From the NCBI RefSeq assembly GCF_019801465.1, contig NZ_JAHVJA010000001.1:868001-932000 (forward strand): a stretch of 64,000 nucleotides of DNA. The letters are read 5' to 3'. Source of the stretch: Leisingera daeponensis. Lineage in GTDB: Bacteria; Pseudomonadota; Alphaproteobacteria; Rhodobacterales; Rhodobacteraceae. Made by a program: the position numbers and the translations under genes. This document shows positions 1 through 64,000 of this stretch, in pieces (the stretch's first letter is position 1; the number at the start of each line of letters is the position of its first letter). The notes below the pieces were generated by a model that did not search any database, was not told where the DNA came from, and saw nothing but the letters and a program-made list of their open reading frames with translations.

Positions 1-1263
1 CTCGCCGCCCGAAGCGCAATCGCCCCCGGCCCAGACCCCGGCAACCGATGTGCGCCCGTTGGCATCGACCTTGATCTTGCGGCCCTCCAGCGCCAGCGCA
101 TCGGGCTGGCCTTCCAGCGTCTGGCCGATTGCCTTGAACACCTGATCCGCGGCCAGCCGCACCGTTTCGCCGGTGCCGGACACCTTGCCGTCCGTGACTT
201 CAGTATACTCCAATTCGATCTCGGCTGCCGCACCGTTGCCATGCACCGCCTTTGGCATGACATTGAACATCAGCTTGACACCCTTGGAGGCCGCAAGATC
301 CTGCTCGAACCGGCTCGCCCCCATCTCGTCGCGGCTGCGGCGGTAGGCGATGGTGACGTTTTCCGCACCCAGCAGTTTGGACTGCACCGCGGCATCCACT
401 GCGGTCATGCCGCCGCCGATCACCACCACGTTGCGGCCCACCGGCAGCGCCGTCAGGTCGTCCGCCTGCCGCAGCTCGGCAATGAACTCCACCGCATCCC
501 GCACGCCGTTCTTGTCCTCACCCGGCGCGCGCAGGGCGTTGACTCCGGCAAGCCCGATGGACAGGAACACCGCGTCACAGCTTGAGGTCAGCCCGTCCAG
601 CGAAAGATCCGCACCCAGCTTCTTGCCGTATTCCATCGTGATGCCGCCGATCTTCAGCAGCCAATCGACCTCGCGCTGCGCGAAATCATTGGTGGACTTA
701 TAGGCGGCAATGCCGAATTCGTTGAGGCCGCCGGGTTTGGACTTGGCGTCATAAACCACCACGTCATGGCCCAGCATCGCCAGGCGGTGCGCCGCCGACA
801 GCCCCGCAGGACCGGCTCCGACTACGGCAACCTTCTTGCCGGTGGATGCAGCGCGGGTGAAGGGATGCGTTCCCTTTTCCATCAGCGTGTCGGTGGCATA
901 ACGCTGAAGGCGGCCGATCTCGACCGGCTTGCCCTCGGCCGCCTCCCGAACGCAGGCCTCTTCGCACAGCGTCTCGGTCGGGCAGACACGGGCGCACATG
1001 CCGCCAAGGATATTCTGCTCCAGAATGGTCCTGGCCGCGCTTTCGGGGTGGCCTGCCTGAATTTCCCGGATGAACTGGGGGATATCGATGCTGGTCGGAC
1101 ATGCGGTCATGCAGGGCGCATCATAACAGAAATAGCAGCGGTCCGCCGCCACGGCGGCCTCATGCGCGTCATAGGCTGGGTGCAGGTCCGAGAAGTTCTC
1201 GGCAATGCCGACAGCGTCAAGCCGCGCTGCCTGAATGCCGGATGCCTGATGGCTGGAAGCCAT
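1..1263 (-). CDS. preT: PreT-type NAD-dependent dihydropyrimidine dehydrogenase subunit, 3' part outside window
   Basis: The first 421 codons of a glutamate-synthase-small-subunit-like oxidoreductase; the C-terminus lies beyond the window edge. The N-terminus carries two cysteine clusters typical of a double [4Fe-4S] domain (CYFCYDAPCMTACP near residue 43, then GGMCARVCPTETLCEEAC). A dinucleotide-binding GAGPAG motif follows near residue 148 and a second one (VIGGGMTAVDAA) downstream. In this family PreT takes electrons from NAD(P)H and passes them to PreA, which reduces uracil or thymine in the first step of reductive pyrimidine degradation. The partner preA is expected just outside the window but is not visible. 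The ATG is preceded by GGGAG at good spacing. A palindrome resembling a RutR box lies about 60 bp upstream. A generic NADPH-glutamate synthase beta-like enzyme is the main alternative. Confidence 0.85.
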   Translation of the reverse strand, partial: MASSHQASGIQAARLDAVGIAENFSDLHPAYDAHEAAVAADRCYFCYDAPCMTACPTSIDIPQFIREIQAGHPESAARTILEQNILGGMCARVCPTETLCEEACVREAAEGKPVEIGRLQRYATDTLMEKGTHPFTRAASTGKKVAVVGAGPAGLSAAHRLAMLGHDVVVYDAKSKPGGLNEFGIAAYKSTNDFAQREVDWLLKIGGITMEYGKKLGADLSLDGLTSSCDAVFLSIGLAGVNALRAPGEDKNGVRDAVEFIAELRQADDLTALPVGRNVVVIGGGMTAVDAAVQSKLLGAENVTIAYRRSRDEMGASRFEQDLAASKGVKLMFNVMPKAVHGNGAAAEIELEYTEVTDGKVSGTGETVRLAADQVFKAIGQTLEGQPDALALEGRKIKVDANGRTSVAGVWAGGDCASGGE

Positions 1264-1318
1264 TGGGTGTCTCCCTGATTTTCTGTTGTTATTGCTAACA
1301 GAGTGCCACAGTCGTATT

Positions 1319-1336
1319 TTTTATCAACTGGTAAAA
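1319..1336. promoter_or_regulatory. RutR-like palindrome upstream of preT
   Basis: An 18-bp imperfect palindrome, read on the minus strand as TTTTACCAGTTGATAAAA, has eight of nine complementary pairs. The described RutR box is TTGACCA-NN-TGGTCAA. This site reads TTTACCA-GT-TGATAAA, so spacing and core CCA..TG agree with three deviations. It lies 56 bp upstream of the preT start, where a repressor could act. Assignment to RutR is inference from motif plus target gene. Confidence 0.45.
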
Positions 1337-1351
1337 TTTCATGCAGCTGCA

Positions 1352-1380
1352 CAGAAAATGGCCGCCCCGAAGGAGCGGCC
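1352..1380 (-). terminator. Possible rho-independent terminator (minus strand)
   Basis: GGCCGC and GCGGCC arms (1360-1365 and 1375-1380) form a GC-rich stem. On the minus strand it is followed by ATTTTCTG. It lies about 175 bp past the ridA stop codon, so it could end ridA transcription before the preT promoter. The T-tract is short and interrupted. Confidence 0.4.
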
Positions 1381-1555
1381 AGCAACAAGTTGAAATTGCA
1401 ACCTTATTCCGGATACGCCTTCAGCCAAAATCAGCCTGACTGGTTCGGCATGACCCGTGAAGTGCTGAAGTTCCCTGGAAACTGCGGGTTTGTTCAGCCC
1501 CTTTCAATGGCCAAGGGCCGCCGAAAACCGCCCTGCCCGCGCGCCAAGCGCGACG

Positions 1556-1954
1556 TCACGACGGCAGCACGGCTGTAGCTTCGATTTCCACCTTGGCGTC
1601 ATCCTCTACCAGGGCGGAAACAACCACCATGGTCATCGCCGGGAAATGATAGCCCATCACTGCGCGGTAGGCTTTGCCCACTTCCGCCTGATGGGCCAGG
1701 TATTCTTCCTTGTCCGTCACAAACCAGGTGAGCCGGGTGATATCCTCAGCTGAACCGCCCGCGGCCTCGACCACCTCAAGAATGTTACGCAGTGCCTGGC
1801 TCATCTGCCCGATGAAGTCCTGAGCCTCAAACACCTGATCCGCGGTCCAACCGATCTGACCGCCGACGAACAGCAGCCTGCCCTCTGCCACCATGCCGTT
1901 GGCATAGCCTTTTGCGGGCTTCCACCCTTCGGGATGCACGCTGATGGCCGGCAT
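1556..1954 (-). CDS. RidA family (YjgF/UK114) protein
   Basis: A 132-residue protein of the RidA family, small trimeric enzymes that hydrolyse reactive enamine/imine intermediates or, in some subgroups, act in specific catabolic pathways. The family shape is visible: GMVAEGRLLFVGGQIG near the N-terminus, repeated hydrophobic strands, and a C-terminal VEIEATAVLP segment. The usual catalytic arginine motif of archetypal RidA (C-x-R-x-x-V/I) is not evident; the corresponding region reads FPAMTMVVVSALVEDD. It is therefore probably one of the Rid subgroups without proven deaminase activity. The ATG has a strong AAGGAG at 7 nt. A second, different RidA paralogue lies at 23.8-24.2 kb. The substrate is unknown. 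Confidence 0.85.
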   Translation of the reverse strand: MPAISVHPEGWKPAKGYANGMVAEGRLLFVGGQIGWTADQVFEAQDFIGQMSQALRNILEVVEAAGGSAEDITRLTWFVTDKEEYLAHQAEVGKAYRAVMGYHFPAMTMVVVSALVEDDAKVEIEATAVLPS

Positions 1955-2044
1955 GGCGGAACTCCTTTTCTGATAACTGCCTGGGCTGACCTTAGCGCCG
2001 CCGTCCCATTTATTTCAAGCTTAAAGTTTCCTGCCTGCAGGTCC

Positions 2045-2082
2045 CAAAAGACAAAGCCGCGCAGGTTCGGGACCTGCGCGGC
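2045..2082 (-). terminator. Rho-independent terminator of gapR
   Basis: An 11-bp perfect stem (arms 2056-2066 and 2072-2082, loop of 5) reads on the minus strand into TTTGTCTTTT. It begins 26 bp past the gapR stop codon. Confidence 0.85.
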
Positions 2083-2108
2083 TGATCAGTTCAACTTGAA
2101 AACGCAGC

Positions 2109-2372
2109 TTACATGCCGAGCGCTTCCTTGTACATTTCCAGCACCGCCTCTTCTTCTGCGATGTCGTTCTCGTCGCGTTTGCGCAGAGCGATGATTTTGC
2201 GCATCACTTTGGTGTCGTAGCCACGGCCCTTGGCTTCGGCCATCACCTCTTTCTGCTGTTCGGCGATGGTTTTCTTTTCTTCGTCCAGCCGCTCGAACCG
2301 TTCGATGAACTGGCGCAGTTCGCCAGCGGTCACGCGGTAGTTTTCGCTCTTTTCGTCTTCGGTGATATCCAT
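2109..2372 (-). CDS. gapR: DUF2312 protein, GapR-like nucleoid-associated protein
   Basis: An 87-residue charged, helical protein of the DUF2312 family. Caulobacter GapR, which binds AT-rich over-twisted DNA ahead of replication and transcription forks, is the studied member. Visible family features are LRQFIERFERLDEEK, a coiled segment, then the AEAKGRGYDTKVMRKIIALRKRD block that carries the basic DNA-contact surface. The ATG at 2372 is chosen because GGAG sits 6 nt upstream. A GTG six codons earlier is open but has no better ribosome site. The gene is a single unit with its own terminator and lies divergent from a small membrane protein gene. Roseobacters can carry several DUF2312 paralogues, so functional equivalence to GapR is likely but not proven. 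Confidence 0.85.
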   Translation of the reverse strand: MDITEDEKSENYRVTAGELRQFIERFERLDEEKKTIAEQQKEVMAEAKGRGYDTKVMRKIIALRKRDENDIAEEEAVLEMYKEALGM

Positions 2373-2575
2373 CTGCGGCTCCGTCGGCACATGCTGTCAG
2401 TTGCTGTCAGCGCAAGGGGATAGCGCCCTGCCCGCCGCGCCGCAAGAAGGGAAAACGGCGGAGCCGGCACAAACGTGAAAAACCTCCGCCCAGCCACTGC
2501 CGCGGTTGCAGCGCTTGCGCGCGCAGGTCGGATCGGCTAGGCGCAACTCAGCCTTTACCCCGCGGGAGCACGCCA

Positions 2576-2794
2576 ATGTTCGATCTCATTGTCTGGACCG
2601 GAGCCGCAGTTTCAGTTGCCGGCCTGCTGGGACTGATCTGGTGCATCTTCAAAGTCGCCCGCGCCCGCCGCCAAAACCTGGACGACAAGGCGCTGCGCGC
2701 CGCGGTGCAGTCGGTGCTGCCCTACAATCTTGGCGCACTGCTGCTTTCGGTTCTGGGTCTGATGCTGGTGATGGTCGGTATCTTTCTGGGCTGA
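2576..2794 (+). CDS. Small two-TM membrane protein, unknown function
   Basis: A 72-residue protein with two clear hydrophobic segments (about residues 4-24 and 50-71) joined by a basic cytoplasmic-type loop containing KVARARRQ. Both ends are hydrophobic and short, so it should sit in the inner membrane as a hairpin. A good GGGAG lies 7 nt before the ATG. It stands alone, divergent from gapR and convergent with the next small gene. I do not recognise the family. Confidence 0.65.
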   Translation: MFDLIVWTGAAVSVAGLLGLIWCIFKVARARRQNLDDKALRAAVQSVLPYNLGALLLSVLGLMLVMVGIFLG

Positions 2795-2821
2795 CCCGCC
2801 AGAGCCAGCCCAGACAGCCGG

Positions 2822-3037
2822 TCAGACCGGAACGTTGTCGAACATTTCCTCAACCGCTTCCTCGCACAGGGCTGCCTCCAGCCGGCGCAAGCGGCCGGGA
2901 ACCTCCGCGCCGGTCCTGCGCATATAGTCCAGCAAACGGATGAACTCCGGCCGCATGGCCAGCCGGGCAGCGCCGCTTTCCTCGCGGATCCGGGTTTCCA
3001 GGTTTTCGACGGTGTGCAGCAGATCTTCTCGTGTCAT
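2822..3037 (-). CDS. Small acidic/helical protein, unknown function
   Basis: A 71-residue soluble protein, rich in Arg, Leu and Glu, that looks entirely helical. It starts MTREDLLHTVENLETRI and ends EEMFDNVPV. The start at 3037 is chosen because AGGGAGG lies 6 nt upstream; an open frame 15 codons longer has no ribosome site. An inverted repeat, TTCACA-N7-TGTGAA at 3078-3096, lies 41 bp upstream and may be part of its promoter. No domain recognised. Confidence 0.6.
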   Translation of the reverse strand: MTREDLLHTVENLETRIREESGAARLAMRPEFIRLLDYMRRTGAEVPGRLRRLEAALCEEAVEEMFDNVPV

Positions 3038-3211
3038 TGGCGGACCTCCCTGTCTCATGATGAGGTTATCCCGGTTTTTCACAACAGGCGTGTGAACACC
3101 CGTAAAATTTAGGCGTACCGCCGCCGATTTGTGCAGAATTAACGGCCGTCTGCCGGTTTGCAGGCAGTCTTGTCACGTACTGCCCTTAGCATAGGCCGGA
3201 TTCCCTGCGCC

Positions 3212-3240
3212 TTGACTTAAATCATCCGGAGCCGATGATT
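3212..3240 (+). promoter_or_regulatory. Promoter with embedded operator for the persulfide operon
   Basis: TTGACT (3212-3217) and GATGAT (3234-3239), spaced by 16 bp, make a plausible sigma-70 promoter about 85 bp upstream of the dioxygenase start. A perfect 7-bp inverted repeat, AATCATC-N7-GATGATT (3220-3240), lies between the two boxes and overlaps the -10. This is the geometry of a repressor operator. A dimeric ArsR-type persulfide sensor is the natural candidate but the match to any published SqrR/BigR site is not established. Confidence 0.55.
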
Positions 3241-3328
3241 CCAAAACGCCTCAGGCGGCAGCCGCGCGCACGCTTGAAACACATTCTGAAATCGTTATAT
3301 GAATTGCGAAACTAAGGGAGAGCACCTT

Positions 3329-4192
3329 ATGACACCCGCAGTCAAAGCCTTCTTCGACGAAGCCACCAACACCGTTTCCTATGTGGTGCGCGAACCGGAA
3401 GGATCCGCCTGCGCCGTCATTGATTCGGTCCTGGATTATGACCAGGCCGCGGGGCGCACCTGCACCGCATCAGCGGATACGGTCATCGCCTGGATCAGGA
3501 AGGAAGGCCTGCGGGTGGAATGGATTCTGGAAAGCCACGTCCATGCCGACCACCTGTCCGCCGCGCCGTATCTGCAGGAGCAGCTCGGCGGCAGGATCGG
3601 GATCGGCGACCAGATCACGGTGGTTCAGGACACTTTCGGCAAAGTGTTCAATGAAGGCACCGAATTCAAGCGCGACGGCAGCCAGTTCGACAGGCTGTTC
3701 CGCGAGGGCGACAGTTTCATGATCGGCCAGATCAGGGGCGAAGTGCTGCACACGCCCGGGCATACCCCGGCCTGCCTCACCTATGTGATCGGCGATGCAG
3801 CCTTTGTCGGCGATACGCTGTTCATGCCGGATTTCGGCACCGCCCGCTGCGATTTCCCCGGCGGCTCGTCAGCGGATCTCTACAACTCGATCCAGAAGAT
3901 CCTCGCGCTTCCGGATGAAACCCGCGTGTTTGTCGGCCACGACTACAAGGCCCCCGGGCGCGATGATTACGCCTGGGAAACAACCGTGGGCGAGCAGAAG
4001 GCTCTGAACGTGCATGTCGGCTCAGGCCGCAGCATCGAAGAATTCGTCGAGATGCGCGACGCCCGCGATGCAACTTTGGGCATGCCGCGTCTGATCCTGC
4101 CCTCGCTGCAGGTGAACATGCGCGCAGGCCAAATGCCGGAACCGGACGAACAGGGCGATGTGTTCCTGAAAATCCCGGTCAACAAGCTCTGA
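3329..4192 (+). CDS. blh: Metallo-beta-lactamase-fold persulfide dioxygenase (Blh/ETHE1-like)
   Basis: A 287-residue metallo-hydrolase-fold protein. The metal motif HVHADH (H70, H72, D74, H75), a second ligand in HTPGHTP and a third in GHDY are all present. Length and motif spacing fit the Blh/ETHE1 class, which oxidises glutathione persulfide to sulfite and glutathione with a single Fe(II). The start MTPAVK at 3329 is preferred because GGGAG lies 8 nt upstream; a frame 10 codons longer lacks a ribosome site. It heads an operon with a split YeeE/YedE transporter and a DUF442 protein, the same partners found around bigR/blh loci in Xylella and Agrobacterium. The expected role is removal of sulfide-derived persulfide. 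Confidence 0.9.
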   Translation: MTPAVKAFFDEATNTVSYVVREPEGSACAVIDSVLDYDQAAGRTCTASADTVIAWIRKEGLRVEWILESHVHADHLSAAPYLQEQLGGRIGIGDQITVVQDTFGKVFNEGTEFKRDGSQFDRLFREGDSFMIGQIRGEVLHTPGHTPACLTYVIGDAAFVGDTLFMPDFGTARCDFPGGSSADLYNSIQKILALPDETRVFVGHDYKAPGRDDYAWETTVGEQKALNVHVGSGRSIEEFVEMRDARDATLGMPRLILPSLQVNMRAGQMPEPDEQGDVFLKIPVNKL

Positions 4193-4216
4193 CCGCGAAG
4201 ATAACGGAGGCCACGC

Positions 4217-4645
4217 ATGGAAGCAGATTGGATCTGGGGCTTGGGCGGCGGATTGCTGATCGGGCTTGGCGGAGCGGTATACCTGCTAGGCAATGGGCGT
4301 ATCATGGGCGCCAGCGGCATTTTGGGCGGGCTGCTGGACGGCAGCGGCCGCAACACCGCAGCCGAACGGTCTGCTTTCATCGCCGGGGTGATCGGCGTGC
4401 CGCTGCTGATCGGGCTGCTGACAGGCAGCACGCCCGACACCCAAGTGACCGGAAATGCCGGGCTACTGGTGCTGGCCGGCCTGCTGGTGGGCGTTGGAAC
4501 ACGCGTCGCCAATGGCTGCACCTCGGGCCACGGGGTCTGCGGCATTTCCCGCCTGTCCCTGCGCGGGATTGCGGCCACCGCCGTCTTCATGCTGGCCGGC
4601 ATCCTTACCTTGGCGGTGCTGCGCCAAATTCTGGGGGTGATCTGA
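4217..4645 (+). CDS. pmpA: YeeE/YedE family transporter, half A (PmpA-like)
   Basis: A 142-residue membrane protein with about four hydrophobic segments, representing one half of a YeeE/YedE (DUF395) transporter. The diagnostic NGCTSGHGVCG motif with two cysteines is at about residues 99-109. In whole-length YeeE proteins these cysteines guide thiosulfate through the membrane. The split form (PmpA/PmpB) is associated with sulfur-compound transport and with BigR operons. It starts 24 bp after the dioxygenase stop and its stop overlaps the next start as TGATG, so the two halves are translationally coupled and probably form a heterodimer. Confidence 0.87.
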   Translation: MEADWIWGLGGGLLIGLGGAVYLLGNGRIMGASGILGGLLDGSGRNTAAERSAFIAGVIGVPLLIGLLTGSTPDTQVTGNAGLLVLAGLLVGVGTRVANGCTSGHGVCGISRLSLRGIAATAVFMLAGILTLAVLRQILGVI

Positions 4646-5079
4646 TGCTGCGGACTGTTTTGGCTCTTACCGCAGGCGGTTTGTTCGGCGCCGGGCTGAT
4701 GGTGTCGGGGATGACCGATACCGCCAAGGTCCAGGGGTTTTTGGATATCTTTGGCAGCTGGGACCCGACTTTGGCCTTCGTGATGGGCGGCGCGCTGCTG
4801 CCGATGGCATTCGCCTGGCGGTTGACCGAAGGGCGCAAACCCGCCGCTGGCGGCAGCTTCCCTTCCCCTCCTTCGGCGGAGCTGGACAGGCGGCTTGCCG
4901 TTGGTTCGGTGCTGTTCGGCATCGGCTGGGGACTGGTGGGCCTCTGCCCCGGCCCGGCAATGGCCTCGCTCAGCTACAACGGCTGGCAGGGCGCGCTGTT
5001 CCTGGCGGCAATGGCCTGCGGCATGATAGCCGCTCCCAAACTCAGCCGGCATCTGGACCGGGGCGCAGCAAACGCGTAA
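4645..5079 (+). CDS. pmpB: YeeE/YedE family transporter, half B (PmpB-like)
   Basis: A 144-residue membrane protein, second half of the split YeeE/YedE transporter. It opens with MLRTVLALTAGGLFGAGL, then the family block SGMTDTAKVQGFLDIFG, and carries GLCPGPA near residue 105, the counterpart of the cysteine motif in half A. The start overlaps the preceding stop by one base. The loop at about residues 60-75 is basic and proline-rich. With half A it likely forms one permease that moves a sulfur species (sulfite, thiosulfate or sulfide) linked to the upstream dioxygenase. Confidence 0.87.
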   Translation: MLRTVLALTAGGLFGAGLMVSGMTDTAKVQGFLDIFGSWDPTLAFVMGGALLPMAFAWRLTEGRKPAAGGSFPSPPSAELDRRLAVGSVLFGIGWGLVGLCPGPAMASLSYNGWQGALFLAAMACGMIAAPKLSRHLDRGAANA

Positions 5080-5089
5080 AGACTCGCGC

Positions 5090-5515
5090 ATGGATGCACG
5101 CGTAATCACCCCCCGCTATTCGGTCTCGCCTCAGATCTCGGCCGAGGACCTGCCCGCCATTGCCGCTGCCGGCTACAAAACGGTGATCTGCAACCGTCCG
5201 GACGAAGAAGTGCCGCCCAGCCATCAGGCCGAAGCAATCCGTGCCGCAACGGAGGCCGTCGGCCTGCGGTTCGAGGCTCTGCCCCTCACGCATCAGACGA
5301 TGACGCCGGAGAACGTGGCCCTGCAGCGCGAACTGTATGAAGGCTGCGAAGGCCCGGTTCTGGCCTATTGCGCCTCCGGCACCCGCTGTTCGGTTGCGTG
5401 GGCCCTGAGCCAGGCCGGCGACATGGCCGCCGACGACATCCTGCAGAAAACCCAAGCCGCAGGATATCAGCTGGACGGGCTGCGTCCTGCGCTTGAATCA
5501 CTGTCCGGCAGATAA
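5090..5515 (+). CDS. DUF442/TIGR01244 phosphatase-like sulfur transferase
   Basis: A 141-residue protein of the TIGR01244 (DUF442) family, which has a dual-specificity-phosphatase fold and in some bacteria is fused to the N-terminus of Blh. The catalytic-type loop YCASGTRC contains C94 and R99. The fold is thought to act in persulfide handling as a sulfurtransferase rather than as a true phosphatase. It begins 10 bp after pmpB and closes the four-gene operon. Its presence strengthens the sulfide-detoxification assignment. The acceptor is unknown. Confidence 0.83.
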   Translation: MDARVITPRYSVSPQISAEDLPAIAAAGYKTVICNRPDEEVPPSHQAEAIRAATEAVGLRFEALPLTHQTMTPENVALQRELYEGCEGPVLAYCASGTRCSVAWALSQAGDMAADDILQKTQAAGYQLDGLRPALESLSGR

Positions 5516-5591
5516 GCAACGGCACGAAACCGCCGTCAGGCCCGGCCGCGCCCCGCGCTCTCCGGCAATTCTGAAAATGTTCGCAAACAAG

Positions 5592-5629
5592 GGCTTGCGC
5601 GACGCGCCTGACGCAACGCCGCGCAAGCC
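5592..5629. terminator. Long stem-loop between convergent transcription units
   Basis: Ten-base arms GGCTTGCGCG (5592-5601) and CGCGCAAGCC (5620-5629) flank an 18-nt loop. Short T-rich runs follow on both strands (GTTTGCC on plus, CTTGTTTGCG on minus). It lies between the persulfide operon and the FliM-like gene, which converge here, so it could stop both. The remaining 150 bp of this gap show nothing else I can name. Confidence 0.5.
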
Positions 5630-5785
5630 GTTTGCCTATTGCAGCCGCTGTTTGCCAAGTTCAGAAATGTTCAGCCCTGCACACAGCGGCACCAGCTTGG
5701 CGCCTCACGGCACTGCACCGGCCGCACCTGCAGGAGCAAAGAACCGGCGTTTGCATGGCCGCAACCCGGAACCGAAGGCAGCGGT

Positions 5786-7126
5786 TCATCCTTCCGGAAG
5801 CGCGCCGTCCAAACCGGCCAGCTGAGAGATCTCTTCCGGATCGCCCGCGGCGAAATCCCCCAGATCACCTCCGGGCAGATCCGGCAGGTCGGGAAGATCC
5901 GACAGGTCAGGCAAATCGGCAAAGCCGCCGTCCAATCCATCCATGCTCAGGCCGCCGCCGCTGTCGAATCCGCCTCCGGAATCTCCGCCGAAACCGGCCT
6001 CCAGCCCTTCGCCGTCAAGAGTGGGCAACTCCTCCCCGGCGCCCGCATCCAGCGCCGATGCGTCCATTGCCGCCCCGCCGTCCAGTCCGGGCATCCCCAT
6101 GTCACCCATCGGATCCTGAAGCCCTTGCGCGGCAATCCCCATATCCATGCCAAGCGCCGGCGCCGAACCTGGCAGCGCTTCCATGCCGCCGCCTTCGGAA
6201 AACGCCATGGCTTCTGCAGCGGGGTTGCTTGCCTGTTTGGACTTGGGCGAGGTCAGACGCACCGCCCGCGCACCATTCATCTGGCCAAGTCGGCCCTGGG
6301 CAACAGACTTGCCGCCGATGGTCAGAAGATCCGTTTCATAGAGAAAGGCCGCGTCCAACGGGATGGTATCGCCAATCTGAAGACCGGCAAATTCCTGCAG
6401 CGGAACCCGCATCTTGCACAGCACCGCCGTCAGCTCCGCCCGAATGGAATCCAGATTGCTGCCCAAGGAGGGGCCGTTGCCGCTGCCCGGGCCGCCCTGC
6501 AGCTCCTCTGGCGTGGGCTCGGGCAGAATCAGCTTCATCACCCCCTGCATCGTGCCGCAGGCCAGATCCAGGTTCAGCTCGATCAGCCGGTAGTCATCCG
6601 CTTCCATGCCCAGCACCAGGCTGCGCACGGTTTCGACCTGAGCGCCAAAACGATACCCGGAAAACAGCGCCTGATCCGCATGCCCGTCAAGCATTGCCAC
6701 CACCTTGGCAAAGCTGCGTTCCAGGAATTCGGAGGTCATCGCGGCGTCGGTCGGCGTGTAGTGGCGTTCATCCGGCGCCTTTCCGATCACGGCGCCGATG
6801 GTCTGCTGCTGGATCAGCGCAGTCACTGTGGCGGCATCCATGCTGGCTGCGCCAAGGCGGCCCTGCGGGCAATCCAGCACAACCAGAAGATCCTTATCCG
6901 AAAGCTGCCCGGCCAAGTCATCGGAATCCCGGTTGGACTGTCGCGCGGCCAGCACTGCCAGCGGCAGGTCGCACAGGTCCGCAGCCGCGCGCGCAACCGA
7001 CCGGCGCAAGGCCTTCAGCGTCAGGGAACTGCTCAGCCCCCCGGCACCTTCCTTGGCCGCTGCCAGCTTGCGTGCAAGCACACTTTGCCTGCCGCTGCCC
7101 GCCTCTGCTGCTTCTGTCTCAGACAT
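5786..7126 (-). CDS. FliM/FliN-family flagellar motor switch-like protein with acidic repeat tail
   Basis: A 446-residue protein. The first 300 residues look like a FliM-type middle domain (YTPTDAAMTSEFLERSF, residues about 121-137) followed by one SpoA/FliN-type domain (RVPLQEFAGLQIGDTIPLD, about 240-260). The last 130 residues are low-complexity, rich in Gly, Asp, Met and Leu. They end in a run of DLP-type triplets (residues about 403-422). I do not see the N-terminal CheY-binding EIDALL-type motif of classical FliM. No other flagellar gene is nearby. It probably belongs to the C-ring as the alphaproteobacterial FliM variant. A CtrA-like inverted repeat lies 43 bp upstream of its start. Confidence 0.75.
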   Translation of the reverse strand: MSETEAAEAGSGRQSVLARKLAAAKEGAGGLSSSLTLKALRRSVARAAADLCDLPLAVLAARQSNRDSDDLAGQLSDKDLLVVLDCPQGRLGAASMDAATVTALIQQQTIGAVIGKAPDERHYTPTDAAMTSEFLERSFAKVVAMLDGHADQALFSGYRFGAQVETVRSLVLGMEADDYRLIELNLDLACGTMQGVMKLILPEPTPEELQGGPGSGNGPSLGSNLDSIRAELTAVLCKMRVPLQEFAGLQIGDTIPLDAAFLYETDLLTIGGKSVAQGRLGQMNGARAVRLTSPKSKQASNPAAEAMAFSEGGGMEALPGSAPALGMDMGIAAQGLQDPMGDMGMPGLDGGAAMDASALDAGAGEELPTLDGEGLEAGFGGDSGGGFDSGGGLSMDGLDGGFADLPDLSDLPDLPDLPGGDLGDFAAGDPEEISQLAGLDGALPEG

Positions 7127-7168
7127 AGGCTGTTGTACCTGCCCCTTGCGCGTCCCGTTTCCCCGGTT

Positions 7169-7187
7169 TTAACCGAAAGGGGGTTAA
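7169..7187. promoter_or_regulatory. CtrA-like inverted repeat upstream of the FliM-like gene
   Basis: TTAACC (7169-7174), 7 nt, then GGTTAA (7182-7187) is a perfect 6-bp inverted repeat 43-61 bp upstream of the FliM-like start. CtrA, the usual activator of flagellar genes in Rhodobacteraceae, recognises TTAA half-sites with TTAACC-type flanks. Here the halves are inverted rather than tandem, so the match is partial. Confidence 0.4.
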
Positions 7188-7210
7188 CAACTTCTGTATT
7201 CCGCTTCCGG

Positions 7211-9889
7211 TTAAGCAGCCTTTTCCCCTGCGGCAGGCAAGGAAACCCGGAAGGCACCTCCGCCGCGACCCGGCAGATAAGACACATCACCACCCAGCCG
7301 CTGCATGACTTCCCGGCAGATCGCCAGCCCCAGCCCGGCCCCGCCGGCCCGTTCCGGGCTGACCCTGGCAAATTTTTCAAAGATCATTTGCTGGGCATCC
7401 TGAGGCACACCGCTGCCGTTGTCGGTGAATTCGACATGCAGCCATCCGCCGGATGCCGACGCCGACACCGTCAGCTCCGGCTGATCCGCGTCACAGTATT
7501 TCTGGGCGTTGGCGATCAGATTGATGAACACTTGCGCCAGCCGGTCGAGATCGGACGAAATCCGGAAGCCTTCCGCATCCGGCCAGCGCTTGACCGTCAG
7601 CGGCCGCTCCGACCCGGCCAGCGCGGCAGAAACGGCGTGATCCAGCACCTCTGACAGGCCGCCAGCGGTGATGTTGAGGCTGACCTGGCCGCTTTCGAGC
7701 ACGCTGAGGTCCAGCAGGTCATTCAGCAGCCGGGTCAGCCGCAGTGTTTCATCGTGAATGATCCCGGCATAACGCCGCTGCTCTTGCGCGCTCAGCTGCC
7801 CGGCGTCGCGCAGGATCTCGGAAAACGCGCGGATTGAGGTCATCGGCGTGCGCAGTTCGTGGCTGACCTGGCTCAGAAAGGCGTCCTTCTGCTCAGACAG
7901 CTGCGTCAGTTTTTCGTTTGTTTCCCTTAGCTTCCGAGCCGTTGCTGACAACTCCGCGGACTGCGCCTCCAAGCGGCTGGAATACTCCAGCATCTGCGCG
8001 GTCTCATCCGCAACCGCCAGCAAATCCGCCACCGAAACCGAAGAGCCGCCGGCGATCTGCCCAATCATCGCATGTGCCGCGGCCGCCCCGATCGAGGCGC
8101 TCAGCTCGCGTTCCAGCCGCTCCAGAAACGCAGGCGTAGGCTCCGGCAGCGGGCCGCGCCCGCCCTGGCGCTGCCGCTCGCGGTCAAAAAACGCCTGCGC
8201 CTCCGTGGCGCCCAGAATCCGCTGCGACATGATCATCAGGTCTTCGCACTGCGCCACCGAACCGGTCCAGCCGCGCGGCCCTGCGGAATGGTCAAACACA
8301 TTGACGAACTGCGCCCCTTGCAGCCGCTCCAGCGGGCTGGGGAAACTCATTAGCGAAACCAGGCAGAACACCAGCGCATTGAGGCTCATCGACCACATCA
8401 CCGCGTGGACCGTGGGATCCAGCCCCTCGATTCCGAACAGCGCCGACGGGCGCAGCCAGCTGAGCCCGAAAAGGCCGTGGCGCAGGATGTGCTCCGGCAG
8501 CAGGCCGCCCCCAAGGGCGGGCAGCAGCATCGTGTAAAGCCAGATCCCGAAGCCAACCGTCAGACCGGCCAATGCTCCGCTGCGGGTGGCGCCGCGCCAG
8601 AACAACCCGCCCACCAGCGCAGGCAGCAGTTGCGCCACCCCCGCAAAGGAGATGAGCCCGATGGCGGCCAGCGCCGCAACACCGCCGGAGAGGTGGTAGT
8701 AGAAATATCCCAGCGCCATGATCGCGGCGATCGACACCCGGCGCGATAGCAGCACGACGTCGCGCACATCACCCGAAACTGACGCCCGCCGGCTCTGCAG
8801 CCGCAGCCAGACCGGCATCACGATGTGGTTCGACACCATCGTCGACAACGCCATCGCCGCCACGATCACCATAGACGTGGCTGAGGAAAACCCGCCGAGG
8901 AACGACAGCATTGCCAGCCCTTGCTGGCCCTGCTGCAACGGAACCGTCAGCACGAACATGTCGGGATTCGATCCGGCAGGCAGCAAATCCAGCCCGACTA
9001 CGGCAATCGGCACCACGAACATTGAAATGAGCAACAGATACAGGGGAAATGCCCAGGAGGCGATACGAAGGTGGCGTTCGTCCTCATTCTCCACCACCAT
9101 CACCTGGAACATGCGCGGCAGGCAGATGAAGGCCGCGGCGGCCAGGAAAGTGATTGTGGCCCAGCGGCTTCCATCAACATTCCACTGGCCGATCTGCGAG
9201 GCGTCGATGCGGGCCAGGGTTTCGCCGACACCGCCGGCAACCCCCCAGACGACAAAAACCCCGACCGCCAGCAGCGCCGCCAGTTTGACGATCGCTTCGA
9301 GAGCAACCGCTGTCACCACGCCGTGATGGCGCTCGTTGGCGTTGAGGTTGCGGGTGCCGAAAAGAATCGCAAACACTGCCAGCCCGGCCGCCACCCAGAA
9401 AACAATCGAGGTTTCGTTGTACCCCCGCAGCGGATCGGCCTCGGCAAAGATGGCGAAAGACAGGGTAACCGACTGCAATTGCAACGAAATATAAGGGGTA
9501 ACGCCAATCACCGCGAGAATGGTCACCCCTGCGGCCAGAAGATTGGACTTGCCATAGCGCGACGACAAGAGGTCAGCGATGGAGGTGATCCGCTGGCTGC
9601 GGCCGATCCGCACCAGCTTGCGAAGGCCCCACCACCAGCAGATCATCACAAGCGACGGCCCCAGGTAGATGGTCACATACTCCAGCCCCGAGCGCGCCGC
9701 ATATCCAACAGCGCCGTAAAACGTCCAGGCAGTGCAGTAGATCGACAGCGACAGCGTGTAAATCAGCGGCGAGCGCATCCAGGCCGCGCTCTTGCCGCGC
9801 GTTGCCATGCGGTCCGCCCAGAACGCGATAAAGAACAGGAAGGCGACATAGGCCAGGCACACAAACGCAAGCACATTGAGCGAGGCCAT
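7211..9889 (-). CDS. Sodium:solute symporter-histidine kinase fusion (CbrA-like)
   Basis: An 892-residue sensor. Residues 1 to about 510 hold roughly a dozen membrane segments of the sodium:solute symporter family. A coiled linker (ETAQMLEYSSRLEAQSAEL, near 615) leads to a HisKA domain with SHELRTP (phospho-acceptor H677). The HATPase domain follows, with NLIANAQ, DNGSGVP and GGAGLGLAI boxes. There is no C-terminal receiver, unlike some hybrids. In CbrA-type proteins the transporter half couples solute binding or transport to kinase output. The gene is last in an operon: receiver, small membrane protein, kinase. Its ATG overlaps the preceding stop as TGATG. The ligand is unknown; related proteins sense histidine, acetate or other small nutrients. 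Confidence 0.9.
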   Translation of the reverse strand: MASLNVLAFVCLAYVAFLFFIAFWADRMATRGKSAAWMRSPLIYTLSLSIYCTAWTFYGAVGYAARSGLEYVTIYLGPSLVMICWWWGLRKLVRIGRSQRITSIADLLSSRYGKSNLLAAGVTILAVIGVTPYISLQLQSVTLSFAIFAEADPLRGYNETSIVFWVAAGLAVFAILFGTRNLNANERHHGVVTAVALEAIVKLAALLAVGVFVVWGVAGGVGETLARIDASQIGQWNVDGSRWATITFLAAAAFICLPRMFQVMVVENEDERHLRIASWAFPLYLLLISMFVVPIAVVGLDLLPAGSNPDMFVLTVPLQQGQQGLAMLSFLGGFSSATSMVIVAAMALSTMVSNHIVMPVWLRLQSRRASVSGDVRDVVLLSRRVSIAAIMALGYFYYHLSGGVAALAAIGLISFAGVAQLLPALVGGLFWRGATRSGALAGLTVGFGIWLYTMLLPALGGGLLPEHILRHGLFGLSWLRPSALFGIEGLDPTVHAVMWSMSLNALVFCLVSLMSFPSPLERLQGAQFVNVFDHSAGPRGWTGSVAQCEDLMIMSQRILGATEAQAFFDRERQRQGGRGPLPEPTPAFLERLERELSASIGAAAAHAMIGQIAGGSSVSVADLLAVADETAQMLEYSSRLEAQSAELSATARKLRETNEKLTQLSEQKDAFLSQVSHELRTPMTSIRAFSEILRDAGQLSAQEQRRYAGIIHDETLRLTRLLNDLLDLSVLESGQVSLNITAGGLSEVLDHAVSAALAGSERPLTVKRWPDAEGFRISSDLDRLAQVFINLIANAQKYCDADQPELTVSASASGGWLHVEFTDNGSGVPQDAQQMIFEKFARVSPERAGGAGLGLAICREVMQRLGGDVSYLPGRGGGAFRVSLPAAGEKAA

Positions 9890-10206
9890 CAGCCGTCCTC
9901 CGCCCCGCTTGCCTCATCCGGGCCGCCGGTCCAGTGATCCGCCCACCGCTGCACCGCCAGACTGAACACGAAGCAAGCTGCGATCAGGCCGATCCAGACG
10001 GCAAAGACATAAATGATGGCAGCTGACATGCTGACCCCGCCGCGCGCTGCCGGATGTGAGGACGCCTCGGGCCACAACAGCGGCAGCGCCAAAAGCAACG
10101 CCCCCAGAACCGGCAGCAACCGGGAAATGTCCATCAGCCGGCGGCGGCGGTAAGTCTGACGCTCCGAGCGGGTGCCCGCCTGTTCATCGCCGCTCCCCAT
10201 GGCCAT
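9889..10206 (-). CDS. Small two-TM protein coupled to the symporter-kinase
   Basis: A 105-residue protein with a basic N-terminus (TYRRRR), one hydrophobic segment around residues 28-45 and a second around 59-85, and an acidic C-terminus. It lies 7 bp after the receiver gene and shares one base with the kinase start. Solute symporters of the ActP and related classes are often paired with small two-TM subunits (DUF485 or DUF4212). This protein could fill that role for the symporter half of the kinase, but I cannot assign it to either family by sight. A start at MDISRLL, 24 codons in, is possible. Confidence 0.6.
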   Translation of the reverse strand: MAMGSGDEQAGTRSERQTYRRRRLMDISRLLPVLGALLLALPLLWPEASSHPAARGGVSMSAAIIYVFAVWIGLIAACFVFSLAVQRWADHWTGGPDEASGAEDG

Positions 10207-10213
10207 CGCGCCC

Positions 10214-10594
10214 TTATCCCTGCCCGGCCTGCGCGTGCAGGTCGCGCACCGCTGTCAGAACCTCGGCGTTGGAGAAGGGCTTTGTCATGAACCGGGTCAC
10301 CCCCGCTTTCTCCGCCATCTCACGGTCCCGCATCTGTCCGCGGGCGGTCAGCATCAGCACAGGCAGGGCCTGCAAGCCCTCAACCGCGCGGACCTCCCGC
10401 ACGATTTCCAAACCGCTTTTTCCCGGCAGCATCAAATCCAGAATCACCAGGTCTGGAGCGGCGTCACGGATCACCTCCACCGCGGTCGCGCCATCGCTGT
10501 GCGCATCAACACTCCAGCCGTCGCGCATCAGCAAAAACCGGATAGCCTCCGTGATATTCGGTTCATCTTCTATCAGAACTACATGCCTGCCCAT
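10214..10594 (-). CDS. Single-domain response regulator
   Basis: A 126-residue stand-alone receiver. The acidic pair is in LIEDE (E9, D10), the phospho-acceptor is D53 in VILDLMLPG, and the conserved lysine is K105 in FMTKPF. No output domain follows, so it must act by protein contact or as a phosphate relay or sink. It is the first gene of the unit with the small membrane protein and the symporter-kinase, making it the obvious partner. GGGAGG lies 10 nt before the ATG. The upstream gene ends 92 bp away, so partial co-transcription with the XRE regulator is possible. Confidence 0.9.
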   Translation of the reverse strand: MGRHVVLIEDEPNITEAIRFLLMRDGWSVDAHSDGATAVEVIRDAAPDLVILDLMLPGKSGLEIVREVRAVEGLQALPVLMLTARGQMRDREMAEKAGVTRFMTKPFSNAEVLTAVRDLHAQAGQG

Positions 10595-10686
10595 CAGCAG
10601 TCTTTCCTCCCGGCGCGGCCCTGCAGCCTGGACAGCCCGGGCACGCGGTTATTTTTCCGCAGGTTAGCCGCCTGCCGGCATGAGTG

Positions 10687-11985
10687 TCAAAACTCTTCCT
10701 TCAGGATCGACGGTTCGCGCCGGGCCGGGCAGGCCTGGCGCGGGCAAATCCTGCAGCTGGCTCCGACCGGCTGCGGATCCTGAGCGTCCTTGGCACCGGG
10801 CAGGATCAGCATCACGGCCCGGTACAGGGGATCTTCTCCGAAATCGGGCTGTTTCTGCGGCCAGGCCACCGCCATGCAATCAAAGGCTGCCGCGTTGCGC
10901 CCGTGCTGCACGACATTGCGCCGCACCGGAACATTCGGGTTCACCAGCGCTGTGTAAAGCGGCCACAGCGGGCAGGACGCCCCGAAGCGCGGCATCGCAA
11001 AGCCGGTGACCGGCTTGCGGAACAGCAGCGTTCCCGACGCATCGCAAACCACCAGCCCGGCCTCCCGCCCCAGCACCTCCTCCGGCAGCGCGGCCAGCCG
11101 CCGCAGCACCGCTGGCAGGCCGCACCCGAAGTGCTGCGCCAGCGCCGCCGGGTCCAGCCCGCCGGCGCGGAGTTCGCGCTCCAGTGCCTGCAGCGGCATC
11201 GCGCGGGCGTCTGCCTGGTACTGCGCCAGCGCAGCGCGGGCCAGGCTGCGGGCCGCCTCGCTGACCAACTCCGGGGCCTCCCGCACCAGATCCTGCGGCT
11301 CCGCCCGTTCCTCCTCCAGCTCCGGGAAATGGAACCGGTTTGCCTGCAGGTAGGCTTCGGCTTCCTCCTGCGGCATGCCGCGGCGGTCGGCGCCGGCGGC
11401 GCCCTCATCCAGGAAACCCACCAGCGCCCGGCTGCTTTCCGACAGGCGCAGCGAATCTTCATTGAGATTCTTGTGAAACCGGTCGCGCCATTCCTGCTCC
11501 AGCTCGCCTGTTTCCGCCAGAATCGACGCTGTGGACCTGATCGCCGCCGCGGTCGACAGCACCTCATGCACGGATGCGGCCAGATTGGGGTCGTGGGTCA
11601 GCCGGTCCGAGAGCGTCTCCACCGTCCGCTCCAGGACGGCGATGCGGCGGTGGCCGGCTGCCAGCACCTCTGCCCAGCCTGGAAAGCGGCCGGCAAACTC
11701 ATCTACCCGGTCCAGTTCCGCCACCGGCACACCACTGTCCGCCGCCGCCTCCCGCAGGGTCGAGATCAGCGCCGCCTCCGCGCCTTCGCTGAGCATCGAC
11801 GGCTCCACCCCCAGCACACCGGCAATACCGACCAGCAGTTTACCGCCGATTCTGCGGCGGTTGTGCTCGATCAGGTTCAGATAGGAGGCAGAGATCCCCG
11901 CTTCCCGCGCAAGTTCGGCCTGGCGCATGCCCAGGATCAGCCTGCGCTCGCGGATCCGGCTGCCGGTCAGGGTGTCGCGTGCCAT
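10687..11985 (-). CDS. XRE-family regulator with DUF2083-type acyl-sensing C-terminus
   Basis: A 432-residue regulator. Residues 6-60 form a helix-turn-helix (RIRERRLILGMRQAELAREA, then SASYLNLIEHNRRRI). The long C-terminal part with CPLWPLYTAL near residue 347 and a late cysteine cluster (CRICPRQACP) fits the DUF2083 proteins. These include short-chain fatty-acyl regulators of the RamB/ScfR type that respond to acyl-CoA. The start at 11985 is chosen because GAGAGG precedes it; an upstream in-frame codon 17 residues earlier lacks one. It is divergent from a Liv-type ABC importer, so control of that importer and possibly itself is expected. A clean inverted repeat sits in the shared promoter. 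Confidence 0.83.
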   Translation of the reverse strand: MARDTLTGSRIRERRLILGMRQAELAREAGISASYLNLIEHNRRRIGGKLLVGIAGVLGVEPSMLSEGAEAALISTLREAAADSGVPVAELDRVDEFAGRFPGWAEVLAAGHRRIAVLERTVETLSDRLTHDPNLAASVHEVLSTAAAIRSTASILAETGELEQEWRDRFHKNLNEDSLRLSESSRALVGFLDEGAAGADRRGMPQEEAEAYLQANRFHFPELEEERAEPQDLVREAPELVSEAARSLARAALAQYQADARAMPLQALERELRAGGLDPAALAQHFGCGLPAVLRRLAALPEEVLGREAGLVVCDASGTLLFRKPVTGFAMPRFGASCPLWPLYTALVNPNVPVRRNVVQHGRNAAAFDCMAVAWPQKQPDFGEDPLYRAVMLILPGAKDAQDPQPVGASCRICPRQACPARREPSILKEEF

Positions 11986-12078
11986 GCGTGCGGGCCTCTC
12001 AAAACACTTCCATTTCAAAGACTTTCTGCAACGCAAAATAAGTTTGTTTACAGATCACCCAAATTATCTGTTCAGTTA

Positions 12079-12102
12079 TTTACAGAATTTTCAAGCTGTA
12101 AA
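12079..12102. promoter_or_regulatory. Operator-like inverted repeat in the XRE regulator/importer intergenic region
   Basis: TTTACAG (12079-12085), 10 nt, CTGTAAA (12096-12102) is a perfect 7-bp inverted repeat. A third copy, TTTACAGA, starts at 12047, exactly 32 bp (three helical turns) before the first. The repeat ends 9 bp before the candidate -35 of the importer promoter, an activator-like position. Confidence 0.55.
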
Positions 12103-12111
12103 AGGGTTTTA

Positions 12112-12141
12112 TTGCCTGAATTTACATGAGCCTCCCATACT
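12112..12141 (+). promoter_or_regulatory. Candidate promoter of the ABC importer operon
   Basis: TTGCCT (12112-12117) and CATACT (12136-12141) spaced by 18 bp, about 75 bp upstream of the substrate-binding protein start. The weak -35 fits a promoter that needs an activator. Confidence 0.4.
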
Positions 12142-12216
12142 GATTTTGCACGCAAAGTGCTGGTACCGCGCAGAAGTGAGGAGCTGCAAGGCACCAATCT
12201 TATCAGGGAGGAATAC

Positions 12217-13563
12217 ATGACTAAATTTGACGTTTCGCGTCGCGGAGTCTTGAAGTCCGGCGCATTTGCCGGCGCCGGCGTGGCGCTGCCGACCATCTTT
12301 ACCGCCTCTTCCGCGGCGGCCTTTACCAATGAACCGACCGGGAGCTCAGTGACCCTGGGCTTCAACGTCCCGCAGACCGGCCCCTACGCAGACGAGGGCG
12401 CCGACGAGCTGCGCGCCTATGAACTGGCGGTCGAGCATCTGAACGGCGGCGGCGACGGCGGCATGATGAACACCTTCAGCTCCAAGGCGCTGCAGGGCTC
12501 CGGCATCCTGGGCAAGAAGGTCGAATACGTCACCGGTGACACCCAGACCAAATCGGACGCCGCCCGCGCATCCGCCAAGTCGATGATCGAAAAGGACGGC
12601 GCGGTGATGATCACCGGCGGCTCGTCATCCGGTGTGGCGATCGCCGTTCAGGGCCTTTGCCAGGAGGCAGGCGTGATCTTCATGGCGGGCCTCACCCATT
12701 CCAACGACACCACCGGCAAGGACAAGAAAGCCAACGGCTTCCGCCATTTCTTCAACGCCTACATGTCCGGCGCGGCACTGGCGCCGGTGCTCAAGAACCT
12801 CTACGGCACCGACCGCAAGGCCTATCATCTGACTGCCGACTACACCTGGGGCTGGTCGCAGGAAGAATCGATCAAGGCCGCCACCGAAGCAATGGGCTGG
12901 CAGACGGTGAACACGGTGAAGACACCGCTGGCGGCAACCGACTTCTCCTCCTACATCGCCCCGGTTCTGAACTCCGGCGCCGACGTGCTGGTGCTGAACC
13001 ACTACGGCGGCAACATGGTCAACTCGCTGACCAACGCGGTGCAGTTCGGCCTGCGCGACAAGCAGGTGAACGGCAAGAACTTCGAAATCGTGGTGCCGCT
13101 CTACTCGCGGCTGATGGCCAAGGGCGCGGGCGCCAACGTCAAGGGCATCCACGGCTCCACAAACTGGCACTGGACGCTGCAGGATGAGGGCTCCAAGGCC
13201 TTCGTGAAATCCTTCGGCACCAAATACGGGTTCCCGCCGAGCCAGGCTGCGCATACCTGCTATGTGCAGACCCTGCTTTATGCCGATGCGGTGGAACGGG
13301 CCGGCAGCTTCAACCCCTGTGCAGTGGCAGAGGCGCTCGAAGGCTACGAGTTCGACGGCCTCGGCAACGGCCCGACCCTTTACCGCGCCGAGGACCACCA
13401 GTGCTTCAAGGACGTTCTTGTGGTGCGCGGCAAGGAGAACCCGACCTCCGAGTTCGACCTGCTGGAAGTGGTCGAGGTCACCCCGCGGGCGCAGGTGGAA
13501 TACGCACCGGACCATCCGATGTTCGCCGGCGGCAGCCTGGGCGAATGCAACCCGGGCGCTTAA
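12217..13563 (+). CDS. ABC importer substrate-binding protein, Liv/amide type, Tat signal
   Basis: A 448-residue periplasmic binding protein of the branched-chain amino acid/short-chain amide superfamily. It has a Tat-type leader (SRRGVLKSGAFAGAG) with a cleavage-like site after ASSAAA near residue 35. The mature protein opens with VTLGFNVPQTGPYADEG, typical of the family. The start at 12217 is supported by AGGGAGG 6 nt upstream. It is the first gene of a five-gene importer operon. The ligand is not evident. The XRE acyl-type regulator and nearby acyl-CoA synthetase suggest a carboxylic acid rather than an amino acid. Confidence 0.88.
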   Translation: MTKFDVSRRGVLKSGAFAGAGVALPTIFTASSAAAFTNEPTGSSVTLGFNVPQTGPYADEGADELRAYELAVEHLNGGGDGGMMNTFSSKALQGSGILGKKVEYVTGDTQTKSDAARASAKSMIEKDGAVMITGGSSSGVAIAVQGLCQEAGVIFMAGLTHSNDTTGKDKKANGFRHFFNAYMSGAALAPVLKNLYGTDRKAYHLTADYTWGWSQEESIKAATEAMGWQTVNTVKTPLAATDFSSYIAPVLNSGADVLVLNHYGGNMVNSLTNAVQFGLRDKQVNGKNFEIVVPLYSRLMAKGAGANVKGIHGSTNWHWTLQDEGSKAFVKSFGTKYGFPPSQAAHTCYVQTLLYADAVERAGSFNPCAVAEALEGYEFDGLGNGPTLYRAEDHQCFKDVLVVRGKENPTSEFDLLEVVEVTPRAQVEYAPDHPMFAGGSLGECNPGA

Positions 13564-13634
13564 GCCAGCAACCGGGCATTGGAACTTAAAAATATCCGGA
13601 CCGGATTCCGGGCCGGATTCCGGCTGCCCGAACC

Positions 13635-13662
13635 GGCCCGTCCGCCCCCCGCCGGACGGGCC
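13635..13662 (+). terminator. Stem-loop between binding-protein and permease genes
   Basis: Ten-base arms GGCCCGTCCG (13635-13644) and CGGACGGGCC (13653-13662) with an 8-nt loop and no T-tract. Such structures after the first gene of ABC operons commonly stabilise or attenuate the message, so that the binding protein is made in excess over the permease. Just upstream, CCGGATTCCGG is repeated in tandem. Confidence 0.6.
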
Positions 13663-13689
13663 TCCCAAACCTGACGCACGGTGGGACCT

Positions 13690-14712
13690 ATGGACGCCAT
13701 TCTCCTGCAAATCCTGAACGGGCTGGACAAAGGCTCGGCCTATGCGCTGATCGCGCTGGGTTTGACACTCATTTTCGGCACGCTGGGCGTGGTGAACTTC
13801 GCCCACGGGGCGCTGTTCATGATCGGCGCCTTCTGCGCCGTCACCCTGCAGCGCATTCTGAACCTCAGCTTCGAAACCGTCGATGAAACGCAGACCGATT
13901 TCCTCGGCAACCCGCTGAAGGTGAAAACCCCCTATGTCGAGGCCTGGTTCGGCCCCGACATCGGCGGCTCCATCGTCGACTGGGCAGTGCCGCTGGCGAT
14001 CCTCTTCGCCATCCCGATCATGATCGGCGTCGGCTATGTGATGGAGCGCGGCCTGATCAAGCATTTCTACAAGCGCCCCCATGCGGACCAGATCCTGGTG
14101 ACCTTCGGCCTCGCCATCGTGCTGCAGGAAGTGGTCAAGTACTTCTACGGCGCCAACCCGATCCAGACCCCGGCGCCGGACGCGCTGAACGGGGTGATGA
14201 ACCTCGGCGCCGTTATCGGCATGGACATCATCTACCCGGTCTGGCGGGTGGTGTATTTCGCCTTTGCCGTGCTGATCATCGGCGGCATCTTCTGTTTCCT
14301 GCAGTTCACCACATTCGGCATGGTGGTCCGGGCGGGCATGGCCGACCGCGAGACGGTCGGACTGCTGGGCATCAACATCGACCGCCGCTTCACCATCATG
14401 TTCGGCATCGCCGCCGCTGTCGCCGGACTGGCGGGGGTGATGTACACCCCGATCAACCCGCCGAACTACCACATGGGCATGGATTTCCTCGTTCTCAGCT
14501 TCGTCGTGGTCGTCGTCGGCGGCATGGGCTCCCTGCCCGGCGCCGTGCTGGCCGGCTTCCTGCTGGGCATCCTGGAAAGCTTTGCCTCCACCACCTGGGC
14601 CACCACCACCCTGCCCGGAATCAACCAGATCATCATCTATCTCGTCGCCATCGCCGTGCTGCTGACCAGACCGCGCGGGCTGATGGGGCGCAAAGGCGTG
14701 ATGGAGGACTAA
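13690..14712 (+). CDS. Liv-type ABC importer permease (LivH-like)
   Basis: A 340-residue inner-membrane permease with about eight hydrophobic segments. It contains the family motif [18 protein letters not shown] near the N-terminus and the cytoplasmic [16 protein letters not shown] loop near residue 278 that contacts the ATPases. The ATG at 13690 ([11 protein letters not shown]) is preferred over the GTG three codons upstream. It follows the intercistronic hairpin and is 4 bp from the second permease gene. With the next three genes it forms one importer. Confidence 0.9.
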
Positions 14713-14716
14713 GGCC

Positions 14717-15922
14717 ATGTTCGGATTAAACAAAAAAGACACCAGCGTTCTCATCATCGTGGCGGTTATGGTGATGCTCGCCCCCTTCCTGCTGAACCCC
14801 TTCCCCTCAGCCTCCGGGCTTGCGCAATTCAACGCCGGCTATCCGGACCTGATGCAGAAGTTCGTGATTTTCGGCATCTTCGCGATCGGTTTCAACATCC
14901 TGTTCGGCCTGACCGGCTACCTCAGCTTCGGCCACGCCGCCTTTCTCGGCGTCGGATCCTACTCCTGTGTCTGGATGTTCAAACTGCTGGGCTACAACGT
15001 GCTACCGGGCATCCTGCTGTCGATCGCCGTCTCCGGCGTCTTCGCTCTGCTCATCGGCTACGTCAGCCTGCGCCGCTCGGGAATTTATTTCTCCATCCTG
15101 ACGCTTGCTTTTGCGCAGATGAGTTACGCGCTGGCCTATTCGGTTCTCTCCAACCCCAAATTCAACCTGACCAACGGCGAAACCGGGCTTCAGGTCTATG
15201 CCGACGATCCGCAATGGTTCCACAACCCCGACCGCCTGCCCGACCTGCCGCATCTTTTCGGGCTCAGCATGCGGGCGACCTACAAGCTGGATCTGGGCGC
15301 CTGGGAGTTCCAGTTCAACGCGGGCTACTACCTGTGCGCCGTGATCATGCTCGCCTGCTTCTACCTAGCCATCCGCATCTTCCGCTCCCCCTTCGGAATG
15401 ATGCTGCGGGCGGTGAAATCGAACCAGCAGCGGATGAACTACACTGGCCTCAACAGCCGCCCCTACACGCTGGCCGCCTTTGTGATCTCCGGCATGTACG
15501 CCGGGCTGGCCGGCGGGCTTCTGTCTGCGGTGGATCCGCTGGCGGGCGCCGAGCGGATGCAATGGACCGCCTCCGGCGAGGTCGTGCTGATGACCATTCT
15601 GGGCGGCGCCGGCACTCTGATCGGCCCGGTCCTGGGCGCAGGCTTCATCAAGTACTTCGAAAACATCTTCTCCAAGATCAACGACTACGTGCTGCACAGC
15701 TGGTTCAGCTTCCTGCCGGATGGCATGGAGGACGCCGTGGTGTTCCTGATCCACCCCTTCATCGGCAAGGGCTGGCACCTGACGCTGGGCATCCTGTTCA
15801 TGCTGGTGGTGATCTTCCTGCCCGGCGGGCTGGTCGAAGGCGGACAGCGGCTGGTGAACTGGATCCGCGGCCGCAAGGCCAAAAGCAGCACCGCCGCCCA
15901 TGAAACCAACCCCGCGGAATAA
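14717..15922 (+). CDS. Liv-type ABC importer permease (LivM-like)
   Basis: A 401-residue permease with roughly ten membrane segments. The family signature [19 protein letters not shown] is near residue 57 and the ATPase-contact loop [15 protein letters not shown] near residue 296. A periplasmic-type loop around residues 155-195 is longer than in core LivM proteins. It pairs with the preceding LivH-like permease and lies 12 bp upstream of the first ATPase gene. Confidence 0.9.
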
Positions 15923-15934
15923 GGAGACAGACCA

Positions 15935-16690
15935 ATGGGTATCCTTGAAGTCAAAGACGTGGGGAAACGGTTCGGCGGCCTGCAAGCGCTGTCCGACGTG
16001 AACCTCAGCGTAAAGGAAAACTCGGTCCATGCGATCATCGGGCCGAACGGCGCAGGCAAGTCCACCCTGTTGAACTGCCTGGTCGGCAAGCTGATCCCCG
16101 ACACCGGATCGGTGATGTTCGACGGCCAGTCCGTGCTGGGCCGCGCACCCTATGAGATCAACCAGATGGGCATTTCCCGCGTGTTCCAGACGCCTGAGAT
16201 CTTCGGCGACCTGACCGTGCTGGAAAACATGATGATCCCCTGCTTCGCCAAGCGGGACGGCGCATTCGAGCTGAACGCGCTGTCCGCGGTTCTCAAGCAG
16301 AATGACATCCTGGAGCGTGCTGAGCACATGCTGGAAGAGATGAACATGGCGGACAAGCGCGGCATGCACGCCGCCGCGCTGTCCCGCGGCGACAAGCGGC
16401 GGCTGGAGATCGGCATGTGCCTGAGCCAGGAACCGCGCCTGCTGCTGCTGGATGAGCCCACTGCAGGCATGGCCCGGGCCGATACCAACAACACCATCGA
16501 CCTGCTCAAGCAGATTTCCGAGGAGCGCGACATCACCATCGCCATCATCGAGCACGACATGCATGTGGTGTTCTCGCTGGCCAACCGGATCACTGTGCTG
16601 GCTCAGGGCACCCCCCTGGTCGAAGACGACCCGCAGAACATCCGCGGCAATCCGAAGGTGCGTGAAGCCTATCTGGGCGAGTCGGCGTAA
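15935..16690 (+). CDS. Liv-type ABC importer ATPase (LivG-like)
   Basis: A 251-residue ATP-binding subunit. Walker A is GPNGAGKST (about residue 35) and Walker B is LLLLDEPTAGM near 170, followed by the H-loop in IIEHDMHVV. The ABC signature is unusual: LSRGDKRRLEIG, where LSYGQQRRLEIA is common in LivG. The residues preceding it are also variant. AAGGAG lies 8 nt upstream of the ATG. It works with the LivF-like subunit encoded 12 bp downstream. Confidence 0.9.
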   Translation: MGILEVKDVGKRFGGLQALSDVNLSVKENSVHAIIGPNGAGKSTLLNCLVGKLIPDTGSVMFDGQSVLGRAPYEINQMGISRVFQTPEIFGDLTVLENMMIPCFAKRDGAFELNALSAVLKQNDILERAEHMLEEMNMADKRGMHAAALSRGDKRRLEIGMCLSQEPRLLLLDEPTAGMARADTNNTIDLLKQISEERDITIAIIEHDMHVVFSLANRITVLAQGTPLVEDDPQNIRGNPKVREAYLGESA

Positions 16691-16702
16691 GGAGGAACCA
16701 CC

Positions 16703-17458
<756 letters not shown>

Positions 17459-17503
17459 CAATGGCTCCAATGGCAGCGGCTCCCTGCCGCTGCTATCCGC
17501 CTA

Positions 17504-17535
17504 AGGCCGGCCCCGCCCAGGGCCGGCCTCTTTTT
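17504..17535 (+). terminator. Terminator of the ABC importer operon
   Basis: A 10-bp perfect stem AGGCCGGCCC/GGGCCGGCCT with a 6-nt loop, followed by CTTTTT, 46 bp after the last ATPase gene. Confidence 0.9.
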
Positions 17536-17617
17536 GCACGCTGTGGCCAGAAAAACGCTCCGGGCTCCGGTGTAGCTCTTGCCTGAAACATCCCCGGGGC
17601 TAGGGCAGCGCCCCGGG

Positions 17618-19120
17618 CTAACCCTGAAACTTGGCGCGCAGCTCGGTTTTCAGCACCTTGCCGTAGTTATTCTTGGGCAGCGTGTCGATGCGCAGATAGG
17701 CCTTGGGCCGCTTGAACCGGGCGATCCGGCTGTTGCAAAGGTCGTCCAGCTCCGCCTCCGGCGCGTCTCCCACGACAAAGGCCACCACCTCCTCGCCCCA
17801 GTCGGCATGGGGCCGGCCCACGACCGACACCTCTCGCACCTGAGGGTGCATCAGCAGCACTTCCTCCACCTCGCGCGGATAAACGTTGGAGCCGCCGGTG
17901 ATGATCATGTCCTTGGACCGGTCCTGCAGGGTGAGGTAGCCGTCCCCGTCCAGCACCCCCATGTCGCCGGTCATCAGCCAGCCGTTGATCAGCGCCCCGG
18001 CGGTAGCCACCGGGTTGTCCCAATAGCCCGGCATCACCGCATCGCCGCGCACCATGATCTCTCCATGGCTGCCTGCGGGCAGGAACGCACCCTCCGGTGT
18101 GCCGATCCGCACCTCCACCACGCTCTGTGCCCGGCCGACGCTGGCCAGCCTTTCACGCCAGCGCGGATGCGTGCGGTCCTGCACGTCATGGCGCGGCAGC
18201 GCGGTAATCGCCATCGGGCATTCGCCCTGACCGTAGACCTGCACAAAGACCGGGCCGAAATGCGCCACTGCCTCCATGATATCCGCCACATACATCGGCC
18301 CGCCGGCATAGACGACGGTGCGCAGCCCCTCGCCCGTGCGGCCCAGCCGTTTGGCCTCCGAGGTCATCCGCGTGACCATGGTGGGCGCCGCAAACATGTG
18401 TACCCGCCCGAAATGCGCGGCCAGATCGAAAATCTCCGCCTCGTCAAAGCCGCCGGACACCGGGCAGATATGGCGCGCGCCAGCCAGAACATGCTGGATC
18501 GCATAGATCCCCGCGCCGTGGCTCATCGGTGCCGCATACAGCGCGTGGTCCTCTGCGCTCACCTGATCCACGTCGGCGAAATAGGCGATGGCCATGTTCA
18601 TCAGCATCCGGTGGGTGATCATCACTCCCTTGGGACGCCCGGTGGTGCCGGAGGTGTAAAACAGCCAGGCCAGATCCCCCGGCTGGCGCGACGCGGGTTC
18701 CGCCACCGGATCAGCCTGCAAGGCGTCCGCATACTCCGTGCCGGTGATGTCAACGCAGCACACCTTGGCGTTTGTGTCCTCAACCGCCTCTGTCAGCCCC
18801 GGCGACGTGAACACCAGCCCGGCGCCGGAGTTTTCAAGGATAAACTCTGCCTCCCTGCCGTGCAGCTTGGCATTGATGGGCACTGCCGCCGCTCCGGCAT
18901 ACCAGATGGCGTAAAGCGCGATCAGGTAATCCGGGCAGTTCTTCATGAAAATGCCAACCCGGTCCCCGGGCGTGATGCCCTGCGCCTGCAGCCAGCCCGC
19001 GACCGAGGCCGCCCGCGCATGGAACCCCGCGTAATCCGCAACCGGTTCCCGCCCCAGGTACAGCGCCGGCCGCGCGCCCTCCGCCGCTGCCATCCTTGCC
19101 AGCCATTCCGCTACGTTCAT
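17618..19120 (-). CDS. AMP-dependent acyl-CoA synthetase/ligase
   Basis: A 500-residue adenylate-forming enzyme. The P-loop-like A3 motif FYTSGTTGRPKGVMITH is at about residue 155. Later ANL motifs are visible (YGQGECP, MTGDMGVLDGDGYLTLQDRSKDMI, and the catalytic lysine region PKNNYGKVLK near the C-terminus). The length fits acid-CoA ligases of the medium/short-chain or benzoate type. The start at 19120 follows GGAGAGGAG. It is divergent from a PAS-LuxR regulator. The substrate may be what the neighbouring importer brings in; this link is inference from position only. Confidence 0.87.
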   Translation of the reverse strand: MNVAEWLARMAAAEGARPALYLGREPVADYAGFHARAASVAGWLQAQGITPGDRVGIFMKNCPDYLIALYAIWYAGAAAVPINAKLHGREAEFILENSGAGLVFTSPGLTEAVEDTNAKVCCVDITGTEYADALQADPVAEPASRQPGDLAWLFYTSGTTGRPKGVMITHRMLMNMAIAYFADVDQVSAEDHALYAAPMSHGAGIYAIQHVLAGARHICPVSGGFDEAEIFDLAAHFGRVHMFAAPTMVTRMTSEAKRLGRTGEGLRTVVYAGGPMYVADIMEAVAHFGPVFVQVYGQGECPMAITALPRHDVQDRTHPRWRERLASVGRAQSVVEVRIGTPEGAFLPAGSHGEIMVRGDAVMPGYWDNPVATAGALINGWLMTGDMGVLDGDGYLTLQDRSKDMIITGGSNVYPREVEEVLLMHPQVREVSVVGRPHADWGEEVVAFVVGDAPEAELDDLCNSRIARFKRPKAYLRIDTLPKNNYGKVLKTELRAKFQG

Positions 19121-19179
19121 CCGTTGCTCCTCTCCGGCTTGCGGCCGCGGCCTGAAACCGCCGCGCAAACCCAAGCCCC

Positions 19180-19209
19180 TTCAATTCCGCAGAAATACCT
19201 GCGTATTAG
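19180..19209 (+). promoter_or_regulatory. Candidate promoter giving a leaderless luxR-type message
   Basis: TATTAG (19204-19209) lies 6 bp before the ATG at 19216, so transcription would start at or next to the A of the start codon. A weak TTCAAT (19180-19185) is 18 bp upstream. No Shine-Dalgarno sequence precedes this ATG, which agrees with a leaderless transcript. Confidence 0.4.
19194..19207. promoter_or_regulatory. Palindromic operator candidate before the PAS-LuxR gene
   Basis: AATAC-CTGC-GTATT is a perfect 5-bp inverted repeat with a 4-bp spacer, ending 8 bp before the regulator's ATG and overlapping the candidate -10. This is a position for autorepression, or for control of the divergent acyl-CoA synthetase whose start is 73 bp away. 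Confidence 0.45.
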
Positions 19210-19215
19210 TAGCAT

Positions 19216-19752
19216 ATGAGCGATCTTGCCTTTGACCATGCCCCTGTGGGCCTTGCCGTTCTGGAACGCCGCGTCATCACCCGGTGCAACCTGCAATTCG
19301 CCGCCACCTTCGGCGGCACGCCGTCCGACTACGCCGGCATGCTGGTGGCGGAGCTCTATCCGAGCCAGGAGGATTTCAACCGCATCGGCGCCTTGCTGCA
19401 GCGGCCCGAAGCGCAGACCGGCAGCTACAGCGACGAACGGATCATGCGGCGGCGGTCCGGCGCCCTGTTCTGGTGCCGGGTGCGGGGCCGCTCGGTGACG
19501 CCGGAGGCGCCGTTTCAGACCGGGATCTGGTCATTTGCCGACATCTCCGAGGACCGCCCCGTGGTCTCCCTAACCCCGCGCGAGCGGGAGGTGGCAATTC
19601 TGACCTGCAAGGGGCTGTCCGCCAAGGAAATCGGCAAGCAGCTGGACCTGTCCTACCGCACCGTGGAAAGCCACCGGGCGCATCTTTTGCATAAATTCGG
19701 TGCCCGCAAACTGCCGGAACTGGTAGCGAAACTGTCCGGGATGCCCCTCTGA
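19216..19752 (+). CDS. PAS domain LuxR-type regulator
   Basis: A 178-residue regulator. Residues 1-112 form a compact PAS-like sensor (DHAPVGLAVLERRVITRCN at the start, GIWSFADISED at the end). Residues 117-175 form a LuxR helix-turn-helix (LTPREREVAILTCKGLSAKE, then DLSYRTVESHRAHLLHKF). There is no receiver domain, so it responds to a ligand, cofactor or partner rather than to phosphorylation. It is divergent from the acyl-CoA synthetase gene, its likely target. The start has no ribosome site. Confidence 0.85.
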   Translation: MSDLAFDHAPVGLAVLERRVITRCNLQFAATFGGTPSDYAGMLVAELYPSQEDFNRIGALLQRPEAQTGSYSDERIMRRRSGALFWCRVRGRSVTPEAPFQTGIWSFADISEDRPVVSLTPREREVAILTCKGLSAKEIGKQLDLSYRTVESHRAHLLHKFGARKLPELVAKLSGMPL

Positions 19753-19909
19753 CCAGGAATTTCCCGCCGGCGATTGCGAATCCGCGCCATAGCCCTCATG
19801 TTACGGCCCAGTTCAGGAGTGCTTTCCTTGCGGTAATCCTTGCCCTATAAGCGCCCTAATTTCCCGCCCGCCTTAACCGGCGGGCCTGTCGGAATTGGCT
19901 GAGGACAAT

Positions 19910-20407
19910 ATGACAAACAAAACTCACGAAGCTGACGTGGCATTCATCAAGGCGCTGGCGGAGCTGCTGCGCGAAAACGACCTGACCGAGCTGCAGGTCA
20001 AACGCGACTACGGCGATGATGACAGCCTGAACGTGCGCGTGTCGCGCCAGACCGCAATGGCAGCGGCCCCGATGCAGGTACAGGTTCCTGCTGCAGCCCC
20101 CGCGCCGGTTGCCGCCGCAGCCGCACCGGCTGCTGCCGCCCCCGCAGCCGCAAATGACGATCCGGCCAGCCACCCCGGCGCCGTGACTTCCCCGATGGTC
20201 GGCACCGTTTACCTGCAGCCGGAACCCGGCGCGCCCTCATTCATCTCGGTCGGTGCCAAAGTCAGCGAAGGCGACACCCTGCTTATCGTCGAAGCGATGA
20301 AGACCATGAACCACATTCCGGCGCCCAAGGCTGGCACCGTGAAGCGCATCCTGGTCGAAGACGGCGCCGCCGTGGAATTCGGGTCGCCCCTGGTCATCAT
20401 CGAGTAA
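19910..20407 (+). CDS. accB: Acetyl-CoA carboxylase biotin carboxyl carrier protein
   Basis: A 165-residue BCCP. An N-terminal helical region is followed by an Ala/Pro-rich linker (about residues 45-85) and the biotinyl domain, with the biotin-attachment motif EAMKM replaced by the accepted variant EAMKT (lysine in VEAMKTMNH). It carries the carboxyl group between biotin carboxylase and carboxyltransferase in the first step of fatty acid synthesis. GAGGAC precedes the ATG. accC follows after 9 bp. A hairpin (CCCGCC/GGCGGG at 19867-19884) and two copies of AATTTCCCGCC lie in its leader. Confidence 0.96.
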
Positions 20408-20416
20408 GGGTCTGCA

Positions 20417-21766
20417 ATGTTTGACAAGATCCTGATTGCCAACCGCGGCGAAATCGCCCTGCGCGTGATCCGCGCCTGCCGCGAGATGGGCATCAAGTCC
20501 GTCGCGGTCCACTCCACCGCAGATGCCGATGCGATGCACGTCCGCATGGCCGATGAATCGGTCTGCATCGGCCCGCCTTCGGGCGCGCAGAGCTACCTGT
20601 CGATCCCGGCCATCATCTCGGCCTGCGAAATCACCGGCGCCCAGGCGATTCACCCGGGCTACGGCTTCCTGTCGGAAAACGCCAACTTCGTGCAGATCAT
20701 CGAAGACCACGGCCTGACCTTCATCGGCCCCTCGGCGGCGCATATCCGCATCATGGGCGACAAGATCACCGCCAAGGAAACCGCCAAGAACCTCGGCATA
20801 CCGGTGGTCCCCGGCTCCGAAGGCGGCGTGCCGGACATCGCGGCGGCCAAGAAGGCCGCTGCCGAGATGGGCTATCCGGTGATCATCAAGGCGACCGCCG
20901 GCGGCGGCGGCCGCGGCATGAAGGTGGCCAAGAACGAGAAAGAGCTGGTTTCAGCCTTCTCCACCGCCCGCTCCGAGGCCAAGGCCGCGTTCGGCAATGA
21001 CGAAGTCTACATGGAGAAATACCTCCAGAAGCCGCGTCACATCGAAATCCAGGTCTTCGGCGACGGCAAAGGCACCGGCGTGCACCTGGCGGAACGCGAC
21101 TGCTCGCTGCAGCGCCGCCACCAGAAGGTGTTCGAGGAGGCCCCTGGCCCCTGCATCACCCCGGAAGAGCGCGCCAAGATCGGCAAGATCTGCGCCGACG
21201 CCATCGGCAAAATGGGCTATTCCGGCGCCGGCACCGTCGAGTTCCTCTATGAGGACGGCGAGTTCTACTTCATCGAGATGAACACCCGCCTGCAGGTGGA
21301 GCACCCGGTGACCGAGGCCATCTTCGGCGTCGACCTGGTGCGCGAGCAGATCCGGGTGGCCGAAGGCCTGCCGATGTCCTTCACCCAGGACGATCTGGAA
21401 ATCAACGGCCACGCCATCGAGGTGCGGATCAACGCCGAGAAGCTGCCGAACTTCTCGCCCTGCCCGGGCAAGATCACCCAGTACCACGCCCCCGGCGGCC
21501 TGGGTGTGCGGATGGATTCGGCGCTTTACGACGGCTACTCGATCCCGCCCTACTACGACTCGCTGATCGGCAAGCTGATCGTGCACGGCCGCGACCGGAC
21601 CGAGGCGCTGGCACGCCTGAACCGCGCCCTGGGCGAGCTGATCATCGACGGCATCGACACCACCGTGCCGCTGTTCCATGCACTGCTGCAGGAGCAGGAC
21701 ATCCACACCGGCGACTACGGCATCCACTGGCTGGAACGCTGGCTGGAAGAGAACACGCCGGGCTGA
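20417..21766 (+). CDS. accC: Acetyl-CoA carboxylase biotin carboxylase
   Basis: A 449-residue ATP-grasp enzyme of standard length. It starts [20 protein letters not shown], has the glycine-rich ATP loop [12 protein letters not shown] near residue 157 and the [13 protein letters not shown] active-site segment near residue 290. It carboxylates the biotin on AccB using ATP and bicarbonate. The gene directly follows accB and a strong terminator begins 6 bp after the stop. Confidence 0.97.
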
Positions 21767-21772
21767 AACCCG

Positions 21773-21804
21773 CGGGGCGCACCAGCAGGTTGCGCCCCGT
21801 TTTA
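21773..21804 (+). terminator. Terminator of accBC
   Basis: A 9-bp perfect stem CGGGGCGCA/TGCGCCCCG with a 9-nt loop, followed by TTTTACTTTT. Confidence 0.9.
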
Positions 21805-21840
21805 CTTTTCCCTGCCTTTGCCCTTTATACTGGCGTCACT

Positions 21841-22473
21841 ATGAGCCTGACTGCCGATCTCCTGCTGCACGCCTATTCCGCCGGTGTCTTCCCTATGGCC
21901 GAACACCGCGACGACCCCGAAGTGTTCTGGGTCGACCCCAAACGGCGCGGGATCCTGCCGCTCGACGGCTTCCGCATTTCCCGGTCCCTCGCCAAGCGCA
22001 TCCGCAACGGCGGCTTCGAGATCACTGTGAACCGGGATTTCGCTGGCGTGGTGGACGGCTGCGCCGACCGGGCCGAGACCTGGATCAACTCAGAAATCCG
22101 GGACCGCTACCTCGACCTGCACATGATGGGCAACGCCCATTCGCTGGAGGTCTGGCACGAGGGGGAACTGGCCGGCGGCACCTATGGCGTTTCGCTCGGC
22201 GGCGCCTTTTTTGGCGAGAGCATGTTTTCGCGCCGCCGCGATGCCTCCAAGGTGGCGCTGGCCTATCTCACCGACCGGCTGCGGCAGGCGGGCTTCACCT
22301 TGTGCGACACCCAGTTCCTGACCGCGCATCTGGCCTCAATGGGCGGGATCGAAATCACCCGTGCACGCTACCGCGCGCTGCTCCGCGAAGCCCTGAACAG
22401 GAAGGCGGATTTCTTGCAGCCGCCTGTGCCGGCGCCTCAGCTGCTTTTGCAGCGGATGACCCAGACGTCGTAG
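21841..22473 (+). CDS. aat: Leucyl/phenylalanyl-tRNA-protein transferase
   Basis: A 210-residue enzyme that transfers Leu or Phe from tRNA to N-terminal Arg/Lys of proteins, marking them for ClpS/ClpAP degradation. Family blocks visible include AYSAGVFPMAE, FWVDPKRRGILPL, GGTYGVSLGGAFFGESMFSR and DTQFLTAHLASMGG. The start MSLTADLLLHAY is chosen from the family N-terminus; an open frame upstream enters the accBC terminator. The last 37 bp overlap the convergent DUF2155 gene. Confidence 0.95.
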   Translation: MSLTADLLLHAYSAGVFPMAEHRDDPEVFWVDPKRRGILPLDGFRISRSLAKRIRNGGFEITVNRDFAGVVDGCADRAETWINSEIRDRYLDLHMMGNAHSLEVWHEGELAGGTYGVSLGGAFFGESMFSRRRDASKVALAYLTDRLRQAGFTLCDTQFLTAHLASMGGIEITRARYRALLREALNRKADFLQPPVPAPQLLLQRMTQTS

Positions 22474-22799
22474 CGGTTGTGGTCCAGCGCGTTCAGCGCC
22501 GGGCTGGAGGCAATCATCCAGCCCTGGAAATGCTCGGCGCCGTTCTTCGGGTCCCGCACCGACAAATAGGCAAAAGCATCCCCGGTCGGGTTCTCCGCCG
22601 GATAACGGCAGTCGTGCACGCTTACTAGCAGGCCGAACATCTCGGCACTGCCGCCAATGGCAACTTCAGCATCCAGGGAATGCCCGTTGACCTTGTCCAG
22701 CGCCCGCAGCACCGCTGCCGTGCCCTGCTCGGCTTGCTCCTGCGCCCAGCCGGGCATGGCCAGCGCAAAAGCCGTCAGTGCTGCCGCAAGGCGCTTCAC
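22437..22799 (-). CDS. DUF2155 periplasmic protein
   Basis: A 120-residue protein with a signal peptide (MKRLAAALTAFALAMPGWAQ) and the DUF2155 body. The body includes LDKVNGHSLDAEVAIG, CRYPAENPTGDAFAYLSV and GWMIASSPALNALDHNRYDVWVIRC. Two conserved cysteines could form a disulfide. In alphaproteobacteria it is almost always beside mlaD and the NDUFA12 gene. Its role is not established. It starts with GTG overlapping the mlaD stop (GTGA) and its 3' end overlaps aat on the other strand. Confidence 0.87.
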   Translation of the reverse strand: MKRLAAALTAFALAMPGWAQEQAEQGTAAVLRALDKVNGHSLDAEVAIGGSAEMFGLLVSVHDCRYPAENPTGDAFAYLSVRDPKNGAEHFQGWMIASSPALNALDHNRYDVWVIRCKSS

Positions 22800-23251
22800 G
22801 AGTCGCCCTCGCCGCCGCCCGCGACGAATTTCACCAGCAGCGAGATCAGGCTGACCGCGCCTTGGGTGTCCTCGATCTCATCGCCGGGCTCAAAGGCGAA
22901 GGGCGAGCCCCCCGGCATGATCTCCACGAAATTGCCGCCCAGCAGGCCTTCGGAGGAAATCACCACCGCACTGTCATCGGGGATCTCGATGCCCTCCTTG
23001 ACGGAAAACACGGTATCGGCGCGGAACGTTTCCGGGTTCAGCCCGACACCGGTGACGGTGCCGATCTTGACGCCTGCAAGACGCACATCGGTGCCAACGC
23101 TGACGCCTTCCAGCGAACGGAAAGAGGCGGTCAGATCATAGGTGGAGCCGGCGCGCGACAGGCCAGCAGCCTGCCCCGCATAAACGGCAAAGCCGATGGC
23201 CGCCGCCAGCACGATGCCGCCGGCAAAAACTTCAGTGGGATTATGGGACAT
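22796..23251 (-). CDS. mlaD: MlaD-like phospholipid-transport protein
   Basis: A 151-residue single-pass inner-membrane protein with an MCE domain. The TM helix is at about residues 10-27 (AGGIVLAAAIGFAVYAG) and the MCE core follows (FRSLEGVSVGTDVRLAGVKIG). MlaD hexamers form the periplasmic ring of the Mla system that moves phospholipids between outer and inner membrane. The other Mla genes are not in this window, as is normal for this alphaproteobacterial cluster. The start is at MSHNPTEVF with AAAGG upstream. Confidence 0.9.
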   Translation of the reverse strand: MSHNPTEVFAGGIVLAAAIGFAVYAGQAAGLSRAGSTYDLTASFRSLEGVSVGTDVRLAGVKIGTVTGVGLNPETFRADTVFSVKEGIEIPDDSAVVISSEGLLGGNFVEIMPGGSPFAFEPGDEIEDTQGAVSLISLLVKFVAGGGEGDS

Positions 23252-23276
23252 GAAATCAGCCTTTTGGCAGATGTGT

Positions 23277-23663
23277 TTACTCGGGCACCCAGGCCTCGTA
23301 ATCGCGGCGCTCTTTCGGCTCGCCGCCTTTGCGGATCGACCCCGCCGGCGCATAGGCCATCATGGTGCCGGTCAGGTTTTCCTGATGCGGCTTTTCCCAG
23401 GCCTTGTGCTTCAGCGGCTTTTCGCTCGGCACCTCGTCAAAGGTGCGGTGCAGCCAGCCGTGCCAGTCCGGGCTCACGCGGGAGGCCTCGGCCTCGCCAT
23501 TGAAGATCACCCAGCGCTTGCTGTCGTCCGCATTGCGGTAGAAGACATTGCCCTGATCATCCTCGCCCACCTTGATCCCCTTGCGGGCGGTGAAAATCGC
23601 GGTGTTCAGGGTGGAACCGTTCCACCAGGTCACAGCGCGCAGAAGAGTGTTCAGGATTCCCAT
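23277..23663 (-). CDS. NDUFA12-family NADH:ubiquinone oxidoreductase accessory subunit
   Basis: A 128-residue homologue of the mitochondrial complex I subunit NDUFA12 (B17.2), a supernumerary subunit retained in alphaproteobacteria. Typical blocks are [16 protein letters not shown]-like [27 protein letters not shown] and a C-terminal YEAWVPE. It starts at MGILNTLLR with GGAGG upstream. It heads the NDUFA12-mlaD-DUF2155 operon. A 13-bp inverted repeat lies 36 bp upstream of its start. Confidence 0.92.
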
Positions 23664-23699
23664 GGGTGCCTCCGGATTTTTCAGACTTGATATGGCCCA

Positions 23700-23756
23700 A
23701 TTTCCCGCCAAGGTCCAGTCGCTTGCACCTTGCCAGGCTTAGACTTGGCGGGAAAT
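23700..23756. repeat. 13-bp perfect inverted repeat upstream of the NDUFA12 gene
   Basis: ATTTCCCGCCAAG (23700-23712) and CTTGGCGGGAAAT (23744-23756) are perfectly complementary, with a 31-bp loop. It lies between the second ridA stop and the NDUFA12 gene start, both on minus. It lacks a T-tract on the minus strand. It may be a terminator-like hairpin, or a pair of operator sites, because the 11-mer AATTTCCCGCC also occurs twice before accB. Confidence 0.6.
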
Positions 23757-23795
23757 GGCAGTTTTGCGTCAGCAGCTGATGCGCCGCCCCGCAGG

Positions 23796-24161
23796 TCAGC
23801 TGCCGGCCGGAGCCAGCGCGGTCAGCTCAATCTCAATCCGGAACTTGGGATCGATCAGGTTGCACTCCACCATGGTGGCCGCCGGTGGGTTGGCGCCGAA
23901 GGTTTCCGCCAGGACCGGCCAGCAGGGTTCGAACTCCGCTGCATCCGGAAGGTAGTAGTTCACCCGCACCGCATCGGCAAAGCTGGCACCGGCCTTCTCC
24001 AGCGCCGCGCCGATTGTCTCCAGCGCCGATCTGCACTGGGCGACAACATCGTCGCCCTGCCCGACGGTGCCCGCCACATGCACGAAGCCGCCCGCCACCA
24101 CGGCGCGGCTGTAACCGATCTTTGCCTCGAACTCACCGCCCGAAGAAATCCGCTTGATCAT
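23796..24161 (-). CDS. RidA family (YjgF/UK114) protein, second paralogue
   Basis: A 121-residue RidA-family protein, only distantly related to the one at 1.6-2.0 kb. Visible family features are IGYSRAVVAGGFVHVAGTVG near the start, ANPPAATMVECNLIDPKFRIEIELTA at the end. The archetypal catalytic arginine (C-x-R) is replaced, giving no clear deaminase signature. GGAGAG lies 6 nt before the ATG. It follows clpX on the same strand but a terminator separates them. Confidence 0.85.
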   Translation of the reverse strand: MIKRISSGGEFEAKIGYSRAVVAGGFVHVAGTVGQGDDVVAQCRSALETIGAALEKAGASFADAVRVNYYLPDAAEFEPCWPVLAETFGANPPAATMVECNLIDPKFRIEIELTALAPAGS

Positions 24162-24175
24162 GTTTCTCTCCTCAA

Positions 24176-24206
24176 CATGAAAGCGGCGCGGAAATCACCG
24201 CGCCGC
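24176..24206 (-). terminator. Terminator of clpX
   Basis: A 9-bp perfect GC stem GCGGCGCGG/CCGCGCCGC with a 6-nt loop, followed on minus by TTTCAT. It lies 22 bp after the clpX stop. Confidence 0.75.
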
Positions 24207-24227
24207 CCGATACAAACTTTCTGCCGC

Positions 24228-25496
24228 TCAGCCCGCTGACGCCGGCTCTTTCTCTGCATCCGCGTGGATCATCAGCGGCTGCGCTTCCGAGGTCACGGCC
24301 TCTTCGTTCACCACCACCTTGGTGACGCTGTCCATGCCGGGCAGGTCGAACATGGTATCCAGCAGGATATCCTCCATGATCGAGCGCAGGCCGCGGGCGC
24401 CGGTCTTGCGGTCGATGGCCTTCTTGGCAATCGCGCTCAGCGCCTCGTCGGTGAAGTCCAGCTCGGTGTCTTCCAGCTCGAACAGGCGCTGGTACTGCTT
24501 GACCAGGGCGTTCTTGGGCTGGGTCAGGATGGTGACCAGCGCGTCCTCATCCAGGTCTTCCAGCGTCGCCAGAACCGGCAGACGGCCGACAAATTCCGGG
24601 ATCAGGCCGAATTTCAGCAGATCTTCCGGCTCCAGGTCCTTGAAGATCTCGCCGACGCCGCGCTCGTCATTGTCGCGCACATCGGCGCCAAAGCCCATCG
24701 CCGAGCCCTTGCCGCGCTGCGCGATGATCTTGTCGAGACCGGCAAAGGCGCCGCCGCAGATGAACAGGATGTTGGTGGTGTCCACCTGCAGGAATTCCTG
24801 CTGCGGATGCTTGCGGCCGCCCTGCGGCGGCACCGAAGCGACGGTGCCTTCCATCAGCTTCAGCAGCGCCTGCTGCACACCCTCGCCCGACACGTCGCGG
24901 GTGATCGAGGGGTTTTCCGACTTGCGGGTGATCTTGTCGACCTCGTCGATATAGACGATGCCGCGCTGCGCCCGCTCGACATTGTATTCCGACGCCTGCA
25001 GCAGCTTCAGAATGATGTTCTCGACATCCTCGCCCACATAACCGGCTTCGGTCAGCGTGGTGGCATCAGCCATGGTGAAGGGCACATCCAGAATCCGCGC
25101 CAGCGTCTGCGCCAGCAGCGTTTTGCCGCAGCCGGTGGGGCCGATCAGCAGGATGTTCGACTTCGCCAGTTCGATGTCCGAACCCGCCTTCTGGGCGTGG
25201 TTCAGGCGCTTGTAGTGATTGTGCACCGCAACCGACAGCACCCGCTTGGCGGTCGCCTGGCCGATCACATAGTCATCCAGCACCTGGCAGATGTCCTTGG
25301 GCGTCGGCACACCGTCGGTGGCCTTAAGGCCCGATGCCTTGGTTTCTTCACGGATGATGTCCATGCACAGTTCAACGCATTCATCGCAAATGAAGACGGT
25401 GGGGCCAGCGATCAGCTTGCGCACTTCATGCTGGCTCTTGCCGCAGAAGCTGCAATAGAGGGTGTTCTTGCTGTCGCCGCCTGAATTCGTCGCCAT
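24228..25496 (-). CDS. clpX: ClpX ATP-dependent unfoldase
   Basis: A 422-residue AAA+ protein of standard ClpX length. The N-terminal zinc-binding domain has CSFCGKSQ and [10 protein letters not shown]. Walker A is GPTGCGKT near residue 118, Walker B is [10 protein letters not shown], and the ClpP-contact loop and sensor II (GARGLRSI) follow. ClpX unfolds tagged substrates and feeds them to ClpP; in Caulobacter relatives it degrades CtrA. It lies downstream of clpP on the same strand, with a 149-bp gap that may hold its own promoter. Confidence 0.98.
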
Positions 25497-25595
25497 GGTC
25501 TACCTTTCAGTCCGCCCGGTCCGCTGCGCCCGCGCCGCGGGGCAATTCATCTTTTGGCCAGCTTAAGCCAGTGCTTAGGCCGCCACAATGTGAAA

Positions 25596-25623
25596 GTGCG
25601 CCCCATCTGAAACCCGGGGCACA
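25596..25623 (-). terminator. Possible terminator of clpP
   Basis: On the minus strand, GTGTGCCCC and GGGGCGCAC pair with one bulge around an 11-nt loop, followed by TTTCACATT. It starts 22 bp after the clpP stop. This would partly separate clpP from clpX transcription. Confidence 0.5.
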
Positions 25624-25645
25624 CCGCTGGTCACACGCGCAGGCC

Positions 25646-26278
25646 TCAGGCCTGCTCGTCGTCGCCCTTGGCGCGGTTTTCGACGATCTCGTCGATCAGG
25701 CCGAACTCCTTGGCCTCTTCCGGCGACATGAAATTGTCGCGCTCCAGCGCGTTGACGATGCTGTCGTAGTCCTGGCCGGTGTGCTTGACGTAGATCTCAT
25801 TCAGGCGCTTCTTCAGCTTCAGGGTCTCTTCGGCGTGGATCATGATGTCGGTGGCCTGGCCCTGGAAGCCGCCGGAGGGCTGGTGCACCATCACGCGGGA
25901 GTTCGGCAGGGAGAAACGCATGCCCGGCTCGCCGGCGGTCAGCAAGAGCGACCCCATCGAAGCCGCCTGGCCGATCACCAGGGTCGAGACCTTGGGCTTG
26001 ATGTACTGCATGGTGTCATAGATCGACAGGCCGCTGGTCACCACGCCGCCCGGGCTGTTGATGTACATGGAGATTTCCTTGGACGGGTTCTCCGCCTCAA
26101 GGTGCAAGAGCTGCGCCACGATCAAAGAGCTCATCCCGTCGTGCACCGGGCCGTTCAGGAAGATGATCCGCTCCTTCAGCAGGCGGGAAAAGATGTCATA
26201 GGCCCGCTCGCCCCGGCTGGTCTGCTCAACCACCATCGGGACCAGGGTATTCATGTATGTTTCTCTGGGATCAATCAT
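25646..26278 (-). CDS. clpP: ClpP serine protease subunit
   Basis: A 210-residue ClpP. The catalytic serine is S107 in GQAASMGS and the histidine is H132 in VMVHQPSGG. Pore and oligomer motifs are standard. The start [10 protein letters not shown] has AGG 5 nt upstream and fits related Rhodobacteraceae proteins; an internal ATG eight codons in is possible because the first residues are removed on maturation. It forms the tetradecameric chamber used by ClpX. It is divergent from a GlxA-type regulator. Confidence 0.97.
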
Positions 26279-26344
26279 TTCGACCTGCCTGCGTTGTTTA
26301 TGTCCGGCACCATACCCGACAGTGTGTTACCCGAGTCTTAGTAT

Positions 26345-26369
26345 CGCCCCTTTTGACCTGCAAGGGGCG
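26345..26369. promoter_or_regulatory. Inverted repeat in the clpP/GlxA divergent region
   Basis: CGCCCCTT (26345-26352), 9 nt, AAGGGGCG (26362-26369) is a perfect 8-bp inverted repeat. A TTGACC (26353-26358), usable as a -35 for the rightward gene, sits in its spacer. It could be an operator or a leader hairpin. Confidence 0.4.
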
Positions 26370-26530
26370 GCGGTCATTTTCACGATGACGCAAACCTGTA
26401 TCCGGTGTCGCAATCCGCTGGAACGCTGTCGCTATTCTCAGGCAGCGGCGCGCGGCAGAGCCGTAGGAAACACTCGCAAGTCTGATTTCCGCCCGGCGCA
26501 TTGCACCGGGTGCCGCGCTGGGGTTCCGCC

Positions 26531-27538
26531 ATGTCCGATGACAGTTTCGTTCAGAAAGGCGCCGCCGCCAATCTCGCCATCCCCTTCGAGGGCGAGCCGC
26601 AGGACTTCTATTTCCTGCTGCTGCCCAAGGCGACGATGCTGCCGGTGGCTGCAGCCATCGAGCCCCTGCGCATTGCCAACCAGGTCACCGGCACCCGGCT
26701 TTACCGCTGGTTCATCATGACAGAGGACGGCCAGCCGGTGCGCTGTTCCAACGGAATGGTGGTGACACCGGACACACCGCTGCAGCCGCTGCCTTCGGAT
26801 TCGCTGGGCTTTGTCTGCGCCGGGGTGGAACCGCATGCCGCCGCCAGCGAGGTCACCCTGAACTGGCTGCGCCGCGAAAGCCGCTTCGGCCGCTCCATCG
26901 GCGGCATCTGCACCGGTGCTTTTGCGCTGGCGCAGGCCGGGCTGATCAAGAACCACAAGTTCACCCTGCACTGGGAAAACCAGCCGGGTTTTCTGGAGAG
27001 CTACCCGAGCCTGGAGCCCTCCCCCAATATTTTCGAGATCTCCGGCCCGCTGATGACCTGTGGCGGCGGCAATGCCGCAACCGACATGATGCTGCACCTT
27101 ATCGAAGAACGCCACGGCAAGCAGCTGGCGATCATCGTCGCCGACATGTGCCTGCATGTCCGTTCCGGCGGCCAGGCGGCGCCGCAGAAATCCAACTACG
27201 CGGTCGCCATCGGCAGCCGCAACCAGCGTTTGCTCAATGCGCTGCAGCTGATGCAGGAATCGATTGAGGAGCCGCTGTCGATCGGCGAGCTCTGCGACCG
27301 GCTCGACATCTCCCGCCGCCAGCTGGAACGGCTGTTCTCGCGCTACCTGAATCAGAGCCCCATGCATGTCTATTTCGACATGCGCCTCAGCCACGCCTTT
27401 GCGCTGATGAACGAAACCTCGATGAGCGTGACGGAAATCGCCCTGGCCTCAGGCTTTAACTCTGCGACCCATTTTTCACGCCAGTTCAAGCGCAAGTTCG
27501 GCGCCTCGCCGCATTTCTTCCGCAAAGGCTGGAGCTGA
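26531..27538 (+). CDS. GlxA-type AraC-family regulator (amidase-like sensor domain)
   Basis: A 335-residue regulator. Residues 20-200 form a DJ-1/PfpI-like domain (YFLLLPKATMLPVAAAIEPLRIAN, GGICTGAFALAQAGLI with the nucleophile-elbow cysteine, and GPLMTCGGGNAATDM). Residues 230-330 form two AraC helix-turn-helix motifs (LCDRLDISRRQLERLFSRYL and SVTEIALASGFNSATHFSRQFKRKFG). Relatives include GbdR and other regulators of glycine betaine, carnitine or choline breakdown. No such catabolic gene is adjacent here, so the target is open. Confidence 0.9.
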   Translation: MSDDSFVQKGAAANLAIPFEGEPQDFYFLLLPKATMLPVAAAIEPLRIANQVTGTRLYRWFIMTEDGQPVRCSNGMVVTPDTPLQPLPSDSLGFVCAGVEPHAAASEVTLNWLRRESRFGRSIGGICTGAFALAQAGLIKNHKFTLHWENQPGFLESYPSLEPSPNIFEISGPLMTCGGGNAATDMMLHLIEERHGKQLAIIVADMCLHVRSGGQAAPQKSNYAVAIGSRNQRLLNALQLMQESIEEPLSIGELCDRLDISRRQLERLFSRYLNQSPMHVYFDMRLSHAFALMNETSMSVTEIALASGFNSATHFSRQFKRKFGASPHFFRKGWS

Positions 27539-27787
27539 CCCGGCCTGACGGCGGCGGATACAGCACAACCCGGGACCCGCCCTGAACGTGTTCCGGCCTG
27601 TCAGCTCCTGTGCGGGTCGGCGGCCAGCGCCAAGAGCCTCTAAACACTTTTCTTTTGGCCGCTCTGTTCAGTTCTGGTAAGCGATCCTACATATTAAGCT
27701 GATAGAATGCGCGGATTGCGGCCATTCGCCGCCTGCGCAGATTTCATGTAAGGAGTAAGGCGCCCCGGTGCCACCTGGAGACGCGAG

Positions 27788-28123
27788 ATGCCACTACCCC
27801 AGTTTTCAGCTGATATGGATCCTGAAAAGAAAGAGGAAATGGTCGCAAACGCGGCCAAGGCATCGGACTTCCTCAAGGCCATCAGCCACCCGGGACGGCT
27901 GATGATCCTGTGCCACCTTGTCTCCGGCGAAAAATCCGTAACAGCGCTTGAGGAACTTCTGTCCGCGCGTCAGGCCGCAGTCTCCCAGCAGCTCTCCCGC
28001 CTGCGCCTGGAAGGTCTGGTTGTTCCGCGCCGCGAAGGCAAAGCGATCTATTACCGGCTGGCGGATGACAAGCCCCGCCGTGTTCTTGAACTGGTTTACG
28101 AGCTGTTCTGCAAGGACGGCTGA
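27788..28123 (+). CDS. ArsR-family persulfide-sensing regulator, SqrR/BigR-like
   Basis: A 111-residue ArsR winged-helix repressor. The DNA-reading helix is in SARQAAVSQQLSRLR (residues 59-73) and the beta-wing in VPRREGKAIYYRL. Two cysteines, C42 (LMILCHL) and C108 (YELFCKDG), are 66 residues apart. This matches the C41/C107 pair in Rhodobacter SqrR that forms a polysulfide bridge and releases DNA. Typical metal-binding ArsR motifs (ELCVCDL) are absent. GGAG lies 7 nt before the ATG. The persulfide operon at 3.3-5.5 kb is the obvious candidate regulon member. The 250-bp upstream gap shows only a weak GAATG-N13-CATTC repeat at 27705-27727. Confidence 0.85.
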   Translation: MPLPQFSADMDPEKKEEMVANAAKASDFLKAISHPGRLMILCHLVSGEKSVTALEELLSARQAAVSQQLSRLRLEGLVVPRREGKAIYYRLADDKPRRVLELVYELFCKDG

Positions 28124-28204
28124 CACCCGAAAACGGCGGGATGCGCGGCCATCCGGCAGACCACATTCGCCTCCGCCATGCGGCGGGCTTACTGGAGACC
28201 GGAA

Positions 28205-30238
28205 ATGCAGCGCAGGAAGTTCCTTGAAGCCCTGAAAGCCGGCAACAAGGCGGAAGCCTTCGAAGCGGCTGACGATATTCCTGCCAACCCCCTCCTGGAC
28301 TGCACCATCGGCACGATGATCGCCGCCCGGTATGGCCGCAGGAATGTGCTGAAGGGAGCGCTGGGGGTTTCAGCCGCCGCATCTCTGTTCAGCGCCTCGG
28401 CCTTCACCGCCCCCCGTCACGCCCATGCGGCAGCTCCCACTGCGCAGAGCCGCTATGCTTTCGGCGAATTGGACTGGGGAATTGACGAGACCCACCACGT
28501 CGCTGCGGGCTATGATGCGCATATCCTGCTCCGCTGGGGGGATCCAGTCACTGCCGGCGCGCCGGAGTTCGACGTGATGAACCAGAGCGCCGAAGCCCAG
28601 TTGCAGCAATTCGGCTACAATAACGATTACATCGGTTTCCTGCCGCTGAACGCCGAGGGCACCCGCGGGCTGCTGTGCGTGAACCACGAATACACCAACG
28701 AAGAGGTGATGTTTCCCGGCCTTGGCCGCCAGGACAAGGCCGGGTTCGCCGGCATGACCCGGGAGCTTGCGGATATCGAAATGGCCGCCCACGGCGGCTC
28801 GGTGGTGGAAATCGCCCGCGGGACCGATGGCAAATGGACCGTCGTGCGCGGCAGCAGGTTGAACCGCCGCATCTCGCCGCTGAACACCGTGATGGCAGTT
28901 AGCGGCCCCGCAGCAGGCCATTCGCGGTTGCAAACCAGCGCGGACCCGTCCGGCCGTGAAATCATCGGCACCCTGAACAACTGCGCCGGCGGCATGACCC
29001 CATGGGGCACCTGGCTGATGGCCGAGGAGAATTTCCACGGATACTTCTGGTCGGATGAAACCGGCACTGACGGCGAGCCGGACGCTTCCGGCCACCCGGA
29101 GGCGCCGAAACTGCGGCGGTATGGCGCGCCGGGCAACTGGTACGCCTGGGGCAAGTACCACGACCGTTTCGACATCCGCAAAGAACCCAATGAAGTGAAC
29201 CGCTTCGGCTGGGTTGTTGAGGTAGATCCGCTGGACCCGTTCTCCACGCCGGTGAAGCACACCGCACTTGGCCGGTTTGCGCATGAGGGCGCGGAAGCCA
29301 CCTTGTCCGCCGACGGGCGCCTGGTGATCTACATGGGCGACGATGCCCGGTTCGAATATCTTTATAAATACGTTTCCAACGGATCAGTTTCGCAGGATCG
29401 CGCCGCCAACTCCCGGCTGCTCTCCGACGGCACACTCTATGCGGCCCGGTTCGGCCCGGAAGGCACCCTGCTCTGGCTGCCGCTGGTGCATGGGCAGGGT
29501 CCGCTGACAGCGGGAAACGGCTTTGCCGGCCAGGCCGATGTGCTGATCGACGCCCGCCTCGCCGCGGACGCCTTGGGAGCCACACCGATGGACCGGCCCG
29601 AGGATGTCTCGCCCCGCGGGGACGGTACCGCTTTTGTGATGCTGACCAATAATTCCAAGCGCACGCCCGGACAGACCGATGCCGCCAATCCGCGGCCGGG
29701 ATCGGATTTCGGCCACATCATCGAAATCAAGGAAGACGGCGGCGACCACGCGGCAACCCGTGCCAGCTGGTCCATCCTGGTGCAATGCGGCAACCCCGCA
29801 ATTGCCGCCGTGGGCGCCCAATGGAACCCGGAAACCTCGGAAAACGGCTGGTTCGGTTCCCCGGACAATTGCGCCTTTGACGCTGAAGGACGGCTTTGGG
29901 TCGCCACTGACCAGGGCCGCAAGTGGGACAGGACGGGTAAGTCGGACGGGCTCTACGGGCTGGAGACCGAAGGCGCCCTGCGCGGTCATTCCAAGCTGTT
30001 TTTCCGGTGCCCGGCCGGAGCCGAGCTCTGCGGCCCCTATTTCACCCCGGATAATGAAACCCTCTTCCTGGCGGTGCAGCACCCCGGCACAGACGGCACC
30101 CGAAACCTGCAAGGGTTTGAACGCGACTCCACATTCGAAGACCCGGCCACCCGCTGGCCTGATTTCAACCCGGCGATGCCGCCCCGCCCCTCGGTGGTCG
30201 TGGTGACCAGACAGGGCGGCGGCAAGATCGCGGTCTGA
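28205..30238 (+). CDS. PhoX-family (DUF839) Tat-exported phosphatase-like protein
   Basis: A 677-residue PhoX/DUF839 protein. A Tat motif GRRNVLKGALG sits about 50 residues in, after an unusually long amphipathic n-region, and is followed by a hydrophobic stretch and APRHAHA. Family blocks include DAHILLRWGDPV, LCVNHEYTNEEVMFPG, GGMTPWGTWLMAEENF, NRFGWVVEVDPLDP and FARFEYLYK-like DDARFEYLYKYVS. PhoX enzymes are periplasmic Ca/Fe-dependent alkaline phosphatases induced by phosphate starvation. I cannot confirm all metal ligands and no Pho box was seen. The start at 28205 has GGAGA upstream. It lies 81 bp after the SqrR-like gene, probably a separate unit. Confidence 0.85.
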   Translation: MQRRKFLEALKAGNKAEAFEAADDIPANPLLDCTIGTMIAARYGRRNVLKGALGVSAAASLFSASAFTAPRHAHAAAPTAQSRYAFGELDWGIDETHHVAAGYDAHILLRWGDPVTAGAPEFDVMNQSAEAQLQQFGYNNDYIGFLPLNAEGTRGLLCVNHEYTNEEVMFPGLGRQDKAGFAGMTRELADIEMAAHGGSVVEIARGTDGKWTVVRGSRLNRRISPLNTVMAVSGPAAGHSRLQTSADPSGREIIGTLNNCAGGMTPWGTWLMAEENFHGYFWSDETGTDGEPDASGHPEAPKLRRYGAPGNWYAWGKYHDRFDIRKEPNEVNRFGWVVEVDPLDPFSTPVKHTALGRFAHEGAEATLSADGRLVIYMGDDARFEYLYKYVSNGSVSQDRAANSRLLSDGTLYAARFGPEGTLLWLPLVHGQGPLTAGNGFAGQADVLIDARLAADALGATPMDRPEDVSPRGDGTAFVMLTNNSKRTPGQTDAANPRPGSDFGHIIEIKEDGGDHAATRASWSILVQCGNPAIAAVGAQWNPETSENGWFGSPDNCAFDAEGRLWVATDQGRKWDRTGKSDGLYGLETEGALRGHSKLFFRCPAGAELCGPYFTPDNETLFLAVQHPGTDGTRNLQGFERDSTFEDPATRWPDFNPAMPPRPSVVVVTRQGGGKIAV

Positions 30239-30379
30239 TCTCGACGTCCGCTGCCCTGCCCGGGACGCGCGCAGCTTTCAGCCCCGGCAGGCGGCCTTCT
30301 GCCGGCCGCACGCGATTGTGAGCTTCAGGCCAGCTGCTTTGCCGTAGATGTTGAAGCCCAAATCTCAGGGAGCTGCCCG

Positions 30380-30850
30380 ATGTCTTTCAAACGCCTCACC
30401 ATTGCTTTCCTGCTTGCCGCGGTGCCCGCATCGGCCGGAAGCATTGCCCCGCGCGACGGCTGGGCGGTCCATCAAACCTCCAAACCTTACGAAGAGCTGA
30501 TCCTGGACGTCAAAGCCGCCGCCAAGGCAGAAGGTTTGAATGTCGTCACTCAGGCCGGCCCCACCGGCGCGGCCGCCTCCCGCGGCATCACCATCCCCGG
30601 CAACCGAGTGATCGGCCTGTTCAACAATGAGTTCGCGGTGAAAATTCTGGCGCTCTCCACCGCTGCAATGATCGAGGCCCCGGTGCGGATGTATGTGACA
30701 GAGGAAGACGACGGAAGCGCCACCCTGTCCTACAAGCTGCCCTCGCATGTGCTCGCCCCCTATGCAGACGAGGGCGGCGCGGAACTGGCGGGGCTGGCAG
30801 ACCAGCTCGACCGCCGCTTCGCACTGATTGCCGAACAGGCGCAAAAATAG
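30380..30850 (+). CDS. DUF302 exported protein
   Basis: A 156-residue protein with a signal peptide (MSFKRLTIAFLLAAVPASA) and a DUF302 domain (PYEELILDVKAAAKAEGLNVVTQ, VIGLFNNEFAVKILALSTAAMIEAPVRMYV). DUF302 proteins are small alpha/beta proteins often found with sulfur or heme genes, without a proven biochemical role. A good GGGAG precedes the ATG. It has its own upstream gap and does not overlap its neighbours. Confidence 0.8.
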   Translation: MSFKRLTIAFLLAAVPASAGSIAPRDGWAVHQTSKPYEELILDVKAAAKAEGLNVVTQAGPTGAAASRGITIPGNRVIGLFNNEFAVKILALSTAAMIEAPVRMYVTEEDDGSATLSYKLPSHVLAPYADEGGAELAGLADQLDRRFALIAEQAQK

Positions 30851-30864
30851 CTTGCCGGCTTCTG

Positions 30865-30920
30865 TGCGGCGGAAAATACTCCTTTCCTGAACCTGCGCCG
30901 GAATCCGCCGCAGCAGTATT
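30865..30920 (+). promoter_or_regulatory. Interleaved inverted repeats in the leader of the TPP-enzyme operon
   Basis: Two pairs of complementary arms interleave. TGCGGCGGA (30865-30873) pairs with TCCGCCGCA (30904-30912). AATACT (30875-30880) pairs with AGTATT (30915-30920). The order A-B-A'-B' is that of an H-type pseudoknot or of two mutually exclusive hairpins. It lies 79 bp upstream of the TPP-enzyme start. It also could serve as terminator of the DUF302 gene, but there is no T-tract. Confidence 0.35.
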
Positions 30921-30998
30921 TCACACTGGCGTGAGAGGGCTTGCGCACAGGCGCAGCCTCGGCATTCTGGCGGCAAATCAAAGAATTGGACGGACAAG

Positions 30999-32612
30999 AT
31001 GACAGAAACCCTCCGCGCAGCCGATGTTCTGGCCCGGCGGCTTCACGAGGTAGGCTGCCGCCACGCCTTCGGCATGCCCGGCGGCGAGGTGCTGACCCTG
31101 GTGGATGCGCTCACCAAGGCGGGCATTGCCTTCCACCTGGCCAAGCATGAAAACTGCGCCGGTTTCATGGGCGAAGGCGTGCATCACGCCGACGGCGCGC
31201 CGGTCATTCTCGTGGCCACCCTCGGCCCCGGAGCACTGAACGGTGTCAATGTGGTGGCCAATGCCCATCAGGACCGGGTGCCGATGCTGGTCCTGACCGG
31301 CTGCGTCGACGCGGCGGAGGAGCAGAGCTACACCCACCAGGTGCTCGATCACCGCGCCGTCTTTGCCCCGGTCACCAAGGCCAGCTTCCGCCTTGACGCC
31401 GAGGCCGCGGACCTGATCGCAGACAAAGCGGTTGCCATTGCAACCGAGCCCCGAAACGGTCCGGTGCATATCGACGTGCCGATCTCAGTGGCAGATACGC
31501 CGGCCAGGGACCGCGGCATCCGCCGCGCGCCTGCAAGTGCCAGCGCGCCAAGCGGCGAGGCGCTGGCGCAGGCGCGCTCCTGGCTTTCGGCGTCCGCGCG
31601 ACCGGTGGCGATGATCGGCCTCGACGCCCTGCAGGAAAACGCGGGCCCCGCCCTGCGCGCCTTCCTCGAGAAGCACCGGATTCCCTTCGTGACCAGCTAC
31701 AAAGCCAAGGGCATCATTCCGGAGGATCACCCGCTCTGCCTTGGCGGCGCGGGCCTGTCGCCCTTGGCGGACAAACACCTGCTGCCGCTGGTGCGGGAGG
31801 CCGATCTGGTGCTCTCCATCGGTTATGACCCGATTGAGATGCGCCCCGGCTGGCGCAACGTCTGGGATGTGGAGACCCAGAACGTCATCGACATCGCACC
31901 CGAAGCAAACACCCATTACATGCATCAGGCGGGCTTGAACTTCCTGACCGCGATTGCCCCCACGCTTGCGGCGCTTTCCGACGGCACCGACCCCGGTCCG
32001 GTTTGGAGCAACGGGAAGCCGGAGGCGGTCAAGCGCGCGCTGTCTGAGGCCTTCCCTCAAGACAACGACTGGGGCCCTGCGGGTGTCATCGCCGAATGCC
32101 GTGCCGTGCTGCCGCCGGAAACGCTGGCCACCGCCGACAGCGGCGCGCACCGGATCCTGCTCAGCCAGATGTGGGAGTGTTCCGAGCCGCGCGGGCTGGT
32201 TCAGTCCTCCGCGCTCTGCACCATGGGCTGCGCTGTGCCGATGGCGATCGGGCGCAAGCTGGCCCGGCCGGACCGCCCGGTGGTGAGTTTTTCCGGCGAT
32301 GCCGGCTTCCTGATGGTGGCAGGCGAGCTTTCCACCGCCGCGGAGCTGGGGGTGGCGCCGGTCTTCGTGGTCTTCGCCGATGCCAGCCTGGCGCTGATCG
32401 AGCTCAAGCAGCGCCAGCGCCAGCTCGCCAACGGCGGGGTGGATTTCGCGGAACACGACTTCGCCGCGATGGGCCGCGCCTTTGGCGGCAACGGCGTGAC
32501 GGTCACAAACCGCACCGAACTGCGCGCCGCCCTGCAGCACGCGCTGACAGCAGACACATTCACCGTCATCTCGGCCGTGATAGACCGCGGAGACTACGAT
32601 GGCCGGATCTGA
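30999..32612 (+). CDS. Thiamine-diphosphate-dependent enzyme, acetolactate synthase-like
   Basis: A 537-residue TPP enzyme of the IlvB superfamily. The N-terminal domain has FGMPGGEVLTLVDAL and the cofactor-activating glutamate E51 in AKHENCAGFMGEG. The C-terminal domain carries the diphosphate motif FSGDAGFLMVAGELSTA ending in ADASL in place of the usual NN. No regulatory subunit gene (ilvH) is nearby, so it is unlikely to be the housekeeping acetolactate synthase. Its stop overlaps the start of a family III CoA-transferase by 14 bp. That pairing recalls oxalyl-CoA decarboxylase with formyl-CoA transferase, and 2-hydroxyacyl-CoA lyases. The substrate is unknown. Confidence 0.85.
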   Translation: MTETLRAADVLARRLHEVGCRHAFGMPGGEVLTLVDALTKAGIAFHLAKHENCAGFMGEGVHHADGAPVILVATLGPGALNGVNVVANAHQDRVPMLVLTGCVDAAEEQSYTHQVLDHRAVFAPVTKASFRLDAEAADLIADKAVAIATEPRNGPVHIDVPISVADTPARDRGIRRAPASASAPSGEALAQARSWLSASARPVAMIGLDALQENAGPALRAFLEKHRIPFVTSYKAKGIIPEDHPLCLGGAGLSPLADKHLLPLVREADLVLSIGYDPIEMRPGWRNVWDVETQNVIDIAPEANTHYMHQAGLNFLTAIAPTLAALSDGTDPGPVWSNGKPEAVKRALSEAFPQDNDWGPAGVIAECRAVLPPETLATADSGAHRILLSQMWECSEPRGLVQSSALCTMGCAVPMAIGRKLARPDRPVVSFSGDAGFLMVAGELSTAAELGVAPVFVVFADASLALIELKQRQRQLANGGVDFAEHDFAAMGRAFGGNGVTVTNRTELRAALQHALTADTFTVISAVIDRGDYDGRI

Positions 32613-33798
32613 TCTTCTCCCCCACGGCGCCCTGAAGGGCGTCAAGGTTCTCGACCTTTCCCGCATCCTGGCAGGCCCGACCTGCACCCAGCTGCTGGGC
32701 GATCTCGGCGCCACGGTGATCAAGGTGGAAAACCCCAAGACCGGCGGCGACGACACCCGCCAGTGGGGGCCGCCCTATGTAACCGATGCGGATGGCAACC
32801 GCTCCGATCTGTCGGCTTACTTCATGGCCGCCAACCGCAACAAGCGCTCGGTAGCCATTGATATTGCAACCGAAGAAGGTCAGCAGGCCATCCGCCGTCT
32901 GGCCGCAGGGGCCGATATCCTGATCGAGAACTTCAAGCCCGGCGGGCTGGCGAAATACGGCCTGGATTACGCCAGTCTCAAGGACGATCTCCCCGGTTTG
33001 ATCTACTGCTCGATCTCCGGATACGGCCAGACCGGCCCCAACAGCCACAAGCCCGGCTATGACATCATGGCGCAGGGCTTCGGCGGCATCATGTCGCTGA
33101 CCGGCGAGCCCGAGGGCCAGCCGATGAAGGCAGGCGTCGGGATCGCCGATGTGATGTGCGGCATGTATGCCTGCATCGGCATCCTGTCCGCCCTGCACCA
33201 CCGGGAAAAGACCGGGGAGGGCCAGCAGATCGATCTGGCGCTGGTGGATGCCCAGATCGCCTGGCTGATCAACGAGGGCGTCGCTTACCTGAACACCGGC
33301 CAGATCCCCAAGCGCCGCGGCAACGAGCATCCCAGCATTATGCCCTATGGGGTCTACCGGACTTCGGACGGCCATGTGATCCTCGCGGTGGGCAATGACA
33401 GCCAGTTCCGCCGCTTCATGGAGTTCCTCAAGCTGGAGGGCCTGGCGGAGGATCCGCGCTTTGCCACCAACCCTGCCCGCCTGCAGAACCGCGATGCGCT
33501 GAATGAGATCCTGATCCCCTCGGTGCAGCGGTTCACCACGGATGAGGTGCTGGCCGCCATGGAAGCCCGCAAGGTCCCTGCGGGCCCGGTGCAGGATCTG
33601 GAGACCCTGTTCGCCAGCGATCAGGTCGAAGCCCGCAGCATGGCGATCGGCATGGACAGCGCTGCCGGGCCGGTCAGATTGCTGGGCAACCCGCTGAATT
33701 TCTCGCGCACGCCAGTCACATACCGGCATGCCCCGCCCCGGTGCGGTGAGGCAACCGAAGAGATTCTGGGCTCCGGCACCCCCTTCGGGCAGGCCTGA
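32599..33798 (+). CDS. CaiB/BaiF family III CoA-transferase
   Basis: A 399-residue CoA-transferase. It opens with GVKVLDLSRILAGPTCTQLLGDLGA, the family N-terminus, has NRNKRSVAIDI and the GYDIMAQGFGGIMSLTGEP block. D184 in GVGIADVMCGMYA is at the position of the catalytic aspartate. Family members move CoA between two carboxylic acids with substrate-specific selectivity (formyl/oxalyl, carnitine, bile acids, succinyl/mesaconyl). It overlaps the TPP-enzyme gene by 14 bp, so the two are translationally linked. A strong terminator follows 49 bp after the stop. Confidence 0.9.
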   Translation: MAGSDLLPHGALKGVKVLDLSRILAGPTCTQLLGDLGATVIKVENPKTGGDDTRQWGPPYVTDADGNRSDLSAYFMAANRNKRSVAIDIATEEGQQAIRRLAAGADILIENFKPGGLAKYGLDYASLKDDLPGLIYCSISGYGQTGPNSHKPGYDIMAQGFGGIMSLTGEPEGQPMKAGVGIADVMCGMYACIGILSALHHREKTGEGQQIDLALVDAQIAWLINEGVAYLNTGQIPKRRGNEHPSIMPYGVYRTSDGHVILAVGNDSQFRRFMEFLKLEGLAEDPRFATNPARLQNRDALNEILIPSVQRFTTDEVLAAMEARKVPAGPVQDLETLFASDQVEARSMAIGMDSAAGPVRLLGNPLNFSRTPVTYRHAPPRCGEATEEILGSGTPFGQA

Positions 33799-33846
33799 CC
33801 GCTGCAATCCGCGGCGGCATTCCGCCAAGTGTTACAATTTCCGGCA

Positions 33847-33873
33847 AAACACCGCCAAACCGGCGGTGTTTTT
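33847..33873 (+). terminator. Terminator after the CoA-transferase
   Basis: A 10-bp perfect stem AAACACCGCC/GGCGGTGTTT with a 5-nt loop leading into TTTTT. Confidence 0.93.
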
Positions 33874-33920
33874 GCAATCTATGGCGCCGGCCACTTGCGG
33901 AAATTTCCCCGGAAATCTTA

Positions 33921-33945
33921 CACATCCGGCGAATTGCACATCCGG
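33921..33945 (+). promoter_or_regulatory. Direct repeats upstream of the TPR-opg operon
   Basis: CACATCCGG occurs at 33921-33929 and 33937-33945, start-to-start 16 bp. A palindrome GGAAATTTCC is at 33899-33908. Tandem sites like these suit a response regulator or other tandem-binding activator, about 120 bp upstream of the TPR gene start. Weak evidence. Confidence 0.3.
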
Positions 33946-34063
33946 AGGCACACAGCCCATCACCAAACCGCGAGCGGGGTTCGCCCGGGTCATTCCCATG
34001 ATCTACTCTACATTACTGAGATACGGCAAACCCGCACAGTTCAGAAACAAAGATTGGAATCCC

Positions 34064-35425
34064 ATGACGCATGACATTTTCGGCCAGGACAGCAGCCTGA
34101 CTGACGCAGCCGCGCTGCAGGATTGGAACGCCGTGCAGCTTGGGGTTCTGTCGCATGCCGCCGCCACAGCCGATCATCTGGGCGCGGTGCTGAAGGCGGC
34201 GCCGGATTTCGCCCTGGCCCATGCGATCAAGGGGCTGTCGCTTCTGATGCTCGGCCGGTCAGAACTGCTGCCGACGGCCCGCGAGGCTCTGCGCGACGCC
34301 AAGGCCCTTTATGACGGCGCCCTGCCGCGCGAGCGGAAGTACGTCGATGCGCTGGAAAACTGGCTGGCCGGCCGCCCCAGCCAAGCCATCCAGCGGATGG
34401 AGGAAGTGCTGGACATCTTCCCGCAGGACACCCTGGCGATGAAACTCAGCCACGGCATCCGCTTCATCATGGGCGACCCCGCAGGCATGCGCGCCTCGAT
34501 CGAGCGGGTGCTGCCCTCCTACGATCCGGACCACGCGGGCCGCGGCTACCTGCTGGGCTGCCATTCCTTCTCGCTGGAGGAAACCGGCGAATACGAACGT
34601 GCGGCCAACGCCGGGCGCCAGGCTCTGTGGATGGCGCCGGACGATGCCTGGGGCCTGCACGCCGTTGCCCATGTCCATGACATGACCGGAAACGCCGAGG
34701 CCGGACTGGAATGGCTGGAGGGCCGCGAGGACGCCTGGGCCCATTGCAACAACTTCCGCTATCACGTCTGGTGGCACAAGGCGCTGATGCATCTGGACCT
34801 TGGCCAGATGGATGCGGCCATCGCGCTTTACGACACCGAGGTCCGCAAGGACAAGACCGACGACTACCGCGACATCTCCAACGCCACCTCGCTGCTGATG
34901 CGGCTGGAACTGGAAGGCGTCGATGTCGGCCCCCGGTGGGAAGAGCTCGCGAATCTCTGTGCTGCCCGGACCGAGGATGGAAGCCTGATTTTTGCCGATT
35001 TGCACTACCTCCTGGCCCTCACAGGCCACCGCAAGGAGGAGGCGCACAAGCTGGTTAAGCGGATTCACGCCGATGCCGGCGCCGGCGGCAGCGAGGCCAA
35101 AGAGCGGATGGCGGCCCCCGGCTGCGCTGCCGCCGACGGGCTGGAAGCCTTCGGAGACGGTAATTATAAGGCTGCTTTCGCAAATTTATCCACAGCCCGC
35201 GCCACGCTGCAGCTGGCCGGCGGCAGCCACGCGCAACGCGATGTTTTCGAACGGATAACCATAGACGCCGGCCTGCGTGCAGGACAGCTTGACGAAGCCG
35301 AAGCAATACTGGATGACCGCTGCGTCAAGCGCGGCGGCACCGAGGACAATTACGCCCTGGCCCGCCGCGCTCTGATCGCCGAAGGCCGGAACTCCCCCGA
35401 CGCCAAAAGCGTTCCCGCCGAATAA
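34064..35425 (+). CDS. Tetratricopeptide-repeat protein upstream of opgCGH
   Basis: A 453-residue soluble protein made of helical TPR-like repeats. Examples are HLGAVLKAAPDFALAHAIKG, AAIALYDTEVRKDKTDDYRD, and a central HSFSLEETGEYERAANAGRQ. No signal peptide is visible, so it is cytoplasmic. It resembles the TPR proteins (YcfA/STAR-type) that are widespread in alphaproteobacteria and lack an assigned function. It starts at MTHDIFGQDS; the frame stays open upstream into the previous gene, but without a ribosome site. opgC begins 24 bp after its stop, so it probably shares the glucan operon. Confidence 0.8.
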   Translation: MTHDIFGQDSSLTDAAALQDWNAVQLGVLSHAAATADHLGAVLKAAPDFALAHAIKGLSLLMLGRSELLPTAREALRDAKALYDGALPRERKYVDALENWLAGRPSQAIQRMEEVLDIFPQDTLAMKLSHGIRFIMGDPAGMRASIERVLPSYDPDHAGRGYLLGCHSFSLEETGEYERAANAGRQALWMAPDDAWGLHAVAHVHDMTGNAEAGLEWLEGREDAWAHCNNFRYHVWWHKALMHLDLGQMDAAIALYDTEVRKDKTDDYRDISNATSLLMRLELEGVDVGPRWEELANLCAARTEDGSLIFADLHYLLALTGHRKEEAHKLVKRIHADAGAGGSEAKERMAAPGCAAADGLEAFGDGNYKAAFANLSTARATLQLAGGSHAQRDVFERITIDAGLRAGQLDEAEAILDDRCVKRGGTEDNYALARRALIAEGRNSPDAKSVPAE

Positions 35426-35449
35426 GACTTCCAAGGACCCAAACAACCA

Positions 35450-36712
35450 ATGTCCAGCGTTGCGCCCTTCCCCGGGCCTCAGAAAGATCCCAGTGCCGCC
35501 AACCGTGCAGCGCCCCCGCTGCAGGCGGCCCAGCAGCGTGTCCGCGACCCGCGGCTCGACTTCTACCGCGGCATCGCGATGTTCATCATTCTCGTCGCCC
35601 ATATCCCGGGAAACCGCTGGGCCAGCTGGATTCCAGCCCGGTTCGGCTTTTCGGACGCAACCGAGATCTTCGTCTTCTGCTCCGGCATGGCCTCGGCCAT
35701 CGCTTTCGGCAGCTCCTTTGCCCGGCAGGGCTGGTGGCTGGGCACCGCCCGCGTGATCTTCCGCTGCTGGCAGGTTTACTGGGCCCACATCGGCCTGTTC
35801 TTCTTCCTCGCTGCCTCGATGGCGGCGCTTGATCTCTACGGCAGCTTCGACAAAAGCTACATCGGCTCGCTGAACCTGCACTGGTTCTTCACCAACACCG
35901 TGCAGCAGCTTACCGGGCTGTTCACCCTCACCTATGTCCCGAACTACTTCGACATCCTGCCGATGTATCTGGTGGTGCTGCTGCTGATGCCGCTGATGAT
36001 GGGGCTGGAAAAGGCGGGCCTTTGGACCGTGGCCGCCGCATCGGTGGCGATCTGGCTCACCGCCAACCCCTATATTATCGGTCTCGGCCCCAACGGCGTC
36101 TCCTTCCCGGCAGAACCCTGGTCCGACCGAGAGTGGTTCTTCAACCCGCTCGGCTGGCAGCTGCTGTTTTTCACCGGCTTTGCCTTCATGAAGGGCTGGC
36201 TGCCCGCCCCCCCGGTCTCCAAGGCGCTGGTGATCCTGGCGGCGGCATTTGTGATCCTGTCCGCCCCATTCGGTTCCTGGAAAGTCTTTCTCTGGGTGGA
36301 AGCCGCAAACAAGGATGTCGCCGGCCTGATCCGCCCCACCTGGGAGATCACCGCGCAGTGGCGGGAAAAGACCGACTTCGGCCTGCTGCGCTATACCCAC
36401 TTCCTGTCGCTGGCCTATCTCGGCTGGGTTGCGGCGGGCACCGGCGGCAAGCGGCTCATTGCCTCGGGCCAGTCGCTGGCCGCTCGGATCTGGGCGGTCC
36501 TGCTGCAGCTGATCACCAAGGTCGGCCAGCAATCGCTTGCAGTGTTTGTGTTCTCGATGGCGCTGGCCCGGTTCATCGGCTTTGCGCTTGACCAGACCGA
36601 CCGCGCGGTTATGACCACGGCATTCGCCAACCTGGTTGGCTTTTTCCTAATCATTGTCTGCGCTTACACTGCAGCCTGGTTCAAGTCTCAACCTTGGAGA
36701 GCCAAACGATGA
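35450..36712 (+). CDS. opgC: OpgC membrane protein (glucan succinylation)
   Basis: A 420-residue inner-membrane protein with about ten hydrophobic segments. The OpgC-family N-terminal motif DPRLDFYRGIAMFIILVAH is near residue 27 and VFCSGMASAIAFG near 75. OpgC decorates osmoregulated periplasmic glucans with succinyl groups, as shown in Rhodobacter sphaeroides. The first 25 residues are proline-rich and cytoplasmic. The stop overlaps the opgG start (ATGA), so the two are coupled. Confidence 0.9.
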   Translation: MSSVAPFPGPQKDPSAANRAAPPLQAAQQRVRDPRLDFYRGIAMFIILVAHIPGNRWASWIPARFGFSDATEIFVFCSGMASAIAFGSSFARQGWWLGTARVIFRCWQVYWAHIGLFFFLAASMAALDLYGSFDKSYIGSLNLHWFFTNTVQQLTGLFTLTYVPNYFDILPMYLVVLLLMPLMMGLEKAGLWTVAAASVAIWLTANPYIIGLGPNGVSFPAEPWSDREWFFNPLGWQLLFFTGFAFMKGWLPAPPVSKALVILAAAFVILSAPFGSWKVFLWVEAANKDVAGLIRPTWEITAQWREKTDFGLLRYTHFLSLAYLGWVAAGTGGKRLIASGQSLAARIWAVLLQLITKVGQQSLAVFVFSMALARFIGFALDQTDRAVMTTAFANLVGFFLIIVCAYTAAWFKSQPWRAKR

Positions 36713-38217
36713 GCTCTTTTACCCGCCGTTCCTTCCTGGCTGCCGTGCTTGGCAGCACCGCCTTGTCCGCCCTGCCGGGTCTGGCCAGCGAAGCCGTGCC
36801 CTTCAGCCGCAGCATGGTGATCGCCAAGGCCCGCGCTCTGGCCGCTGACGATTATGCCGAGCGCCCGACGGTGCCGCAGGACTGGCTGAAACAGTCCTAT
36901 GACGACTACAAGGCGCGCTGGTTCCGCACCAAGGACGCGCTGTGGTCCAAGACCGACCGCAGCTACAACGTCGATTTCTTCCTGCCCGGCCTCTATTTCC
37001 CGCGCGCCATTCAGATCAACACCGTTGCGGACGGCGTCACCGAGCGCGTGCCCTTCGACATCAATCTGTTCGACAAGAACGAAAAGGCGCCCGACCTCAG
37101 CACCGAAGGCGAGCTCGGCTATTCCGGCCTCCGCCTGCGCACCGATCTGGACGACCCGACAAAAAAGACCGAGTTCTGCGTTTTCCAGGGCGCCAGCTAC
37201 TTCCGCGCCATCGGCATCGGCAACGCCTATGGCCAGTCTGCCCGCGGCCTGGCGCTCAAGACCGCCGACCCCGAAGGCGAGGAATTCCCCGAATTCATCG
37301 AGTTCTGGCTGGAGGCGCCCGCCCCCGGCCAGCGTCACATGGTGGTGCATGCGCTGATGGACTCCCCGTCCGTCACCGGCGCCTACAGCTTCCTCATCAC
37401 CCCTGGCAGCAGCACGGTGATGGAAGTGGAAGCGACGCTGTTCGCCCGCGAGGAACTGACCCATGCAGGGCTGGCGCCGCTCACCTCGATGTTCCTGTTC
37501 GACGCCACCAACCGCCACCGGTTCGACGATTTCCGCCCGGCGGTGCATGACACCGACGGCCTGCTGGTGCTGAACGGCAACGGCGAAACCCTGTGGCGGC
37601 CGCTGGCCAACCCGAAGCGGCTGCAGGTTTCCTCCTTTGTCGACGACAATCCGCGCGGTTTCGGCCTGATGCAGCGGTCGCGCAAACTTTCGGACTTCAA
37701 CGACCTCGAAGCCTTCTACCACAACCGCCCCTGCCTGTGGGTCGAACCCAAGAAAGACTGGGGCAAAGGCGCCGTGACCCTTGTGGAAATTCCCGCCGAC
37801 AAGGAGATCTATGACAACATCGTCGCCTACTGGCGCCCGCGCGAACCCTATGCGGCGGGATCGGAGATCAGCCTGAACTACCGCCTCACCTGGGGCGACG
37901 AGCCGGCCCTGCCGATGCCGCGGGTGATTGACACTGCCGAAGGCGCCCGGATCTTCGGCGGCCCGGGGCGGATCATGACCATCGACTTCGACAAGCATCC
38001 GCTGCTCGAAGCTGATCCGGAGACCCTTGACGTCCACATCCACTCTCCCCATGTGGCGACCAGCGAAGGCGTGCTGCAGCGCAACCCGGAAACCGGCGGC
38101 CTGCGGCTCGCCTTCTACTTCGATCCCGGCGACCGGGATCATGTCGAACTTCGCGCCCAGCTCAGGAAAGACGGCAACCCCGCCTCCGAAGTCTGGCTTT
38201 ACAGGTGGACCGCATGA
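36709..38217 (+). CDS. opgG: OpgG periplasmic glucan biosynthesis protein
   Basis: A 502-residue MdoG/OpgG protein with a Tat leader (FTRRSFLAAVLGSTALSALPGLASEA). The family body is complete: RSYNVDFFLPGLYFPRAIQIN, GASYFRAIGIGNAYGQSARGLAL, DFNDLEAFYHNRPCLWVEPK and the C-terminal immunoglobulin-like part. OpgG is needed for glucan backbone synthesis or branching in the periplasm. The ATG is preceded by GGAGA and overlaps the opgC stop by 4 bases. Confidence 0.95.
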   Translation: MSSFTRRSFLAAVLGSTALSALPGLASEAVPFSRSMVIAKARALAADDYAERPTVPQDWLKQSYDDYKARWFRTKDALWSKTDRSYNVDFFLPGLYFPRAIQINTVADGVTERVPFDINLFDKNEKAPDLSTEGELGYSGLRLRTDLDDPTKKTEFCVFQGASYFRAIGIGNAYGQSARGLALKTADPEGEEFPEFIEFWLEAPAPGQRHMVVHALMDSPSVTGAYSFLITPGSSTVMEVEATLFAREELTHAGLAPLTSMFLFDATNRHRFDDFRPAVHDTDGLLVLNGNGETLWRPLANPKRLQVSSFVDDNPRGFGLMQRSRKLSDFNDLEAFYHNRPCLWVEPKKDWGKGAVTLVEIPADKEIYDNIVAYWRPREPYAAGSEISLNYRLTWGDEPALPMPRVIDTAEGARIFGGPGRIMTIDFDKHPLLEADPETLDVHIHSPHVATSEGVLQRNPETGGLRLAFYFDPGDRDHVELRAQLRKDGNPASEVWLYRWTA

Positions 38218-40091
38218 CGGCATGTGATCTGATGCCCCCGGAACAGCCTCTGGCTATGCCGGAGCAGGACTTCAGCAAGGACTTCCGCGACGCGGAAGCC
38301 CCCGGCACTGCCGCGCCGCGCCAGGTGGCATTGTGGCGCCTGCTGGCCTTCTCGCCGGCCATGGCCGCCACCGGTGTCCTAACCTGGGTGATGGGCGGCT
38401 GGTTCACCGACGGCGGCTTTTCCGTGCTTGAGGTGATCCTGCTGGCGCTGATCGCCTTCAATTTCTTCTGGATCGCCTTCACCGTCTCCACCGTGCTGCT
38501 GGGCCTCTACGGCCTGTCGCGGCGCGAGCGCACCGTCGCCCGCGGCCCTGCCCGGCCGCTGAAAGTGGCGCTGCTGATGCCGGTCTACAACGAGGTGCCC
38601 TGGTATGTGCTGGGCAACGCCCAGACCATGCTGCAGGAACTGCACGGCCGCGGCGGCCAGCATGAGTACGCGATGTTCATCCTTTCGGACACCCGCGACG
38701 ATGCGATTGCCGATCAGGAGCGCGCCAGCGTCGAGGCGCTGCGCAGCATGCTGCCGGAAGGCGCTGAGCTCTATTACCGCCGCCGCGCCGACAACGAAGG
38801 CCGCAAGGTCGGCAATATCGCCGACTGGGTGCGCCGCTGGGGCGCAGGCTATGAGGCGATGCTGGTGCTGGACGCCGACAGCCTGATGACCGGCCGCGCC
38901 ATCGCCCGGCTGGCCGACGCGCTGGCCCGCGATCCCGGCGCCGGCCTGATCCAGAGCTACCCGCAGCTGATCGGCGCCCAGTCGGTGTTCGGCCGCATGC
39001 AGCAGTTCGCCAATGGCGTCTACGGCCTGGCGCTTGCCGAGGGCCTGGCCCGCTGGGCCGGCCACGAGGGCAACTACTGGGGCCACAACGCCATCATCCG
39101 CACCCGCGCCTTTGCCGCCTGCGCCGGCCTGCCGCTGCTGCGGTCGCGCTTCGGCGGCGGCGAAAAGCTGATCATGAGCCACGATTTCGTCGAGGCCGGG
39201 CTGTTGCGCCGGGCCGGCTGGTCGGTGCGTTTCCTGCCCCGCATCCGCGGCTCGTATGAAGAGACCCCAGCCACCCTGATCGACCACATCCTGCGCGACC
39301 GCCGCTGGTGCCAGGGCAACCTACAGCACCTCAACCTGCTGCACGCCAAGGGCTTCCGCGCGATTTCCCGCTTCCACCTTTTCGCCGGGGCGATCGGCTA
39401 CCTGATGGCGCCGGTGTGGTTCGCACTGCTGGTGCTGTGGGCAATCATCGGCCGCAGCGAAGAGGCTTCGGTGATCAGCTACTTCAGTGAGGCCAACCCT
39501 TTCCGGCCCAGCTGGCCCGATATGTCCGAACCCAAGCATGTGCTGGTGATCATTCTGATCTACGCCATGCTGCTGGCGCCCAAGATGCTGGCCGCGGCGG
39601 CGCTGCCGCTCACCGGCAGCCGCTTCTCGGAATACGGCGGCCCGGTGCATTTCGCGCTGTCCTTCCTCTCTGAGGTGATTCTGGCGGTTCTCTACGCGCC
39701 GATCCTGATGGTGCAGCAGATGATCGCCGTGTTCCGCACCGCGCTCGGCCTGCAGCGCGGCTGGGCGCCGCAGGCGCGCGACGGCGGCAGCTATTCCCTG
39801 CGCACGCTGATCACCTGCCACGCGCTGGAAACCGTCAGCGGCGTCGCGCTATGGGCCGGGATCCTCAGCGGCACCGTGTCGCTGTGGCTGGCGCCGATTG
39901 CGCTGTCGCTGGTGCTGGCGGTGCCACTGTCGGCGCTGTCCGGCGTCAAGACGGTGAACCGCATCCGGCACTGGATGGCCACCCGCGAGGAATTCACCGA
40001 ACCTCAGATCACCCGTGCCGCCCGCGCCGCACGGGCCGACCTGAAGGCGCTGCTGGACGGCAGCGCGCCCCGCGGCACCCCGGCGGAATAA
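38214..40091 (+). CDS. opgH: OpgH glucosyltransferase
   Basis: A 625-residue inner-membrane glucosyltransferase of family 2. Membrane segments are near residues 40-100 and 390-600. The cytoplasmic catalytic domain has LMPVYNEVPWYVLGN, the VLDADS metal-binding motif, and the RDRRWCQGNLQH (QxxRW-like) acceptor motif. OpgH polymerises UDP-glucose into the beta-1,2 glucan backbone and in E. coli also tunes cell size through FtsZ. It starts with ATGA overlap to opgG and ends the operon. Confidence 0.95.
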   Translation: MTACDLMPPEQPLAMPEQDFSKDFRDAEAPGTAAPRQVALWRLLAFSPAMAATGVLTWVMGGWFTDGGFSVLEVILLALIAFNFFWIAFTVSTVLLGLYGLSRRERTVARGPARPLKVALLMPVYNEVPWYVLGNAQTMLQELHGRGGQHEYAMFILSDTRDDAIADQERASVEALRSMLPEGAELYYRRRADNEGRKVGNIADWVRRWGAGYEAMLVLDADSLMTGRAIARLADALARDPGAGLIQSYPQLIGAQSVFGRMQQFANGVYGLALAEGLARWAGHEGNYWGHNAIIRTRAFAACAGLPLLRSRFGGGEKLIMSHDFVEAGLLRRAGWSVRFLPRIRGSYEETPATLIDHILRDRRWCQGNLQHLNLLHAKGFRAISRFHLFAGAIGYLMAPVWFALLVLWAIIGRSEEASVISYFSEANPFRPSWPDMSEPKHVLVIILIYAMLLAPKMLAAAALPLTGSRFSEYGGPVHFALSFLSEVILAVLYAPILMVQQMIAVFRTALGLQRGWAPQARDGGSYSLRTLITCHALETVSGVALWAGILSGTVSLWLAPIALSLVLAVPLSALSGVKTVNRIRHWMATREEFTEPQITRAARAARADLKALLDGSAPRGTPAE

Positions 40092-40160
40092 CCCGGCTCT
40101 CTGCAGCGGCTTTCCCGCGCCCGCCTCCCCCCGGGCACAGCCGGGATGCCCTTGGCGGCC

Positions 40161-40249
40161 TTGGGCCCTGCGCCGCGCAAAAGTGCGGCGCAAGGCGGCT
40201 CTGCGGACCCGGCTGCGGCGGGTCCGCAAGGGCGCGCCGCCTGGCCCAA
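40161..40249. repeat. Three-way-junction palindromic element (REP-like)
   Basis: Four nested complementary pairs are present. The outer stem is TTGGGCC (40161-40167)/GGCCCAA (40243-40249). Hairpin A is TGCGCCGC (40169-40176)/GCGGCGCA (40185-40192). The inner stem is AGGCGGC (40193-40199)/GCCGCCT (40236-40242). Inside it, hairpin B is TGCGGACCC (40202-40210)/GGGTCCGCA (40220-40228). All arms are perfect, leaving a compact three-way junction between two convergent genes. There is no T-tract. It looks like a repetitive extragenic palindrome or a structured RNA. Confidence 0.7.
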
Positions 40250-40322
40250 CGCTTTGCCGGAAATCTCTGATTTTCGCGCCAAAGGGGCGGGAGCCCCCTG
40301 TGAACCGCATGCTCCCGTGGCT

Positions 40323-41156
40323 TCAGCGCACCGCCGGTTCCGACTCGAACCAGTCCGCCATCCACTCCGGCCAGCCATCCGGCACCAAATGGCCGTCCTC
40401 ATGCAGAACCAGTTCGATGCCGGCCCCCGCTCCGCACACCCAGCGGCGGCGCAGCACCCCGTCTTCCGCCATGGTCACGACGGGCGCGTGCGAGGCGCAG
40501 CCGTTGGTCCGGCGCCACAGCTCCAGCCCGGCAAAGACATCCCCCTGCTCGAACCGGCCGCCGCCCAGGATCCGCCCTTCCAGCGGCACCACGCCATCGG
40601 CCCAGCCGTGGCTGTGGAAGAGCCGCACCGGCCCGGCGCAATCCTCCGGCTGCGGCCGCCAGAAGGCGCCGGACACCGGCGCATAGGCTGCGAAGGCTTC
40701 GGGATGGCTGCAGGCCAGATAATTCACCATGAACGCACCCGAGGAGAACCCCGCCAGCACCGTCCGCTCCCGCGATGTGGCAAAGCGCGCCGCGGCATCG
40801 TCCAGCACATCCGCCAGAAAGGCCGCCTCATCGCGCCCCTGCCAAAACGGTCCGAACACCCAGGAGCGCCGGCTGCCGCCGCCGCGGGTGGTGCCGTCCG
40901 GCGCAATCACCGCGTACCCGCGGGCGGTCAGCCCCTCCACCAGCGCCGTATTGCCCATCACCCGGAGGCCCCCGCTGCCATACCCATGCAGAAAGACCAC
41001 CACCGGCGCACCGGCGGCGTTGTCCGGAAGCGCAATGCGGTAGACGCCCTCCGCAACTTCGCAGATGCCAGCCTCCCCGCCGCAGCCTGCTGCTGCGGGG
41101 CTGCTCCAAAGTACAGCCAGCACAGCCAGAACGCCCGCCACTGTCGCCGTTGCCAT
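40323..41156 (-). CDS. Exported alpha/beta-hydrolase, polyhydroxybutyrate depolymerase/feruloyl-esterase-like
   Basis: A 277-residue exported hydrolase with a signal peptide (MATATVAGVLAVLAVLWSSPAAAG). It has a VVFLHGYGSGG oxyanion region near residue 55 and the nucleophile elbow GFSSGAFM. A late LHEDGHLVPDGWPEW segment supplies the catalytic histidine. This layout fits COG3509 (LpqC/PHB depolymerase) enzymes that cleave short-chain hydroxyacid or aromatic esters. Several cysteines in the mature part may form disulfides. The GGGAGG overlaps the preceding ATGATG, so the exact start is one of two adjacent ATGs; the second (41156) has better spacing. Confidence 0.8.
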   Translation of the reverse strand: MATATVAGVLAVLAVLWSSPAAAGCGGEAGICEVAEGVYRIALPDNAAGAPVVVFLHGYGSGGLRVMGNTALVEGLTARGYAVIAPDGTTRGGGSRRSWVFGPFWQGRDEAAFLADVLDDAAARFATSRERTVLAGFSSGAFMVNYLACSHPEAFAAYAPVSGAFWRPQPEDCAGPVRLFHSHGWADGVVPLEGRILGGGRFEQGDVFAGLELWRRTNGCASHAPVVTMAEDGVLRRRWVCGAGAGIELVLHEDGHLVPDGWPEWMADWFESEPAVR

Positions 41157-41629
41157 CATTCCTCCCACCGGGCCACCGGCAGGTTGCCCGCTATCCAGCC
41201 CGCCCCGGCTGCAGACCCCAGCACCCCCTCGGGCACGTCGATCACATTGGTGAAACCGGCCTCCGCCAGCTTCAGCGTCATCCGGGCAGAGCGCACCCCG
41301 CGGGCGCAGATCAGCGCCACCGGCGCCGACAGGTCCGGCCCCGCCGCCGCCTGAAGCGCTTCAATGAAATCGCCGCGCCGCAGATCGATCTGGTGGCTGC
41401 CCACCGGGACGCCCGACGCGCGCCACTCCTGCGGCGTGCGGATGTCCACCAGGGTAATCACCCCGGCCCGCGCCTGGGCATAAGCTTCCGCAGCCGTCAG
41501 CCGGGGGTGATTGTGGTCCAGCGGCTGACGCCGCTGCCACCAGTATCCGAAACCCGCCGCAGCCGCCGCGCCGCCCAGCAGCATCAGCCGCCGGCCAGGC
41601 CTCGGGGCCGGTTTATCTGCCCAAGCCAT
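41156..41629 (-). CDS. Membrane-anchored rhodanese-like protein
   Basis: A 157-residue protein with a short basic N-terminus (PGRRLMLLGGAAAAAGFGYWW) that is either a single-pass anchor or a Tat leader. A single rhodanese domain follows: VDIRTPQEWRASGVP and the active-site loop ICARGVRSARM with C108. Such domains move sulfane sulfur or bind oxyanions in the periplasm. GGAGGA lies 3-8 nt before the ATG. Its stop shares a base with the downstream esterase start, so the pair is an operon; a functional link is not obvious. Confidence 0.85.
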   Translation of the reverse strand: MAWADKPAPRPGRRLMLLGGAAAAAGFGYWWQRRQPLDHNHPRLTAAEAYAQARAGVITLVDIRTPQEWRASGVPVGSHQIDLRRGDFIEALQAAAGPDLSAPVALICARGVRSARMTLKLAEAGFTNVIDVPEGVLGSAAGAGWIAGNLPVARWEE

Positions 41630-41836
41630 CGCTCCTCCGCCGCCGCTCTTGCCCCTCCGGTCTATCAGGCCGCAGCGCGCCAATCACCAGAAACAGGCCG
41701 AATCCATTGGTCAAGTTCTTGTTATTGGCCGCCCGCTGCCCAAATATGCCCGAAACGAGCGTATGAGGCCCGGCCCCGGCCTGCGGCAATAGCGCCGCAT
41801 CCGCGGCAGCGGGGCTGGTTCTGGGCTGAAAAATTG

Positions 41837-41853
41837 TTTAGCTCTGAACTAAA
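41837..41853. promoter_or_regulatory. Inverted repeat upstream of the Mrp operon
   Basis: TTTAG (41837-41841), 7 nt, CTAAA (41849-41853) lies 34 bp before the mrpA start in an AT-rich island. Short arms; weak support as an operator. Confidence 0.3.
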
Positions 41854-41886
41854 AAACGACGCGCCAACCCGACAGGAGACTTGCAC

Positions 41887-44748
41887 GTGTCCCTATTCCT
41901 GATTGCGGCCCTGCCTTTCCTCGGAGCCGTCTTCCCCGCGCTGCTGATCCGCGCCGGACGCAATGCTGCGGCCTCTGCCGCCGGGCTGACCACGCTGCTC
42001 GCCTTCATCGGCCTGATGCTCCACATCCCCGCCGTGTTCCGCGGCGAGACGGTCTATTCTGCGGTCGACTGGCTGCCCGCCCTTGGCCTCAACGCGCATT
42101 TCTTCCTTGATGGCCTTGGCTTCCTGTTCGCGGCGATGATCCTGGGCATCGGCCTGCTGATCATCCTCTACGCCCGCTACTACCTGTCGCGCGAAGATCC
42201 GATGGGCCAGTTCTACAGCTACCTTCTGCTGTTCCAGGGCGCGATGGTCGGCATCGTTTTGTCCGACAACATCCTGCTTCTGCTGGTGTTCTGGGAGCTC
42301 ACCTCGCTCAGCTCCTTCCTGCTGATCGGCTATTGGAAACACCTGCCCGAAGGCCGCCAGGGCGCGCGGATGGCGCTGACCGTCACCGGTTCCGGCGGGC
42401 TGGCGATGATCGCGGGCATGCTGATGCTGGGCCATATCGCGGGTTCCTATGACCTGAGCGTCATTCTCCAGAACAAGGAAGCGATCCAATCCTCGGATCT
42501 CTATCTGCCCGCACTGATCCTTATCCTGCTGGGCGCCTTCACCAAATCAGCCCAGTTTCCGTTCCACTTCTGGCTGCCGCATGCGATGGCAGCACCGACG
42601 CCGGTCTCCGCCTATCTGCACTCCGCCACCATGGTAAAGGCCGGATTGTTCCTGATGGCCCGCCTCTGGCCGGTTCTCGCAGGCACGCCGGAGTGGTTCT
42701 ACATCGTCGCCACCACTGGCCTGGTCACCATGCTGGTCGGTGCGGTGATCGCGCTGTTCAAGGATGACCTCAAGGCGCTCTTGGCGTTCTCCACCGTCAG
42801 CCACCTCGGCCTGATCACCATGCTGCTGGGGTTCGGCACCAAGATCGCCGCGGTGGCCGCAGTTTTCCACATCATCAACCACGCCACCTTCAAGGCGGCG
42901 CTGTTCATGACCGCGGGCATTGTCGACCACGAGGCCGGCACCCGCGACATCAAACGCCTGGGCGGATTGCGGCACCTGATGCCCGTCACGTTCACCATCG
43001 GCACGGTGGCAGCGCTGTCGATGGCCGGCATCCCGCCCCTCAACGGCTTCCTGTCGAAGGAGATGATGCTGGAGGAAACCGCCCACACCATCTGGAACGG
43101 CTCGCATCTGATCGTGCCGGCCCTGGCCACGGTGGCGGCTCTGTTCTCCGCCGCCTATTCCTTCCGCTTCATTGCGCATGTCTTCCTCGGCCCCAAGCGC
43201 GAGGACTACCCCGGCCACCCGCATGACCCGAACACCGGCATGTGGATCGGCCCGGCCTTTCTGGTTTTGCTGGTGGTGCTGATCGGCTTCGCCTCGGCCA
43301 AGATCGCAGGCCCGATGGTCGCCACCGCTGCGGGCGCCGTGACCGGCGGCGGCGAACTGCCTTACTACTCGCTCAAACTCTGGCACGGGCTGACCCCGGC
43401 GCTCTACATGTCGATCGCCGCCACCATCGGCGGCCTGACCCTGCTGGCGCTGCACAAGCCCCTGCAGCGGGTCTGGAACGCGACGCCGCGGCCCGAGGCC
43501 AAGACCATCTTCGAGGCCCTGATCGGCGCCTTCACCCGTCTCAGCCAGGCCGTGACCGACGGCCTGCACAACGGTGTTCTCACCCGCTATGCCGCGATCA
43601 TGGTCGCCTTCACCGTGGCGGTCGGCTATGCCGCTTACCGCGGCGGCTCCCTGGGGACCGCAACCCGCGAGATGCAGGACCCCGGCCTCCTGCCGGTGGT
43701 CGGCTGGTTCGCGCTGGTGGTGGCCACCCTGTTCATCGTCGCCAAGCACCGCAACCGCCTGCTAGCGCTGGTGCTGATCGGCGTGGTGGGGCTGGTTGTC
43801 TCCATGGCCTTCAACTACCTCTCCGCCCCCGACCTGGCGCTGACCCAGATCTCGGTGGAGGTGGTCACCATCATCCTGATGCTGCTGGCCCTGAATTTCA
43901 TGCCCAAGGAAACCCCGGTCGAGACTCCTGCCCTTTTCCGCCTCCGCGACGGCGCGATTTCGGTGGTTGCGGGCCTGGGCGCGGGCGGGCTGATCTACGC
44001 GCTGCTGATGCGGGACTTCGCTTTCCCGACGATCTCTGATTTCCACCTCGCCAATTCCTACAAGGGCGGCGGCGGCACCAATGTGGTGAACGTGATCCTG
44101 GTCGACTTCCGCGGCTATGACACCTTCGGCGAGATCATCGTGCTGGGCATCGCTGCCATGGTGATCTTTGCCCTGACCGAAGCGGTGCTGGGGTCCAAGG
44201 TCCGCGCCTACCTCTTGAACCGCAAACCGGACCTGCCGCAGGCGGGCGATGCGCACCCGCTGATGATGGTGGTGGCAACGCGGGTGATGATGCCGCTGGC
44301 GCTGATGGTCGCGGCCTATATCTTCTTCCGCGGCCACAACCTGCCGGGCGGCGGCTTCATCGCCGGGCTGATCGCGGCGATCGCCATCATCATGCAGTAC
44401 ATGGCCTCCGGCTTTGCCTGGGCGACCGAGCGGCAGCGCTATCCCTACCACGCCATCATCGGCTCCGGCGTGCTGATCGCAGCGGCCACCGGCATGGGTG
44501 CCTGGTTCAACGGCATGCCCTTCCTCACCAGCGATTTCGGCTATATCCACTGGGAACCGCTGGAGGAGTTCGAATGGGCCACCGCTGCACTGTTTGACCT
44601 TGGCGTTTTCCTGGCGGTGGTCGGCGCGGTGCTGCTGGCGCTGGAAAGCCTGTCGCGCTTTGCCTGGCAGCCGGGGATGAGCACGGAACACGCAATGGAC
44701 ATCAACCCGGCACGCGACGAAGCGGCCAAGACCGGGACGGAGGGATAA
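41887..44748 (+). CDS. mrpA: Mrp Na+/H+ antiporter, fused MrpA-MrpB subunit
   Basis: A 953-residue membrane protein. Residues 1 to about 780 are MrpA, related to complex I subunit NuoL, with around 20 membrane segments and the LLVFWELTSLSSFLLIGYW and FPFHFWLPHAM proton-path motifs. Residues about 785-935 are MrpB (HPLMMVVATRVMMPLALMVA, FRGHNLPGGGFIAGLI). The A/B fusion is usual in alphaproteobacterial Pha/Mrp systems. The multi-subunit complex expels Na+ or K+ in exchange for protons, for salt and alkali tolerance in marine bacteria. It starts with GTG behind AGGAGA. It is the first of six co-directional mrp genes. Confidence 0.95.
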   Translation: MSLFLIAALPFLGAVFPALLIRAGRNAAASAAGLTTLLAFIGLMLHIPAVFRGETVYSAVDWLPALGLNAHFFLDGLGFLFAAMILGIGLLIILYARYYLSREDPMGQFYSYLLLFQGAMVGIVLSDNILLLLVFWELTSLSSFLLIGYWKHLPEGRQGARMALTVTGSGGLAMIAGMLMLGHIAGSYDLSVILQNKEAIQSSDLYLPALILILLGAFTKSAQFPFHFWLPHAMAAPTPVSAYLHSATMVKAGLFLMARLWPVLAGTPEWFYIVATTGLVTMLVGAVIALFKDDLKALLAFSTVSHLGLITMLLGFGTKIAAVAAVFHIINHATFKAALFMTAGIVDHEAGTRDIKRLGGLRHLMPVTFTIGTVAALSMAGIPPLNGFLSKEMMLEETAHTIWNGSHLIVPALATVAALFSAAYSFRFIAHVFLGPKREDYPGHPHDPNTGMWIGPAFLVLLVVLIGFASAKIAGPMVATAAGAVTGGGELPYYSLKLWHGLTPALYMSIAATIGGLTLLALHKPLQRVWNATPRPEAKTIFEALIGAFTRLSQAVTDGLHNGVLTRYAAIMVAFTVAVGYAAYRGGSLGTATREMQDPGLLPVVGWFALVVATLFIVAKHRNRLLALVLIGVVGLVVSMAFNYLSAPDLALTQISVEVVTIILMLLALNFMPKETPVETPALFRLRDGAISVVAGLGAGGLIYALLMRDFAFPTISDFHLANSYKGGGGTNVVNVILVDFRGYDTFGEIIVLGIAAMVIFALTEAVLGSKVRAYLLNRKPDLPQAGDAHPLMMVVATRVMMPLALMVAAYIFFRGHNLPGGGFIAGLIAAIAIIMQYMASGFAWATERQRYPYHAIIGSGVLIAAATGMGAWFNGMPFLTSDFGYIHWEPLEEFEWATAALFDLGVFLAVVGAVLLALESLSRFAWQPGMSTEHAMDINPARDEAAKTGTEG

Positions 44749-44750
44749 GC

Positions 44751-45104
44751 ATGGAACTTCTCGTTGCCTCGGCCGTCGGCATCCTGACGGCGGCCGGCAT
44801 CTACCTGATCCTGCGCCGCCGCAGCTTCCCGGTGATCCTGGGCCTGTCGCTGCTGACCTATGCTGTGAACGTCTTCCTGTTCGCCACCGGGCGGCTGGTC
44901 ACTGCGGCGCCGCCGATCCTGAACAAATACGAGGAGGTCGCCTATACCGACCCGCTGCCGCAGGCGCTGGTGCTGACCGCCATCGTGATCTCCTTTGGCA
45001 TGACCGCCGTCGTTGTGATGATCGCCCTCGGAGCGTACCTCTCCTCGCTCGATGACAGAACCGCCATGCCGGCCGAACCCGAAGGCGCAGGAGACGACGC
45101 GTGA
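44751..45104 (+). CDS. mrpC: Mrp antiporter subunit C
   Basis: A 117-residue NuoK-like subunit with three membrane helices (MELLVASAVGILTAAGIYLIL, LGLSLLTYAVNVFLFATG, and ALVLTAIVISFGMTAVVVMIAL). A conserved YTDPLPQALVLTAIVI block is diagnostic. It begins 2 bp after mrpA and overlaps the mrpD start (TGATG). Confidence 0.95.
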   Translation: MELLVASAVGILTAAGIYLILRRRSFPVILGLSLLTYAVNVFLFATGRLVTAAPPILNKYEEVAYTDPLPQALVLTAIVISFGMTAVVVMIALGAYLSSLDDRTAMPAEPEGAGDDA

Positions 45105-46636
45105 TGGAGCATCTTCTGATTGCACCTGTGGTGCTGCCTGCCCTTGTTGCACCCTTCATCATCATGGTTCTGCGCCACCATCTGGACCTGCAGCGCATCT
45201 TCTCGCTGGCCAGCGCGGTTCTGCTCGCAGGCATCACCCTGGCGCTGGCCTCACAATCCGCGGACGGCACCGTCAAGGTCTATGAGCTCGGCGACTGGCC
45301 CGCGCCCTTCGGCATTGTGCTGGTGCTCGACCGGCTGTCCGCGATGATGATCGTGCTGACCTCGCTGCTGGCGCTGCCGGTGCTGCTCTATGCCATCGGT
45401 TCCGGCTGGGACACCCGCGGCAGCAACTTCCACGCGCTGTTCCAGTTCCAGCTGATGGGCATCATGGGCGCCTTCCTGACCGGCGACGCCTTCAACCTGT
45501 TCGTCTTCTTCGAGGTGCTGCTGATCGCCTCCTACGGGCTGATGATCCACTCCGGCGGCACCCGCCGGTTCCAGGCCGGCGTGCAGTATGTGGTGTTCAA
45601 CCTTCTGGGCTCCACCCTGTTCCTGTTTGCGCTCGGCACGCTCTATGCGGTGACCGGCACCCTGAACATGGCCGACCTCGCGGTGAAAGTCGCCCAGATC
45701 CCGGCGGAGGACACCGCACTGCTGCGGGTCGGCGCGGTGATGCTCTTGCTGGTCTTTGCGATCAAGGCCTCGCTCCTGCCGCTGCACTTCTGGCTGCCCT
45801 CGGCCTATGCTAACGCGCCGATGCCGGTGGCGGCGCTCTTCGCCATCATGACCAAGGTCGGCGCCTATTCGATCCTGCGCATCTACACGCTGGTGTTCGG
45901 CCCCGAGGTCGAGGCCACCGCGGGGCTGACCGAAAGCTGGCTCCTGCCCGCCGCCCTGCTGACCCTCGGCGCCGGCGCCATCGGCGTCCTCGGCTCCAGG
46001 AAACTCGGCCGCCTGGCGGCCTTCGGCGCCATCGCCTCGATGGGCACGCTGCTGATCGCGATCTCACTGTTCACCGAGACCGCCGCGGCGGCCGCGCTAT
46101 ATTACCTCGTCCATTCCACCCTCGCCGCCGCGCTGCTGTTCCTGGTCGCCGACCTGGTGATCGAACGCCAGGGCCAGTGGATCCTGCCGCAGCTGCCAAT
46201 GCCGCAGACCGGGCTGATTTCGGCGCTGTTCTTTGCTGCCGCCATCGCCCTTGCGGGGATGCCGCCGCTCTCGGGGTTCCTGGGCAAGCTGCTGGTGCTG
46301 GATGCCACCCGCGGCGCCGACCTGGCGCCCTGGATCTGGGGCGTGATCCTGCTGGGCTCCCTGATCACCATCATCGGCATGGCCCGTGCCGGCTCGCTGT
46401 TGTTCTGGAAGGGCCACGGCCTGCCCCAGCGCGCGGCCGAGGAACCCGGCTACACCGCCGCGGAAACCGCACCGCCGCCGGCGCTCGCCTTCGTGGCCTG
46501 TTTCGGCCTCCTTGCCGGGCTGGTGGCGCTCACCGTTTTTGCAGGTCCCGCCACCCGCTACGCCGAGGCGACGGCAGCCCAGCTCTATGCGCCCGCGGCC
46601 TATATCGACACCGTGCTTGGGAGGACAGCTGAATGA
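45104..46636 (+). CDS. mrpD: Mrp antiporter subunit D
   Basis: A 510-residue NuoM/N-like membrane subunit with about 14 helices. Motifs: GDAFNLFVFFEVLLIASYGL, SLLPLHFWLPSAYANAPMPVAALF and the conserved AGMPPLSGFLGKLL. It works with MrpA in ion/proton translocation. The ATG at 45104 is coupled to the mrpC stop; a GTG one codon earlier is equally possible. It overlaps mrpE (ATGA). Confidence 0.96.
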   Translation: MEHLLIAPVVLPALVAPFIIMVLRHHLDLQRIFSLASAVLLAGITLALASQSADGTVKVYELGDWPAPFGIVLVLDRLSAMMIVLTSLLALPVLLYAIGSGWDTRGSNFHALFQFQLMGIMGAFLTGDAFNLFVFFEVLLIASYGLMIHSGGTRRFQAGVQYVVFNLLGSTLFLFALGTLYAVTGTLNMADLAVKVAQIPAEDTALLRVGAVMLLLVFAIKASLLPLHFWLPSAYANAPMPVAALFAIMTKVGAYSILRIYTLVFGPEVEATAGLTESWLLPAALLTLGAGAIGVLGSRKLGRLAAFGAIASMGTLLIAISLFTETAAAAALYYLVHSTLAAALLFLVADLVIERQGQWILPQLPMPQTGLISALFFAAAIALAGMPPLSGFLGKLLVLDATRGADLAPWIWGVILLGSLITIIGMARAGSLLFWKGHGLPQRAAEEPGYTAAETAPPPALAFVACFGLLAGLVALTVFAGPATRYAEATAAQLYAPAAYIDTVLGRTAE

Positions 46637-47130
46637 AACTGGTCTGGCGGCTCTTCCCGCACCCTCTGCTGACGCTTCTTCTGACCATCACCTGGCTGCT
46701 GCTGGTAAACCGCTGGTCACTGAATTCCCTGGTCTTCGGCTTCCTGCTGGGGGTGCTGATCCCCTTCGTGACCCAGCCGTTCTGGCCCAACCGCCCCAAC
46801 CTGCGCCGCCCGCTGAAGGTGGCGGAGTACATCCTGGTGGTGCTGACGGACATCGTTCAGGCCAATATCATCGTGGCCCGCATCGTGCTGTTCAAACCCA
46901 ACACCGACCGCCGCCCCAACTGGATCACGGTCCCGCTGGAGCTGAAGACGCCGGAGGCGATCACCGCTCTGGCAGGCACCATCACCATGACCCCGGGCAC
47001 GCTCTCGGCGGATGTCTCGGATGAGGGCCACGCCCTGCTGGTCCACTGCCTTGACGCCCCCAACCCGGACGCGGTCCGGGATGAAATCAAACAGCGCTAC
47101 GAGCGCCGGCTGATGGAGATTTTCGAATGA
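46633..47130 (+). CDS. mrpE: Mrp antiporter subunit E
   Basis: A 165-residue subunit with two N-terminal membrane helices (residues about 10-50), the LNSLVFGFLLG motif and a soluble C-terminal part with VPLELKTPEAITALAGTITM, typical of MrpE. It overlaps both neighbours by ATGA, showing tight coupling. MrpE is needed for complex activity but is not related to complex I. Confidence 0.95.
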   Translation: MKLVWRLFPHPLLTLLLTITWLLLVNRWSLNSLVFGFLLGVLIPFVTQPFWPNRPNLRRPLKVAEYILVVLTDIVQANIIVARIVLFKPNTDRRPNWITVPLELKTPEAITALAGTITMTPGTLSADVSDEGHALLVHCLDAPNPDAVRDEIKQRYERRLMEIFE

Positions 47131-47396
47131 TCGGAAGCGCCGCCACCTTCGCCTTTGGCTGCTTTGCGCTGGCCATGCTGATGAATCTGTGGAAGGTCGT
47201 CACCGCTCCCAATGTGGCCGACCGCATCCTGGCGCTCGACACTATGTTCATCAATGCCATCGCCCTGATGGTGCTGTATGGCCTGGCGCTGGGAACCGAG
47301 ATCTTTTTCGAGGCCGCAATGATCATCGCCATGCTCGGCTTTGTCTCCACTGTGGCCTACGCGCGCTTCATCCTGCGCGGCAACATCATCGAGTAA
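47127..47396 (+). CDS. mrpF: Mrp antiporter subunit F
   Basis: An 89-residue subunit with three helices and the family motif NVADRILALDTMFINAIALMV. It overlaps mrpE by 4 bases and is 11 bp upstream of mrpG. Confidence 0.95.
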   Translation: MIGSAATFAFGCFALAMLMNLWKVVTAPNVADRILALDTMFINAIALMVLYGLALGTEIFFEAAMIIAMLGFVSTVAYARFILRGNIIE

Positions 47397-47407
47397 GGGG
47401 AAAACAG

Positions 47408-47809
47408 ATGGTAACCCTGCTGGAATTCCTTGTTGCCGCTCTGCTGGTGATTGGCGGCGTATTCGGCATCGTCGGCTCCTTTGGTCTGATCAAGCTCAAC
47501 GATCCGATGTCACGGCTGCACGCGCCGACCAAGGCCACAACCCTGGGCGTCGGCGGCGTGCTGCTGGCCTCCATGCTGCATGCGGCAGCGTTCGAGAAAT
47601 ACTTCTCGTTTCACGAGCTGATGATCACCCTGTTCCTGTTCCTCACCGCGCCCATCACGGCAAATTTCATTGCCAAGGTGCACATCCACCGGCAGGAAAC
47701 CCGCGACACCATGCCAGAAGCCGGCGGGGACGACCACTGGGCAACGCACGACACGCCCGAGGACGAGCAACGCCGGCAAGCAGCCCCGACCCCGCCCGCC
47801 GACGAGTAA
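47408..47809 (+). CDS. mrpG: Mrp antiporter subunit G
   Basis: A 133-residue subunit with three membrane helices and the conserved GSFGLIKLNDPMSRLHAPTKA block. The hydrophilic C-terminal tail (about residues 95-133, rich in Asp, Glu, Pro) is longer than in minimal MrpG. It is the last gene of the complete A/B-C-D-E-F-G set. selD follows after 31 bp with no terminator, so read-through into the selenium gene is possible. Confidence 0.93.
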   Translation: MVTLLEFLVAALLVIGGVFGIVGSFGLIKLNDPMSRLHAPTKATTLGVGGVLLASMLHAAAFEKYFSFHELMITLFLFLTAPITANFIAKVHIHRQETRDTMPEAGGDDHWATHDTPEDEQRRQAAPTPPADE

Positions 47810-47840
47810 GCGCGGCACAGACAGGAAGGCCGAAACAGTG

Positions 47841-50003
47841 ATGGACACCTCCCGCTTGCCGCTGACACGCGACCTTGTGCTGGTGGGGGGCGGCCACACC
47901 CACGCGCTGGTGCTGCGCAAATGGGGGATGAAACCCCTCCCCGGCGCCCGGCTGACGGTGATCAACCCCGGCCCCGCCGCCCCTTATTCCGGCATGCTTC
48001 CCGGCTTCGCCGCAGGCCATTACACTCGGGACGAGCTGGACATCGACCTTGTCCGCCTCGCCCGTTTTGCCGGCGCCCGGCTGGTCCTCGGCGCCGCTGA
48101 GCACATCGACACCGCAGCCCGGCTGGTGCATGTGCCCGGCCGCCCGCCGATTGCCTACGACGTTGCCTCGATCGACATCGGCATCACCTCCGCCATGCCG
48201 GACCTGCCGGGCTTTGCCGCCCACGGCATCCCGGCGAAGCCTTTGGGGCGCTTTGCCGCCCGATGGGCTGCCTTCCGCGAAGGCGATGGCCCCGCCCATG
48301 TTGCCGTGATCGGCGGCGGCGTTGCCGGGGCGGAGCTGATTCTGGCGATGGCTCATGCGCTCAAATCGCGCGGGCGCCTGGCGCAGGCCACGCTGATCGA
48401 CAGCGAAGAAGCCCTGCGCGCAATTGGCGAAACGGCCCGCAGGACGCTTCGGCGCGCCCTGACCGGCCACGGCGTGCGGCTGGAGGAAAACACCCGGATC
48501 GCCAGCATCGAAGACAGCTGCATCGTGCTGGAGGACGGACGCGAGATCCTCTCGGAGTTCACCACCGGCGCCGCCGGCGCCCGCCCCTACGGCTGGCTTG
48601 CGGACAGCGGCCTGGCGCTGCACGACGGTTTCATCCGGGTCGGCAAAACCCTGCAAAGCTCCGCCGCCGAGGTTTTTGCCGCCGGCGACTGCGCCCATAT
48701 GGATTTCGCCCCGCGCCCCAAGGCCGGCGTCTATGCCGTCCGCCAGGCCCCGGTGCTCTATCACAACCTGCGCGCCTTGATGACCGGCGATCCGATGCGC
48801 AGGTACCGCCCGCAGAAGGACTACCTGAAGCTGATCTCCATGGGCTCCAGGGAAGCGCTTGGCGAGCGTTTCGGCACCGCCCTCGCAGGCCCGCTGATGT
48901 GGACCTGGAAGGACCGCATCGACCAGGCCTTCATGGAAAAATTCCGCGACCTGCCAGCGATGGAAGCCGCGCCGCTGCCTGCCGAACACACGCTGGATAT
49001 GGAAGCGGCACTGGGGGACAAGCCCATGTGCGGCGGCTGCGGTGCGAAGGTGGGCCGCGACGCGCTGCTCGGCACGCTTGCGGGCCTCAGCACAGGCAAT
49101 CGCGGCGATATCACCCCGCTGCCCGGCGATGACGCGGCGCTGCTGACCACCGGCGGCGTCAGACAGGTGATCAGCACCGACCATCTGCGCAGCTTCACAA
49201 ACGACCCTGTGATGATGACCCGCATCGCCGCCGTCCATGCGCTCGGCGACATCTGGGCAATGGGGGCAGAGCCGCAGGCGGCCACCGCCAACCTGATCCT
49301 GCCGCGCATGTCGCCCGCGCTCCAGGCCCGCACCCTGCAGGAGATCATGGGAGCCGCCTCGGAGGTCCTGCAACAGGCCGGCGCCGCCATCATCGGCGGC
49401 CACACCTCCCTGGGGGATGAGCTGACCATAGGGTTCACGGTCACCGGCCTCTGCCCCCGCCCGGCGATCACCCTCACCGGCGCCAAGCCGGGCGATGCGC
49501 TGCTCCTGACCAAGCCTCTCGGCTCCGGCGTGCTGATGGCCGCCGAGATGGCCGGCGAAGCCAAAGGCGAATGGGTCGCGGCGGCGCTAGAGCAAATGTG
49601 CCAGCCTCAAGGTGCTGCCGCCCGCATCCTGCAGGACGCCCGCGCGATGACCGACGTGACAGGCTTCGGCCTGCTGGGCCATCTTCTCGGCATCTGCGAA
49701 GCCTCCGGTGCAGGCGCGGAACTGTTCACCGGCCGGATCCCCCTGATGCAAGGCGCTGCCGAGCTGGCAGACCGCGGCATCCGCTCGTCCCTGTTTGCCG
49801 CCAACCAGGCTGCGCTGCCGGAGCTGAAAACCTCCGGCTGGCAGGACCTGCTGTTCGACCCGCAAACCGCCGGCGGCCTCTTGGCAGCAGTCGCCGCTGA
49901 CCAGGCCGGCGAGTTGCTCAAGCAGCTGCGCGCGGCCGGGTATCCGGCGGCCCTTGTCGGCAAAGTCACGGAAGGTTCCGGGGCGATCAGCCTCAGTGCT
50001 TGA
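47841..50003 (+). CDS. selD: Fused FAD/NAD oxidoreductase-selenophosphate synthetase
   Basis: A 720-residue two-domain protein. Residues 1-375 are a pyridine-nucleotide-disulfide-type oxidoreductase (LVLVGGGHTHALVL, VAVIGGGVAGAELIL, VFAAGDCAHM). Residues 390-720 are SelD: the glycine loop MCGGCGAKVGRDALLG has C400 and K403 at the spacing of the E. coli catalytic C17/K20. It is followed by PGDDAALL, HALGDIWAMGAEP and VTGFGLLGHL. SelD makes selenophosphate from selenide and ATP. The oxidoreductase domain is known as a SelD-associated family and may deliver reduced selenium. A single ATG at 47841 is used; a GTG just before is possible. mnmH converges from the right. Confidence 0.95.
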   Translation: MDTSRLPLTRDLVLVGGGHTHALVLRKWGMKPLPGARLTVINPGPAAPYSGMLPGFAAGHYTRDELDIDLVRLARFAGARLVLGAAEHIDTAARLVHVPGRPPIAYDVASIDIGITSAMPDLPGFAAHGIPAKPLGRFAARWAAFREGDGPAHVAVIGGGVAGAELILAMAHALKSRGRLAQATLIDSEEALRAIGETARRTLRRALTGHGVRLEENTRIASIEDSCIVLEDGREILSEFTTGAAGARPYGWLADSGLALHDGFIRVGKTLQSSAAEVFAAGDCAHMDFAPRPKAGVYAVRQAPVLYHNLRALMTGDPMRRYRPQKDYLKLISMGSREALGERFGTALAGPLMWTWKDRIDQAFMEKFRDLPAMEAAPLPAEHTLDMEAALGDKPMCGGCGAKVGRDALLGTLAGLSTGNRGDITPLPGDDAALLTTGGVRQVISTDHLRSFTNDPVMMTRIAAVHALGDIWAMGAEPQAATANLILPRMSPALQARTLQEIMGAASEVLQQAGAAIIGGHTSLGDELTIGFTVTGLCPRPAITLTGAKPGDALLLTKPLGSGVLMAAEMAGEAKGEWVAAALEQMCQPQGAAARILQDARAMTDVTGFGLLGHLLGICEASGAGAELFTGRIPLMQGAAELADRGIRSSLFAANQAALPELKTSGWQDLLFDPQTAGGLLAAVAADQAGELLKQLRAAGYPAALVGKVTEGSGAISLSA

Positions 50004-50045
50004 CCCGCTGCGCGCCAGCGCAGCGCTGCGCCCAACGGGAGCGGG
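50004..50045. repeat. Nested palindromes between selD and mnmH
   Basis: A perfect 14-bp palindrome GCGCAGCGCTGCGC (50018-50031) lies inside outer arms CCCGCT (50004-50009) and AGCGGG (50040-50045). The outer arm begins right after the selD stop. It may act as a two-way terminator hairpin without T-tract, or belong to a dispersed palindromic family. Confidence 0.5.
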
Positions 50046-50084
50046 GCATCGCAGATGCACCGGCACCGGGCGGGAGCGGCTCCG

Positions 50085-51137
50085 TCAGAGACCGGACATG
50101 ACCTCCGCCACCCGCGCCGCGGCGGCATCCAGCCCCGCCTCATCCAGTGCCTCCGCGTCGACGGTGGCGGCGACCACCGCCCCGATCGCCGCGCGGGACT
50201 TGCGGTAAGCAGGGTCGTAGTGCTGCGCCATCAGCGCTTCGGTCAGACCGGCCTTGTCCCCTGCCTCGATGCTGGCAAACCAGCCATCCACCACCGCGCC
50301 GGAGCGGTGCGCGCGCAGCGGCCCCAGTTTCTCGCGCAGCCGGTCCGCATCCGACAGGATATCGTCATAAGCCGCCACCAGATAGCGGCAGCGGGCCGCC
50401 GCCGGCACCTGCAATTCGATCCGGGGGGCCTGTTTCATCGCGTCCCACACAGCCGGCGGGATGAAACGCTGGCCGATCTTGCTCGACTCTGCCTCCACCA
50501 GCACCGGACGGGCCGGATCCAGCCGCATCAAGGCGCCGGCCAGCGCGGACTCAAAGCCCTTCTGCGAAGGCTGCGGCGACGGCATTTCCCCCAGAAGCGA
50601 GCCGCGGTGATTGGCCAGCCCCTCCAGATCGAGCACCTGCACCCCCAGGCTACCTGCGCGCTTCAGCACCTCGGTCTTGGCCGAGCCGGTATAGCCGTCC
50701 AGCGCCACCAGCCGGTGCGGCAGTGCGCTCTGGTACAGCGCCGCGTTCACCAGGCGGCGGTAGGTCTGATAGCCGCCCTCCACCACCTCGGCGCGCCAGC
50801 CGATCTGTTGCAGCATCCATGTGAAGGACCCCGACCGCTGACCGCCGCGCCAGCAGTAGACCAGCGGCTTCCAGCTGCCTTCGTGGTGGCTCAGGCTTTG
50901 TTCGATGTGGTTGGCAGCATTGCGGAACACCAGTGCCGCGCCCAGCTTGCGCGCCCTGAACGGGCTGTCCTGCACGTAGATGGTGCCGACCTCGGCGCGC
51001 TCCTCATTGTTCAGCACCGGCAGGCTGATTGCACCGGGCACGTGGTCCTCGGCATATTCCGCCGGGCTGCGCACGTCGATCACAGTATCGAAACCGTGGG
51101 CATAGAACTCTTGCAGGGAGGTGAATTTCAGCGCCAT
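50085..51137 (-). CDS. mnmH: tRNA 2-selenouridine synthase
   Basis: A 350-residue enzyme (MnmH/SelU/YbbB) that replaces sulfur with selenium at the wobble uridine of certain tRNAs, through a geranylated intermediate, using selenophosphate. The rhodanese domain has C95 in YCWRGGQRS, the position of C97 in E. coli. A P-loop domain follows with GYTGSAKTE near residue 147. The start at MALKFTSLQ is favoured by homology; AAGGAG lies about 18 nt upstream, rather far. It converges with selD. Both selenium genes here serve tRNA modification; no selA/selB is visible. Confidence 0.94.
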   Translation of the reverse strand: MALKFTSLQEFYAHGFDTVIDVRSPAEYAEDHVPGAISLPVLNNEERAEVGTIYVQDSPFRARKLGAALVFRNAANHIEQSLSHHEGSWKPLVYCWRGGQRSGSFTWMLQQIGWRAEVVEGGYQTYRRLVNAALYQSALPHRLVALDGYTGSAKTEVLKRAGSLGVQVLDLEGLANHRGSLLGEMPSPQPSQKGFESALAGALMRLDPARPVLVEAESSKIGQRFIPPAVWDAMKQAPRIELQVPAAARCRYLVAAYDDILSDADRLREKLGPLRAHRSGAVVDGWFASIEAGDKAGLTEALMAQHYDPAYRKSRAAIGAVVAATVDAEALDEAGLDAAAARVAEVMSGL

Positions 51138-51303
51138 GAACCATGCTCTACCCCGCTCCTTGCGCCAGGAAAAGCCGCAATTGCCGCAGCTGCTGCGATA
51201 AGTCTTGCGCGAAATGCGCACGGGGCGGTATGGCAGTCACTGCAAACAGACCGGCGCGGCACTGAATGCCCCGCCGCACCAGACCGCCAAGGACCAGACG
51301 GCC

Positions 51304-51795
51304 ATGACCAGCGACCCTTTGGACATCCACACCCTGCCCGGCCACCTGATCCGGCGGCTGCACCAGATCTCCGTTGCCCAGTTCATGGACCACATGGCGG
51401 CAGAGGGCGTCGACCTGACGCCGGTGCAGTTTGCCGCCATGGCCGCCATCCACCGCCACCCCGGCATCGACCAGGCCTCGGTTGCGGGGCTCATCGCCTA
51501 TGACCGCGCCACATTGGGCAAGGTGGTGGACCGGCTGGTGGACAAGGGCCTGGTGGAACGCCGCGTGTCCCAGGCCGACCGCCGCGCCCGCGAGGTCAGC
51601 CTGACCCGCGGCGGCGCCGCGCTTCTGGACCGGATCCTGCCCATCGTCCGCGCGTCGCAGCCCGGCATTCTGACCGGCCTTACGGAAGCGGAGCAGGAAA
51701 CTTTCGTGGCCCTGCTGCAAAAGGCGACCCTGGCCGGCAACGACCTCAGCCGCGCGCCGCAGCGCGACCTGCCCGGACGCCACGCTGCCGAATAG
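51304..51795 (+). CDS. MarR-family regulator
   Basis: A 163-residue winged-helix regulator. The recognition region is in DQASVAGLIAYDRATLGKVVDRLVDKG and the wing in RRVSQADRRAREVSLT. It begins MTSDPLDIHTLPGHLIRRLHQ. Ligand and target are unknown; it lies divergent from mnmH. An inverted TGCGC-N5-GCGCA (51206-51220) is in the intergenic region. It converges with the YedK gene, only 2 bp apart. Confidence 0.87.
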   Translation: MTSDPLDIHTLPGHLIRRLHQISVAQFMDHMAAEGVDLTPVQFAAMAAIHRHPGIDQASVAGLIAYDRATLGKVVDRLVDKGLVERRVSQADRRAREVSLTRGGAALLDRILPIVRASQPGILTGLTEAEQETFVALLQKATLAGNDLSRAPQRDLPGRHAAE

Positions 51796-51797
51796 CC

Positions 51798-52487
51798 TCA
51801 GATCAGCCGCCCGCGCGGGATATCCTCCTCGCCGAAGGGCTCAATCAGCTCCGCCCCCCCGGCGCGGTTGGAGTTCACCGCCGGATCGACACGGTGGAAC
51901 TCCAGCAGGCCCTCTGCCCCCGGCCGCATCAGCCTGGCGGCGCCAAGGCCCTCCTCGCCCAGCCATTTGCCCCAGTCCTCCGGCTCCAGGATCAGCGGCA
52001 TCCGGTGATGGATGGCCGACAGCTCCTCGTTGGCGGCAGTGGTGACAATGGCGCAGGTCTTGACGGGATCATCCGCCCCCCAGCTCCGCCAGACAGCGGC
52101 AAAGGCAATGGGGGCGCCGTCGCTGCGGCGGATGTACCAGGGCAGCCGGGCGCCGTCCGCCGATTTGGTCCATTCATAAAACCCGCTGGCCGGGATCAGG
52201 CAGCGCCGCTCGCGGCAGGATTTGGCAAAGGCAGGCTTCTCCGCAATCGTCTCTGCCCGGGCGTTGATCAGCAGCGGCCCGGCGCTCTCGCTCTTGTACC
52301 AATGCGGCAGGAAGCCCCAGCGCATGGCCGCCAGCTGCCGCCCGGCATCGCCCGCGTGCACCACATGCACCGGGTTGGTCGGGCAGACGTTGAAGTTCGG
52401 CACCTTGGGCAGATCGTTTGCAGGCTGCGCCGCAAACAGCTGCGCCATTGCATCCGTGGGCAGGGTTATGGCAAATCGTCCGCACAT
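51798..52487 (-). CDS. SOS-response-associated peptidase (YedK/HMCES)
   Basis: A 229-residue HMCES/YedK protein. It begins MCGRFA, placing the catalytic cysteine at position 2, free after Met removal. The other active-site motifs are INARAET, ASGFYEW and IHHRMPLIL. The protein crosslinks to abasic sites in single-stranded DNA through a thiazolidine, protecting them from cleavage. No SOS box was noticed in the 90-bp upstream gap. Confidence 0.95.
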   Translation of the reverse strand: MCGRFAITLPTDAMAQLFAAQPANDLPKVPNFNVCPTNPVHVVHAGDAGRQLAAMRWGFLPHWYKSESAGPLLINARAETIAEKPAFAKSCRERRCLIPASGFYEWTKSADGARLPWYIRRSDGAPIAFAAVWRSWGADDPVKTCAIVTTAANEELSAIHHRMPLILEPEDWGKWLGEEGLGAARLMRPGAEGLLEFHRVDPAVNSNRAGGAELIEPFGEEDIPRGRLI

Positions 52488-52577
52488 GCTGATTTCTAAC
52501 CCGGGCCGGGGCGCAGATGCAAAGCCTGCCTTGGCCGAGGATTTTCAGCCGCCCTGACAGGATGATAGATAGGCCTC

Positions 52578-54326
52578 ATGACTCTTCAGAATGATCTCCA
52601 GTCCGCCTTGGGCTTTCTCAACCAGGGCAAGTTCAAACAGGCGCTGAAACAGTCCAAGGGCGGCATGAAGCGGCACAAGAGCCACCCGGATTTTCCCAAT
52701 ATCGCCGGCATTTCGCTGTCGGGCCTGGGCAAGCACCGCGATGCCATTCCGTATTTCAAGAAGGCACTGGCGCTGGCCCCCGGCTTTCACGACGCCCGCA
52801 AGAACCTGGCGCAGACGCTGCTGTTCCTGCAGCAGGGCGAACCGGCGATGAAGCTGCTGGAGCGGGTGCTGAAGGACCAGCCCGGCGATCAGGCGGCGCT
52901 GTATCTGCAGGCGCAGGCGCATCTGGTGATGAACGCGCCCGAAGCCGCAATCGTAACCGCCACCGCAGCGCTGGCCCGCGATCCGCGCCAGCCGCGGATG
53001 CTGCGGCTGCGCGCCACGGCCTGGAACACGCTGGGCGACGAAAAGGCGGCGCTGGCCGACTATCAGGCCGCGGTCAAGGTGAACCCGAACGACGCCGACG
53101 CGCTGCAGAACGCCAGCCTGCTGCTGGCCCGGCTGATGCGTCAGGACGAAGCCACCGAGACCGCCCGGAAGGCCGTCGCCGTGGCCCCGCAGAACGTGGA
53201 GGCGCGCCGCCGCCTGGCCAGCCAGCTGATCTCCAACGGCGACTCCGCCGCTGCCCGCGGGCAATGCCTGGCGCTGATGGAACTGGACCCCAAGGACACC
53301 CAGGTGCTGGAGATGCTGGCCCGCATCAGCAGCCGCGACCAGAACGCGGAATTGCTGCCCGTCGCGCAGAAGGCGCTGAAAGCCGCAGCCCCGCGTTCAC
53401 TTGACCGCGCCAATGTTAGTTTTGCCCTGGCCCGGATCGCCGATCAGGCCGGCGACAAGGAGGCTTTCGCCGCCCACAATGACGAGGCCAACGCCTGCAT
53501 GGCGGCGCAGACCCCCTATGACTACGAGGGAAGCGAGCGCCAGTTCAGCCGCATCATGGCCGCCTTCCCGGATGTCATCACCCCGGCGGAAACCGCGCCG
53601 GAAGGCCCGCGCCCGATCTATGTGGTGGGGATGCCGCGCTCCGGCACCACCCTCACCGAAACCGTGATCGGCCTGCACCCCGATGTGTTCCCGCTGGGCG
53701 AGCGCGGCGTGCCGGCCTTCCTGCTGCATCCCTGTCTGGACAAGGATCAGGACTTCACCCCCGAAGCCGCCCGCGATTTCACGGCAGACGACATCAGCCG
53801 CCTGCCCGAAATGCCCAAGGGCACCCGCGCCTATGTCGACAAGATGCCCGACAACTACCGCCTCCTGGGCCACCTTGGCACCGCCTACCCGGATGCACAG
53901 TTTGTTCATCTTTGCCGCGATCCGCGCGATGTGGCGCTGTCGATCTGGCGCGGCTATTTCTCCGGCAGCTCGCTAACCTACGCCTACGACCTCAAGGCGA
54001 TGGCGCACCGCTTCAACCTCTACGGGCGGCTGATGCAGCACTGGCGGCAGGTGATGCCGGGCCGGATCTATGACCTGCGCTACGAAACCTTCGTTGCCGA
54101 CATCGAGGGTGAAAGCCGCAAGCTGGCGGACTTCTGCGGGCTTACTTGGGTCGAGGACATGGCCCACCCCGAGCGCCACGAAGGCCAGGTGCTGACGCTG
54201 TCGAACACGCAAGTCAGGCAGACGGCGCACACGCGTTCGATTGGCAAATGGGAGAAGTACGCCGATGTCCTGGCGCCCTTCATTGACGGGCTGAACCCGG
54301 AAATCTGGCCTGAAATCAAAGGTTAA
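52578..54326 (+). CDS. TPR-sulfotransferase fusion
   Basis: A 582-residue cytoplasmic protein. The first 270 residues are TPR repeats (FLNQGKFKQALKQSKGGMKR, GLGKHRDAIPYFKKALALAP, AALADYQAAVKVNPNDADAL). The rest is a P-loop sulfotransferase with the PAPS-binding GMPRSGTTLTETVI near residue 351 and the 3'-phosphate site region QFVHLCRDPRDVALSIW. Such fusions are common in alphaproteobacteria and may sulfate a protein or surface glycan held by the TPR part. The acceptor is unknown. It converges with the DUF1992 gene, 6 bp apart. Confidence 0.9.
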   Translation: MTLQNDLQSALGFLNQGKFKQALKQSKGGMKRHKSHPDFPNIAGISLSGLGKHRDAIPYFKKALALAPGFHDARKNLAQTLLFLQQGEPAMKLLERVLKDQPGDQAALYLQAQAHLVMNAPEAAIVTATAALARDPRQPRMLRLRATAWNTLGDEKAALADYQAAVKVNPNDADALQNASLLLARLMRQDEATETARKAVAVAPQNVEARRRLASQLISNGDSAAARGQCLALMELDPKDTQVLEMLARISSRDQNAELLPVAQKALKAAAPRSLDRANVSFALARIADQAGDKEAFAAHNDEANACMAAQTPYDYEGSERQFSRIMAAFPDVITPAETAPEGPRPIYVVGMPRSGTTLTETVIGLHPDVFPLGERGVPAFLLHPCLDKDQDFTPEAARDFTADDISRLPEMPKGTRAYVDKMPDNYRLLGHLGTAYPDAQFVHLCRDPRDVALSIWRGYFSGSSLTYAYDLKAMAHRFNLYGRLMQHWRQVMPGRIYDLRYETFVADIEGESRKLADFCGLTWVEDMAHPERHEGQVLTLSNTQVRQTAHTRSIGKWEKYADVLAPFIDGLNPEIWPEIKG

Positions 54327-54332
54327 CGGACG

Positions 54333-54641
54333 TTACCTGGTGTAGGCCTTGCGCGCGATTTCGATCCGCGCATCCATCATCGACATTTCCTTCAGGATCT
54401 CCTGCCGGCGGCTGCGGTCGCCGGCCTCGCGCAGCTCCGCCCGCAGGCGCTGAAGCTCGCGCGAAAGGCTGACGAACTCCGGAACCCCGCCGCTTTCGCG
54501 CACCAGCCGGTTGACCAGTTCATTCTCCGGATCCTCGCATTTCGGCAGCGGCTTGCCAGCGCCTTGCAAGTTGTCAAAGGCGCCGTCCTTTTCGGCGGCT
54601 TCGATCCGGGCATTGATGAGGTCGATCAGCGGGTGGTCCAT
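54333..54641 (-). CDS. DUF1992 (DnaJ-homologue subfamily C-like) protein
   Basis: A 102-residue protein of the DUF1992 family. The signature DHPLIDLINARIEAAEKDGAFDNLQG... is split here into DHPLIDLINARIEAA (residues 2-16) and FDNLQGAGKPLP, followed by a helical C-terminus (LSRELQRLRAELREAGD). The domain is found in eukaryotic DNAJC28. Function in bacteria is not known. It is followed at its 5' side by a gap with two adjacent palindromes. Confidence 0.87.
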   Translation of the reverse strand: MDHPLIDLINARIEAAEKDGAFDNLQGAGKPLPKCEDPENELVNRLVRESGGVPEFVSLSRELQRLRAELREAGDRSRRQEILKEMSMMDARIEIARKAYTR

Positions 54642-54742
54642 GGCTGCATTCTGCCACGCTGTTCAGCCCCCCGCCAGCCCGTTAACGAAGCGCCGGCCAA
54701 GGTTATCAAATTCCAAAAATAATGCGGCAGCCCTCCTGCCCG

Positions 54743-54764
54743 AATGTTTCGCGCGCGAAACATT
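54743..54764. repeat. Perfect 22-bp palindrome
   Basis: A fully self-complementary 22-bp sequence centred at 54753/54754; its inner 18 bp read TGTTTCGCGCGCGAAACA. The outer arms TGTTTC/GAAACA equal those of chromosomal parS, but the core is 6 bp (GCGCGC) rather than 4. The inner 16 bp also fit the loose repABC palindrome rule GTTN4GCN4AAC. It lies between the nucleotidase stop and the DUF1992 start, both on minus. Confidence 0.75.
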
Positions 54765-54781
54765 GGGTCCGGTCCGGACCC
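54765..54781. repeat. 17-bp hairpin adjoining the 22-bp palindrome
   Basis: GGGTCCG (54765-54771), 3 nt, CGGACCC (54775-54781). Perfect 7-bp arms begin at the base after the 22-bp palindrome and end 12 bp before the nucleotidase stop codon on minus. It could end nucleotidase transcription, though no T-tract follows. Confidence 0.6.
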
Positions 54782-54793
54782 ATGTGACGCTGC

Positions 54794-56374
54794 CTATTTC
54801 ACCTGCGCAATCCGCCCGTCGGTATAGGGCGTATAAGGCCCCTGCGCCGCCAGATACTCCGCCAGTACATCCGCCAGGTCCGGGCCAAAGTCATAGGCGT
54901 TCTTGTCGTTCCCTTCGAACATCGCATAGCCGTCGCCGCCTTTGCGCACATAATCGTTGGTGACCACCACATATGTCCTGGCCGGATCAATAGGCACAAA
55001 GCCGTCGCCCTCTGCCACCAGCACCTCGGTGACGCGGCCCGCGTTCGGCGCGGCAGAGCTGTCCCAGCTGAATTTCAGCCCTGCCACCTGCGGAAAGCGG
55101 CCCTTGACGTCCTCCACCTGGCTCACCCCGTTCTCCAGCGCCGCGACCAGCGTCTTGCCGTCAATCTGGAAGGTCGACAGCGTGTTCTGGAACGGCAGAA
55201 TGGTCAGCACCTCGCCCATGGTGACCTCCCCCGCATCCAGGCTGGCGCGGATGCCGCCGGAGTTGGCAATGGCAATGGTCACGCCCTGGTCCTTGACCCG
55301 GTCCAGCATCGCATCGGCCACCAGGTTGCCCATCGGACACTCCTGCACCCGGCACACATCGCGGCTTCCCTCAACGGGTTCCGCGGCCTCCGCCACCACC
55401 TTGTTGCGGATCTCATCCAGCGGCTGGGCCAGCTCCGCGATCCGGTCCAGCGTCGCCGCGTCCTCGCTGACGGCCGCATCCATGATCAGCGGCTCGCCTT
55501 CCGCAAGGATTACATTGCCCGCATCATCAAAGGTCACGTTCAGCTCGCCCAGGAACTTGCCATAGGCATAGGCCTGCACGATCTGCACCCCGTTCACCAC
55601 GGTCGGATACGGCCCCGCGGCCTTGTCCGAGGTGTTGGACAGGTAGGTGTTGCTGTGGCCGCCGACGATCACGTCCACACCGGAGGTCTCCGCCGCCACC
55701 CGCTGGTCAACGCCATAGCCTGAGTGGCTGAGCACCACGATCTTGTTGACGCCTTCCGCGGTCAGCCTGTCGACCTCCGCCTGCACCGCCGCAACAGGAT
55801 CGGAGAAATGCACGTGTTTGCCTGGGCTTGCCAGCTCATGCGTATCCTCCGGCGTCAGGCCGATGAGGCCGATCTTTTCGCCGCCGCGCTCGATCACCGT
55901 GGATTTCTTCAGCACATCCGCCAGCGACGGCTCCTGTGACACATCCGCATTCGACATCAGCACCGGAAAGCCCGCCGCATCCATGAACCCGCGCAGAACC
56001 TCGGGCCCGTCGTCAAACTCGTGGTTGCCGACGGTCATCCCGTCATAGCCCAGCTGGTTCATGAATTCCGCCGCGGCCTTGCCCTTGTAATAGGTATAGA
56101 ACAGCGAACCCTGAAACTGATCGCCGCCATCCACCAGGATCGAATTCGCCGCCCGCGCCCGCGCGGCTGCAATCGCCGTTACCAGCCGCGCGGTGCCGCC
56201 GAAACACTTGCCCTCGGCCTGATCCTCGGCGTCGCAGGTGCTGTCGTATTTGCTGATCGGCTCAAACCGCGAATGGAAATCGTTGGTGTGCAGGATCGTC
56301 AGCCTGTACTCAGCCGCCGCTGCTCCGGCGGTCAGGGCCAGGGCTGCAACCGACGAAAGAAACCGTGCAATCAT
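54794..56374 (-). CDS. Periplasmic 5'-nucleotidase/2',3'-cyclic phosphodiesterase (UshA-like)
   Basis: A 526-residue exported metallophosphoesterase with a signal peptide (MIARFLSSVAALALTAGAAAAEY). The metal-binding motifs are LTILHTNDFHSRFEP, VDGGDQFQGSLFY, GNHEFDDG and IVVLSHSGYGVDQRV, plus VIVGGHSNTYL. The C-terminal nucleotide-binding domain has GGIRASLDAGEVTMGEVLTILPFQN. It hydrolyses nucleotides outside the cytoplasm to recover nucleoside and phosphate. It starts at 56374 behind GGAG. A zone with DUF1992 lies downstream on the same strand. Confidence 0.93.
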   Translation of the reverse strand: MIARFLSSVAALALTAGAAAAEYRLTILHTNDFHSRFEPISKYDSTCDAEDQAEGKCFGGTARLVTAIAAARARAANSILVDGGDQFQGSLFYTYYKGKAAAEFMNQLGYDGMTVGNHEFDDGPEVLRGFMDAAGFPVLMSNADVSQEPSLADVLKKSTVIERGGEKIGLIGLTPEDTHELASPGKHVHFSDPVAAVQAEVDRLTAEGVNKIVVLSHSGYGVDQRVAAETSGVDVIVGGHSNTYLSNTSDKAAGPYPTVVNGVQIVQAYAYGKFLGELNVTFDDAGNVILAEGEPLIMDAAVSEDAATLDRIAELAQPLDEIRNKVVAEAAEPVEGSRDVCRVQECPMGNLVADAMLDRVKDQGVTIAIANSGGIRASLDAGEVTMGEVLTILPFQNTLSTFQIDGKTLVAALENGVSQVEDVKGRFPQVAGLKFSWDSSAAPNAGRVTEVLVAEGDGFVPIDPARTYVVVTNDYVRKGGDGYAMFEGNDKNAYDFGPDLADVLAEYLAAQGPYTPYTDGRIAQVK

Positions 56375-56535
56375 GAGGAGCGCTCCCGTGTTCCGTTTCG
56401 GGCAAGCCTGCGCCCAAACCCCGCGCCGGTCAAAGGGGAAAAGCCGGGCCGGCGCCTCCCCTTGCGTCAGCTTTGCGCGCTCCGCCCCCGCCAATCCCCC
56501 TTGATTCCTTTGGCGGTGCAGGGCATCAGGCCGTC

Positions 56536-56874
56536 ATGCTGATTTACAAGATTTTCCGGGCGGACGAATGGGCCGCACTGCAGGCCGCGGGCGAGACCCC
56601 GGGCGCACCAATTGATGTGGCGGACGGCTATGTCCATTTCTCCACCGCGAGCCAAGCCGCCGAGACCGCTGCCAAGCATTTTGCCGGCGCTGATGGGCTG
56701 ACCCTGCTGGCCTGCGATGCCGATGCGATGGGCGATGACCTGAAGTGGGAAGTTTCCCGCGGCGGCGCAGAGTTCCCGCATCTCTACCGTAACATCCGCA
56801 TGAGCGACGTGGTCTGGGCCAAGCCGCTGCCGCTGGTGAAGGGCTCCCATCAGTTCCCGGAGGAAATGGCATGA
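56536..56874 (+). CDS. DUF952 protein
   Basis: A 112-residue DUF952 protein ([39 protein letters not shown]-like [35 protein letters not shown]). The fold resembles ADP-ribosyltransferase-like small domains, without a proven activity. It is translationally coupled to pyrD by ATGA overlap, which is a common order in Rhodobacteraceae. Confidence 0.87.
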
Positions 56875-57929
56875 AGCTGACAGAGAAGCTTGCCCTTGCC
56901 GCCATGCACCGGATCGACCCGGAGGCGGCGCATGGGCTGTCGGTCAAGGCGCTGACCATGGGGCTGGCCCCTGCCCCCGGCCCGGTGACTTCGGCGCGGC
57001 TGAAGACCACGCTGGCAGGTATTGATCTGGCGAACCCGGTTGGTCTGGCCGCGGGCTATGACAAGAACGCCGAGGCGCTGGCGCCGCTGGCGAAGTCCGG
57101 CTTCGGCTTCATTGAGGTGGGCGCAGCTACGCCCCGCGCGCAGCCCGGCAATCCCAAGCCGCGCCTGTTCCGCCTGACCGAGGACAAGGCAGCGATCAAC
57201 CGCTTCGGCTTCAACAACGAGGGCATGGAGGCGATTGGCATGCGCCTCTCCCAGCGGCCGCGCGACGCGGTGATCGGGCTGAACCTCGGCGCCAACAAGG
57301 ACAGCGAAGACCGAGCCGCGGATTTCGCCAAGGTGCTGGCCCATTGCGGCGCGCATCTGGATTTTGCCACCGTCAACGTCTCCTCCCCCAACACCGAGAA
57401 GCTGCGCGACCTGCAGGGCAAGGCGGCGCTGTCGGCGCTGCTGGCGGGCGTGATCGAAACCCGCGACGGCCTCAGCCGCCGGGTGCCGGTGTTCCTGAAA
57501 ATTGCCCCGGATCTGGACCGTGCAGGGATCGAGGACATTGCTGCAGTGGCGCTGGAGACCGGCATCGACGCGGTGATTGCCACCAACACCACCCTGTCCC
57601 GCGACGGCTTGCGCAGTGCCCACAAAGGCGAGGCCGGGGGCTTGTCCGGCGCGCCGCTGTTCGAGAAATCCACCCGGGTGCTGGCGCAGTTGTCGGAGCT
57701 GCTGGACGGCAAGGTGCCGCTGGTCGGCGTCGGCGGCATCAGCACGGCAGAGCAGGCCTATGCCAAAATCTGCGCCGGTGCCAGCGCCGTGCAATTTTAC
57801 ACCGCGATGGTCTATGGCGGTCTGTCGCTGGCGGGCGACATTGCCCGCGGGCTGGACGCGCTGCTGGCACGCGACGGCTTTGACAACGCCGCGCAAGCGG
57901 TTGGAAGCAAACGGAAGGATTGGCTGTGA
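56871..57929 (+). CDS. pyrD: Quinone-dependent dihydroorotate dehydrogenase
   Basis: A 352-residue class 2 enzyme. An N-terminal amphipathic helix anchors it to the membrane ([20 protein letters not shown]). FMN-site motifs: [43 protein letters not shown] with the catalytic serine, [10 protein letters not shown] and [12 protein letters not shown]. It oxidises dihydroorotate to orotate in pyrimidine synthesis. It overlaps the ArsC-like gene as GTGA. Confidence 0.97.
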
Positions 57930-58267
57930 TCACCTATTGGCATAACCCGCGCTGCTCGAAATCCCGCGCAGGCCTCGCCTTGCTGGAAGAGCGCGGCGCG
58001 GAGGTTCAGCAGCGGCTGTACCTGCAGGACGCGCCCTCGCTCGAGGAGATCAAGACCGTTCAGGCGGCGCTTGGCGTTTCCGCGGTTGCGATGATGCGGA
58101 CCGGGGAAAAGGTCTTCAAGGAGCTGGGCCTTGCGAAGGACAGCGCCGAGGAAGAGCTGCTGGCGGCAATGGCCACGCATCCGATCTTGATCGAGCGCCC
58201 GATTGCGATCAAGGACGGCAAGGCGGTGATCGGCCGTCCGACCGAGGCTCTCGAAACACTGCTGTAA
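57926..58267 (+). CDS. ArsC/YfgD-family thioredoxin-fold protein
   Basis: A 113-residue ArsC-family protein. The active-site segment is [12 protein letters not shown] with C10, as in YfgD and in glutaredoxin-dependent arsenate reductases. Later blocks are [33 protein letters not shown] and [12 protein letters not shown]. It could reduce arsenate, but no other ars gene is here and YfgD-type members have unclear roles. It starts with GTG overlapping the pyrD stop. Confidence 0.9.
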
Positions 58268-58303
58268 GACGCCGGGCGGACGTCGCAGCCCGCCTGCCCC
58301 CTG

Positions 58304-59623
58304 CTATGCGCCCACCTGCGCCTCCAGCCGCGGGTAGCGCAGGCCCAGCGTCACGCCGCGGGCGATGTTGAGGACAATCAGCGCCCCCCACAGCCCGTGA
58401 TTTCCAAAGGCCGGCACCAGCACCAGCAGTGCGGCCACATAGATGGCCACCGACTGCAGCATCGCCCACCGCATATCGCGGGTCCAGGTGGCGCCAATGT
58501 AGATGCCGTCGAACATGTAGCTGGCGACACTCAGGACCGGCAGCACCGCCGCCCAGATCAGGAACACCCGGCCCGCTTCGCGCACCTCAGGCGAGGTGGA
58601 CATCAGGTCAATCAGCCAGGGGCCACCCGCGGCAAAGGCAATGCCGAGCAGAACCGCCCCGCCGACACCCCATTGCGACGAGATGATGGAGGCGCGGCGC
58701 ACGCGCTGCCGGGCCTTGGCGCCGACAGCACCGCCCACCAGCGCCTCGGCGGAGAAGGCGAAACCGTCCAGCGCAAAGGCTGTGATCTCGACAAACTGCA
58801 AGAGGATCTGATTGGCGGCGAGGTTCACATCGCCGATGCCGGACCCGATGAACAGGAAGGTGGTGAAGGACCCGGTGAGCAGCACAGAGCGCACCATGAT
58901 GTCGCCGTTGACCTGCATCATCCGTTTCAGCCGCGCAGGGTCGAACACCCGCGCCCAGTCGCGCCATTGATCGCCGGCAAAGGCATCCCGGCAGAGGTAG
59001 AGCCCCAATGCCAGACCGGTCCATTCGGCAATCAGCGTGGCGATGGCAACGCCCTCCACGCCCCAGCCGAGGCCCAGCACGAACCACAGGTCCAGCACGA
59101 TGTTCAGCCCGTTCATCCAGACCTGCAGCAGGAACACGCCGCGGGTGCGCTCCACCGCGATCAGCCAGCCGGTGACCGCATACAGCGCGATGGTGGCCGG
59201 CGCGCCCCAGATGCGGATTTCCAGGTAATCGCGGGCCAGGCTTTCAACCTCGGCACTGGCCGGCGCCAGCGCGAAGGCACCCCAGAACACCGCGCTCTGC
59301 GCAATGATGAACACGGCGCCGGCGGCAAAGGCCAGCAGCAGCCCGCGCATCAGCAGGGCACCGGTTTCAGCCCAATCCCCCGCCCCGCGGGCCTGTGCCG
59401 CCAGCCCGGTGGTGCCCATCCGCAGGAAGCCGAAGATCCAGTAGATCGTCGCCAGAATCACCGCGCCGATGCCCACCGCGCCGATCGGCGCCGCCTCGCC
59501 CATCTGGCCGACCACGCCGGTGTCCACGGCGCCCAGGATCGGCACCGTGGCGTTCGACAGCACAATCGGCAAAGCGATCCTGAGCACCCGTTTGTGGGTG
59601 ATCTCCGTGTCCGCACTGGTCAT
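58304..59623 (-). CDS. MATE-family efflux transporter (DinF-like)
   Basis: A 439-residue membrane protein with 12 predicted helices and MATE features: RIALPIVLSNATVPILGAVDTGVVGQMG at the start (residues about 16-43), a mid-protein repeat beginning VNGDIMVRSVLLTGSF and EALVGGAVGAKARQR. MATE proteins export cationic drugs or metabolites with Na+ or H+. The DinF branch is likely. It is the third gene of a unit with two hotdog thioesterases; the ATG lies 4 bp after the preceding stop. Confidence 0.92.
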   Translation of the reverse strand: MTSADTEITHKRVLRIALPIVLSNATVPILGAVDTGVVGQMGEAAPIGAVGIGAVILATIYWIFGFLRMGTTGLAAQARGAGDWAETGALLMRGLLLAFAAGAVFIIAQSAVFWGAFALAPASAEVESLARDYLEIRIWGAPATIALYAVTGWLIAVERTRGVFLLQVWMNGLNIVLDLWFVLGLGWGVEGVAIATLIAEWTGLALGLYLCRDAFAGDQWRDWARVFDPARLKRMMQVNGDIMVRSVLLTGSFTTFLFIGSGIGDVNLAANQILLQFVEITAFALDGFAFSAEALVGGAVGAKARQRVRRASIISSQWGVGGAVLLGIAFAAGGPWLIDLMSTSPEVREAGRVFLIWAAVLPVLSVASYMFDGIYIGATWTRDMRWAMLQSVAIYVAALLVLVPAFGNHGLWGALIVLNIARGVTLGLRYPRLEAQVGA

Positions 59624-59627
59624 CCGT

Positions 59628-60146
59628 TCAGCCTTCGCCGTTCTGGTCCTGCGGCATCAGGAAATGGCCGGTGGCCTGGGCAAACAGCTTGTCCTTGTGA
59701 TCCTGCCAGGCCTCGACATGCACCGAGGCGTAGCGGCGGCCGGAGCGGTTCACCCGGGCGCGGGCATAGGCATCACGCGGCAGGCCGGAACGCAGGTAAT
59801 CGACGGTGAAGTCGATGGTCTTGGGCTGGCGCGGCAGGTTGCCTTTGGCCATTTCCGCCGGATCCAGATCACCGGATTCAATGCGTTGCCACAGGTGCGA
59901 CCAATTGAGCGTGATCATCGCAGTGATTTCCAGGAATGCTGCAGTCACCCCGCCGTGGATGGCAGGAAGAAACGGATTGCCGATCAGCTTGTCGTCGAAA
60001 TTCAGCTGCGCCGTCAGCTCATCTCCGCGGCGCTCGAAGGTCACGTTCAGGAAGCGGATGTACGGCACCGAGTCGACCAGCGCCGACAGGGCTGCATCGC
60101 GGCGCTGCTTGACCACCTGGATCGGTTCTGGACGGGGGCGGCTCAA
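59628..60146 (-). CDS. PaaI-like hotdog thioesterase (first in gene order from MATE)
   Basis: A 172-residue hotdog-fold thioesterase. The family motif [19 protein letters not shown] is near residue 78 and [26 protein letters not shown] near 115. It starts with TTG, overlapping the preceding gene's TGA as TTGA, with GGAG well placed upstream. PaaI-type enzymes hydrolyse acyl- or aryl-CoA esters. Its substrate is unknown. Confidence 0.88.
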
Positions 60147-60565
60147 AACTTCTTCTCCACGGTAAAGGCGCCGGAGGCGGTGGCGACGGGCCGGTGCTCA
60201 TCCTCATCCACGGCCACGGCGCGAACAAAGGCAACGGTGCGGGTGATCTGATGGCAGGTGGCGCGGGTGGTGATCGCCTGCCCCGGGGTTGCGGGGCGCA
60301 TGTAGTCGATGCGCAGGTCGATGGTGGCAGTGCCGCCGGGGGCGGAGGGGTGGCTCATCACCGCTGCGCCGCAGCAGGTGTCCATCAGCGCCGACACCGC
60401 GCCGCCGTGAATGACGCCGGTGGCCGGGTCGCCGATCAGCTTCTTGTCGTAACCCATGCGGATTTCGGCGGTGCCGTCGCCGATCTCCGTCAGCTTCATG
60501 CCCAGTTGCTTGGCATGGGGGATCGCTTCGATGAACTGGCGCGCGAGCTCGGTCTTGTCGGCCAT
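60143..60565 (-). CDS. PaaI-like hotdog thioesterase
   Basis: A 140-residue hotdog-fold thioesterase with the characteristic [23 protein letters not shown] segment split near residues 48-70 and [27 protein letters not shown] lies before the ATG at 60565. It is the first gene of the thioesterase-thioesterase-MATE unit and divergent from a MerR regulator linked to acyl-CoA metabolism, which suggests the unit clears or exports acyl products. Confidence 0.9.
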
Positions 60566-60640
60566 GGGGCTGTCCTTTGAAATCTCTGCCCCATCTTTGG
60601 CCGCCGCCAAGTGAAAGCGCAAGTGTGCCGCCACGGAGGT

Positions 60641-60662
60641 TGCACTGTTCGCTGCAAGTGCA
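60641..60662. promoter_or_regulatory. Inverted repeat between thioesterase and MerR genes
   Basis: TGCACT (60641-60646), 10 nt, AGTGCA (60657-60662), overlapped by TTGCA/TGCAA. It lies 27 bp before the merR start and 76 bp from the divergent thioesterase start, a fair place for a shared operator. Confidence 0.4.
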
Positions 60663-60688
60663 TAGGTTCCCGGCAAGGGAGACGACGG

Positions 60689-61057
60689 ATGGCCGACAAC
60701 AGATTGTCATTCAAGGAAATGTGCGCCGAGTTCGACGTTACGCCGCGGACGCTGCGCTACTATGAATACATTGAATTGCTGCAGCCGGACCGCGAAGGCC
60801 GGTCGCGGTTCTACGGAGCGCGGGAGCGCGCCCGGATGAAACTGATCCTGCGCGGGCGCAAGTTCGGCTTCCAGCTGGAAGAGATCCGCCAGTGGCTCTT
60901 GATCTATGAAAAAGAGGGCAATGACGCCCAGAACCACGCCTTCATGGAAATGGCCGACCGCCAGCTGGTGGAGCTGGAAAAGCAGCGTGAGCAGATCAAT
61001 GAGGCCATTGAGGAACTGAGCGAACTGCGCGAAAGCACCCGGGCGCTGCTGAAATAG
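60689..61057 (+). CDS. MerR-family regulator (first of two paralogues)
   Basis: A 122-residue MerR regulator. The winged helix has [27 protein letters not shown] and the wing [24 protein letters not shown]. The C-terminal half is a long dimerisation coiled coil ([20 protein letters not shown]). It lacks the cysteines of metal-sensing MerR proteins. In proteobacteria this subgroup controls acyl-CoA or branched-chain catabolism. GGGAG lies 9 nt before the ATG. A terminator follows. Confidence 0.9.
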
Positions 61058-61083
61058 GCCCAACACATCTTAACGGAAATGCG

Positions 61084-61108
61084 ACCCCGCCCTTGTGGCG
61101 GGGTTTTT
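61084..61108 (+). terminator. Terminator after the first merR
   Basis: An 8-bp perfect stem ACCCCGCC/GGCGGGGT with a 5-nt loop leading into TTTTT. Confidence 0.93.
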
Positions 61109-61192
61109 CATTGGCGGAATCCGCAGGCCGGATTCGCCTGTTTCCGCGGCTGATCCGGTGCCGGAACCGGACTGCGGGCCGCCCTCGGACCA

Positions 61193-61275
61193 GTAACGTT
61201 ACGTCATTTTTTGTTCGTTTTGCGAACTCGTAACGCCACCGAAAGTGACGCAACGTACAACTTACGTAAACGTAA
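61193..61275 (+). promoter_or_regulatory. ACGT-rich control region of the second merR/acyl-CoA dehydrogenase operon
   Basis: Contains GTAACGTTAC (61193-61202), GTTCG-N5-CGAAC (61213-61227), GTGACG and CAACGT half-sites, and a perfect palindrome TTACGT-AA-ACGTAA (61262-61275). MerR-type regulators of acyl-CoA and branched-chain catabolism (LiuR group) bind palindromes built of ACGT half-sites, as I recall them. It is 69 bp upstream of the second merR. Confidence 0.55.
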
Positions 61276-61343
61276 AGTCAGTCTTGATCGGAATCCGAAC
61301 TGCGCACAGCTTGGCCCTGCACCAAGCCGTAAGAGTGACGACG

Positions 61344-61745
61344 ATGACCGAAGACACAATGACCATCCGACAGATGTGCGAGGCCTTTGACGTGACGCCC
61401 CGCACCCTGCGGTTCTACGAAGCCAAGGAACTGCTGTTCCCGATCCGCGACGGCCAGAAGCGGCTGTTCACCAAACGCGACCGCGCCCGGCTGAAGCTGA
61501 TCCTGCGCGGCAAGCGGTTCGGGTTCAGCCTGGAGGAAATCCGCCAGCTGCTGGAGCTGTACCATGTCGGCGACCAGCAGGTGACCCAGCTCACCAAGAC
61601 CTATGAGGTCGCGCGTGAACGGCTCGCCGATATGGAGCGCCAGCGCGAGGAGCTGACCGAGGCAATCGAGGACCTGAAGGACCAGCTGGCCTGGGGCGAG
61701 AAGATGATCGCCTCGATGAAAGCCAAGCAGGAGGCGGCCGAATAG
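61344..61745 (+). CDS. MerR-family regulator (second paralogue)
   Basis: A 133-residue MerR regulator, clearly paralogous to the one 290 bp upstream. Both share FDVTPRTLR, the [10 protein letters not shown]-type wing and [10 protein letters not shown]. The C-terminal helix is longer ([20 protein letters not shown]). No metal-binding cysteines are present. It likely regulates the acyl-CoA dehydrogenase operon that starts 73 bp downstream. The start at [10 protein letters not shown] has only a weak AGAG upstream; M6 is also possible. Confidence 0.9.
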
Positions 61746-61818
61746 GCCGCCGCCCCGCCCTATCCCGCCGGCCTGCCCGGCATTGACCACGATCACCAAG
61801 ACCCTGAAGAGGACCGCA

Positions 61819-63600
61819 ATGCCTTCCTATCGAGCCCCCGCCAAAGACGCCCAGTTCATTCTGCACGACGTGCTGAAGGTCTCCGGCCAGGACATTCCCG
61901 GATACAGCGAGCTGGAGCCGGACTTCACCGGTGCCGTGCTGGAAGAGGCAGGCAAGATCGCCAGCGAAGTGCTGCACCCGCTGAACACGGTGGGCGACCA
62001 GGAGGGCTGCCGCCTGGAGAACGGCGTGGTCTACACCCCCAAAGGATTCCTGGAAGCCTTCGAGCAGATGAAGGAAGGCGGCTGGACCGGGCTGGACATG
62101 CCGGAAGAGTTCGGCGGCCAGAACATGCCCTATGTGATGGGCACCGCGGTGGGCGAGTTCTTCTCGGCCGCCAACCAGGCCTTCACCATGTACCAGGGCC
62201 TGACCCACGGCGCGGCCTCGGCGATCCTGGCGCATGGCACGGAGGAGCAGAAGGCCACCTATCTGCCCAACATGATCAGCTGCCAGTGGACCGGCACCAT
62301 GAACCTGACCGAACCGCATTGCGGCACCGACCTGGGCCTGATGCGCACCAAGGCGGAGCCGCAGCGCGACGGCAGCTTCCGCATCTCCGGGCAGAAGATC
62401 TTCATCTCCTCCGGCGACCATGACATGGCGGAAAACATCGTGCACCTGGTGCTGGCCAAGATCCCCGGCGGCCCCGAGGGCATCAAGGGTGTTTCCCTGT
62501 TCATCGTGCCGAAGTTCCTGGTGAACGAGGACGGCAGCCTGGGCGAGCGCAACGGCGTTTCGGTCGGCAAGATCGAGGAGAAGATGGGCATCCACGGCAA
62601 CTCCACCTGCGTGATGAACTATGACGGCGCGACCGGCTGGCTGCTGGGCGAGGAGCACAAGGGCATGCGCGCCATGTTCACCATGATGAACGAGGCCCGG
62701 CTGGGCGTCGGCATGCAGGGCCTGGCGCAGGCCGAGGCCGCCTATCAGAACGCCGTGGAATACGCCAAGGACCGGCTGCAGGGCCGCGACGTGACCGGCG
62801 CCAAGAACCCGGACGGCCCTGCCGATCCGCTGATCGTGCACCCGGACATCCGCCGCTCCCTGATGGACCAGAAAAGCTTTGCCGAGGGCGCGCGCGCCTT
62901 CCTGTTGTGGGGCGCCACCCTGATCGATCAGGCGCACCGCGCCGGCGACAAGGACGCCGACGGGCTGATCTCGCTGATGACGCCGGTGATCAAGGGGTTC
63001 CTGACCGATCAGGGCTACGACATGACGGTGCTGGCGCAGCAGGTTTATGGCGGCCACGGCTACATCGAGGAATGGGGCATGTCGCAATACACCCGCGACG
63101 CCCGCATCGCGATGATCTACGAGGGCGCCAACGGCGTGCAGGCGCTGGATCTGGTGGGCCGCAAGCTGGGCCAGCACGGCGGTAAATACGTCCTCGCCTT
63201 CTTTGACATAGTGAAAACCTTCTGCCAGGAAAACAAAGAGATTTCAGCGGCTTTCACCAAGGACTTCATCAAGCCCCTGCAGGCAGCCTCCAAGGATCTG
63301 CAGGCCGCCGGCATGTTCTTCATGCAAAGCGGCATGAAGAACCCGAACCATGCGCTGGCGGGGTCTTATGACTTCATGCATCTGTTCGGCCAGGTCTGCC
63401 TGGGCCTGATGTGGGCCAAGATGGGCAAGGCGGCGCAGGAAGCGCTTGACGCCGGGGCCGATGACGCGGCGTTCTATGAGACGAAACTCGCAACCGGCCG
63501 GTACTACATGGCACGGCGGCTGCCCGCGACCAAGCTGCACCTGGCCCGCATCGAAAGCGGTGCGGACACGGTGATGGCGCTGGACGCGGACGCCTTCTGA
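61819..63600 (+). CDS. Long acyl-CoA dehydrogenase, DmdC/FadE-like
   Basis: A 593-residue FAD-dependent acyl-CoA dehydrogenase with a C-terminal extension of the class containing 3-methylmercaptopropionyl-CoA dehydrogenase DmdC. Blocks: [57 protein letters not shown] and [28 protein letters not shown], where a base glutamate is expected near the end. The N-terminus [19 protein letters not shown] fits the DmdC-type group. Roseobacters have several paralogues; DMSP and fatty-acid roles cannot be separated by sight. GAGGA precedes the ATG. Confidence 0.9.
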
Positions 63601-63673
63601 TGCCTGCGGGCGTCCCGTCATGGGGCGCCCGGTTCAGCCCCGGCCGGTGCCTTGACACACGAAGGACCACACT

Positions 63674-63886
63674 ATGCCGAAACGATTCCGCCTGACCCGC
63701 CGCCTGCCGATCGCCATGACGGAGGACGGCTACCGCAGGCTGAAGAAGTTCGCCCAGGAGGCGGGGCTGGACGAGGGAGAAGCGCTGTCATTCCTGTTCG
63801 AGAATTTCGACAGCGTGACGGACTACGAGAACCTGAGCCACCGGCTGCGGCTGTTCAACGCCGAGCTGGAGGCGCGAAAGCGCTAG
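63674..63886 (+). CDS. Small basic protein between two acyl-CoA dehydrogenase genes
   Basis: A 70-residue charged protein, starting MPKRFRLTRRLPIAMTEDGY, with a helical middle (EDGYRRLKKFAQEAGLDEG) and a Glu/Arg-rich end. No signal or membrane segment. It could be a ribbon-helix-helix-like DNA-binding or a protein-binding peptide; I do not recognise it. It sits in the same operon as the flanking dehydrogenases, 73 bp and 23 bp away. Confidence 0.65.
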   Translation: MPKRFRLTRRLPIAMTEDGYRRLKKFAQEAGLDEGEALSFLFENFDSVTDYENLSHRLRLFNAELEARKR

Positions 63887-63909
63887 CAAAGCGCAGCAAA
63901 GGGAGAGAG

Positions 63910-64000
63910 ATGACCGAGACGCACTCCGCATGGATGACGGAAGAGCATCAGATGCTTGGGGAGATGACCGCCCAGTTCATCACCAATGAATGGGCCCCCA
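63910..64000 (+). CDS. Acyl-CoA dehydrogenase family protein, 5' end only
   Basis: The first 30 codons of a further gene, MTETHSAWMTEEHQMLGEMT then AQFITNEWAP, matching the N-terminal helix of acyl-CoA dehydrogenases (TEEHQML..TAQFI..EW.P). AGGGAGAG lies directly before the ATG. The rest is outside the window. Confidence 0.7.
   Translation, partial: MTETHSAWMTEEHQMLGEMTAQFITNEWAP

Follow-up and report, generated by a model that had tools for sequence, protein, structure and literature searches.

A candidate plasmid-type parS site dispersed along the chromosomes of Leisingera

Why does a perfect 22-bp palindrome (AATGTTTCGCGCGCGAAACATT) stand between two minus-strand genes, for a 5'-nucleotidase and a DJC28-domain protein, in the genome of Leisingera daeponensis? 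We addressed this question in the window (here, the whole 64,000-nucleotide stretch of DNA analysed) and in related genomes. The palindrome (54743-54764) is followed without a gap by a 7-bp inverted repeat (GGGTCCG-GTC-CGGACCC, 54765-54781); its outer arms are those of canonical parS and its inner 16 bp match GTTN4GCN4AAC. In all of this the original prediction, made from the letters of the window, had read the sequence correctly, but it had missed a matching left arm on the other side (Table 1). The 18-bp core, TGTTTCGCGCGCGAAACA, has no second match in the window even when 3 mismatches are allowed, and a match appeared in 0 of 100 dinucleotide shuffles.

Table 1 Features of the palindromic element and its neighbours (window positions)
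Feature	Positions	Strand	Basis or remark
Full 22-bp perfect palindrome	54743..54764	.	Direct sequence inspection
18-bp core, read as a chromosomal parS-type site	54745..54762	.	Genome copies and proximity to plasmid parB
Right arm in its short form (two spacer bases, then GGGTCCG-GTC-CGGACCC)	54763..54781	.	Form frequent at plasmid copies, rare at chromosomal ones
Left arm, long form (GGGCAG-N5-CTGCCG, outward from core)	54723..54744	.	Fits TTyGGnCAG-N5-CTGACCTA with changes
5'-nucleotidase gene, neighbour outside the element	54794..56374	-	Stop codon 31 bp from core
DJC28-domain protein gene (small), neighbour outside the element	54333..54641	-	Start 103 bp from core

The same locus could be found in 20 Leisingera genomes (in G163 the locus itself was not found), and 19 of them carry the site, contrary to the lack of conservation in close relatives that had been named as a possible objection. 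The core is identical in 18 of the 20 and has one mismatch in one more, while the locus of G164 has no site. In 14 genomes, all with identical cores, the site lies at most 230 bp upstream; in five others, four of them identical, it lies ~0.9 kb away.

Copies beside a plasmid parB

A genome-wide search for the 18-mer, as the original prediction had proposed, brought out what the window could not show. The 4.89-Mb genome contains 15 exact copies; a further copy has one mismatch and another has three (L019, excluded from our element tables), while no copy has two. A reversed-pattern control yielded 0 matches in the same genome. Three copies within 6 kb flank the parB (389 aa)-parA-RPA module of a RepA-I-type plasmid, which adjoins polysaccharide and secretion genes. 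This is the arrangement looked for in a plasmid parS, namely a palindrome near parAB and repeated there. Among the best 40 of 687 plasmid records, 13 were from Leisingera (77-90% identity) and 27 from Phaeobacter (58-59%). A RepA-I plasmid of 140,244 bp, pAqui_E140, has been described in Leisingera aquimarina beside a chromosome of 4,250,010 bp (PMC3910692).

The protein encoded next to these copies is not a typical RepB. It reached 63.3 bits, against a cut-off of 201.5 for the RepB model, and also stayed under the parB_part cut-off; a Pfam search with it gave no hit. A profile built from 20 of its relatives matched ParB and Noc domains of known structure; its top match was a sulfiredoxin, a protein that has the same fold as the ParB domain. 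Outside Leisingera, an 18-mer-like site (up to 3 mismatches) occurs near parB in 26 of 29 loci, these being the best-scoring non-Leisingera ones among 39 at 200 bits or more. As for the three misses, the nearest site of G075 lies just beyond the stretch inspected, the locus of G087 meets a contig end, and G107 has no such explanation. The suggestion of a divergent ParB/RepB-type site consequently stands for its ParB part, as the 18-mer flanks a plasmid parB and recurs beside parB in other genera, and falls for its RepB part in the strict repABC sense, given the low RepB score and an initiator of the RPA type. We read the 18-mer, with YGTTTCGCRYGCGAAACR as a working consensus, as the probable parS of this RepA-I/RPA-type plasmid ParB family.

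Site and protein also tend to occur together. Among 149 genomes, one per genus, the 18-mer (up to 1 mismatch) was present in 35 of the 40 in which a ParB relative scored 200 bits or more, compared with 6 of the 109 others (Fisher p = 1.6e-22), with a cut-off chosen after inspection of the match list and an association partly made up of the parB-adjacent sites themselves. At an E value of 1e-10 instead, the 18-mer was found in 35 of 71 genomes with a ParB match and 6 of 78 without. Occurrence with its ParB across genomes, as sought in a plasmid parS, thus holds broadly, yet two genomes in which no ParB was found at E 1e-10 (G106 and G108) have three exact 18-mers each, and while 14 of 21 Leisingera genomes have both ParB and sites, the remaining seven keep sites without any ParB reaching 200 bits. 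Together, these seven have 68 sites if one mismatch is allowed, of which 60 are exact copies. When nine genomes, including these seven, were searched with a ParB model, all proved to have a chromosomal ParB as well as others.

At fewer than 5 mismatches, the 18-mer was absent from 27 other ParB-type loci, including those of 367- and 385-aa ParB relatives. Around the 367-aa relative (L117, contig C3 of G165), eleven copies of TGTCCCCGCGGGGACA between 61 and 2721 probably constitute the parS array of that system. Two further loci deserve mention in their own right. On a 664-kb contig of G015, five exact 18-mers are packed into 501 bp at one end of parB (L218, 3001-3501). In G000, contig C8 (222 kb), which carries the SAM synthetase locus, contains plasmid-like DNA at ~26,000-82,000 (L421-L424), with blocks of at least 400 bp that are 74-88% identical to a Leisingera RepA-I plasmid and mostly of higher G+C; either a RepA-I plasmid has integrated into this genome or the contig is chimeric.

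Chromosomal copies, their cores and their arms

Most copies lie elsewhere. Each of the 21 Leisingera genomes has 5-16 of them at up to one mismatch. Grouping by flanks placed 98 sites from six Leisingera genomes and the Phaeobacter-like genome G075 in 24 clusters; without plasmid copies, 84 chromosomal sites formed 22 clusters. Two to six Leisingera genomes are represented in 17 of these; 8 are common to Leisingera and G075, and 3 are single G075 sites (these cluster tables, like those of context and arms below, cover seven genomes picked for their long contigs or as the window's own). Eight neighbours, drawn from at least seven other loci, proved to be ordinary genes, e.g., those for SAM synthetase, RuvB, TruB, and nicotinate phosphoribosyltransferase. 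The SAM synthetase gene of G000 has a SAM/SAH riboswitch just upstream (L016, 1613-1661), with the dispersed site at its 3' side. Between the six Leisingera genomes, the cores differ by 0-4 mismatches per genome pair, against 17.9-59.6 expected at the rate of the flanks. This is the conservation amid drifting flanks that had been put forward as support for a protein-binding role. Each locus keeps flanks of its own and the loci match between genomes, which makes a mobile element less likely; a phage origin was rejected, with the exact 18-mer in just one stretch of a viral collection.

Along the chromosome, with contigs taken as circular and the terminus placed opposite the origin, the positions fit a uniform spread in six genomes (KS p 0.19-0.79). 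Sites reach 0.87-0.98 of the origin-terminus distance in five Leisingera chromosomes, and the origin-proximal quarter of G161 and G165 has none. The clustering near the origin that the original prediction would have taken as support for a partition role was not seen. A canonical parS (TGTTTCACGTGAAACA), which would be sought near the origin, exists separately in two copies per genome in 9 genomes; the site studied here has another core and is spread out. According to a rough ORF picker, 81 of the 84 chromosomal sites are intergenic; 32 of the 84 lie between convergent genes (13 of 114 for control gaps), and of the 72 in a tandem or convergent setting, 40 are no more than 57 bp away from a stop codon. 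Uniform spread and post-stop positions together argue against a role in origin segregation and against the classical operator that had also been considered.

Dispersal is not general. In 21 hand-picked genomes of other genera, mostly with few copies, a degenerate site occurs 0-3 times; 18 have it, 15 of them only on the contig bearing parB, G143 partly there, and G107 and G006 only elsewhere. Many genera with the ParB hence show no dispersal, which counts against the reading of ParB on the chromosome. Higher numbers, on several contigs, were found outside Leisingera in G133 (17), G092 (15), G075 (12), G015 (10), and G035 (8).

A variant of the core is common to plasmid and chromosome in G075. 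All 12 one-mismatch sites of this genome have GCACGC or its reverse and none has GCGCGC, 10 of them on a 3.65-Mb chromosomal contig and 2 on a 70,805-bp plasmid contig; a thirteenth site has one further change. The plasmid site of Phaeobacter inhibens 2.10 has the same variant. A scan for the variant, in which 5 of 80 among the matches listed were not from Alphaproteobacteria, found it at the window's own locus on a contig of Phaeobacter sp. B1627 and next to parB on a 60,519-bp contig of Sedimentitalea nanhaiensis; pNanh_C61 is a RepA-I plasmid of 60,519 bp (PMC4148953). Of 22 parB-bearing loci in this check, themselves obtained through the site, 20 were read. The concerted change of the cores thus rests on one genome, one more plasmid, and loci biased by the search for the variant. 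Copying between loci is an unlikely cause, since the flanks stay locus-specific. Two observations speak against a concerted change: the plasmid core of G035 (GCATGC) is unlike its chromosomal cores, and some Leisingera sites, 3 of 5 in G157, also carry GCACGC.

In Leisingera and G075, the cores are usually flanked by TTyGGnCAG-N5-CTGACCTA, whose dyad lies ~20.5 bp away from the core dyad, or by the shorter GGTCCG-N3-CGGACC. The short form accounts for 15 of 28 plasmid half-sites versus 4 of 166 chromosomal ones, the window copy being among the four. Arm conservation is position-specific: in 175 long-form half-sites, pairing stayed within 0.06 of what independence predicts at all eight pairs and fell below it at several. 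A best-stem scan gave a modest excess (93 of 194 half-sites versus 20% in shuffles). Chi-square values, from half-sites that are not independent at matching loci, were significant at pairs 5-19 and 8-16 and weakly so at 3-21 and 7-17; nearly all rows being G-C or A-T, we read the first two as driven by a few odd rows. Rfam had no match at the window site and, across 14 loci, matched just the SAM/SAH riboswitch elsewhere. We therefore rejected hairpin, cruciform, and RNA readings of the arms: what had been called a second hairpin is, as far as its sequence tells, an accessory motif.

The arms differ between genera. G035 has a different arm common to 7 of its 8 chromosomal copies and its plasmid copy, and the arms of G106 and G092 resemble it. 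At several sites of G092 (L225, L226, L228, L230, and L231), a second repeated stretch, made up of CGACGTTTTACAG and then GTGTTAGCAG or a sequence close to it, adjoins the 18-mer.

Readers of the dispersed sites and known systems

With a probability of about 0.6, we consider the palindrome to be one of a dispersed set of chromosomal parS-type sites that serve the ParB of the roseobacter RepA-I (RPA + ParAB) plasmid family. The site is repeated, close to parB, present at matching loci, nearly invariant, and altered in common in one Phaeobacter-like genome; from this we infer that the plasmid ParB binds it. Near-perfect sites, matching loci, and one common variant point to selection maintained over a long time by a reader that the plasmid also uses, and the same cores amid changing flanks in related marine bacteria suggest that one DNA-binding protein reads both replicons. 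ParB would load onto the 18-mers of the plasmid par/rep locus and also onto roughly 10-14 chromosomal 18-mers, where in Leisingera and Phaeobacter accessory boxes about two helical turns off on each side may take part. Chromosome-loaded ParB, with the plasmid ParA, might then recruit the chromosome to the plasmid partition machine, as another cargo or as its anchor, so that the two replicons would be coupled.

We favour such a coupling of plasmid partition to the chromosome as the putative role of the sites. More tentatively, whole marine genera may have fitted their chromosome with the centromere set of a resident plasmid, about a dozen vertically inherited loci serving one partition system, with cores that change in concert. 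Two published observations count against our main reading: surplus parS copies can destabilise a plasmid (PMC10954446), and the RepA-I replicon pCaer_F22 is reported to have no partition module (PMC3910702).

The retention of sites in seven Leisingera genomes without the ParB allows for a reader encoded by the host. Two explanations offer themselves: frequent loss and reacquisition of the plasmid, or recognition of the site by a host protein as well. It is conceivable, though in our estimate unlikely, that a host protein is the main reader and that the plasmid centromere uses, or derives from, its recognition sequence. The exactness of 60 of the 68 sites in ParB-less genomes, with no visible decay, would fit this explanation, as would the loci common to different genera and several further ParB-like genes that G165, G154, and G152 carry on their largest contigs. 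Nevertheless, other genera have the core near parB, often as its sole copy, and the 27 other ParB-type loci lack it.

Decoys are improbable. Chromosomal parS copies would in that case oppose the plasmid through centromere incompatibility, as the parS mimics of SGI1 destabilise IncC plasmids (PMC10954446), and sites would persist in genomes without ParB, as they do; two thirds of the Leisingera genomes, though, hold ParB and sites together. We give still less credit to a Noc-like function, in which plasmid ParB at dispersed sites would act as a nucleoid or division factor or a regional regulator. Single dispersed sites and the match of the family profile to Noc structures agree with it, but Noc sites are scarce near the terminus, whereas those described here extend uniformly towards it and mostly lie behind stop codons, away from promoters. 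Finally, transcript terminators or structured hairpins at gene ends, an idea recommended by the convergent and post-stop positions and by a T-rich stretch after the window left arm on the minus strand, can practically be dismissed, since arm pairing does not exceed independence, where a stem kept for its structure ahead of a T run would show compensatory changes, Rfam has no match, terminator-like sites in the region (the left arm being one) number 1 against 1.4 expected in shuffles, and a terminator, including the nucleotidase stem that had been named as an objection, needs no invariant 18-mer and fails to explain one at many loci.

A plasmid centromere is expected on a plasmid; here the chromosomes of several species appear to maintain a set of such sites with hardly a letter changed. 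If the ParB reading is true, plasmid and chromosome would be on one partition system, a case of chromosome hitchhiking in bacteria or of replicon coupling, and the loci named here are places where contact between plasmid and chromosome could be examined directly. A text search of the literature outside subscription journals for the 18-mer, the 16-mer inside it, or a 13-base stretch of it gave no match.

The RepA-I "biofilm" plasmids (pAqui_E140, pNanh_C61, and those of 65-70 kb in Phaeobacter) have the same ParAB-RPA module and, next to parB, the 18-mer or its variant, whereas the accessible parts of their descriptions mention neither the site nor chromosomal copies. The 65-kb plasmid of Phaeobacter inhibens has reportedly been cured. 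In P1, parS has A and B boxes, a core palindrome with separate accessory boxes as here, where the arms vary between genera and their recognition by ParB is putative. Bacillus Noc is likewise a ParB-superfamily protein with dispersed chromosomal binding sites, but the protein here is plasmid-type and terminus depletion is absent. The parS of repABC replicons is also a palindrome that fits GTTN4GCN4AAC; it almost always lies in or near repABC (PMC9040568), whereas here the neighbours are RPA-type and most copies lie elsewhere. Contacts between replicon origins have been reported, in a text whose available part does not mention dispersed plasmid parS (PMC13342612). The nearest precedent, as far as the published excerpts tell, is provided by the IncC parS mimics of SGI1, a plasmid parS sequence on a chromosome at which binding of the plasmid ParB was demonstrated; outside SGI1, one strain has 3 chromosomal copies and another has 4 (PMC10954446). 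Those mimics come in two copies, mostly in a mobile element, whereas about a dozen sites are found here between ordinary genes, at loci that match across species.
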